Source of the DNA: Deltaproteobacteria bacterium
GTDB lineage: Bacteria; Desulfobacterota; Desulfobulbia; Desulfobulbales; Desulfobulbaceae
NCBI GenBank assembly: GCA_024280455.1
Contig: JAJRQC010000121.1
Location: forward strand, 1 to 38,773
Reading direction: 5' to 3'
Length of the DNA stretch: 38,773 nt
Shown here piece by piece: positions 1 to 38,773 of this stretch; position 1 is the first letter of the stretch; each line of letters starts with the position of its first letter. Position numbers and translations under genes: made by a program. The notes below the pieces were generated by a model, which saw only the letters and a program-made list of their open reading frames with translations, did not search any database and was not told where the DNA came from.

Positions 1-173
1 CCTGTAAGTAAATAACATGGCCATCTTGCATCTTATCTTCGGGTCAGATTTGAATGAGGCTCAATCACAAAATCCTCGACGTAGCCCTGCTACGCCTGCG
101 GTTTTGTTCAATCTCCTCATCCAAATCTGACCCAAACCTAAACGCAATATCAGCCATGTTATTTTCCTACAAG
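1..173. repeat. Imperfect long inverted repeat (cut by window edge)
   Basis: Two arms are symmetric about base 87. The best-matched pieces are 41-59 with 115-133 (GGGTCAGATTT and GATGAGG-like blocks) and 11-21 with 153-163 (AAATAACATGGC type). The centre holds GTAGC/GCTAC around a 3-base spacer. By hand count about 33 of 46 positions pair between 41 and 133. This could be a foldback or MITE-like element, or a large RNA hairpin in front of dxs. The left end is not in the window, so its true length is unknown. No transposase is present. Confidence 0.6.
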
Positions 174-226
174 CCCTTAGTCATACCCTCTTGCTCGTTT
201 AATATTTTTTTTAGAGTTACAAAAAC

Positions 227-2131
227 ATGCTTATGATACATGCAGAGGCAGACCGGCAGACGAGTCTGCTTGACTCCATAGATTCCCCAACTGATCTACG
301 AACACTTCCCCTGGAACAGTTGGAAACGCTTGCTCTTGAGCTGCGCGACAAGATTATCCATACCGTTTCCGACACCGGTGGCCACCTTGCGCCCAGCCTG
401 GGCGTGGTCGAACTGACCATCGCCCTCCATTATGTTTTCAACACCCCTGAGGATAAAATCATCTGGGATGTCGGACATCAGGCCTATACCCATAAGCTAC
501 TCACCGGCAGGCGCAAACAATTCCACACCCTGCGTCAGCATCAGGGCATCAGCGGTTTTCCCAAACGGGCTGAAAGCCCATACGATGTTGTCGAAAGCGG
601 GCACAGTTCCACTTCCATATCCTATGGCCTCGGCATTGCCACCGGCAAAAGTCTGAACCAGGACAACAGCAAGGTTATTTCAGTTATCGGCGACGGTTCC
701 ATGACCGCAGGTCTGGCCTTTGAGGGATTGAATCAGGCCGGACACCTTGATAAAGATCTGATCGTTATCCTCAATGATAATGAGATGTCGATTTCGCCTA
801 ACGTTGGGGCAATGTCCAGTTTCCTCAACAAAAAACTCACCGGCAAGACCGTTCGCAGGCTGCGTGACCATATAGAAGACAGCCTGATGTCGCTGTCCTC
901 GGTGGGAGAAAACATTTTAACGGTCCTGCGCAAAAGTGAAGAAAGCCTGAAAGCCTTTTTCACACCCGGCATGTTGTTTGAGGCCTTGAAATTCCAGTAC
1001 ATCGGCCCTATTCCCGGACATAAACTTGATGACCTGATCGAGACCCTGGAAAACGTCAGAGACCACAGCCATGGCCCGGTGCTGGTACATGTACTGACGA
1101 CCAAGGGAAAAGGGTATGAGCCGGCGGAAACCAACCCCGGCGATTATCACGGGGTTGGCCCTTTTGATATCGCCACCGGCAAGGCAAAAATCACAAATGA
1201 AAACATTTCCTATACAAAAATTTTCGGCAATACACTATGTCGAATGGCCGAAAAAGATACCCGCATCACCGCTATCACCGCGGCCATGCCGGCAGGAACA
1301 GGGCTGACCGAGTTCAGCCGGCAGTTTCCCGATCGATTCTTTGATGTCGGCATTGCCGAACAACACGCGGTCACCTTTGCCGCCGGCCAGGCGATGGAAG
1401 GGCTGCGACCGGTGGTCGCCGTCTACTCCACCTTTATGCAGCGTGCCCTGGACCAGATCATCCATGACGTCTGCCTGCCCAATCTGCCGGTCACCTTTGC
1501 CCTTGATCGGGCAGGTGTGGTCGGCGATGACGGTCCGACCCATCACGGGGTCTTTGATATCTCTTTTCTGCGTTTTATTCCTAACCTGACCGTGGTTGCA
1601 CCCAAAGATGAAAATGAATTGCAACAGATGCTCTACAGCGCCGTTAACCATGACGGTCCGGTAGCTATCCGCTACCCGCGGGGGGCCGGTATCGGCGTCA
1701 GCTGTGAAGAACCGGAAAAATGTCTTGAAACAGGCAGGGGCGAACTCCTGCGGGAAGGTGACGACCTCCTTCTTCTCCCCATCGGCAACAGGGTCTACCC
1801 TGCACTCGAAGCAGCAGAGGGGCTGGAAAAACTTGGGGTCAGTGCCGCTGTGATCAATCCACGCTTCATTAAACCGCTGGACAACGAGCTTATCAGCCAC
1901 TGGGCACGAAAAACTGGCCGGGTGGTTACGGTGGAAGATAATGTCAAAAAGGGAGGATTCGGCAGTGCCATCCTGCAGATGCTTGCCGAGTTACATCTCA
2001 ACATCCCCGTCCGGCTACTCGGCTATGGCAATACGTTCATTGAGCAGGGACCGCAACAGACCCTGTGGAAGGATGCGGGCATTGATACCGCCGGTATTAT
2101 AAACGGCGCCCTTGAGGTCATGAAGAAATAA
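227..2131 (+). CDS. dxs: 1-deoxy-D-xylulose-5-phosphate synthase
   Basis: Condenses pyruvate with glyceraldehyde 3-phosphate, using thiamine diphosphate, to make 1-deoxy-D-xylulose 5-phosphate, the first step of the MEP isoprenoid pathway in the cytoplasm. The 634 residues are the usual DXS length. Visible landmarks: the diphosphate-binding GDG at 155-157 with NDN at 183-185, the pyrimidine-binding domain with DRAG at 427-430 followed by GDDGPTHHG, and a C-terminal transketolase domain from about 500. The ATG at 227 is followed by an in-frame ATG at 233; no clear Shine-Dalgarno lies before either, so the start may move by two codons. The gene stands alone, behind the inverted repeat and convergent with the epimerase. 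ispE of the same pathway is encoded at 19743-20672. Confidence 0.97.
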
Positions 2132-2172
2132 ACAGACTCAAAGATTGTTCTATATCAGCCTGCCTGATCCTG

Positions 2173-2199
2173 TTCCGGCCATGAACTCCATGGCCGGAA
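2173..2199. terminator. Hairpin between convergent dxs and epimerase
   Basis: A perfect 11-bp stem (TTCCGGCCATG paired with CATGGCCGGAA) has a 5-base loop and sits in the 126-base gap between two convergent genes. There is no T tract on either side, so it is a weak candidate for an intrinsic terminator. Its position suits a shared terminator for dxs and the epimerase gene. Confidence 0.45.
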
Positions 2200-2257
2200 A
2201 AGCGATCTGTACCTGAGATGCAATGGTGTTGATTCACCACCATCACAACGCCGTCGA

Positions 2258-3271
2258 TCAGACTTTGTAATATCCCCGGTACCAGTCGACAAAATTTTTC
2301 ACCCCTTCCTCAATTGTGGTCGCCGGTTTAAAATCGATTTCGCGGACCAGATCATCAACATTGGCATAAGTGGCCGGAACATCTCCATCCTGCATGGGCA
2401 GGAAATTCTTTTCCGCCTTTTTACCGAGGCAATCTTCCAGGACTTCAATATAGCGCATCAACTTTTCCTTACTGTTGTTGCCGATATTATAAACCCGCCA
2501 GGGGCAGTAACTGGTTGCCGGATCGGGCTGGTCACCGCTCCAGTCGGGATTGGCCTGCGGAATTGTATCAATCAGCCTGACCACCCCTTCGACAATATCA
2601 TCAATATAGGTAAAATCACGTTCCATATTGCCGTTGTTGAAGACATCAATAGGCCGACCTTCAAGAATGGCCTTGGTAAACAGGAAAAGCGCCATATCCG
2701 GCCGTCCCCATGGACCGTAGACGGTGAAAAAACGGAGGCCGGTGGTGTGGAGATTAAACAGATGACTGTAACTGTGGGCCATCAGCTCACCCGCTTTTTT
2801 TGAGGCGGCATAGAGCGAAACCGGATGATCGACATTATCATGGACCGAAAAGGGCATCTTGGTATTTGCCCCATAGACCGAACTTGACGAGGCATAGAGC
2901 AGGTGTTTGACATTCGTGTGCCGACAACCTTCCAAAATGTTGACAAAGCCGACCAGATTGGTGTCCACATAAGAGCTGGGATTGATCAGTGAGTAGCGCA
3001 CACCGGCCTGGGCAGCGAGGTTGACGACCCCGTCAAACTGCTCGCGCTCAAAGAGTTTTTCCATCTTTTCGCGGTCAGCCATGTCAAAGTCGGCATGTTT
3101 GAACTGCTCATGGTTCATCAGTTCCGCCAGCCTGGATTTTTTCAATTCCGGGTCATAATAAGTATTGAGATTATCGAGACCAACCACTGTCCGGCCATCG
3201 GCCAGAAGCCGTTTCGACAAATTATGGCCGATAAAGCCTGCCGCCCCTGTAACCAGTATTTTTTTAATCAT
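2258..3271 (-). CDS. NAD-dependent nucleotide-sugar epimerase (UDP-glucuronate 4-epimerase type)
   Basis: Extended short-chain dehydrogenase of 337 residues that should interconvert UDP-sugars at C4 through a bound NAD, feeding surface polysaccharide synthesis. The N-terminal Rossmann motif is G9-x-x-G12-x-x-G15 and the catalytic YxxxK is Y154/K158. The sequence N-terminal to mid-protein ([28 protein letters not shown]) matches the CapI/LspL group of UDP-glucuronate epimerases rather than GalE; this assignment is from memory of the family and the exact sugar is inferred. The start is supported by AAGGA about 7 bases before the ATG. Aldolase lies upstream on the same strand with a 119-base gap, so co-transcription is possible but functional linkage is not obvious. 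Confidence 0.88.
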
Positions 3272-3390
3272 GAAGCAATCCTTTCACATTTTTTAATGTG
3301 TAACCCAAGATAGTTTAAACAGACCGGATTTGGGGGCATGAGGTCTGTTCTATTACTGCTCTTGGTGCCGGCAAATATTAATTGATCCTT

Positions 3391-4671
3391 TTAGTCATCA
3401 AAATCCCCAGCCGGTCCCTTGTCGGTATCAAGCTCTGCGGCCCGGGCACGAATTTGCTCCCGGGTCCACTCCTCGGGTGATTCGATTCTCCCGGTTTTCG
3501 GGCCCATATCATAGGAACCTGCCTCAAGAATGGCATCAACAGCATATCTTGCCGTATCACCGGCATTAAAAACCTCAACCAGCATGGTATAGACAAAATC
3601 CTCAACCCGTCTGGTCATCCGTTCACGAATGGCCGCAGGCTGACCCATTATTTTATTCTCAAAAACAATATTGAGCTTCTTGAAATCACCACTGGACCAG
3701 CCCTGGGTGTCGGCATAGGTTTTCATCTCCTGCCAGAGCTTCTCCGAGAGTCCTTCATCGACAACCTTGATGAATTCACCCTGCTCATCAAGGGTGGCGT
3801 TCCCGAAATCATTGACCTGCAGCCCCCAGGAAATCATCTGCAGAGCTGTCGCTACATTTGCCTTGGTTGTTCTGGTTTTATCGACAATAGCGCGAAGCCG
3901 ATCGGAATTATTCCCGGAAGTTCCGTGTTGGGCACCGGAAAGTCCGTAGCCGGCCAGGGCATTATGTATTTCGGTGGTCAACTCGACCTGAATGCCCTGG
4001 GCGGAATCCTCAATCCCATGGGTGGTTCCGTTGTTGAGCGCAATCCAGTCCGGAAAAATATTATGGGCATTGAGCCCCTGAATAATAAACAAGGCTTCAT
4101 CTTTTGAAGAAAGACCGTGTTTCCCCTTGATCTCGCCGACCTCGGTTTCAAATCCTGCCCATGAGGGGACATATTTTGCCAGCTCAAGGCTTGCCAGAAG
4201 GTTGTCGTCATCGGGCATATGGGAGGCATCAATGGCAATGGAAGTTATACCGGCATCGAAAAGGGATGGGATCTCGGTTCGGGCAAAAGGAATATCATCC
4301 GGACTCTTAATCCCGTAATGATCGGCATGCAGGGCAACAGGAATCGTAATCCCAAGCTCATTACAGACCGCATCGACCTGTCTGGCCATGTTCCAGTAGT
4401 TGGTTGCGCAGTAGGCATTGGCTCCACCCTCGGACCTGGCAATTTCAATAATAAGAGCGGATCTGGCCCGTTGCGCGGCCCGCAAAGCACCACGAATCAC
4501 AATATGATTTCGACCGTTGGCAGCCATTGTCATGGCCTTGCCTTTGCCAAGCATAGCCTGATCAATGACCTTACCACTGACAAGCAGTGCCCGGGAATTT
4601 GGAAACAAAGAGGTAATATTGGGTGGACGTCCGATTTCCAGGGCGTGATCAAAATCTACAGCATATGACAT
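3391..4671 (-). CDS. fba: Class II fructose-bisphosphate aldolase (long form)
   Basis: Metal-dependent aldolase that splits or forms fructose 1,6-bisphosphate in glycolysis and gluconeogenesis. It has 426 residues, longer than the roughly 300-residue forms. Zinc-site and active-site landmarks include ALHADHYG (the HADH motif), ETEVGEIKG, a GTTHG histidine and GAQHGTSGN, which corresponds to the HGGSG phosphate loop. The C-terminal 60 residues (region RRVEDFVYTMLVEVF and an acidic tail ending DFDD) lie beyond the core TIM barrel. AGGAGG sits 7 bases before the ATG, fixing the start well. Upstream is tatC on the same strand, separated by a 114-base A/T-rich gap. Confidence 0.9.
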   Translation of the reverse strand: MSYAVDFDHALEIGRPPNITSLFPNSRALLVSGKVIDQAMLGKGKAMTMAANGRNHIVIRGALRAAQRARSALIIEIARSEGGANAYCATNYWNMARQVDAVCNELGITIPVALHADHYGIKSPDDIPFARTEIPSLFDAGITSIAIDASHMPDDDNLLASLELAKYVPSWAGFETEVGEIKGKHGLSSKDEALFIIQGLNAHNIFPDWIALNNGTTHGIEDSAQGIQVELTTEIHNALAGYGLSGAQHGTSGNNSDRLRAIVDKTRTTKANVATALQMISWGLQVNDFGNATLDEQGEFIKVVDEGLSEKLWQEMKTYADTQGWSSGDFKKLNIVFENKIMGQPAAIRERMTRRVEDFVYTMLVEVFNAGDTARYAVDAILEAGSYDMGPKTGRIESPEEWTREQIRARAAELDTDKGPAGDFDD

Positions 4672-4785
4672 GATTATCCTCCTGTTATTAAATTTTCATT
4701 TTTTTTTGTAACATATCGTTGTAACAAATTTAAATATCATGATTAAAAACGATGGCAAAGGGGGGCATGGCAAATCCTTCACCGG

Positions 4786-5552
4786 CTACGAATCATTTTC
4801 TTTTGGTTCAAAGCCAAAAAATGTTTTCCGGGCAAAAATCCCGACCGCTATGATACTGACCTCGTATAGAATAATCAAAGGTCCGGCCATGAACAGCTGG
4901 TTGACTACATCAGGGGTCGGGGTCAGGATAGCGGCAGCGATAAAGGCAACAAGAACGGCATACTTTCTATGTTTCTTTAAAAAAGACGCGTTCACCACTC
5001 CTATTTTGGCGAGAAAAACCATAAAAACCGGGAGTTCAAAAACAAGGCCAAAGGCGATAAGCAGGCGCAGGGCCAGGGAGAAGTATTCACTGACTGCCGG
5101 CATCGGATCAAGGATTTCGCTGGAGTAGCCGATAAGGAACCGAAAGGCCGGAGGAAAGACGACAAAATACCCAAAGGCTGCGCCACCTAGAAAACAAAGG
5201 GTTGAAACAACGGAAAAGGGAAGCAGCACCCGTTTTTCATTTTTATAGAGCCCCGGAGCAACGAAACGCCATATCTGTTGAAAAATGACCGGGCTGCCGA
5301 GAAGAATACCACAGACGAGAGCGAGCTTTAGATAAAAAAAAACCCTTCCTGGTAGGAGATAAAGATAAGACTCTTATCTGCAGGCAGAACCCGGATCAGG
5401 GGCCGAAAAAACCAGTCGGCTATGGGTCGAATAAACCCATAGGCAACGGCAAAACCAACGGCAACTGCGGCCAGGGAAATAATCAGGCATGAGCGCAATT
5501 CCGCAAGGTGATCGGTCAGGCTTTGCTTGTCGAGTTGGGCGTTATTCTCCAT
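4786..5552 (-). pseudogene. tatC: tatC, Sec-independent protein translocase subunit, interrupted by a frameshift
   Basis: TatC is the multi-spanning membrane subunit that recognises twin-arginine signal peptides. The N-terminal part (5552 to about 5337) starts MENNAQLDKQSL, carries the family's HLAELR motif, two membrane segments and the conserved Glu of SYQEGF, then stops after FFFI. The rest continues in the next frame, in order YLKLAL, membrane spans, APGLYKNEKR and LTPTPDVVNQ, ending at 4786. The break lies in nine consecutive A (nine T in the mRNA) at 5334-5342. One extra T, or a -1 slip on the run, restores a normal protein of about 255 residues. Both halves remain free of other lesions, so this is a recent mutation, a sequencing error or a recoding site. 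No tatA/tatB is present in the window. Confidence 0.85.
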
Positions 5553-5606
5553 GAAACTGTTCGGTATATGTGTTTGATTGGATCTTTCTAAACGAAACTT
5601 TTTAAC

Positions 5607-5635
5607 ATGTTACCCTAATTTATTTCTGATGTAAA
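5607..5635 (-). promoter_or_regulatory. Candidate sigma-70 promoter for tatC
   Basis: On the minus strand TTTACA (5630-5635) and TAACAT (5607-5612) are separated by 17 bases, about 55 bases before the tatC ATG. They match consensus at 5 of 6 and 4 of 6 positions. Found by eye only. Confidence 0.4.
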
Positions 5636-5665
5636 CGGCTTAGAGGTGATCAACGACCTTAACAT

Positions 5666-5694
5666 TTGACTCTTTTCCTTTGAACAGATACACT
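5666..5694 (+). promoter_or_regulatory. Candidate sigma-70 promoter for the response regulator
   Basis: TTGACT (5666-5671), a 17-base spacer, then TACACT (5689-5694), ending 46 bases before the response-regulator ATG. It is arranged back-to-back with the tatC candidate promoter in the same divergent gap. Found by eye only. Confidence 0.45.
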
Positions 5695-5740
5695 GAAACA
5701 GTGAAACAAAAAGTTTTTTATTGATCCATTTTTCCAGACT

Positions 5741-7114
5741 ATGCAGACAATTTTAGTTGTTGATGATGAACTGAGTATGCGGGAATTTCTCAAGATATTA
5801 CTTGAGAAAGAGGGATACCGCATATTGACCGCCGCCGATGGCGCTGAGGCACTGAGTCTTGCCGGCCAGAACTCCATCGACCTGGTTGTCTCCGATATTC
5901 GAATGCCCGGTATCAGCGGGCTCGAACTGCTGGCCGTACTCAAAGAGAAAAATGCAGACCTGCCCGTCATAATGATCACCGCCTTCGCTTCCCCGGACGA
6001 TGCGGTGACTGCGATGAAAAACGGCGCCTTTGACTATATCACAAAACCCTTTAATGTTGACGAGATAAAGAGTGTTATTTATTCGGCAACCACCCAGTCC
6101 CCTGAAAAATTCTCCCAGAGCTTGCCTGACGATTTTCCTGAAATTATCGGCCAGGGACCGGAGATGGTCAAAATTTTCGACCTGATTAAACGTATTGCCC
6201 CGACTCCGGCAAATATTTTAATTTACGGTGAATCCGGGACCGGTAAAGAACTTGTGGCCAAGGCTATTCACAGACATTCACGAGTGGCCGATAATCCGTT
6301 TGTCCCCATTACCTGCAGCGCAATCCCGGAAAGTCTTTTGGAGAGTGAACTTTTTGGTCATGTGAAAGGTTCCTTTACCGGGGCCATTGCCGACAAAGCC
6401 GGCCTCTTTCAGCAGGCTGACAACGGCACCGCCTTTCTTGATGAGATCGGGGAACTGACACCGATTATCCAGACCAAACTCCTCAGGGTCCTGCAGGAAC
6501 GTGAATTTATGCCGGTTGGCTCTCCGAAAACACAGCAGGTAAACGTACGGATCATTGCCGCCACCAATAGAAACCTGGAAGATGAAATCATAGCTGGAAA
6601 TTTTCGAGAGGATCTGTATTACCGCCTTGCGGTTGTTCCGATCCGGGTTCCTCCCTTGCGTGAACGAAAGGAAGATGTGTCGCTTCTCGTTGAACATTTC
6701 CTGAAAAAATATTCAAACATTATGGGCAAGGAGGTGCAGACGATCTCCTCCTATGGCCTTGAAGTCTTGATGGAATACGACTTTCCAGGTAACGTGCGTG
6801 AGCTGGAAAATATAATCGAACGTGGTGTTGCTCTTGAGTCCTCAAATATTATCCTGCCCGAAAGTCTCATCCTTTCCCTCCACAAAAAAAATGCCCACTC
6901 CAGTCAGAAAATTGAGGAGGCTCTGTTTACAGCTGCTCACAGCGAACAGGAACTCTTTGAACGGGGCATGGAAGAGGTTCTGATCGACGTGGAAAAAGAA
7001 ATGATACAGTATGCCCTGGAAAAATCAGGCAACTCAAAAATGGGTGCAGCCGAGCTTCTAAAAATAAGTTTCAGATCCTTACGGTATAAAACAAAAAAAT
7101 ATGGGATAGGCTGA
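5741..7114 (+). CDS. NtrC-family sigma-54 response regulator, PilR-like
   Basis: Cytoplasmic transcription activator for sigma-54 promoters, 457 residues. The receiver domain (1-115) has acidic D8/D9, phospho-acceptor D52 and K102. The AAA+ domain has Walker A GESGTGKE at 163-170, the sigma-54 loop GSFTGA at 210-215 (Ser for the common Ala, as in PilR proteins) and Walker B FLDEI at about 232-236. A Fis-type helix-turn-helix occupies about 415-457 (AAELLKISFRSLRYK). The cognate kinase follows 42 bases downstream, a typical two-gene operon. PilR is suggested by overall layout and the kinase's PilS-like form; target promoters are unknown and no pilin gene lies in the window. No strong Shine-Dalgarno is seen before the ATG. 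Confidence 0.9.
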   Translation: MQTILVVDDELSMREFLKILLEKEGYRILTAADGAEALSLAGQNSIDLVVSDIRMPGISGLELLAVLKEKNADLPVIMITAFASPDDAVTAMKNGAFDYITKPFNVDEIKSVIYSATTQSPEKFSQSLPDDFPEIIGQGPEMVKIFDLIKRIAPTPANILIYGESGTGKELVAKAIHRHSRVADNPFVPITCSAIPESLLESELFGHVKGSFTGAIADKAGLFQQADNGTAFLDEIGELTPIIQTKLLRVLQEREFMPVGSPKTQQVNVRIIAATNRNLEDEIIAGNFREDLYYRLAVVPIRVPPLRERKEDVSLLVEHFLKKYSNIMGKEVQTISSYGLEVLMEYDFPGNVRELENIIERGVALESSNIILPESLILSLHKKNAHSSQKIEEALFTAAHSEQELFERGMEEVLIDVEKEMIQYALEKSGNSKMGAAELLKISFRSLRYKTKKYGIG

Positions 7115-7156
7115 GCAACACTGCGTCAGCCTCCCCGGGACAGAATACAATCATCG

Positions 7157-8857
7157 ATGATGAATTTTGGTTTTTTTAAAGCTCTGACACCGATCTACGA
7201 CAATAACAGACAGTTGCGGCGCCATATTCTCTGGCTCTTGCTGATCCGGGTCATTTTCTTTACCCTGCTTATAGGCATCACCGCGGTCCTCGCCCTGCTC
7301 GGCACCCAGGTTCTCCTCCCTCCTCCGGCCGTTACCCTGGCCTTTCTGGCGGTGCTCTTTATTTTCTCCATCGGTTCCACGGCCCTGTTACAAAAAAACG
7401 ACCTGCGACTGCAGCGTTTTGGATTGATCCAGTTTCTCAGCGACACGATCTTCGCGGCAATCCTAGTCTACGGCACCGGCTGCAGCCAGTCGATTTTTAC
7501 CCCCGTCTTTATCCTGCCTGTCATTGCCGGCGGCCTGATCATGTACCGGACCGGAGGATTGATGTCTGCCGCCGCCGCCACCATTCTCTACGGACTGGTC
7601 CTCTTTATGGAGTATGCCGGTGTCCTGCCCGATTATATGGCGGAAATCGGCTATGTCACCGTTCACGACGTGCTCAAAGCAACCAACCTCTTTGCCGTCT
7701 ACGGGGTGACTTTTTTCCTCACCGCCTTTCTCAGTGGCACCCTTGCCGCCCGCCTGCGGACCACGGAGGAGGCACTCAGCCGAACCTCCCTTGAATTTGA
7801 CCGATTGACCCTGCTGTATAAACAGATTTTTGAAGATATATCCACCGGTATCATCACCGTTGATGATGCAGGCGCAATTACTTCCTGCAATACCGCTGCC
7901 GGTCGAATCACAGGGTATCCACCTGCAGAGGTTATCGGCCGCCCCATTGAGGATCACTTCCCCAGCCTCCAGCTTGAAAAAATATCCATCAGGCAGGTGG
8001 TTGATCTGAAGAAAAAAGACGGCTCAATGATTCGGGCCGGATACTCGTTCTCACGCCTCAACCTGCCGCCGGATCCTGAACGGGCGGACGTTGCCTGCAA
8101 CAACTGCAAGGTGATCACTCTGCAGGATATCAGCACCATTGAAAAAATGGAAAAAAGGGTTCGGGAAGCGGAAAAAATGGCGGCGATTGGCGAGCTCAGT
8201 GCCTCAATCGCCCATGACTTCAGGAACCCCCTGGCCGCCATCTCCGGGTGCGCCCAATTGCTCGCCCTGGAAGAAGGGGGCCAAGAGGGAACCGGCAAGA
8301 GTTTAAGCACAATAATCCTCCGCGAATCAAACCGGATGGCCAAAACCATTACCGACTTTCTGCAATTCGCCAGGCCTGCTGCCATTCAGGAAGAATGGTT
8401 TGATTTGCAGCGACTGGTCATTGAATCCATTGCCGCTGAACAAGACCTGCACTCCAGATATCTCAAAGGATTGATAGAAATGAATATTCCTGAAAATCTG
8501 GATGGATTCGGCGATCGCCAGCAATTGCAGACGGTTTTGACTCATCTACTTGAAAACAGCCTGACGTTTTCACCGGAAGAAAACGGCCCGATTACCGTCT
8601 CTGCGCGTGAAGACTCCTGGAATGTTATAAATGGTATCCGTATTGAAGTCCGAGACCTTGGACCCGGCATCGACCCTGCAACCAGGGAAAAGATTTTTCA
8701 GCCCTTCTTTTCAACCAGAGAGAGCGGAACAGGCCTCGGCCTTGCCATTATTCGCCAGATTGTTGAGAATCACCACGGAGAAGTTGTGGTGATCAGCAGT
8801 CCCGGACAGGGATGCACCATGCAAATCTTCCTGCCCCTGCCCTCACATATTGCCTGA
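7157..8857 (+). CDS. PAS-containing membrane sensor histidine kinase, PilS-like
   Basis: Likely phosphorylates the response regulator encoded just upstream. It has 566 residues. About six hydrophobic segments fill residues 20-190 (for example LLLIRVIFFTLLIGITAVLA split into spans), the PilS-type membrane domain. A PAS domain follows at about 215-335 (ITSCNTAAGRITGYP, EVIGRPIEDHFP). The dimerisation/phospho-acceptor H box is AHDFRNPLAAISG with H353, and the catalytic ATPase domain has DLGPGIDP and GTGLGLAI near 495-530. Within PAS a pair of Cys (CNNCK) could bind metal or thiol, but this is speculative. ATG codons occur at 7157 and 7160. Kinase after regulator is the reverse of the usual pilS-pilR order. 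Confidence 0.9.
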   Translation: MMNFGFFKALTPIYDNNRQLRRHILWLLLIRVIFFTLLIGITAVLALLGTQVLLPPPAVTLAFLAVLFIFSIGSTALLQKNDLRLQRFGLIQFLSDTIFAAILVYGTGCSQSIFTPVFILPVIAGGLIMYRTGGLMSAAAATILYGLVLFMEYAGVLPDYMAEIGYVTVHDVLKATNLFAVYGVTFFLTAFLSGTLAARLRTTEEALSRTSLEFDRLTLLYKQIFEDISTGIITVDDAGAITSCNTAAGRITGYPPAEVIGRPIEDHFPSLQLEKISIRQVVDLKKKDGSMIRAGYSFSRLNLPPDPERADVACNNCKVITLQDISTIEKMEKRVREAEKMAAIGELSASIAHDFRNPLAAISGCAQLLALEEGGQEGTGKSLSTIILRESNRMAKTITDFLQFARPAAIQEEWFDLQRLVIESIAAEQDLHSRYLKGLIEMNIPENLDGFGDRQQLQTVLTHLLENSLTFSPEENGPITVSAREDSWNVINGIRIEVRDLGPGIDPATREKIFQPFFSTRESGTGLGLAIIRQIVENHHGEVVVISSPGQGCTMQIFLPLPSHIA

Positions 8858-8897
8858 TTTTTTTGTATTCGCCAAGCAGGAAAACTGCATCTTTTCG

Positions 8898-8944
8898 CAG
8901 CGATCCGGATACCCGTGCAGAATGCACGGGCATCCGGATCGCTG
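8898..8944. terminator. Long GC-rich hairpin between convergent kinase and murA
   Basis: A stem of about 20 bp (CAGCGATCCGGAT with ATCCGGATCGCTG, then CCCGTGCA with TGCACGGG) closes a GAA loop with a single internal mismatch. It lies midway between the stop codons of two convergent genes and could terminate both, although neither side has a good T tract. Confidence 0.6.
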
Positions 8945-8965
8945 ACTCAAATTGATGGCCGAGGG

Positions 8966-10246
8966 TTACGAAACCCTGCGGATATCAGCCCCAAGGGCCT
9001 GCAGTTTTTCCACCATGTTTTCATACCCCCGTTCAAGATGATAAATCCTCGAGATCTCGGTCAGTCCGCTTGCAGCCAGGCCAGCAATAACCAGGGAGGC
9101 GGAAGCCCGCAGATCGGTTGCCATCACCGGAGCACCGCAGAGTTTTTCAGGAGGCAACCCCCGCACAACCGCGCTGGCACCGTCTATGGTAATGTCAGCC
9201 CCGAGCCGCTGCATTTCAGCCACATGCATGAACCTGTTTTCAAAAATCGTCTCATGGACAATAGATGTTCCATGAGCCTGGATGAGCAAGGCCATGAATT
9301 GTGCCTGCAGATCGGTGGGAAATCCCGGGTAGACCATGGTTTTTATATCGACACCCTGCAGATTGCATCGACTTCTCCCCTGTTGCTCTGGACAGGAGAC
9401 GACAAATGCGTTGCTTTCCTCAACAATCTCTGCTCCGACAGCACGAAGTTTTTCGGTCAGGGCCGGCAGATGCGCAGGGTTGCATTGCTCTATCCTGACC
9501 TTGCCGCCGGTGGCGGCAACGGCAATGAGATAGGTTCCGGTTTCAATTCGATCCGGGATAATATCTATTTCAACTGGTTGCAGGGAGCCGACTCCGTTTA
9601 TGGTCAAACGATCACTCCCCTTACCCTTAATATCCGCTCCCATGGCAATGAGCATATCGATCAGGTTGCCGACCTCGGGTTCACGGGCTGCATTTTTTAT
9701 GATAGTTGTTCCCCGGGCCAGGACCGAGGCCATCAGTAGATTTTCCGTGCCGGTGACGGTGGGCATATCAAAGTAAACCGTTGCCCCGGCAAGCTCGGTC
9801 ACACACCTGGCCTCTACATAACCATGGGTCAGGGTGGTTTTGACTCCAAGCTGTTCAAATCCCTTTAAATGATAGTTGATCGGACGGGCACCAATGGCGC
9901 AACCGCCCGGCAGAGAAACCCTGGCATAGCCTGAGCGGGCAAGCAACGGCCCGAGCACAAGAACCGAGGCCCGCATGGTCTTCACCAGATCATACGGCGC
10001 CTCTGCCCCGGTCAATCCGCTTGTGTCGACATACACCGTCGTCCCCTTACGGCTATGGGTTGCACCAAGGGTTTCGAGAAGCTTCAGCATGGTGCGGGTG
10101 TCACGAAGATCCGGAACATTGTTCAGGGAGTGAAGCCCGGGCACCAGAAGGGTAGCGGCAAGAATAGGCAGGGCGGCATTCTTTGCCCCGCTGATCTGCA
10201 CGGTTCCCTCAAGAGGCCTTCCGCCATTTATATGTATTTTATCCAT
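8966..10246 (-). CDS. murA: UDP-N-acetylglucosamine 1-carboxyvinyltransferase
   Basis: Transfers enolpyruvate from phosphoenolpyruvate to UDP-GlcNAc, the first committed step of peptidoglycan synthesis. The 426 residues match the family. The substrate lysine and asparagine are in SGAKNAALP (K22, N23), and the mobile catalytic loop [11 protein letters not shown] carries Cys116, the residue attacked by fosfomycin. The N-terminal [14 protein letters not shown] and C-terminal [13 protein letters not shown] are typical of MurA. It is the last gene of the long minus-strand run; prmC ends 18 bases before its start, suggesting co-transcription. A hairpin at 8898-8944 follows the stop. Confidence 0.96.
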
Positions 10247-10264
10247 AATTCTGTTCTATTGTAT

Positions 10265-11167
10265 TTATTCCTTTTTGCCCAGAGCAAGACGTGGATGATC
10301 GGCATAGTCTACAAGAACGGCAACATGTTCATATCCGCTGTCCTTCATCATTTCCATAATCGCAGGCCCCTGGGTTGCACCGATTTCCAGACACAACCAA
10401 CCTCCGGATCTGAGATAGCCGGCACTCTCAGGAATAAGACGCCGGTAGCAGTCCAGGCCGTCCGGGCCCGCAAAAAGGGCTGAAGCTGGTTCATATTCAG
10501 TGACTTCCGGGTGCAGATCTTTTTTTTCCGATTCCGCCACATAGGGCGGATTACTGACAATAATATCAAACTGCTGTCGGCTGTTGAGCTCGGTAAACAG
10601 GTCTGAACAGATAAAAGAAACTTTATCCTGCAGCTGATGCCGGTTTATATTGGCCGCTGCAACTTCAAGGGCGGCAGGAGAACAGTCGACCGCGACTACC
10701 CGGCAGTCAAGTTCTGCTGCCAGTACATCGGCAACAACTCCGCTTCCGGTCCCCATATCCAGGATATACCTGCAGTCAAGGCCTCGCCGGCGGACAAGGG
10801 AAAGAATCTGTTCAAGGACAAATTCCGTTTCCTGCCTTGGAATCAGAACATCCGGCGTCACCTGAAAATCTCGCGACCAGAATTCGACCCTGCCGACAAT
10901 ATACTGCAGCGGTTCCTGCTGCAGCCTGCGGTACAACATGGTTTGATAGGCAACCGTCTCTTCAGGGTTAAGCCCCCTCTCTCCATGTAAAAACAGATCC
11001 GCCCTGTTTATCTCAAGAAGAGCCTGCATGAGGTATTCCGCTTCAAAACAAGCCGCTGTACATCCTGCCCTTTCAAGCTTGCCGGTTGCTTCATTAAGAG
11101 CGGCACGGAGGGACAAAGTCTTTGTCTTTTGAGCAGGTGTGTTCATTTGAAAAAGCAGGGCCTGCAT
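10265..11167 (-). CDS. prmC: Peptide chain release factor N5-glutamine methyltransferase
   Basis: Methylates the Gln of the GGQ motif of release factors, increasing termination efficiency. Its substrate RF1 is encoded directly upstream (prfA), the standard arrangement. The predicted 300 residues contain an N-terminal helical PrmC domain (about 15-95), the SAM-binding motif LDMGTGSG at 136-143 and the diagnostic NPPY at 206-209. The motif RQETE at 111-115 stands where most family members have RPETE. Two starts are possible, ATG at 11167 or in-frame ATG at 11146 (residue 8); neither has a good ribosome-binding site, so translation may be coupled to prfA, which ends 40 bases upstream. Confidence 0.94.
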
Positions 11168-11207
11168 GCATGGAGGTTATTTTTTTGTAACTGTTGAGGA
11201 GACCGAT

Positions 11208-12278
11208 TTACTGCATGAGGTTCAACGCTTCGGTCTGGTAGTGGGTAATCAGGGGAATAATGACCTCATCGACATTGCCGGCCAGAATCTGCTCAAGCTT
11301 GTACAGAGTCAAATTGATACGATGGTCGGTTATCCTTCCCTGAGGGTAATTATAGGTTCGGATACGTTCACTGCGATCACCGGTACCGATCAGGATCTTG
11401 CGTTCTTCAGAAATCTTATCGTGCTGTTCCTGTTGAATCTGATCAAACAATCTTGCCCGGAGAACCTGTAAGGCTTTGGCCTTGTTCTTATGCTGAGACT
11501 TTTCGTCTTGGCAGGTCACAACCAGACCTGTCGGCAAATGGGTTATCCTGACCGCAGAATCAGTGGTGTTTACAGACTGCCCCCCGGGGCCGGAAGAACG
11601 ATACACATCAAACTTAAGCTCATTTGGTTCAATGTGCAGATCAACCTCCTCGGCTTCTGGAATAATTGCAACCGTGACTGCAGAGGTATGGATTCTTCCC
11701 TGGGTCTCGGTCTCAGGAACCCGCTGTACCCGGTGTACTCCTGATTCATATTTCAACCTGGAGTAGACCTGATCTCCTTTGACCAGAGCAATGATCTCTT
11801 TAAAGCCACCAATACCAATGGGACTTGAGCTCATGATCTCAACCTTCCAACCTTGGCTCTCAGCATAACGGCTATACATGCGAAACAGATCCGCCACAAA
11901 AAGTGCCGCTTCATCGCCGCCGGTACCTGCTCTAATTTCAAGAAGGGTGTTTTTTTCGTCGTTGGGGTCACGGGGAAGCAGGAGAACACGTATTGCATCC
12001 TCAAGTTCCGCCTTGCGTTTGGTCAACTCGTTGGTTTCACTTCTGGCAAGTTCAGCCAGTTCAGGATCATCCGCCTCATTCTGAATGAGATCCCTGTTCT
12101 CTTCAAGATCCTCACAAACTACAAGATATGCATTGTACAATTCACTGAGCTTGGTCACATGGGAATGTTCACGTACCACCTTCTGATATTTATCTTGATC
12201 ACCTACTAATGCAGGGTCGGACAACTGCATTTCAAGTGTTTCACGCTTTTCGTTGATATCAGATAAATTTTCAAACAT
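11208..12278 (-). CDS. prfA: Peptide chain release factor 1
   Basis: Recognises UAA and UAG in the ribosomal A site and triggers peptide release. It has 356 residues, the normal RF1 length. The codon-recognition tripeptide PxT is PET at 188-190, within [17 protein letters not shown], and the catalytic GGQ is at 232-234 in [10 protein letters not shown]. The N-terminal coiled helical domain covers about 1-110. It sits between rpmE, which has its own terminator, and prmC. The leader region 12279-12482 contains a dispersed repeat (12379-12482), so transcription into prfA must start in or beyond the repeat or read through the rpmE terminator. The Shine-Dalgarno before the ATG is weak. Confidence 0.97.
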
Positions 12279-12378
12279 AAAGGCAGGCCGCCTGGGAGTA
12301 AACCCTTTTCAAGGTGTCAGGTGAAAGGAGGAAATACGGTTCTGTACTGGCTCGACAGCAGGGCGTTCAGGGTATCTT

Positions 12379-12482
12379 TGCCGGTGTCGTAGATAGCGAG
12401 TATGCGAGACTTCCGGTAGTGATGTGACAATGACCACATGACGAGCAAACTCGTGAGACTCCCGAGAAGCTACGAAACCGAC
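12379..12482 (+). repeat. Dispersed repeat, family B, copy 1
   Basis: About 104 bases beginning CCGGTGTCGTAGATAGCG and ending GAAACCGAC. It shares the blocks GAGACTTCCGGTAGTGATG, TGACCACATGA, AACTCGTGAGACTCC and GAAACCGAC with copies at 33712-33783 and 34643-34739. Its ends are inverted (GGTGTCG-like/ACCGAC). It lies between the rpmE terminator and the prfA start. Confidence 0.75.
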
Positions 12483-12494
12483 ATTGTTGAGATA

Positions 12495-12540
12495 GTAAAA
12501 ATAAAAAATCCACATGACAACAGCCACTGTTGTCATGTGG
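12495..12540 (-). terminator. Intrinsic terminator of rpmE
   Basis: On the minus strand a perfect 14-bp stem (CCACATGACAACAG with CTGTTGTCATGTGG, bases 12510-12540) has a 3-base loop and is followed by ATTTTTTATTTTTAC. It begins 12 bases after the rpmE stop codon. This is the clearest intrinsic terminator in the window together with that of rplY. The stem's plus-strand upstream side is also A-rich, but no plus-strand gene needs it. Confidence 0.9.
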
Positions 12541-12552
12541 AAAAAACAAAAA

Positions 12553-12771
12553 TTATTTTTCGTCTTTCTTGTTGAACTTGGCGTATTTCTTTTTGAATTT
12601 CTCAATTCGACCTGCAGTATCAATCAGTTTCTGCTTGCCGGTGAAGAAGGGATGACGGGCGGAACAGATTTCAACCTTCATTTCACTATTGACGGAGCCG
12701 AGCTCAAATTCATTGCCACAGGCACAAACAGCATTGATTTTATGGTATTCTGGATGGATATCCGGTTTCAT
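12553..12771 (-). CDS. rpmE: Ribosomal protein bL31
   Basis: Large-subunit protein of 72 residues that bridges the central protuberance and 30S head. Family features are MKPDIHPEY at the N-terminus, C16-x-C18, and C36 in [15 protein letters not shown]. Zinc-binding L31 proteins normally have a fourth Cys where this one has Arg39 (CSxC becomes CSAR); His40 is adjacent and might substitute. Cys and Arg codons TGT and CGT differ by one base. GGAGG lies 6 bases before the ATG. The gene has its own candidate promoter and a strong terminator, so it appears to be a monocistronic unit inside the rho-prfA run. Confidence 0.96.
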
Positions 12772-12828
12772 TTTTTGCCTCCAAATATATTCTTCCCTTC
12801 CCGGGAATGTAATTTTATAAAACTTTTA

Positions 12829-12856
12829 AATATAATTCAGTTTCATCCTTTTTCAA
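12829..12856 (-). promoter_or_regulatory. Candidate sigma-70 promoter for rpmE
   Basis: Minus strand TTGAAA (12851-12856), 16-base spacer, TATATT (12829-12834), each matching 5 of 6 consensus positions. It lies just after the rho stop codon and about 57 bases before the rpmE ATG. Confidence 0.55.
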
Positions 12857-12870
12857 TAAAAAAAACACAT

Positions 12871-14118
12871 CTACCGGTTCATAGTGGCAAAAAATTCTTC
12901 ATTGGACTGGGTCTGACGCATCCGATCAAGGAGAAATTCCATGGCATCAGCCGGGTTCATGGATGAAAGAAGTTTGCGGAGAATCCAGATCCGGTTCAGG
13001 TCGTCCGGCGGAAGCAGCAAATCTTCCTTACGGGTCCCGGACTTCTGCATGTCCACTGTCGGATAAATACGACGGTTGGCCATCTTACGGTCAAGGACAA
13101 TCTCCATATTTCCTGTCCCCTTAAACTCCTCAAAAATGACCTCGTCCATTCGACTGCCGGTATCAATAAGGGCTGTGGCCAGGATGGTCAGGCTACCGCC
13201 CTCTTCCACATTACGAGCGGCCCCGAAAAAACGTTTCGGCCGATGCAGGGCATTGGCCTCCACCCCGCCGGATAGAATCTTTCCGGACGAAGGCGTTACG
13301 GTATTATATGCCCGGGCCAGCCGGGTAATGGAATCAAGGAGAATAACAACATCGTTTTTATGCTCGACAAGGCGTTTTGCCTTCTCGATAACCATTTCCG
13401 CAACCTGAATATGTCGCTGGGGCGGCTCGTCAAAGGTGGAACTGACAACTTCCGCATCGACATTGCGCTTCATGTCCGTTACCTCTTCAGGCCGCTCGTC
13501 GATCAGAAGCACAATCAGTTTCATCTCTTTATGATTGTGGACAATGGAGTTGGCAATTTTTTGCATGAGTACGGTCTTACCGGTTCTCGGCGGTGCAACG
13601 ATCAGACCTCGCTGACCTTTACCTAGTGGGGCGGCAATATCCAGCACCCGCATGGAAAAATTATCCGGCTCAAGCTCAAGTTCTACCCGTTCTTCAGGGT
13701 ATAACGGGGTCAGGTTGACAAATGCGGTTTTTCTCTTTGCGGCATCAGGTGATTCAAAGTTAATCTTGTCCACTTTGAGCAAAGCAAAGTAACGCTCATT
13801 ATCTTTTGGTGCACGCACCTCGCCCTCGACCGTGTCGCCGGTTCGAAGATTGAGTCGCCTAATCTGCGAAGGCGACACATAAATATCATCAGGGCCCGGA
13901 AGATAATTGTAGTCAGGAGCGCGCAGGAAGCCAAATCCGTCCTGAAGAACCTCCAACACACCGCTTCCCCGCAGCTTTCCATCTTCGCCGGATTGTGCTT
14001 TGAGAATGGCAAAGATGAGCTCCTGCTTACGCATAGTGCTGTAGCCCTCAATTTTAAGTGAGGCAGCAAGAGAAATCAGTTCCTTAATTTTTTTATTTTT
14101 CAGCTCAGTCGGATTCAT
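12871..14118 (-). CDS. rho: Transcription termination factor Rho
   Basis: Hexameric RNA-dependent ATPase that ends transcription at Rho-dependent sites. The 415 residues comprise a Rho_N helical region (1-43), a cold-shock-like RNA-binding domain with [13 protein letters not shown] at about 61-73, and the RecA-like ATPase core: Walker [10 protein letters not shown] at 174-182, Walker [16 protein letters not shown] near 258-272, the Q-loop [10 protein letters not shown] and the R-loop nearby. No insertion domain is present. GGAGG is found 12 bases before the ATG, a rather long spacing. A 416-base non-coding leader separates it from coaE upstream, which may serve autoregulation as known for rho in other bacteria (inference). 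Confidence 0.97.
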
Positions 14119-14534
14119 TGACCAGGTCTTCCTCCAATAAGGTCATTAAAATTATATATCTGCAAAGAGGTAAAAACTTTCAAGTAAGGAGGCCGTCCAA
14201 TACGGTCGCCATTTACCAAAGCAGAATCTATAATGAAGTACAGCAAATCACCTGTTGCTGTAATATTTTTTCTGTTACGTACAGCCGTCTATTGAATATT
14301 TGCGGCAGAAAATGCCTCGAAATGATAACTATCGAATATATATAAAGGGTTGAGTCCTTACAGTATGAGGATCTATGCGTTGTAAAATCGGATTGTACAG
14401 CTGAGAACCATCCTTGATGCGATTAGGATATCATAGTCACTAGATATTTGTTTAATGGTTTTCTGTCAAGCACTTTTTATAAAAAAGCTTGTGCTGCTAT
14501 GCCCTCTATGGAAACATCTGAAAGGAACCGGGTT
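14119..14534 (-). promoter_or_regulatory. Non-coding interval upstream of rho with a candidate promoter
   Basis: The 416 bases between coaE and rho contain no supportable gene. On the minus strand TTGACA (14464-14469), 17 bases, TATCTA (14441-14446) is a plausible promoter, giving a 5' leader of about 315 bases. A second TATAAT (14151-14156) close to the rho start lacks a good -35. The segment from about 14215 to 14345 is A/T-rich. No known riboswitch pattern was recognised. Confidence 0.4.
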
Positions 14535-15122
14535 TCATCTTTCGACATACAGTTGACCAAGATGCATAATCTGCAGCCAGGTTTCCACCCACGGACCACT
14601 GTTATCAAGAACATGGTCTGCGGCCATGGCTTTTTCCTCTAGAGAATCCTGGGCACCAAGAGCGCGCCGGCATTCCTGTTCACTCACACCATCCCTTGCC
14701 ATTATTCGCTTGGATCGGGTTGCGGTATCGGCATACACCACAACTATCCTGTCTACATCCTGTTGCCATCCTGCTTCAAAAAGAAGTGGAATTTCAGCCA
14801 GAACCGTCCTTCCCTTCAACGCCCTGCACCGTTTACGCATACAGGACCTGGCCAATGGATGAAGCAACAGATTCACTTCATTACGCAGGGAGTCATCATC
14901 AAAAATGGTTGCACGAAAAGCAGCTCTGTCCAGACAGCCATTCTGATCAAAAAAACGACCACCAAACCGCTTGTGCAGAGCCAGCCAGCCAGGCTGTTCT
15001 TTGTCAAGCAGTTGCCTGCAGAGTATATCGAGATCAAGCAGGGGGTGATCAAAAAAAGAGGCCCAGAAATTGGCAACCCTGCTCTTGCCTGAACCTATCC
15101 CGCCTGTAATTCCGATAATCAT
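14535..15122 (-). CDS. coaE: Dephospho-CoA kinase
   Basis: Phosphorylates the 3'-hydroxyl of dephospho-CoA, the last step of coenzyme A synthesis. It has 195 residues. The P-loop is GITGGIGSGKS (residues 4-14), followed by the CoaE features DLDILCRQLL, RIVVVYADTATRSKRIMARDG and AADHVLDNSG. rluD ends 3 bases before its ATG, so the two are almost certainly translated in tandem. The downstream gene rho is separated by a long leader. Confidence 0.95.
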   Translation of the reverse strand: MIIGITGGIGSGKSRVANFWASFFDHPLLDLDILCRQLLDKEQPGWLALHKRFGGRFFDQNGCLDRAAFRATIFDDDSLRNEVNLLLHPLARSCMRKRCRALKGRTVLAEIPLLFEAGWQQDVDRIVVVYADTATRSKRIMARDGVSEQECRRALGAQDSLEEKAMAADHVLDNSGPWVETWLQIMHLGQLYVER

Positions 15123-15125
15123 ACC

Positions 15126-16049
15126 TCAGGGATCCCTTTCATTGATACAGGAAACAACTCTTTGCATGTCATCCGGAAGAGGTGCGGTAAACCGCATTTC
15201 TTTATCTGTAACGGGGTGTTGAAAACGTACAGTAGAGGCATGAAGAAGCTGTCGATCAATGGACAACTCAACAGTAGCTCCCGCCCGACCTCCATAGAGA
15301 CGATCACCGGCGACCGGAGAGCCAAGAGAGGCCATATGTACCCGTATTTGATGGGTTCTACCGGTCTCAAGGCCTATTTCAACAAAACAAAAGCCGGGCC
15401 AACGTTGCTGTACCTGCCAGTTTGTTGCAGCGTATCGACCCCGCTCATGGAGGATGGCCATTTTTTTCCGGTTCACAGGGTGCCGGCCGACAGGTGCAAC
15501 CAGACGACCGCTATCCCGGCCGGGATACCGGAGTAAAATCGCATGATAGGTTTTGGATATCAGGCGATTCTTAAAACTCTCGCTAAGATTTCTCAGCGCA
15601 GTTTCAGTTTTGGCAACAAGAAGAAGACCGGAGGTGTCCTTGTCAAGACGGTGCACAATCCCGGGCCGCTCGCTCTGGTTGCCGGGAAGAACCGGATACC
15701 GGTAAAGCAATCCGTTAACCAGGGTTCCCTGCCGGTTTCCATCCCCGGGATGAACGACCAGGCCGGCAGGTTTATCGACGACAAGGATTTCGTCATCCTC
15801 ATAAATAACGCCGAAATCAACCGGTTGCGCGACAAGGACCGACGGCTCTTTTTCGGGAAAAGTAACCTCGACAATGTCCTTTTCATGTAACCGGTAGCCT
15901 GCCTTTACGGCATGGGTGTTTACCAGAACAGCTTGGCAACGAATCAACCGGCCAAGAAAAGCTCTGGAGGTATCCGGATACTGACGGACAAGAAAATGAT
16001 CAAGACGCAGGCCTGAATGAACGGCTGTAACAATAAAATTTTCCGGCAC
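15126..16049 (-). CDS. rluD: RluA-family 23S rRNA pseudouridine synthase (RluD-like)
   Basis: Isomerises uridine to pseudouridine in large-subunit rRNA; RluD proteins act on helix 69. The 307 residues have an N-terminal S4 RNA-binding domain (about 11-70) and the catalytic domain with HRLDKDTSG at 133-141 (catalytic Asp136) and GRTHQIRVHM near 235. The choice of RluD over other RluA-family members rests on S4 presence and length and is inferred. The start is a GTG at 16049 (M-P-E-N-F); no ATG nearby fits the family N-terminus. It is followed immediately by coaE. Confidence 0.92.
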   Translation of the reverse strand: MPENFIVTAVHSGLRLDHFLVRQYPDTSRAFLGRLIRCQAVLVNTHAVKAGYRLHEKDIVEVTFPEKEPSVLVAQPVDFGVIYEDDEILVVDKPAGLVVHPGDGNRQGTLVNGLLYRYPVLPGNQSERPGIVHRLDKDTSGLLLVAKTETALRNLSESFKNRLISKTYHAILLRYPGRDSGRLVAPVGRHPVNRKKMAILHERGRYAATNWQVQQRWPGFCFVEIGLETGRTHQIRVHMASLGSPVAGDRLYGGRAGATVELSIDRQLLHASTVRFQHPVTDKEMRFTAPLPDDMQRVVSCINERDP

Positions 16050-16068
16050 GGTTGCACTGCCTGCTGAT

Positions 16069-16124
16069 CATCCGGTGCTCAACCTGTGGCTAGATATCAA
16101 CATCTTAAAAGAAAGCACCGAATG
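16069..16124 (-). terminator. Inverted repeat between carD and rluD
   Basis: CATTCGGTGCT (minus strand, 16114-16124) pairs with AGCACCGGATG (16069-16079), 10 of 11 bases, across a 34-base loop that includes TTTCTTTTAAG. It lies between the carD stop and the rluD start. There is no terminal T tract; it might be a terminator or attenuator. Confidence 0.35.
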
Positions 16125-16142
16125 AGAGGAAAGAGTGAGGTC

Positions 16143-16621
16143 TCAATGAAAAAGTTGTTCTATCTGTTGTTCAATTTTTTCTTCATCCATCTTTTGAGCC
16201 AGAGAGAGTTCTTTAACCAGTAAACTTTTGGCGGTATCCATCATTTTTCGTTCACCGTAAGAAAGATCTTTGTCTACGCGGAGAATAAAAAGATCCCTCA
16301 GCACAACGGCAACTTATAGACGGAACCGGTTTTAATTTTCTCCATGTAGTCACGATACCGGCGGTTCCATGTCTGTGAACTTATTTTAATATCTCGCTCT
16401 TTGAGTATCTCGATGACCTTGTCTACTTCTTCCCTTGAAATGATGGCTCGAAGTCCGACATTATCACTGTTCATTGTCGGGATCATGATGGTCATATCAT
16501 TATCCAGAATCTTCATCACATAAAAAGATTGGTCAACACCAGCTATTGTCTGGGTTTCAATCGCCTTTATACAGCCGACACCATGGGCTGGATATACTGC
16601 CATATCTCCTGCTGTAAACAC
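16143..16621 (-). pseudogene. carD: carD-type RNA polymerase-binding regulator, interrupted by a frameshift
   Basis: CarD/CdnL-family proteins bind the RNA polymerase beta subunit and stabilise open complexes, notably at rRNA promoters. The start is GTG at 16621 with AGGAGG at 16627-16632, giving MFTAGDMAVYPAHGVG, the typical N-terminus; translation from an ATG at 16669 would add 16 unrelated residues. The frame continues through MTIMIPT, SQTWNRRYRDYMEKIKTGSVY and then ends as KLPLC-stop at 16298. The expected C-terminus (VAVVLRDLFILRVDKDL, SYGERKMMDTAKSLLVKEL) is intact in the neighbouring frame and ends at 16143. A single missing base near 16313-16318 explains this; the repaired protein would have 159 residues. 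It may be a sequencing error or a fresh mutation. Confidence 0.85.
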
Positions 16622-16723
16622 TCGTACCTCCTGCAAACAAGGTATAACCAAGGGCACATAAACAAACACGCTTACCTCGGCAAAACAACTTTAACAGGTA
16701 ACAATTACCCGTATGAAGGGGTA

Positions 16724-16752
16724 TTTATAACACACTTTTCTCAAAAAAGCAA
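16724..16752 (-). promoter_or_regulatory. Candidate sigma-70 promoter for carD
   Basis: Minus strand TTGCTT (16747-16752), 17 bases, TATAAA (16724-16729), about 100 bases before the carD GTG. The -10 matches 5 of 6 positions, the -35 only 3 of 6. Confidence 0.4.
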
Positions 16753-16834
16753 AGAACTCCGATTCGTTCTGGATATTCCACAGCCGAAAACCGGAATCAA
16801 GGTATCGTTGCAGGCGCAGTTTCGAATGTAACCA

Positions 16835-17428
16835 TTATTTTCCATTGATTCGGTTCATGCAACCATCAATGCCCTTGCTGAGAAATAACTCGATGGCCTG
16901 ATCGGTTGTGTCAAAGATACGATCAAGGGATACAGCTTGTTCTCTGGAGAATTTTGCCAGAACATAGCGCTCGACCGGTATTCCACAGCCGTCGTTTTCC
17001 CTGGGAGGGCGACCAATACCGATTTTCACCCTGGCGAAATCGCCGGCACCGCAATGTTGAATAAGTGAACGTATTCCGTTATGGCCACCTGCCCCTCCCC
17101 TTGCAACCACCTTAATTTTACCAAAGGGTAAATCAAGATCATCATGCAGGATTAAAACATTGCTCAAGGGGATTTTGAAGAAACGGATCATTGCGGCAAC
17201 GCATCGGCCTGAACGATTCATATACGTATCAGGCTTGAGCAGGACCACCTGCTGCCCGTAAAGACGTTGTCTGCAATACCGCCCCTCATACTTTACACTT
17301 TTCGGCAGATCACATCCCACAGACGTAACGAAATGATCAAGGGCAAGAAATCCGGCATTGTGTCGGGTGAACTCATACTTTGCCCCAGGGTTCCCTAAGC
17401 CGGCAATGAGAAAAAAAGATTGAGCCAT
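16835..17428 (-). CDS. pth: Peptidyl-tRNA hydrolase
   Basis: Cleaves peptidyl-tRNAs released prematurely from ribosomes, recycling tRNA. The 197 residues fit the bacterial Pth family. Landmarks: GLGNPGAKYEFTRHNAGF with catalytic His23, LKPDTYMNRSG (substrate-binding Asn) and HDDLDLPFGKIK with the catalytic Asp, then GGHNGIRS. Located downstream of rplY; this pairing is widespread in bacteria. Separated from rplY by the rplY terminator and a further A/T-rich stretch, so it probably has its own promoter. No strong Shine-Dalgarno precedes the ATG. Confidence 0.96.
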   Translation of the reverse strand: MAQSFFLIAGLGNPGAKYEFTRHNAGFLALDHFVTSVGCDLPKSVKYEGRYCRQRLYGQQVVLLKPDTYMNRSGRCVAAMIRFFKIPLSNVLILHDDLDLPFGKIKVVARGGAGGHNGIRSLIQHCGAGDFARVKIGIGRPPRENDGCGIPVERYVLAKFSREQAVSLDRIFDTTDQAIELFLSKGIDGCMNRINGK

Positions 17429-17534
17429 AAGGTTTAACAGAATACTGGAACTTTCTTGTTATTGCCATACATTCGATCTGGTAGAGAAACCAGTCCCAGA
17501 CCGTATCCGGCACGAATATCTACAGCTGAAAAAC

Positions 17535-17661
17535 GTTAACCTGAATCCGTGAGCGCGTCAGGGTGAATTGTGTATTAGGAGAGTTGCAGTTTTATTATTA
17601 TATTAAAATACAATGAATTACGGCTATCAAGCAATATTTTGTGTCACGGATTCTGGGTTAA
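17535..17661. repeat. Imperfect inverted repeat in rplY-pth gap
   Basis: GTTAACCTGAATCCGTGAG (from 17535) is matched by the reverse complement of CACGGATTCTGGGTTAA (17645-17661), with about 90 A/T-rich bases between. The rest of the 317-base gap 17429-17745 holds only the rplY terminator. It may be a decayed repeat or a structured 5' leader of pth. Confidence 0.4.
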
Positions 17662-17664
17662 GCA

Positions 17665-17699
17665 AAAACAAAAAAAAGCCGGGGAGATACTCCCCGACT
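17665..17699 (-). terminator. Intrinsic terminator of rplY
   Basis: Minus strand AGTCGGGGAG and CTCCCCGGCT form a 10-bp GC-rich stem (one G-U pair) with a 3-base loop, followed by eight T and further T-rich sequence. It lies about 47 bases after the rplY stop. Confidence 0.9.
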
Positions 17700-17745
17700 T
17701 TTCAAAGGCTCTTCCCTGATTACGGGAAGCAGGATCTATGGATTT

Positions 17746-18303
17746 CTACATTACCTGAACACAAGTCACCTTGGTATCTTCGAGCATCTCAACTTTATCG
17801 GGAAGTTCAAAATCTCCAAAGGTCACCCCTGCCTCGCCACGGTCAAGTTCCGTGATATCTGCAGTCAGAGAATCAGGGATATCCAAGGGACATCCGCGAA
17901 GATGGGCTATGTCTTTAAGAATTTTCAGTTCACCACCCATATCAACCCCGCGGGCGACACCGGTAAATTCAACCGGAACGATAAAATTAAGCGCTTTATC
18001 AAGCTCAATCTCAAGAAAATCAACATGAACCAGGCGGTCGGTGACCGGATCTTTCTGGATTTCCTGAACCAACACCTGGCGTGTCCCCTTGTTGTCGCCT
18101 TCGACTTCAAGAGTAACTACTGCATTACGGCGGTGAATAAACAGAAGATTTTTAAAAAGCAATCCAGCGTCGAACTCCAGAGCAACCGGCTCATTTCCTC
18201 CGCTATACAAAACCGCAGGGGTTTTTCCGTTCATTCGCAACTGCCGCATGGCTCCCTTTCCAAAAACCGTACGCACAGCCGACGGTATAGTTACCTGTAA
18301 CAT
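17746..18303 (-). CDS. rplY: Ribosomal protein bL25, CTC (long) form
   Basis: Binds 5S rRNA in the large subunit. The 185 residues comprise the N-terminal L25 beta-barrel (about 1-92, with TPAVLYSGG and DPVTDRLVHVDFLEI) and the C-terminal TL5/CTC extension (about 95-185, VPVEFTGVARGVDMGGELK, ending in an acidic segment and CVQVM). GGAGG lies 6 bases before the ATG. It follows prs with a 77-base gap and ends in a strong terminator, so prs-rplY may be one transcript ending here. Confidence 0.95.
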   Translation of the reverse strand: MLQVTIPSAVRTVFGKGAMRQLRMNGKTPAVLYSGGNEPVALEFDAGLLFKNLLFIHRRNAVVTLEVEGDNKGTRQVLVQEIQKDPVTDRLVHVDFLEIELDKALNFIVPVEFTGVARGVDMGGELKILKDIAHLRGCPLDIPDSLTADITELDRGEAGVTFGDFELPDKVEMLEDTKVTCVQVM

Positions 18304-18380
18304 ATCATGCCTCCTTTCACACAGACCCTTGTCTGTACATAAACGTATTCAATTTAAGACCAACTGCCTGGGCAAATGAT

Positions 18381-19319
18381 CTACACAAAGAGATAACTGA
18401 CCGAATCTTCGGCGTGTATTCTTCTAATAGCCTCGCCAAGCAGCTCTCCGACGGAAAGTACTGTAATTTTATCGCTCTGTTGAGCATTTTCCTGTAAAGG
18501 AATGGAATTGGTCACCACAAGTGATTTTATACATGAATCGTTCAATCGCTCAATAGCAGGACCGGAAAGGACCGCATGCGAGCAACAGGCATGAACCTCA
18601 CTTGCCCCGTTTTCCTTGAGCTTTGCTGCCGCGCCACAGAGTGTTCCGGCTGTATCCACCATGTCGTCGAGTAAAATTGCCGTTTTCCCGGCAACATCAC
18701 CGATAACATGCATGGCCTGACACTCATTGGCCCTTTCGCGACGTTTATCGATAATGGCAAGGCCGGCATTCAACCGTTTGGCAAAAGCACGTGTTCGTTC
18801 AACGCCACCGGCATCCGGTGAGACCATGACCACATTTTCAAATTTTTCCCGGATATATTTAAGAATAAGGGGGGCGGCATACAGGTGATCTACAGGGATA
18901 TTAAAAAATCCCTGAATCTGGCCGGCATGAAGATCCATGCAGAGCACCCTTCGTGTTCCAACGGCCATGAGCATCTCTGCAACTGCCTTTGCAGTAATCG
19001 GCACCCGCGGGCGAACCTTACGATCCTGACGGGCATAACCGTAATATGGCAGCACAGCCGTAATTCTTCGAGCAGAAGCCCTCCGTAGCGCATCAATCAT
19101 AATCAACAATTCCATCAGGTGATCGTTGACCGGAGTACAGGTGGGCTGAATAACAAACACATCCGTGCCGCGAACATTCTCACCAATATCGACGGAAATT
19201 TCGCCATCGGAAAATTTTTTCACCTCGGCCGCCCCAAGAGGCATGTCGAGATATTCACATATTTCTCTGGCAATGGCGGGGTTGGCATTACCGGTGAAAA
19301 CCTTCATAATGTTCGGCAT
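18381..19319 (-). CDS. prs: Ribose-phosphate pyrophosphokinase
   Basis: Makes phosphoribosyl pyrophosphate from ribose 5-phosphate and ATP, the precursor for nucleotides, His and Trp. From the ATG at 19319 it has 312 residues, the standard length, beginning [17 protein letters not shown]. Family marks: [25 protein letters not shown], the ribose-phosphate signature [15 protein letters not shown] and the PRPP loop [11 protein letters not shown]. The open frame extends 22 codons upstream to 19385, but that extension lies in repeat DNA and is not family-like; GAGG about 9 bases before 19319 supports the shorter form. It lies downstream of tRNA-Gln with a 334-base repeat-filled gap. Confidence 0.96.
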
Positions 19320-19333
19320 TTCTGGAGCCTCAT

Positions 19334-19653
19334 ATAAACCAGCATGGCTGGGCCTGACTTTCAAGACCTGGCCACAATAAACCATAAAAAGAGTCTAAAG
19401 GGACAAAACTTCAGACCAGGCCGCAACAGACAAAAGAACGTACCCGTAGAGTACATTTCTGATACTTATCGTAACACCGCAGCCTGGACCGTAAATCTGT
19501 GGTCACAGCCTCAACAAACCATGAAAATAGCCCGGATCGGCATCACTTCGTGGGCGATTTTCAGATAAACCGCCATGCTTTTCCGGCACAACAAACTATG
19601 AAAATCAATTAGTTACGTTCATAACATCACGTAATTCGATTTTCGGATAAACG
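19334..19653. repeat. Degenerate tandem repeat array, family A, array 1
   Basis: The gap between prs and tRNA-Gln is made of three or four decayed units of a roughly 65-95-base repeat. The fullest unit (about 19482-19576) has GGACC, CACAGCCTCAACAAACCATG, GAAAATAGCC, a short loop, GGGCGATTTTC and AGATAAAC. The inner part is a hairpin (GAAAATAGCCC with GGGCGATTTTC). A unit edge at 19334-19351 (ATAAACCAGCATGGCTGG) is identical to 22841-22858 in the second array. The array ends where tRNA-Gln begins. No gene is seen in it. Confidence 0.7.
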
Positions 19654-19728
19654 TGGCTGGGGCGGAGGGAATCGAACCCCCGAATGCAAGGATCAAAACC
19701 TTGTGTCTTACCGCTTGACGACGCCCCA
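19654..19728 (-). tRNA. tRNA-Gln (anticodon UUG)
   Basis: The 75-base gene, read on the minus strand, folds into a standard cloverleaf: acceptor TGGGGCG with CGCCCCA, D arm GTCAAGCGGTAAGAC, anticodon stem CAAGG/CCTTG with loop TTTTGAT (anticodon TTG, glutamine CAA), T arm GGGGG-TTCGAAT-CCCTC, discriminator G and an encoded CCA. It lies 14 bases after the ispE stop codon and is probably processed from that transcript. The cognate synthetase gene glnS is at 24759-26492. Confidence 0.97.
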
Positions 19729-19742
19729 AAAATATTTTTTCA

Positions 19743-20672
19743 TCACATCTTACCGTCGAAAACTTCGCTGCCATTCGGCAGCGGAGAAACGAGAAAGGTC
19801 TGGGAATAGCGTTTCAGCATCTCCAGGTAACAGGCCTGCGCCCTCTCTATTTTGGAAAAAATCCCAAAAACCGTCGGGCCGGAACCGCTCATCAAAGCAC
19901 TGCCTGCTCCTGCAGCAAGGAGCTGTTCCTTGATCAAGGAAATTTCCTTAAACGAGCCCTCGGTGACCAGCTCAAGATCATTGAGTACATCCCTGTTCCC
20001 AAAAAAAGACCGTCTGAATGGATTCTTCACCCGACAATCATCTCTCTGAGAATGTGAATCTGTCAGGTTAAAATCTTTTTGCTTCAATGTCAACGGTAAA
20101 TTCTCATAAACCCATTTTGTCGACACTGGGAAGCCGGGGTTTACAAGCAGCACGCTGCCGTCCTCAAGTCCCTGCGCCTCAGTCAGCTCTTCTCCGATAC
20201 CGGTAGCCCAGGCCACCGGCCGGTCATAGATAAAAAAAGGCACATCCGCGCCAAGCTGCAGTCCCAACCTCGCAAGTTCCTGCTTTGAGCACCCGGTCCG
20301 GAACAGTCTGTCAAGACCGATCAGCATGGCGGCCGCATCACTGCTGCCTCCGCCTAAACCGGCGGCAACGGGAATTTTTTTCCTGAGAATGATACGAACA
20401 CCGAAGTTGTCGGGCAGCCGATCCTGCAAAGAGGAATGAAAGAGCAAGGCGGCACGCAGGACAATATTTTCATCATTCACCGGGAGGTCACTGTCCGGAC
20501 ACTCCAGGTTCACTTCACAACCTGCAGTCTTCTCAATTTCCAGCCGGTCATATAATGACAATTTCTGCATGAGGGTGGCCAGCAGATGATAGCCGTCAGG
20601 TCTGCGTCCGATTACCCGAAGATACAGGTTGATTTTCGCAGGCGCCTCTATATAGATACCCTTTGTTGACAT
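19743..20672 (-). CDS. ispE: 4-diphosphocytidyl-2-C-methyl-D-erythritol kinase
   Basis: GHMP kinase that phosphorylates the 2-hydroxyl of CDP-methylerythritol in the MEP isoprenoid pathway started by Dxs. It has 309 residues. Landmarks: APAKINLYLRV (10-20) with the catalytic Lys, RPDGYHLL, the ATP-binding glycine loop PVAAGLGGGSSDAAA (101-115) and a C-terminal SGSGPTVFGIF. A stretch around 195-215 (LKQKDFNLTDSHSQRDD) is hydrophilic and probably a loop. It lies between the DUF1844 gene (17-base gap) and tRNA-Gln, consistent with one transcript serA-DUF1844-ispE-tRNA-prs. Confidence 0.95.
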   Translation of the reverse strand: MSTKGIYIEAPAKINLYLRVIGRRPDGYHLLATLMQKLSLYDRLEIEKTAGCEVNLECPDSDLPVNDENIVLRAALLFHSSLQDRLPDNFGVRIILRKKIPVAAGLGGGSSDAAAMLIGLDRLFRTGCSKQELARLGLQLGADVPFFIYDRPVAWATGIGEELTEAQGLEDGSVLLVNPGFPVSTKWVYENLPLTLKQKDFNLTDSHSQRDDCRVKNPFRRSFFGNRDVLNDLELVTEGSFKEISLIKEQLLAAGAGSALMSGSGPTVFGIFSKIERAQACYLEMLKRYSQTFLVSPLPNGSEVFDGKM

Positions 20673-20689
20673 GAAACAAGCCGAAGGTA

Positions 20690-21016
20690 TCAGCCACTCT
20701 TTCTGCAGGCCTGGACAAATCGCATTTTCAACTCATACAGAACCCTGGTCAACAGCTCGTTTTCATCATTTTCCAGATTGCCTTTGGTTTTTTCCTGGAG
20801 AATGGTCAGGGTGTCGATTGCATTTTTAGCCAGTTCAAGATCCACAACTTTTTGACCTGACTCGGGATGGGCAAGTTCGCCCATATGAAACAGGGCCGTG
20901 GTATTAAAGGAAAGCACAAGGGAAGGAAACGTAATTTCGGGCATGCTACACCTGCCCTCCTTATTGCGAACTCGTCCATCCGGGCATTCACCGCATTGTT
21001 TATTCTGATCCCTCAT
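20690..21016 (-). CDS. DUF1844 family protein
   Basis: Small soluble protein of 108 residues of unknown function. The region from residue 25 (MPEITFPSLVLSFNTTAL, then HMGE, then LELAKNAIDTLTILQEKTKGNL and ELLTRVLYELKMRFVQ) matches what I recall of DUF1844, a family widespread in deltaproteobacteria and other phyla. The N-terminal 24 residues carry three Cys (C9, C12, C23 by count; CGEC) and may be a variable tail; an alternative start is the in-frame Met at residue 25. Sits between serA and ispE on the same strand, with 78 and 17 base gaps. The function cannot be inferred from its neighbours. Confidence 0.82.
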   Translation of the reverse strand: MRDQNKQCGECPDGRVRNKEGRCSMPEITFPSLVLSFNTTALFHMGELAHPESGQKVVDLELAKNAIDTLTILQEKTKGNLENDENELLTRVLYELKMRFVQACRKSG

Positions 21017-21094
21017 CCTTTCCCCTCAATCTTCTTTAAAAAAAACAGTCCCCGTTAGATTCGTTCCAGGGCTGAAATCTCTCCGACGGACCGA

Positions 21095-22693
21095 TTAACC
21101 GTGATACACCGGTAACTCAAGAACCATGGCATCATCAATATGTATAAGTCCGGTTACCTTTGCAAGCAACTCTTTATCAACAACCGTATTCGTATTGAGA
21201 AGAATCACATTTTGATCCGAGGTCTCTTCCCGACCAACGGTCATTCTGGAGATGTTGACGCCGTTTTCACCAAGTGTTGTCCCCAGGGCACCGATAACCC
21301 CTGGAACATCTTTATTGTAGACCAGGAGCATGGGTCCGGCGGGCAGAGCTTCAAGCCTGAATGAGTTCAAGCGCACCAGACGCGGCTCCTTTTTGCCAAA
21401 GACAGTTCCAGCCAGCATGTTCTCGCCCTTGTTGGTCTTGACGGTGACCCTGAGCAGGTTGGTAAAATCAGCGGCCTGCTTGGTTTTTGACTCAACCACA
21501 CGAATACCCCGTTCTTTTGCGATCAGCGGCGCATTCACAAAATTAACCGCGTCCTGAAGGATGGGGGTAAACAGCCCCTTGAGAAATGCCACCGATATCG
21601 GGCCGATATCCTGTTCAGCGAGGTCACCGCTGAACTCAAGATTGACTTCCTCAACACTTCCCCGGGCGATCTGCATATGCAGCGAGCCCAACATCTCACC
21701 CAGACTGATGTACGGCCCGACCTTTGCCAGGACATCATCGCTGACCGAGGGGACATTGACTGCGTTGCGGACAGCCCCTTTAAGAAGATAATCAGCAACC
21801 TGTTCGGCAATGGCGGAGGCTACGTTTTCCTGCGCCTCACTGGTGGAGGCACCGAGATGCGGCGTACAGATGAAATTCTTCAAGCCCAGCAGGGGTGTGC
21901 CCTCAAGCGTGGTGGGCTCTTTTTCAAACACATCAAGGGCGGCACCGGCGATACGTCCCTCGCTTAAGGCATCATACAGGGCCTGTTCATCGAGAACACC
22001 ACCACGGTCACAGTCAATAAACATGGCGTCTTTTTTCATGTTGGCGAAAAATTCGGTGGACAACAGATGATGGGTTCCCTTGGTGAGCGGAGTGTGGACT
22101 GATATAAAATCAGCCCGACGGGCAAGTTCATTAAGTTCAACCAGCTCGACACCAAGTTGTTCCACAAGATCTAGAGGCATGAAGGGATCAAAGGCAATGA
22201 CCTTCATTTTGAGCCCCTGAGCTCTGTTACAGACAATGGACCCGATCCGGCCAATCCCTACGATGCCAAGGGTTTTACCGGTCACCTCACGTCCCATAAA
22301 ACTCTTCTTCTCCCACTTGCCGGCTTTCATGGACCCCGTTGCCTGGGGAATATTACGGGCCAGCGACATCATCATGGAGATAGCATGTTCAGCAGCCGTG
22401 GTCGCGTTTCCGTCCGGAGCATTCATCACCACTATGCCCTTCTGACTGGCGGCGGGAATATCAACATTGTCCAGACCGATCCCGGCCCGGCCCACGACTT
22501 TAAGCTTGGTCGCGGCCTCAACAATATCTTCCCTTACTTTGGTTGCACTCCGAATGACAAGCCCATCGTATTCAGGGATAATTGCCTTGAGCTCTTCCGG
22601 CGGCAGACCGGTGTTCACATCTACCTCAAGCCCGGCCTCACGCAGAATTTTTTCGCCCACAGGCGCCAGATTATCACTGATAAGTACCTTCAT
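21095..22693 (-). CDS. serA: D-3-phosphoglycerate dehydrogenase (long form with ACT domain)
   Basis: Oxidises 3-phosphoglycerate to 3-phosphohydroxypyruvate with NAD, the first step of serine synthesis. The 532 residues correspond to the long type: catalytic/NAD domain to about 310 (GRAGIGLDNVD, Rossmann GIVGIGRIGS, catalytic His in CTPHLGAST), an intervening ASB-type domain to about 450, and an ACT domain at the C-terminus (MLLVYNKDVPGVIGALG), which commonly mediates serine feedback. GGGGAG about 5 bases before the ATG supports the start. It appears to be the first gene of the long minus-strand run; the upstream gap to gltX carries repeat array 2. Confidence 0.97.
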   Translation of the reverse strand: MKVLISDNLAPVGEKILREAGLEVDVNTGLPPEELKAIIPEYDGLVIRSATKVREDIVEAATKLKVVGRAGIGLDNVDIPAASQKGIVVMNAPDGNATTAAEHAISMMMSLARNIPQATGSMKAGKWEKKSFMGREVTGKTLGIVGIGRIGSIVCNRAQGLKMKVIAFDPFMPLDLVEQLGVELVELNELARRADFISVHTPLTKGTHHLLSTEFFANMKKDAMFIDCDRGGVLDEQALYDALSEGRIAGAALDVFEKEPTTLEGTPLLGLKNFICTPHLGASTSEAQENVASAIAEQVADYLLKGAVRNAVNVPSVSDDVLAKVGPYISLGEMLGSLHMQIARGSVEEVNLEFSGDLAEQDIGPISVAFLKGLFTPILQDAVNFVNAPLIAKERGIRVVESKTKQAADFTNLLRVTVKTNKGENMLAGTVFGKKEPRLVRLNSFRLEALPAGPMLLVYNKDVPGVIGALGTTLGENGVNISRMTVGREETSDQNVILLNTNTVVDKELLAKVTGLIHIDDAMVLELPVYHG

Positions 22694-22756
22694 TTTTCTC
22701 CCCTCAACTTGAATCTATGATATATATAGTTTTATAATTTTTTATTATAAGCGTGT

Positions 22757-22940
22757 GCGGCTAGACCACAGTATCCGGTCAATGCCGCAACAACCTGTGA
22801 ACGTCGACCGAAATCTCACTAATTCATGGGCGATTTTCGAATAAACCAGCATGGCTGGACCAGATTTTTAACGTTACAGCCACAACGAACCATGAAAATA
22901 GCCTGACTGAGCATCCCTTGCGGGCTATTTTCAGATAAAG
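22757..22940. repeat. Degenerate tandem repeat array, family A, array 2
   Basis: Two units offset by 94 bases lie between serA and gltX: GGCTAGACC starts unit 1 at 22759 and GGCTGGACC starts unit 2 at 22853. Each continues through GCCRCAACRAACC, GAAAAT or a decayed equivalent, a variable loop, GGGCKATTTTC and GATAAA. Unit 2 contains the hairpin GAAAATAGCC/GGGCTATTTTC. The 18-base block ATAAACCAGCATGGCTGG at 22841-22858 recurs exactly at 19334-19351. Confidence 0.75.
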
Positions 22941-23027
22941 GAGGAACTATAACGGTATTCACGGTTCCAGACAACACTAAAAACAGCCTTTCCGTCCTGC
23001 CTGCAGGGCAAAATCCGTTCTGCAGCC

Positions 23028-23056
23028 TTGCATATTTAACGACTCCGGACTATAGA
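23028..23056 (+). promoter_or_regulatory. Candidate sigma-70 promoter for gltX
   Basis: TTGCAT (23028-23033), 17 bases, TATAGA (23051-23056), 66 bases before the gltX ATG. The correct spacing is the main support; both hexamers are only partial matches. Confidence 0.35.
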
Positions 23057-23122
23057 GCGCTGTTTCACCACTATATATATAAATGAAAAATAGCGATCTT
23101 TTTTAACAACGAGGAAAACAGC

Positions 23123-24610
23123 ATGACCGAAGTCAGGGTTCGATTCCCCCCCAGTCCCACCGGATATCTTCATATCGGCGGCGCTCGTACCGCTCTTCTC
23201 AACTGGCTCTGGGCCAAAAAAAATAACGGCAAACTTATCCTGCGCATAGAGGATACCGATGCGGAACGTTCCACCAAAGAATCCATTCAAGGTATTATTG
23301 ACGGATTGAGCTGGCTTGGGCTTGACTGGGATGAAGGGCCCTACTTCCAGACTGAATTTGCAGATGACCATATACAGGCGGCCGAACAACTGCTCGCCTC
23401 GGGCCATGCCTATAAATGTTTCTGCAGCAAAGAAGACCTGGACACAAAACGTGAAGCCGCCATGGCCGCAAAAAAGGAAGTCGGCTATGACGGGACCTGC
23501 CGCAACCTGACCCCGGAAGAGATTACCGAAAAAGAGGCCCGGGGACTTGCCGCAGTTATCAGATTCAAGGTGCCGCAGCAGGAGGGATCGATCAGCTATG
23601 ACGACAAGGTGCTCGGCACCATAGAACGAGCCTATTCAGATATAGAGGATTTCGTTATTGTCCGTTCAAACGGCAAGCCGCTCTACCTGCTCTGCAACGT
23701 AGTTGATGATATCCGCGATCGGATCAGCCACATCATCCGCGGCCAGGATCATATGTCGAACACCACTCGTCAAGTACTACTCTATCATGCCCTTGGCGCA
23801 CCGGTTCCAATTTTTGCCCATATGCCTCTGACCCTGGACCTGCAGAAGAAAAAAATCTCTAAACGCAGTCATGGCGAAATCGTCTCGGTTCAGTTTTACA
23901 GAGAGAAGGGTTTTCTGCCCTGGGCACTGTGTAATTTCCTGATCCTGCTTGGCTGGAACCCCGGCACCGACCAGGAAGTTTTCAGTCGTGATGAACTGAT
24001 CGAGGTCTTTACTCTGGAACGAATATCCAAGGTGAACTCTGTTTTTAATTACCAGAAGGGCAATGCCAAGTTCTTTACCGATCCCAAGTTGATTGCCATG
24101 AATGAACAGTATCTGCGCTCCATGGAGATCGGCGAACTCGGCAAACTGGTTAAAAAAGAACTGGTAGAGGAAGGGCTGTGGACGGATGCTTACGATGGAG
24201 AACAACAGCAATGGTATCTTGACACACTCGATCTGATCCGTGATCGTTTTCACACCTTAAAAGACTTTGCATCCGCCGGCAGGGCATACTTCGCCGAAGA
24301 CTATGCAATTGAACCCAAGCCGCTTAAGAAGAACATACTCAAACACCCGGATCTGAAAACCTGGCTGCCCATGCTGGCAGAACTGTTCAGCAAACTTGAT
24401 GATTTCAGCAAAGAAGAAACCGAACGGGTAAGCCGGGAACTTGCCGCAGAACTGGACATAAAACCAGGTATCCTCATTAACGGCATGCGAACTGTACTTA
24501 CCGGGCAATTAGCCGGTCCAGGCATGTTCGACATCCTGATGGCCCTGGGCAAAGAACGGGTTATTGCCCGGCTTAGAAATATTGACCGACTCTACGACGA
24601 GCAGGACTAA
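23123..24610 (+). CDS. gltX: Glutamyl-tRNA synthetase
   Basis: Class I synthetase that charges tRNA-Glu in the cytoplasm. The 495 residues are standard. The HIGH-type motif is LHIGGA (residues 16-21), the KMSKS equivalent is KISKR at 244-248. The anticodon-binding helical domain fills the C-terminal third. A Cys motif (CFCS near residue 95) followed by CRNL may form the SWIM-like zinc site seen in many bacterial GluRS. GAGG is 8 bases before the ATG. Because glnS is next door, this GluRS need not misacylate tRNA-Gln, but discrimination cannot be read from the sequence. Confidence 0.97.
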   Translation: MTEVRVRFPPSPTGYLHIGGARTALLNWLWAKKNNGKLILRIEDTDAERSTKESIQGIIDGLSWLGLDWDEGPYFQTEFADDHIQAAEQLLASGHAYKCFCSKEDLDTKREAAMAAKKEVGYDGTCRNLTPEEITEKEARGLAAVIRFKVPQQEGSISYDDKVLGTIERAYSDIEDFVIVRSNGKPLYLLCNVVDDIRDRISHIIRGQDHMSNTTRQVLLYHALGAPVPIFAHMPLTLDLQKKKISKRSHGEIVSVQFYREKGFLPWALCNFLILLGWNPGTDQEVFSRDELIEVFTLERISKVNSVFNYQKGNAKFFTDPKLIAMNEQYLRSMEIGELGKLVKKELVEEGLWTDAYDGEQQQWYLDTLDLIRDRFHTLKDFASAGRAYFAEDYAIEPKPLKKNILKHPDLKTWLPMLAELFSKLDDFSKEETERVSRELAAELDIKPGILINGMRTVLTGQLAGPGMFDILMALGKERVIARLRNIDRLYDEQD

Positions 24611-24630
24611 GGGTGCAAGCCCGCAGGTTC

Positions 24631-24692
24631 TTAGGCTGTAGACTATTAGCTAGGGATTAAAAGAAGAGCATCCCTGATAGCCTTCAGCCTAA
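24631..24692 (+). other. Inverted repeat in gltX-glnS gap
   Basis: TTAGGCTG...TAGCTAGGGAT and ATCCCTGATAGCC...CAGCCTAA pair over about 20 of 25 bases around a 12-base A-rich loop. It starts 21 bases after the gltX stop and ends 66 bases before the glnS start. No T tract follows, so it could be a processing site or an attenuator rather than a simple terminator. Confidence 0.5.
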
Positions 24693-24758
24693 GCAACCTA
24701 TTGCTTTTACCGGTAAAAAACGCTTTAATTCTCTCGGAGTCACGCAACCTGTTTTTTT

Positions 24759-26492
24759 ATGACAGAAGCTCTGAAGGAACACAACCTTTTTAAAGTGAAA
24801 CTGAAAACCATGAAAACTACCCCGGACAGACCCCTGGACTTCATTCGTCAAATCATTGCCGAAGATTTAAAAAACGGAAAACACAAGCAGGTCATCACCC
24901 GTTTTCCGCCGGAACCAAATGGTTTTCTCCACATCGGTCATGCAAAGTCGATCTGTCTGAATTTCGGCATTGCCCGGGAAAACAATTCGGTCTGTCATCT
25001 GCGCTTTGATGACACCAACCCGGGCAAGGAGTCAACGGAATATGTGAACTCAATTCAGGAGGATGTGCGCTGGCTCGGGTTCGACTGGGGCGAGCATCTT
25101 TATTATTCTTCAGATTATTTTGACAAGCTGTACGATTTTGCGGTCCAACTCATTGAACTGGGAAAAGCCTACGTCTGCCATCTCAGCGGTGAAGAGATGC
25201 GCAAATATCGAGGCACTCTGACCGAACCGGGCAAGGAGAGTCCGTACCGGGACCGGAGTGTTGAGGAAAACCTGGCCCTGTTTACCCAGATGAAAAACGG
25301 TGAGATTGAGGAGGGGACCTGTGCCCTGCGGGCCAAGATCGACATGGCTTTGCCCAACATCATCATGCGTGACCCGGTCCTGTACCGGATCATGAAGACG
25401 CCTCATCACCGGACCGGCGACAAGTGGTGCATTTACCCTATGTACGATTTCACCCACTGTCTGTCCGATATGCTGGAAAAGATTACTCACTCACTCTGCA
25501 CCCTTGAATTTGAAAACAATCGCGCCCTGTACGACTGGGTGCTCGACACCCTGGACACGCCCTGCCATCCGCAGCAGATTGAATTTGCCCGGCTCAATAT
25601 CAACTTCACCGTGATGAGCAAGAGGAAACTTTTACAGCTGGTTGATGAAAACCATGTCAACGGCTGGGATGATCCCCGGATGCTGACCATCTCCGGACTC
25701 AGGCGTCGGGGATACACTCCGGCCTCAATCCGTAATTTCTGTGACGGTATCGGAATTGGTAAACGGAGTTCCTGGATCGACATGGGGGTCCTGGAAAATG
25801 CGGTTCGGGATGACCTTAATGTTCTTGCACCGCGAGTTCTTGGTGTTCTCAGACCATTGAAAGTCGTTATCACCAATTATCCAGAAGAACAGGTTGAGGA
25901 ACTTGAGGCCCAAAATCATCCCCAGAATCCTGAAATGGGTTCTCGCATGGTCCCCTTCTGCCGGGAAATTTATGTTGAGCAAACAGATTTCATGGAGGAT
26001 GCGCCGAGAAAATTCTTCCGTCTCAGTGTTGGCCGGGAAGTACGACTGCGATACGCTTATCTCATCACATGCCGAGAAGTTATCAAAGATGAGGAGGGCA
26101 AGGTCATAGAACTTCGCTGTACCTATGACCCTGAAACCCGCGGAGGATCGGCCCCGGACGGACGTAAAGTTAAGGGAACCATCCACTGGGTTTCAGCCCG
26201 CCATGCCCTGCAGACGGAAGTACGACTGTATGACCGATTGTTCTCGGTAGAAAATCCGGACATGGATAAAGAAAAAGATTTCAAGGAATTTGTCAATCCC
26301 GACTCTCTGCAAATACTTGAAAACAGCATGCTGGAACCTTCGCTTAAAGAAGCCACCACCGCGGACAGGTTTCAGTTTGAACGGCAGGGATACTTCTGCC
26401 TGGACAACAGGGACAGCACCCCGGATGCACCGGTGTTCAACCGAATTGTGACCCTGCGTGACTCCTGGGCAAAGCTGACAAAGAAAAAATAA
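24759..26492 (+). CDS. glnS: Glutaminyl-tRNA synthetase
   Basis: Class I synthetase that attaches glutamine directly to tRNA-Gln, here partnered by tRNA-Gln(UUG) at 19654-19728. From the ATG at 24759 it has 577 residues: [10 protein letters not shown] with HIGH at 58-61, the acceptor-binding insertion, VMSKRKL at 285-291 and two C-terminal beta-barrel anticodon-binding domains. An alternative ATG at 24810 (residue 18, M-K-T-T-P-D) would give a more typical N-terminus before [12 protein letters not shown]; neither start has a clear ribosome-binding site. It shares a direction with gltX, 148 bases apart. GlnRS is typical of proteobacterial-type lineages; many other bacteria use the amidotransferase route. 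Confidence 0.96.
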
Positions 26493-26514
26493 CTTTTTTG
26501 CAACGCCTGCCTGA

Positions 26515-26787
26515 TCAGCCCACCGAGGCAACGGCAAGATGCACGGTTATCGCCAGCAGAAACAATAATACGACACAGACCAGGAAAATCCACACGCAAC
26601 ATATAAAGGAAAGGTTTGCCAGCAGACGAAAAAGCCAGCCAATCCCTTTAATGCACAGCACAAAACAGGCCAGAGGCAGAGCAATACAGAACACAAGCCC
26701 CTGGCAACAGGTCCTGACCAAGAGCTGCAAAGGCGTTTCCTTGTGGACTATCCCTTTGTAATTATAACAAAAAATCTCTTGATGCAT
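26515..26787 (-). CDS. Small Cys-rich membrane protein, unknown
   Basis: I do not recognise this 90-residue frame. It is strongly hydrophobic with two likely membrane segments (about 21-53 and 58-86) joined by a short basic turn (RLLANLS), and has nine Cys, mostly within or beside the segments (positions 7, 27, 28, 34, 41, 45, 63, 64, 71). GGGGGA lies 3 bases before the ATG, a possible Shine-Dalgarno. It converges with glnS (22-base gap) and lies downstream of rsmE on the same strand, 172 bases from its end; that 172-base interval holds nothing else I can support. It could be a spurious frame opposite a glnS trailer, although length and hydrophobic pattern favour a real gene. Confidence 0.45.
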   Translation of the reverse strand: MHQEIFCYNYKGIVHKETPLQLLVRTCCQGLVFCIALPLACFVLCIKGIGWLFRLLANLSFICCVWIFLVCVVLLFLLAITVHLAVASVG

Positions 26788-26959
26788 GGTCCCCCATTCC
26801 AGTTACAGAGAAGGCATTTCAAGCAAAGCCAATTTTCCGACACGGAATACGTACATAGCAACTTCATGCAAATTATATTCCATGAAAACGGTATCAAAAG
26901 GCAAGCCCTGTCATTGGAAAATTTTGGGAATTGATACAGCAAGATGGGAAATAGAGAAA

Positions 26960-27700
26960 TCAGTCGTCTTGTAACAGTGTCAATTGTGCAAGAAGCGCGA
27001 CTACAGCTGTATCGACATGCAGAATACGAGGTCCCATGGTGAACATCCTGAACCCTCGGTCAAGAAAGCACTGACATTCATACTCACTCCAGCCCCCCTC
27101 CGGGCCGACGGCAAGAATTTTTTTATTTTTTTGTTTTTGGTGTTCAGCTCCATGGTCGAATACCTCGGCCAGAGAAGTTTCCGTTCCGGGATGAGCCAGC
27201 AGGCCGGTGCCGTCAAGCATCGGAACTACATCTTCGACAAAGGGCTTGAAACGGTGATACACCTGCACCTCGGGCAGCCTAGTATCCATTGCCTGTTCCA
27301 GCCCTTCAACCAGTAATTTTTTAATTTTTTCCGGCTGCAGAACCGGGGAATGAAAAAAGGATTTTTCCACCTTTCTTGAACGTATCAGATGAATCTTAGA
27401 GACACCGAGAACCGTTGCCTGTTTTAAAATACGTTGCAGCATAATCGGCCTCGGCAGGGCCAGGATCAACTCGACTGAGGGTATGGGCGGCGGCTCTTCC
27501 CGGAGTTCGATGCGCAAGGTTACCGAATTTCCGCCTGCCTGCTCAAGAACAGCTGCACCGACCAGGCCGTTTATCTCTCCCACACGCAGGGTATCACCAG
27601 GCTGCAACCCCAGGATGTTGAGAATATGTTTAGCTCGGCGGCCTGTTACAACAAGGGTATCACCCTGGCGTTCACTCTTATCAAAAAGCATCAGGTTCAT
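26960..27700 (-). CDS. rsmE: 16S rRNA (uracil1498-N3)-methyltransferase
   Basis: SPOUT-fold enzyme that methylates N3 of U1498 in 16S rRNA. It has 246 residues, the normal length. The N-terminal PUA-like domain (about 1-70, HILNILGLQPGDTLRV) is followed by the knotted methyltransferase domain with KIHLIRSRKVEKSFF, the SAM-loop AVGPEGGWSEYE and LGPRIL-like MGPRILHVDTAVVALL at the C-terminus. The start ATG at 27700 is preceded by a TTTTTTTT/AAAAAAAA stretch and lacks a good Shine-Dalgarno. It is divergent from waaA. Confidence 0.95.
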   Translation of the reverse strand: MNLMLFDKSERQGDTLVVTGRRAKHILNILGLQPGDTLRVGEINGLVGAAVLEQAGGNSVTLRIELREEPPPIPSVELILALPRPIMLQRILKQATVLGVSKIHLIRSRKVEKSFFHSPVLQPEKIKKLLVEGLEQAMDTRLPEVQVYHRFKPFVEDVVPMLDGTGLLAHPGTETSLAEVFDHGAEHQKQKNKKILAVGPEGGWSEYECQCFLDRGFRMFTMGPRILHVDTAVVALLAQLTLLQDD

Positions 27701-27863
27701 GATGTTACCTTTTTTTTCCTTTTGTTGTATGCTCTTTCCATATGAGAGAAATCAATGTTCGATAACTGCCGCGGAGTTTTTCCATGTTAAAACCAGGCTG
27801 CTTTTCAGCAGGTGTCAGAAGAATACTTCTATTTTGTCACATTAAGGGCAATAACGAGTTCCT

Positions 27864-27944
27864 CGTCATCCCCGAAGGTATTTGTCGGGATTCCAGTGTG
27901 CTGGAAATGTCATGGATCCCCGCCAAAAGCACGCGGGGATGACG
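27864..27944. repeat. Palindromic intergenic repeat with gtcatcccc ends
   Basis: Outer 11-bp arms CGTCATCCCCG (27864-27874) and CGGGGATGACG (27934-27944) enclose a second stem (CGGGATTCCAG with CTGGAA/GGATCCCCG pieces), so the element can fold as a branched hairpin of 81 bases. Repeats with these ends are common between genes in proteobacteria (recalled, not searched). The rest of the 309-base rsmE-waaA gap is A/T-rich and shows no gene. Seven A follow the right arm. Confidence 0.75.
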
Positions 27945-28009
27945 AAAAAAAGACAACATGACAAAGTAGAAATAATTAATTACAAAAACACCTTAACGGC
28001 CACCTATCA

Positions 28010-29320
28010 GTGTTGCAACTCTATAGCTTCCTTTCAACGATTCTGTTTTTACTTTTTCTGCCGCTTATCCTGGTGGTGAGCCTACTCAAGAAAAAGTATC
28101 GGGGCAGAACCCTGCAGCGACTCGGCCTGACACTGCACAGCCATTTACCGAAAACCGCCGGCAGCAAGGTTCCGGTGATCTGGATCCACGCCCTGTCTGT
28201 CGGTGAGGTGACCTCTGCCCTGCCCTTGATCATCGGCCTGCGAGGGCGCTATCCGAACGCTCTGCTATACTTTTCAACAACTACCAGCACAGGCCGGGAA
28301 ACAGCAAGGCAGTTGAGCAAAGGAATTGTTGATTCGGTTTTTTTCAGCCCTTTTGACGTTTTCTTTACCCTGCAGCACTTTTTAAACCTAATCAAGCCCT
28401 CGCTGTTTGTCCTGGTAGAAACCGATCTCTGGCCCGGCTGGCTCTACTGTCTGAAAAAAAGACGGATCCCGGCCCTTTTGGTCAACGGCAGGTTCTCTAA
28501 AAAATCTCTTACCACCTACCACCGTTTTCGCCTTCTCTTCAGGCCGATGTTTGATTGTTTTTCTCTCATTTCCATGCAGAACGGTCAGGATGCAAAAACA
28601 TTGCAGCATATCGGCATTCCTGCAGACAGGATAACCACGCTTGGCAATTTGAAATTTGATGCCGCCTTGAATGATAAATTTCCCGCCAGCCTAAAAATAC
28701 GGCGCTCCGACCTGCACCTTCCTCAAAATTGCCCTCTGCTCATCTGCGGCTCAACCCATAAAGGCGAAGAAAAAATTCTCTTAATCGCCTTTTGTGCAAT
28801 CAAAACAAAAATCCCGGACTTCCATCTGCTTATTGCCCCGCGCGATATCAGCCGCGCAGGCGAGATTGAACTGCTGGCCCGCGGGTACAACCTGTCCTCG
28901 TCCCGGCGCTCATTGGCTTCCGAAGAATCCACAGATATTCTCATCCTCGATACCCTTGGCGAACTGGCCTCCTGTTACCGGCTGGCGGACATTGCTTTCA
29001 TCGGCGGCTCCCTTGTTCCTGCCGGGGGCCATAATCCCCTGGAAGCTGCAACCTATGGACGCCCGGTTCTGTTTGGCCCATTTATGGATGATTTTACCGA
29101 GATCAGCCGCGATCTTGTTGCCGCAGGAGGAGCAGTGGTCGTTGCCACCGTTGACGAATTGGTCGAACAAATTCTGAGCCTGCTCAATTCTCCTCAACGA
29201 GCAGCAGTAATGGGCGCAGCCGCAAAAAACCTTGTCCAGAAAAACCAGGGTGTTGTTCAATGCCACCTGGATGTCATAGAACAGCTGCTGAATTCTCCTG
29301 TTTCACCGGGCAATGGCTGA
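28010..29320 (+). CDS. waaA: 3-deoxy-D-manno-octulosonic acid (KDO) transferase
   Basis: Adds KDO from CMP-KDO to lipid A precursor at the inner membrane, showing the cell makes lipopolysaccharide. The 436 residues include an N-terminal membrane anchor (about 4-26), the GT30 signature HALSVGEVTSALPL with the catalytic Glu66, ETDLWPGWL, and NGRFS. The C-terminal GT-B half contains GGSLVPAGGHNPLEAA and GPFMDDF, the nucleotide-sugar site. The start is a GTG at 28010 with no clear Shine-Dalgarno; an in-frame TTG follows directly. It overlaps comEC by 8 bases, implying translational coupling. Confidence 0.95.
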   Translation: MLQLYSFLSTILFLLFLPLILVVSLLKKKYRGRTLQRLGLTLHSHLPKTAGSKVPVIWIHALSVGEVTSALPLIIGLRGRYPNALLYFSTTTSTGRETARQLSKGIVDSVFFSPFDVFFTLQHFLNLIKPSLFVLVETDLWPGWLYCLKKRRIPALLVNGRFSKKSLTTYHRFRLLFRPMFDCFSLISMQNGQDAKTLQHIGIPADRITTLGNLKFDAALNDKFPASLKIRRSDLHLPQNCPLLICGSTHKGEEKILLIAFCAIKTKIPDFHLLIAPRDISRAGEIELLARGYNLSSSRRSLASEESTDILILDTLGELASCYRLADIAFIGGSLVPAGGHNPLEAATYGRPVLFGPFMDDFTEISRDLVAAGGAVVVATVDELVEQILSLLNSPQRAAVMGAAAKNLVQKNQGVVQCHLDVIEQLLNSPVSPGNG

Positions 29321-31769
29321 CCTCTTCACCTGGCTTTCCCGCAACATTCTCCTTGCAATCACCTGCTGCTATATTCTTGGCGCAACGACAGCCGGTCAAC
29401 TCCCTCAAACTTCACCGGCATTGATTTTCATCGCTGCCGGTATTTTGTGTTTCGCCTATTTTTTTCTGCGGAAACAACCCGGATCGGAACTGTCTTTCCT
29501 CATGATTTTTTTTCTGCTTGTCGGCTTTATCCATACCGGAATTGCCCTTCAGCCCCCGGGAGATCCTACCCATATATACAATCGTATCTCCGAAAAATCC
29601 CTTATCACCCTTAGCGGCACCGTCACCGGTATGGCGACGCAGAATGAAGATAAATCACGATTTGAGCTGAAACTGGATACGATTATTTACAGGACAGGGT
29701 CGTCAGCAGGAGAACAACTTCCAACCACCGGTAAAATCAGAGTCACTATGCGCGGACAAGCTCCCCCTTTCCTGGCTCCGGGGCAGAGAATACTTGCGGT
29801 GGCAACAGTGGACCGGATCAGAAACTATCAGACTCCCGGCATCTTTGATTATGCCCTGTACATGCACAACCAGGGAATATACAGCTCGGGCTGGATCAGT
29901 TCCGCGCAGTTTATTGAACCGCTCACGCCGCTAAAAAAATCAATACTAATAAAAATTGGCAACCTACCGGAAAAAATACGACAACAGGTCAGCCGGTTTA
30001 TACAGAAAAAATGTGACCCGGTTGCAGGCGGCTTGTACCGAGCCCTTCTTATCGGCGATAGAAGCGGGCTCAGCCCCGAACTCCAGGAACAATTTGCCGC
30101 CACCGGCTGCATGCATCTGCTGGCCATCTCCGGTCTCCACATGGGTCTGCTTGCGCTTCTGGTTTATGGTCTGTTTTCCTGGGCCATGAAACGGTCACAA
30201 TGGCTGCTTCTTCACACGCACGTACCTACCCTTGCCCTTGGCCTCACCTTCCCTATCCTGTTTTTTTATGCCTTTATTGCCGGGATGAACACTCCCGTTT
30301 TCAGGTCGCTGATCATGGCGGCCGTTCTTCTCGGAGCCGTTCTTGTTCGCAGGCAGCACTCCATTCTGCACCTGATTGCTGCAGCCGCCCTGCTTGTCCT
30401 GGTGTTACACCCACTAGCTCTCCTTACGGTCTCCTTTCAACTCTCCTTTGCAGCCATAGTTGCCATTGCCCTGGTGTATCCAAAAATCCTTTTGCTCTTT
30501 GTTCAAAATAAAACAGACCCGGGACAGGATAACTGGTTTTCAACAGTTATCCGCTGGCCAATAACCGCTCTGGTTATTTCCCTGGCTGCAACCGTCGGAA
30601 TTCTGCCCTTTCTCCTTTATCATTTCAACCAATTTTCGCCGATCGGCCCGGTCATGAACCTGATGATTGAACCTCTGCTCTGTTTTATCGCCCTACCCCT
30701 GGGCCTGGCTGCAATCCCCCTGATTCCGCTTGCACCAAATGTAGCGGCAGCTCTGCTGCAGCTTGGCGGTGTTGCTCTCCACTGCGCCGACAGCCTCACC
30801 CAATGGGCCGCTCGGCTTCCTTTTGCATCACTCTGGACGATCACGCCTTCCATATCTGAATGTATCCTGTATTTCTTTCTACTCATCTTTATCTTTGCAT
30901 CCCGACACAGACAAAAAATCATTGTGTTTACTCTTGGGACCGTCCTGCTTGTTATTCATTTCACTGCAGGCAACCCTTTTTTCGGCAGAAAAAACGCAAA
31001 GATCTCGTATCTCGACGTGGGCCAGGGCACATCAACCCTGATAGAATTTCCGGGCGGGGCAAATGTTCTCATTGATGGCGGAGGCAACAGCTCTAAACGA
31101 TTTAATGTGGGAAAGAATATCATCGCCCCTTTTCTCTGGTACAAACGAATCCGCCGGATTGACATGGTGGTCATAACCCATCCCGACAGTGATCACTACA
31201 ATGGCCTGGGTTTTATCATTGAGCGGTTTCACCCTGAAATTGTCTACACCAACGGACAGCTCGGGCAAGCCGACAGCTATACTGACTTACTGGGTATGGC
31301 AGTCCGGGAAAAAATACCTGTAAGAGCAGCCGGAGTACAAAAAACTCTCCATAAAGATTCACTTTGCAGCCTGACCTGTCTCGGTATGCCCGGACTGCCG
31401 ATGGAAAACTTCTCCGACAACAACAGAAGTCTGGTTCTGCAGCTGCAGTGCGGCAAAAAAAGCTTTCTCTTTCCAGGGGACATTGAAAAAGGAGCGGAAG
31501 CTCTTCTTGTACAAAAAAAAGTTCCAGTACAGGCGGATGTACTGCTTGCACCTCACCACGGCAGCAAAACGTCCAGCAGCAGAGCATTTATCGACGCTGT
31601 TAAGCCAAAACTCATCGTTGTTTCCGCCGGTAGATCAAAAAAAGGTGTCTTCCCTACATTTGGGCATCAGCAATGGTGGCGGCAACAGAGTATTGATATG
31701 TTAATCACAGGTATTGATGGCACGATAACCTGCCAGACTGACGGAAAAACAATCCAAACAACCGACTAA
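29313..31769 (+). CDS. comEC: ComEC/Rec2 DNA-uptake channel protein
   Basis: Inner-membrane protein that carries single-stranded DNA into the cytoplasm during natural transformation. The 818 residues match full-length ComEC: N-terminal membrane segments and an OB-like soluble region (about 1-215), the Competence domain with multiple helices (about 220-530, including HLLAISGLHMGLL) and a C-terminal metallo-beta-lactamase domain with LDVGQGTSTL, the metal-binding HPDSDH at 623-628 and later APHHGSK. All key residues of a full protein seem present. It overlaps waaA by 8 bases. PilT (32493-33575) and the PilSR-like pair in the window fit a transformation pilus. Confidence 0.95.
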   Translation: MADLFTWLSRNILLAITCCYILGATTAGQLPQTSPALIFIAAGILCFAYFFLRKQPGSELSFLMIFFLLVGFIHTGIALQPPGDPTHIYNRISEKSLITLSGTVTGMATQNEDKSRFELKLDTIIYRTGSSAGEQLPTTGKIRVTMRGQAPPFLAPGQRILAVATVDRIRNYQTPGIFDYALYMHNQGIYSSGWISSAQFIEPLTPLKKSILIKIGNLPEKIRQQVSRFIQKKCDPVAGGLYRALLIGDRSGLSPELQEQFAATGCMHLLAISGLHMGLLALLVYGLFSWAMKRSQWLLLHTHVPTLALGLTFPILFFYAFIAGMNTPVFRSLIMAAVLLGAVLVRRQHSILHLIAAAALLVLVLHPLALLTVSFQLSFAAIVAIALVYPKILLLFVQNKTDPGQDNWFSTVIRWPITALVISLAATVGILPFLLYHFNQFSPIGPVMNLMIEPLLCFIALPLGLAAIPLIPLAPNVAAALLQLGGVALHCADSLTQWAARLPFASLWTITPSISECILYFFLLIFIFASRHRQKIIVFTLGTVLLVIHFTAGNPFFGRKNAKISYLDVGQGTSTLIEFPGGANVLIDGGGNSSKRFNVGKNIIAPFLWYKRIRRIDMVVITHPDSDHYNGLGFIIERFHPEIVYTNGQLGQADSYTDLLGMAVREKIPVRAAGVQKTLHKDSLCSLTCLGMPGLPMENFSDNNRSLVLQLQCGKKSFLFPGDIEKGAEALLVQKKVPVQADVLLAPHHGSKTSSSRAFIDAVKPKLIVVSAGRSKKGVFPTFGHQQWWRQQSIDMLITGIDGTITCQTDGKTIQTTD

Positions 31770-31914
31770 GTAAGGGCAGAGTTTGCACGGGACAACCAAC
31801 GGAAAAAATGAAAGTGGCCAGGAATATTTGCCAGGAAGACTTCTTTTATGATAGGGTATCAAGGAGATAAAGTATTTTTCCCCATTTTTGAGGCGATAAA
31901 AAACCGTATATCCC

Positions 31915-32451
31915 ATGCCTGTAATTTTTGGAAAAAAATGTCCGCGTTGCAAAACGTCGGACTGCCGGCCCCTGCTCAACAAAGTATGGCCCGGTAACCT
32001 GCCGGGTGTGCAAAACTTTACCTGTTCACAATGCAAACAAGACTTTTTTTATATCCCCCCCTGTTCAATCCTCATTGATAAACGCATCAGTGAACGGGTA
32101 GCGCCACCAAACACGCTGCTGGTTCGCATCCAGGGGGAGCGGCAGCAATTTGCCAAAATCGAAGACATCAGCATGGAAGGCATTGGCTTCAGTTATGATC
32201 TCGATCTGCAAAAATTTGCCCACGAAAACTTTACCATTGACCTCTACAACTGCAAACAGGGAACCTTTCTGAAAAACCTTCCCGTACAGGTTGTCTCCTC
32301 TCGGGTGAGCGTGCAGAAAATCGCAGGCCATCAAACCACTATTCTCAGAAACGGTGCCCGATTCGGGCGGCTGAACCGTACCCAGAAAAAAATACTCAAA
32401 GACTTTGTCGAAGGGTTCAACAGCCTGGGGACCGGTTCAAACAACAGGTAA
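31915..32451 (+). CDS. Zinc-ribbon plus PilZ-domain protein
   Basis: Predicted cytoplasmic c-di-GMP-binding protein of 178 residues. The N-terminus has two Cys pairs, C9-x-x-C12 and C37-x-x-C40 (CPRC, CSQC), the pattern of a zinc ribbon. The PilZ domain follows with the ligand motif RISER (RxxxR, 57-61) and DISMEG (D/NxSxxG, 84-89), both complete, so binding is expected. The C-terminus is basic and polar. It follows comEC by 145 bases on the same strand and converges with pilT (41-base gap); a role in pilus or surface behaviour is an inference from that context. The start lacks a clear Shine-Dalgarno. Confidence 0.85.
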   Translation: MPVIFGKKCPRCKTSDCRPLLNKVWPGNLPGVQNFTCSQCKQDFFYIPPCSILIDKRISERVAPPNTLLVRIQGERQQFAKIEDISMEGIGFSYDLDLQKFAHENFTIDLYNCKQGTFLKNLPVQVVSSRVSVQKIAGHQTTILRNGARFGRLNRTQKKILKDFVEGFNSLGTGSNNR

Positions 32452-32492
32452 GCTTTCGCCCCATTCAAAGGGCTTGAATTACAGGTTGCCCC

Positions 32493-33575
32493 CTATATTT
32501 CGGTAAAATCAACCGGAGGTTTTTTCAAGAACTTAACGAATTTCTGTTTCTCTATACAGTTGGTATACGCGTCTTCAGGGCTGATCTTCTTCCGCTCCAG
32601 AAGTTCCATGATCGCATCATCAATGGTCTGCATGCCGTACTTCTTCCCGGTCTGCATAACTGAAGAGATCTGATAGGTTTTTGCCTCTCGAATAAGATTA
32701 CGGACGGCCGGAGTACAGATCAGAATCTCGAGTGCTGCAACCCGTCCCTTGACATCAATTCGTTTAAACAGCGTTTGGGAGACCACGGCTTTCAGGGCAT
32801 CGGCAAGGGTCGAACGTACCTGCCCCTGCTGGTTGGCCGGAAAAATCTCAATGATACGGTCGACCGTTTTCATGGCGTTCATGGTATGCAGGGTTCCAAA
32901 AACCAGATGTCCGGTCATGGCCGCTTCCATGGCAAGAGAGATCGTCTCCAGATCACGCAGCTCACCGACCAGGATTATATCCGGGTCTTCACGCAGGGCA
33001 CCGCGCAGGGCAGCGGTAAAACTTTTTGTATGGGTGCCGACTTCACGATGGTTGATAACACATTGCTGGCTTTTGTGAACAAATTCTATGGGATCCTCAA
33101 TAGTCAGAATATGATCTTTTCTGGTTTTATTGGCCTCATCGACGATGGCGGCAAGAGATGTAGATTTACCCGACCCTGTCGGTCCGGTCACCAGCACAAG
33201 GCCCTTAGGCAGGCTGGCTAGTTTTGCTATCACCTTGGGCAGGCCGAGTTGTTCACAGGTAAGGATATCACTGGGAATCTCCCGAAAAACTGCGGCAATG
33301 CCGTATTTCTGTTGAAAAAAATTACAACGATACCTGGCAAGTCCTGGGATCTCGTACCCAAAGTCCATGTCCCCTGTCTCTTCAAAAATTTTAATTTTAT
33401 CCTCAGGACAGATCTCATACAACATACTCTTCAATGATTCATTTTCCAGCGCCTTGAACTTTACCCGTTCCATGTCGCCCCGGATACGTAAAACAGGCTG
33501 CTGCCCCGACATCATGTGAAGATCCGATGCACCTTCGTCATTCATTAACTTAAAAAAAGCATCAATCTGTGCCAT
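32493..33575 (-). CDS. pilT: Type IV pilus retraction ATPase
   Basis: Hexameric motor that powers pilus depolymerisation for twitching and DNA uptake. The 360 residues contain an N-terminal PAS-like domain (1-100), Walker A GPTGSGKST (131-139), the Asp box TIEDPIEFVH, Walker B ILVGELRD, the His box GHLVFGTLHT and, near the C-terminus, AVRNLIRE, the equivalent of the PilT AIRNLIRE retraction motif. This last motif favours PilT over PilB or PilU. It is transcribed alone; its 282-base upstream gap carries repeat family B copy 2, and it converges with the PilZ gene. Confidence 0.94.
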   Translation of the reverse strand: MAQIDAFFKLMNDEGASDLHMMSGQQPVLRIRGDMERVKFKALENESLKSMLYEICPEDKIKIFEETGDMDFGYEIPGLARYRCNFFQQKYGIAAVFREIPSDILTCEQLGLPKVIAKLASLPKGLVLVTGPTGSGKSTSLAAIVDEANKTRKDHILTIEDPIEFVHKSQQCVINHREVGTHTKSFTAALRGALREDPDIILVGELRDLETISLAMEAAMTGHLVFGTLHTMNAMKTVDRIIEIFPANQQGQVRSTLADALKAVVSQTLFKRIDVKGRVAALEILICTPAVRNLIREAKTYQISSVMQTGKKYGMQTIDDAIMELLERKKISPEDAYTNCIEKQKFVKFLKKPPVDFTEI

Positions 33576-33711
33576 AACTCAACTCCCTGGATAAAATCTG
33601 TGGACAAATAGCATCATCCGACACTCTATCACTCTATTCAACTCATCCTGCCCCATGGATATTTTCAATACGTTTATTGACGCTGAAATAAATCCTGTCA
33701 CTAATGAGTAT

Positions 33712-33783
33712 TGTCGGTGTCTTAGATAGCGAAGACTTCCGGTAAGCGAACTCGTGAGACTCCGAGAAGCGACGAAACCGACG
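33712..33783 (+). repeat. Dispersed repeat, family B, copy 2
   Basis: A 72-base short form, beginning TGTCGGTGTCTTAGATAGC and ending GACGAAACCGACG, with GAAGACTTCCGGTAAGCG and AACTCGTGAGACTCCGAG inside. Compared with copies 1 and 3 it lacks about 30 internal bases (the TGACCACATGA segment). It lies in the pilT-LOG gap, which otherwise shows no gene. Confidence 0.75.
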
Positions 33784-33857
33784 GCGGAGAGTGCGTATCA
33801 TGTTGTAATTCCGTATTGTGCAAATAGCGTTTTTACCTTTTCACGAGTCCATCAGTA

Positions 33858-34541
33858 TTAGAAAACAACGGTTTTTCGAATATGCTGTACAACATCTTCG
33901 ACCTCATCAAAAACCTCAAAAAGCAACAGGTCTTCATCGCCGATCTTGCCACTGCTTAAAAGCTGCTCTTTAATCCAGTCGACCAGACCATTCCAGAAGG
34001 AAGACCCCACCAGAATAATCGGAAAGGGTTTAATTTTCCGGGTCTGGATCAAGGTTAAGGATTCAAACAGTTCATCAAGTGATCCCAGTCCGCCGGGCAT
34101 ACAGACAAAAGCCATGGAATATTTCATAAACATGACCTTGCGAACAAAAAAATACCTGAAATCAAGAGGGAGGTTGACGTATTTATTTCCCTCCTGTTCG
34201 TGGGGTAGATCGATATTCAGGCCGATGGACAGCCCTTCTCCCTCGATCGCTCCCCGATTTGCAGCCTCCATGATCCCGGGTCCGCCCCCGGTGACAATAC
34301 CGTAGCCGTATTCGACGAGCCTGCGGGAAATTTGCCTGGCTTTTATGTAATCCGGATCATCCTCAGGCGTCCTGGCTGATCCGTAAATCGTTACCGACGG
34401 CTGTTTAATTTCAGAAAGCGTGTCAAAACCCTCTACAAATTCAGCCATTATCCGAAACATCCGCCAGGAATCTCCGGTGGTCATACTGTTTAAACAGTAT
34501 TGTGTTTCCCTGTTCAGGGAAAAACGACGATGATTACTCAT
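33858..34541 (-). CDS. LOG-family Rossmann protein
   Basis: Family of nucleotide 5'-monophosphate phosphoribohydrolases (TIGR00730 type); the best-known members make cytokinin bases, bacterial ones may act on other nucleotides. From the ATG at 34541 it has 227 residues. Landmarks: VTIYGSARTPEDDP, GGGPGIMEAANRGA and CMPGGLGSLDELFE, the equivalent of PGGxGTxxE with Ser for Thr. The frame is open further upstream to a TTG at 34610, but that start is adjacent to repeat DNA and the Met at 34541 begins MSNHRRFSL, which looks natural. No strong Shine-Dalgarno decides it. Upstream is family B copy 3. Confidence 0.85.
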   Translation of the reverse strand: MSNHRRFSLNRETQYCLNSMTTGDSWRMFRIMAEFVEGFDTLSEIKQPSVTIYGSARTPEDDPDYIKARQISRRLVEYGYGIVTGGGPGIMEAANRGAIEGEGLSIGLNIDLPHEQEGNKYVNLPLDFRYFFVRKVMFMKYSMAFVCMPGGLGSLDELFESLTLIQTRKIKPFPIILVGSSFWNGLVDWIKEQLLSSGKIGDEDLLLFEVFDEVEDVVQHIRKTVVF

Positions 34542-34642
34542 TGATTCGCATGATTCCTGGTTAAATTCATTTTTAATGGACTCGTAAAAACTCAAAAACG
34601 CCCTTTGCAAGTATGGAATTACAGATAGTACGATCTTTACGC

Positions 34643-34739
34643 CGTCGGTTTCGCGGTTTCTCAGAGACTCGGGAGTTCACTCCTCATGTGGTCAATGCCC
34701 CATCACCACCAGAAGTCTACGCTTCCTGCGATACCGACA
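34643..34739 (-). repeat. Dispersed repeat, family B, copy 3
   Basis: Inverted relative to copies 1 and 2. Read on the minus strand it runs from TGTCGGTATCGCAGGAAGCG to GCGAAACCGACG and contains GTAGACTTCTGGTGGTGATG and TTGACCACATGAGGAG, aligning along its length with copy 1. It overlaps the last eight codons, including the stop, of the TPR/GGDEF protein gene. Confidence 0.75.
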
Positions 34740-36855
34740 ATTCTTCTAGGTTGACAATTGCCTTTTCCGCCGATTTTTTATCTATACTCAGGCTGTTTTT
34801 TGCTCCCAGCACACGATGAAACACTGTTGCCGCCCGGCTGGGTTTACCTGATGCTGCAAGAATATTCCCGAGCAAAAGCATAGCTTGCACATGCCCCCGT
34901 TTAAGCCGCAGGCATCTGCGCGCTCCTTCATGAGCCTCCTCCATCCTGCCTACATGGAAAAAGGCCCTGCCAAGACGATACCAGCAGTCAGCTGATGTAT
35001 CATCAATGGAGAGAGCTTTTTCCAGTAATAGAAGCCCGGCATCCTCCCCTTCCCCCTGCTCTACATACAGCAGCCCGAGCATACTCATACTGGTCAAGTC
35101 ATGGGGATGCAGCTGCAGGGCCTGCTGAAAAGACTTCATGGCCTCTGTGGTTTGTCCGGTTCCTGAGTAGGCTTCGCCGAGCAGGCGGTAGAGCAGGAAG
35201 TCTTTTTCCCCTTCTTTAGCCTGTTTCCAGAGCATAAGGACCGGCAGAGCTTTATCATATTGACCTGCCCGGCAATACAACCGACTGAGTTGCTGATAGA
35301 TGTCGGTACCGGAAATACCCGAATGGTACTGGACGGTAAAAGCCTTTTCAAAATACTCCAGGGCCTGAGCATCTCGACCAAGCATCTGATAGGCATAGCC
35401 GAGATTGACCAGAGCCATGTAGTTGTCGGAGTCCTTGTCCAGCACTTCGATAAAAGAGGCGATCGCGGCATGATTCCGATTCATTTCGATCAGGGCAACC
35501 CCTAAACTGTTGAGCAGGTTACTTTCCCCGGGATGGAGTTTGAGTCCATGGGAGTATTCAATGACCGCCTGCCTGAAATCTCCTTCATCAAAATACCAGT
35601 CTCCACTGACATTCAGGCTGAGATAATCAAAATGGACAACACTGCCCGGTCCGTAAAATTTCGCATGCATAAGCGCTTTACGACAATTTTGTACCATGGT
35701 GGTTTTGGTATACCGGAGACAGGGAAAAGAGCAGGCGCCGATGGAAACTGATATCCGGCCCGCTTCCTTAACCTTTTCTGCAAGGTTCTTCACGCGACTT
35801 TCGGTGATCGATGCCGATGCATTGGCAATAAATAAAAAAACCTGGCCCCGGGAGGAAGTAAAGAGTTGTTCCTGCTCCGACAATAGAGGAGCCAGAAGTG
35901 CTTCAACAGATTTGAGCCCTTTATACTCTTTGTCCTGCTGAAAAAGTGCCAGACCGAACCGGTCAACACCTCGCCATAATTTCTTCAATATTTTCAGCTC
36001 ATTGTCATCAGGGCCGACAAAAGGATGTTGCTCCGCATTCTTGAACACATCGGCATCACAGAGGCCAAACGGACCTCTGCGCTCAGCAACGACAAGAGCC
36101 CGCTGGATATCACGATAGAGGTGACCATCATTTCTTTGAAAACCGGTAAAGGCAACATGAACCCTCTGCAGACCTTCCCGCTTCAAACGTCTTTGCAGAT
36201 TATGGGCAAGAATCAGCCTTTGAGCCCTATCGTTGCCGGCAACCAGAACAGCAAACACTCCCTGCCCTAAAAAAAACAAAACACCAGGACAGATGGCAGA
36301 AAAAAAACCGGCGAGGTATTGGATTTTACGAAAGCTGCCGACAGTGGATCGACGGATAAAAAATGTACTGACCAGGTATAAAGAATACCTGGATTGTCCA
36401 AGGGATGAAGACTGAAAAAAATACTCCAATGCTCTGCTGTTATGTAGGCCGGTTTCCTGATCAAGGTAGATCTGCCTGATAAGCTGTATATGGTGCTGCA
36501 ACATTTTTTGAAAATCAAGCAGCCAGCTTGAAGAAAACTTCTGCAGCAGGGCCGGATCGGCATCACCGATGGTAAAAACAGCCACCGCGCTTCCCTCAAG
36601 TACAAGTGGAATACAGATCATGCCCAAGCAGTACCCAGGATGGGACTCTGCAGTTATCCCGGCAACAGTTCCCTGCAATATCTCAGGAATGTCAGGGGGA
36701 ACAAGCGGCGAAGATGCGCATGTTGCAAGATAGAGATGGACAGTTACCGGCAATGGAAACAGGCGAGCAACTTCATCCTCAAAGAGCGGCGCAAGAAGTA
36801 TGCAGTCATCAGGTGTAACATTTCCTGACTGTTCTGATTGCATTAGCCAGGTCAT
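34717..36855 (-). CDS. TPR protein with degenerate GAF/GGDEF-like modules
   Basis: I recognise domains but not the function. Of 712 residues, about 1-135 resemble a GAF-type sensor (GYCLGMICIPLVLEGSAVAVFTIG); from 137 (LDQETGLHNSRALEYFF) two successive GGDEF-like folds are suggested, the second ending with VSIGACSFP and KALMHAKFYG near 400. Neither retains a GGDEF signature (SRGQVFLFIA stands at the second site, GQGVFAVLVA at the first), so cyclase activity is not expected. Residues 420-690 carry at least six tetratricopeptide repeats (for example LLNSLGVALIEM, ALVNLGYAYQMLG, LLYRLLGEAYSGTGQ). The start ATG overlaps the selA stop by one base (TAATG). The final residues LSVSQEA derive from repeat DNA. 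Confidence 0.8.
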   Translation of the reverse strand: MTWLMQSEQSGNVTPDDCILLAPLFEDEVARLFPLPVTVHLYLATCASSPLVPPDIPEILQGTVAGITAESHPGYCLGMICIPLVLEGSAVAVFTIGDADPALLQKFSSSWLLDFQKMLQHHIQLIRQIYLDQETGLHNSRALEYFFQSSSLGQSRYSLYLVSTFFIRRSTVGSFRKIQYLAGFFSAICPGVLFFLGQGVFAVLVAGNDRAQRLILAHNLQRRLKREGLQRVHVAFTGFQRNDGHLYRDIQRALVVAERRGPFGLCDADVFKNAEQHPFVGPDDNELKILKKLWRGVDRFGLALFQQDKEYKGLKSVEALLAPLLSEQEQLFTSSRGQVFLFIANASASITESRVKNLAEKVKEAGRISVSIGACSFPCLRYTKTTMVQNCRKALMHAKFYGPGSVVHFDYLSLNVSGDWYFDEGDFRQAVIEYSHGLKLHPGESNLLNSLGVALIEMNRNHAAIASFIEVLDKDSDNYMALVNLGYAYQMLGRDAQALEYFEKAFTVQYHSGISGTDIYQQLSRLYCRAGQYDKALPVLMLWKQAKEGEKDFLLYRLLGEAYSGTGQTTEAMKSFQQALQLHPHDLTSMSMLGLLYVEQGEGEDAGLLLLEKALSIDDTSADCWYRLGRAFFHVGRMEEAHEGARRCLRLKRGHVQAMLLLGNILAASGKPSRAATVFHRVLGAKNSLSIDKKSAEKAIVNLEELSVSQEA

Positions 36856-38291
36856 TATGAGAATATCTGCAGCAAAGACTTATGAATCAGAGCCAATTCA
36901 TCATCCAGCACTGTTCGCATATCCAAAAGCAAACGGTCATCTTCAATACGTCCGATCACCGCAATTTCCTGCTTGCGCAGGGCCCGTTCAAGTTCGTTGA
37001 CGCTGAGGTGGACAGGTTCAAGGGCAATAGATCTGCTCGGCACATTCTGCTCAGGCATTGCCCCTCCGCCAACCCTGGAGGTCGAGTCGACAATGGAGAT
37101 TCTGCACTGTTCCTTCATATCTCTGCGCAGACGGCGAAGAAGTCGCCGGGCTCGTTTATCGACAACCTCCACCGGCGCCGCTATCATTGCAAGGGACGGG
37201 ATGGTTTCCAGGGCTGTCGGTTCATCACGATACAACCGTAGAATCGATTCAAGACCGGACAGGGTGAATTTGTCTATCCGCAGGGCCCGGTTTAACGGGT
37301 TTTTCTTGATTGTATCTATAATCTTTTTGCGGCCGACAATAATGCCTGCCTGGGGGCCGCCAAGCAATTTATCACCGCTGAAGGTCACCACGTCCACGCC
37401 GGAGGCAACAACTTCCTGGACCGTCGGTTCCTTCATAAGACCAAACCGGCTGAGATCAACCAGACAACCTGAACCGAGATCCTCAACAACCGGGATGTCC
37501 CGCTGCCTGCCCAGGGTTACAAGTTCCTGATTATCAACCTCTTTGGTAAAACCGATGATTCGGTAATTACTACAGTGGACTTTTAAAAGCAGGCCGGTGT
37601 TTTCGCTAATCGCATTCTCGTAATCGCGAAGATGGGTACGATTGGTGGCTCCGACCTCAACCAGATCGGCACCGCTGCGGCTCATGATATCCGGGATTCG
37701 AAAAGAACCTCCGATCTCAACCAGCTGGCCCCGGGAAACAATAACTTCCTTGCCTTTGGCTAAGGTTTCAAGAACAATAAGAACCGCCGCGGCATTGTTG
37801 TTGACCACAAGTGCGGCCTCAGCACCGGTTAGCTCGCAGAGCAGTTCCTCAACCAGACTGTAGCGACTCCCCCGCTCACCGGTGTCCAGGTCAAATTCCA
37901 AATTGGAATATCGGCCTCCGGCATAATAGAGGGCATCCATTGTCTGCTTTGGTAGAATAGACCGGCCGAGATTAGTATGAATTATAACACCGGTACAGTT
38001 GATCACGCGCCTGAAGCGAACTCTCTGTTTATGCAGGATAAAATCGATCATCCTGGAAATAAACCGTTCCTGCTCCATATCACCTGAGGACAGTTCAACC
38101 CCTCGAAGGATATCCTGACGAACCTGGTCGATATAGAGCCGGATCAGCCGAGTCAGGCTCTTAAAGGAAACCTCGGCCAATATTTCTTGCTGCTGCAGGG
38201 TGTGAATACAATCGTCAACTTTTGGCAGAAGACGGAGTAAAGTGCTGTTGACCGCTCGTTCAGGACAGTCGTTTGTAGGGTTCATGCGCAT
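36855..38291 (-). CDS. selA: L-seryl-tRNA(Sec) selenium transferase
   Basis: Pyridoxal-phosphate enzyme that converts Ser-tRNA(Sec) to Sec-tRNA(Sec) with selenophosphate, so the organism should make selenoproteins. It has 478 residues. Landmarks: INCTGVIIHTNLGRS, the PLP lysine in FSGDKLLGGPQAG (Lys308) and a C-terminal domain with VGGGAMPEQNVPS. The start is ATG at 38291, with a second in-frame ATG two codons on (MRMNPTN). selB, selD and the tRNA-Sec gene are not in the window. The stop codon overlaps the next gene's ATG, and the gene diverges from the rrn operon. Confidence 0.96.
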   Translation of the reverse strand: MRMNPTNDCPERAVNSTLLRLLPKVDDCIHTLQQQEILAEVSFKSLTRLIRLYIDQVRQDILRGVELSSGDMEQERFISRMIDFILHKQRVRFRRVINCTGVIIHTNLGRSILPKQTMDALYYAGGRYSNLEFDLDTGERGSRYSLVEELLCELTGAEAALVVNNNAAAVLIVLETLAKGKEVIVSRGQLVEIGGSFRIPDIMSRSGADLVEVGATNRTHLRDYENAISENTGLLLKVHCSNYRIIGFTKEVDNQELVTLGRQRDIPVVEDLGSGCLVDLSRFGLMKEPTVQEVVASGVDVVTFSGDKLLGGPQAGIIVGRKKIIDTIKKNPLNRALRIDKFTLSGLESILRLYRDEPTALETIPSLAMIAAPVEVVDKRARRLLRRLRRDMKEQCRISIVDSTSRVGGGAMPEQNVPSRSIALEPVHLSVNELERALRKQEIAVIGRIEDDRLLLDMRTVLDDELALIHKSLLQIFS

Positions 38292-38474
38292 AAAAACTCA
38301 CTATATATATAAAGGAATAATTTATTTCATATTATGACATCCTGTAAGCCCAATCAATCAGAAAAGAAAAAATCTTTAAAAACAAACTGGTTAATCGAAA
38401 TTTATAAAAAATGAAAACAAGACGGAAAAACTCATTGACTTCGAATTTAGGATAGGGTAGTTTCTCCCCTCGTT

Positions 38475-38494
38475 GCTCGTGAGACATCACGAGC
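38475..38494. other. Small perfect hairpin in the rrn upstream region
   Basis: GCTCGTGA (38475-38482) pairs with TCACGAGC (38487-38494) around GACA. It lies between two candidate rrn promoters. The rest of the 449-base selA-16S gap holds the promoters and leader described separately and no gene. Confidence 0.4.
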
Positions 38495-38530
38495 GCCGGG
38501 AAAAAAACGTTCGCCAGAGTCAATTAAATG

Positions 38531-38559
38531 TTGACAGCATAAAGCGAACGAGATATACT
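38531..38559 (+). promoter_or_regulatory. Strong sigma-70 promoter of the rRNA operon
   Basis: TTGACA (38531-38536), exactly 17 bases, TATACT (38554-38559): a consensus -35 and a 5-of-6 -10, about 182 bases before the mature 16S end. A second, weaker candidate lies upstream (TTGACT at 38435-38440, 17 bases, TAGTTT), preceded by a long A/T-rich stretch (about 38370-38430) that could act as an UP element, so tandem promoters are possible. Confidence 0.75.
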
Positions 38560-38637
38560 GAACACCTGCGACGGAGAAAGCCAAATGGCTAATATAAACT
38601 CTGCGTTGCGCCTGTTTTGCGAGAGCGGAATATGGCA

Positions 38638-38654
38638 TTGATCTTTGAAAACTA
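38638..38654 (+). promoter_or_regulatory. Possible boxA antitermination site in the rrn leader
   Basis: TTGATCTTTGAAAACTA in the leader resembles the boxA element of rRNA leaders (pattern around TCTTTNA). Assigned by resemblance and position only. Confidence 0.35.
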
Positions 38655-38740
38655 AACAGCAAATAGAGCGGGCCAAAGTAAATTTTGGTTTGAGTAAGAA
38701 GTAAAAGTAAGTCCAATCGATTTGTGATTGGCTAGGATAT

Positions 38741-38773
38741 AAACTGGAGAGTTTGATCCTGGCTCAGAACGAA
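38741..38773 (+). rRNA. 16S ribosomal RNA, 5' end (partial)
   Basis: The conserved 16S start (AGAGTTTGATCCTGGCTCAG) lies at 38748-38767, followed by AACGAA. The mature 5' end is placed about 7 bases before it by analogy with E. coli. The gene runs off the window. Confidence 0.95.

Follow-up and report, generated by a model that had tools for sequence, protein, structure and literature searches.

How could a full-length TatC protein still be made from a gene whose reading frame breaks off at a homopolymer? The window, i.e., the entire 38,773-nucleotide stretch of deltaproteobacterial DNA analyzed here, raises this question with a tatC gene on its minus strand. The 0-frame open reading frame (ORF; 5552..5328) encodes only 74 amino acids (aa) ending in YQEGFFFI, spans the N terminus, the first transmembrane helix (TM1), and the first periplasmic loop, and matches positions 1 to 58 of the 208 positions of the Pfam TatC model. 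At its end, the coding strand reads a Gly codon, GGG (5343..5345), nine Ts (5342-5334; TTT TTT TTT, nine As on the plus strand), and then ATC TAA, such that the 0-frame stop codon (TAA, 5330..5328) lies one codon past the run. If base 5334 of the run is read twice, as in -1 decoding, the sequence continues as TAT CTA AAG, the last two codons of which generate the 0-frame stop, and the shifted frame (4786..5334; 182 codons plus a stop codon at 4788..4786) stays open as YLKLAL... down to position 4786. This second half matches positions 56 to 208 of the Pfam model. The joined -1 reading covers the TatC domain (PF00902) at full length (positions 1 to 208 of 208; E = 2.2e-72) and was aligned with solved TatC structures (e.g., 4b4a, over query residues 12 to 243), which bears out the statement in the initial annotation that rereading one T leads directly into conserved TatC sequence.

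The initial annotation weighed slippage or -1 frameshifting at the U run against a homopolymer sequencing error or a new null mutation, and suggested comparing run lengths in relatives, among which an intact, nonhomopolymeric junction would point to an artifact. We recovered this TatC with E values of 1e-50 or better from 223 of the 257 genomes of the order Desulfobulbales, whose members are mostly sulfur cyclers (142 of the 148 of good quality; sizes in the order listing range from 1.2 to 6.8 Mb, with some genomes incomplete), and examined the junction in 184 distinct genes drawn from 183 genomes, leaving out the tatC genes of the remaining genomes. The identical one-base break was present in 176 of these genes, whereas a mere 8 were in frame, such that the refuting condition set in the initial annotation is fulfilled by only 8 of 184. 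The T run was unbroken in all 176 frameshifted genes, including that of the window, with nine Ts in 173 and ten in the other 3. They carry 12 different family codes and 51 genus codes, and 14 of the assemblies are listed as single contigs. Every one of the 176 breaks is a -1 break, with no orthologue shifted the other way. That so many genes break at one and the same codon is more than chance and supports the slippage or frameshifting that the initial annotation had suspected from one gene. The exact motif GGN-T9-AYCTRAAR, which misses genes with Ala before the run, was found in 171 of the class's 257 genomes, and the reversed control motif was found in none of these. The frameshifted genes also satisfy the cluster criteria as set out in Table 1 of PMC3711429 (at least 5 frameshifted homologues and a conserved site), and they span more than two genera. 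A search for relatives in viral contigs yielded no confirmed case.

Judged by this distribution, the frame break is a trait of an order and not a peculiarity of this genome. Homopolymers are indeed error-prone, but an error or a fresh null mutation would have to explain why 176 of 184 genes, single-contig assemblies included, share one state, as well as codon selection built around the break (see below); we regard it as practically ruled out. Homopolymers also mutate readily, so that the run might conceivably toggle within populations between T9 (off) and T10 (on). Such phase variation does not fit the data because none of the 184 genes is in frame with a T run that continues uninterrupted into the Tyr codon; moreover, frameshifted runs are only 9 or 10 bases long and leave the same frame in all 176 genes. 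We accord it hardly any more credence than the sequencing error.

The eight in-frame genes differ from the rest in the run itself: each has at least one TTC ahead of the Tyr codon, the C of which interrupts the Ts. Their longest T runs measure 9 (L035), 8 (L199), 7 (L040), 6 (L231), 5 (L217), and 2 (L041, L045, and L051) bases; hence, the run is below nine in seven of the eight, with L035 as the exception. L035 groups in the tree with L199, a gene of a different family code, and for this reason it may be a transferred gene or lie on a contaminant contig. The assembly in question (G013) contains both a frameshifted (L029) and an in-frame (L035) tatC of this clade. Outside the order, the 14 best-scoring outgroup loci that we fetched from the phylum (L289 to L302) were all in frame, with T runs of 3 to 7 bases, and 7 of them have EAFFTYLK at the junction. 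Among 75 loci with broader TatC matches (L062 to L136), we saw no frame break in the 51 with both halves aligned; in the other 24, the first half was unaligned, making them uninformative. On a tree inferred from 198 proteins with the junction left out, in which 71 of 195 inner branches are weakly supported, the frame state requires five changes. One gain and four losses of the break would fit this tree, with the Electronema group and three other lineages as revertants.

The codons flanking the run show that more than the run has been retained. The 0-frame stop codon one codon past it, which the initial annotation had pointed out in the window, persists, as either TAA or TGA, in all but one of the 176 frameshifted genes. 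This stop codon arises when the Leu codon after Tyr is CTA or CTG ahead of the Lys codon, and these 175 genes have CTA in 103 cases and CTG in 72. The single exception, L160, has Phe at the Leu site and a 0-frame stop codon a few codons on. On the tree, this Leu codon switched between CTA and CTG 33 times and never left CTR, as against 22 to 48 exits from CTR in ten control Leu columns further downstream; a nearby column (Leu codon 4 of the -1 part, two codons past the stop-forming Leu) had 5 exits. CTA accounts for 59% of Leu codons at the junction site versus 2.3% elsewhere in tatC. As for Leu codon 4 itself (5323-5325 in the window), it is CTA or CTG in only 5 of 169 genes across the family, and TTA at this position accompanies GCC before the run in 22 of 28 genes.

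The codon before the run is comparably constrained. Gly is encoded there by GGG in 133 of 147 genes and Ala by GCC in 28 of 29, and the codon changed 18 times on the tree versus 71 and 75 times in two control Gly columns. GGT occurs before the run in 3 of 147 genes versus 114 of 341 codons in the two control Gly columns, and a run-lengthening T at the last base of the pre-run codon is found in only 4 of 176 genes. We have no full account of this usage: it excludes a T that would extend the run, but run length does not explain the preference for GGG over GGC or GGA. Over the gene as a whole, the median dN/dS was 0.105 for the first half and 0.052 for the second (321 nonindependent pairs with at least 85% identity), values showing that both halves are under purifying selection. 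A pseudogene was accordingly rejected as a candidate, as the break is conserved and both halves are under such selection.

Conservation of both halves could also be expected if they were translated separately and assembled into a split TatC. This reading would call for a start codon of the second half. However, no ATG, GTG, or TTG precedes the junction by 20 codons or fewer in the open -1 frame (0 of 173 genes), a single ATG lies between codons -20 and +5 (1 of 173), and there is no fixed downstream start; the lack of an ORF2 start near the ORF1 stop also excludes translational coupling. We consider a split TatC very improbable.

What remains is that the break is read through in expression. 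We estimate at about 90% the probability that tatC of Desulfobulbales is a conserved programmed -1 recoding gene, with its expression inferred in the absence of any RNA or protein data. Under the proposed mechanism, faithful decoding at T9 would yield a 74-residue stub terminated one codon later, and a backward slip of one base on the U run would yield full-length TatC, the production of which is likewise an inference. The likely effect would be a fixed, submaximal share of full-length TatC per transcript.

Which machine slips is much less certain, and sequence cannot settle it. We lean slightly toward the RNA polymerase, which would add one U in a fraction of transcripts. In PMC6260861, the Escherichia coli RNA polymerase is described as slipping on runs of at least 7 Ts, with a preference for T, and its insertions are reported to outnumber deletions about threefold. 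The inference, held only a little above even, rests on an uninterrupted run of at least nine in every frameshifted member (programmed transcriptional realignment calls for about 8 or more), the absence of any stimulator in our searches, the avoidance of lengthening codons, one displaced run, and in-frame genes that keep the heptamer. The displaced run, a single case (L036), has lost its last T but is preceded by GCT, which keeps nine Ts with the run moved one base upstream. The nine-T run as such does not discriminate between the machines because three Phe codons with a shiftable heptamer amount to nine Ts anyway.

The competing possibility is ribosomal recoding by a tandem -1 slip of the P- and A-site tRNA-Phe on U_UUU_UUU, with UAU as the next codon. 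The frameshifted genes do present an in-phase heptamer of the X_XXY_YYZ type, and L036 also offers U_UUU_UUA; the 0-frame stop codon one codon downstream of the run is likewise in favor of a ribosomal shift. Orthologues shifted both ways are the usual mark of transcriptional realignment in PMC3711429, without being indispensable to it; in the main text of that paper, Antonov et al. read shifts in a single direction as pointing to the ribosome rather than to transcription, and all 176 breaks are one-way. As an argument against the polymerase, this one-directionality is weak because the break has one origin, but it stands. Slips by other amounts would also reach the third frame, yet we saw no selection for early stops there, with a median of 31 codons open versus 18 in outgroups. 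L035, in frame yet with nine Ts, is a further awkward point for the explanation that we favor. On the other side, three in-frame genes (L035, L199, and L231) retain the in-phase U_UUU_UUY heptamer, in L199 and L231 with runs below nine, and the searches for ribosomal stimulators gave nothing above background.

For the latter, predicted structure downstream of the run had a mean z of -0.14 to -0.61 in 60 sampled genes (windows starting 6 to 12 bases past the run), and other tatC windows gave a mean z of -0.95 to +0.34, such that none stands out. RNAalifold on all 173 genes returned no structure in any window, controls included, and is hence uninformative. Although the genes contain an SD-like AGGA, its Glu codon does not favor the SD-improving GAG (GAA in 115 genes and GAG in 47, near background). 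Ribosomal recoding remains a serious contender to which we give somewhat less than an even chance. The polymerase likewise gains no dedicated stimulator: a slippage-stimulating hairpin abutting the run upstream had a mean energy of -4.08 versus -4.06 in synonymous randomizations of 60 sampled frameshifted genes. A terminator-like upstream stem-loop that promotes slippage was rejected on this near-equality of energies; the idea of stem-loop-mediated slippage reportedly comes from Penno et al. in 2015.

A separate question is whether the recoding brings any benefit or is a compensated accident, in which an ancestral deletion became fixed and slippage yields enough TatC without regulatory gain. 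Two further TatC paralogues in the genome would make such an accident easier to bear. They are in frame and distant, with 36 and 35% identity over the stretch that was compared (the first half of one, L003, was not aligned), and with them present, losing this copy alone would not abolish TatC. The argument in the initial annotation that loss of TatC would be unexpected in such an organism is corrected to this extent. A homopolymer should often revert by one T, but four losses are all that the tree requires; and the 0-frame stop codon is kept, which a mere accident does not need, although it could limit junk read-out. The accident has a precedent in insect endosymbionts, in which, according to the part of PMC5009743 searched, homopolymer frameshifts are rescued by slippage. 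We treat the compensated accident as a tenable but doubtful reading.

Known systems offer partial parallels for the programmed recoding that we favor. Transcriptional slippage at a U run is reported for Shigella flexneri mxiE (PMC1088944), where, as proposed for tatC, an extra U in some transcripts fuses two overlapping ORFs into a longer protein. However, mxiE encodes a transcription activator and sits on a virulence plasmid. The tatC gene encodes part of a core translocase and has retained its break throughout an order, and its slippage is inferred rather than reported. The same source describes slippage in insertion sequence elements and in Thermus thermophilus dnaX, which shares a run of nine, though there slippage on nine As gives the shorter product and in tatC it would give the longer one. 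Magnesium chelatase (PMC3711429) resembles tatC in having a homopolymer -1 shift across genera and full-length in-frame versions in other lineages, and differs in its A run and its extent (23 genes from six genera); its shift was measured at up to 63% in E. coli. The poly(A) genes of Buchnera and Blochmannia (PMC5009743) similarly show that a homopolymer frame break can be tolerated in conserved genes. These occur in reduced, AT-rich genomes with long poly(A) tracts, whereas tatC has T9, a selected 0-frame stop codon, and genomes of ordinary size. We found no report of tatC recoding in the literature searched, which did not cover Sharma et al. 2011 or Wernegreen et al. 2010 (Blochmannia); tatC is not mentioned in the main text of PMC3711429 or in the searched part of PMC5009743.

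The surroundings of the gene were also surveyed. The region at 5741-8857 encodes a sigma-54 response regulator, along with a kinase whose membrane domain is PilS-like, in divergent orientation to tatC. A similar regulator adjoins tatC in 37 of the 82 loci tested, all of them in genus codes that belong to family f1. A class II aldolase is found beside it in 43 of the 82 loci, which include some duplicate genes. A second nine-base run (4699-4707; T on the plus strand) is located immediately before the aldolase gene, upstream of it, and does not overlap the coding sequence. Three TatA/B-type genes are encoded elsewhere in the genome, two of them in tandem on a contig without a tatC match (C14:59077-59438) and the third near a tatC on contig C57. 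Runs of T9 or A9 have 288 placements elsewhere in the genome, nested ones counted. We fetched 30 such loci and evaluated 26, two of which cover the same run; given this coverage, the comparison is a partial control. In just three of the 26 (L311, L316, and L327), a single frame is open for at least 75 codons to either side of the run. These three, on contigs C5, C8, and C17, are all A9 runs and could be either additional sites of slippage or A runs in ordinary coding sequence.

Beyond its existence, the recoding might be a control device of the Tat system, in which the slipped fraction sets TatC against its partners and the one-helix stub of 74 residues may take part. This is a conjecture that we consider unlikely as matters stand. 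Were it so, the slip fraction would perhaps respond to transcription speed, the supply of tRNA-Phe, or tension on the nascent chain while TM1 is entering the membrane. The last of these is a lead, not a result, resting by analogy on alphavirus work (PMC8682741) and on the distance between TM1 and the slip site, the center of TM1 lying about 42 residues before it (TM1 was placed and counted by eye).

An order-wide recoding of apparently single origin in a core membrane translocase would take bacterial programmed frameshifting beyond mobile elements, prfB, and dnaX. Annotation pipelines would be inclined to treat genes of this kind as pseudogenes, and we infer that TatC would therefore look missing in these genomes. 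The existence of revertants in the Electronema group and three other lineages means that what the device costs and what it brings can be tested by comparing lineages, and the order as a whole would show that programmed recoding can persist even though reversion should be easy.
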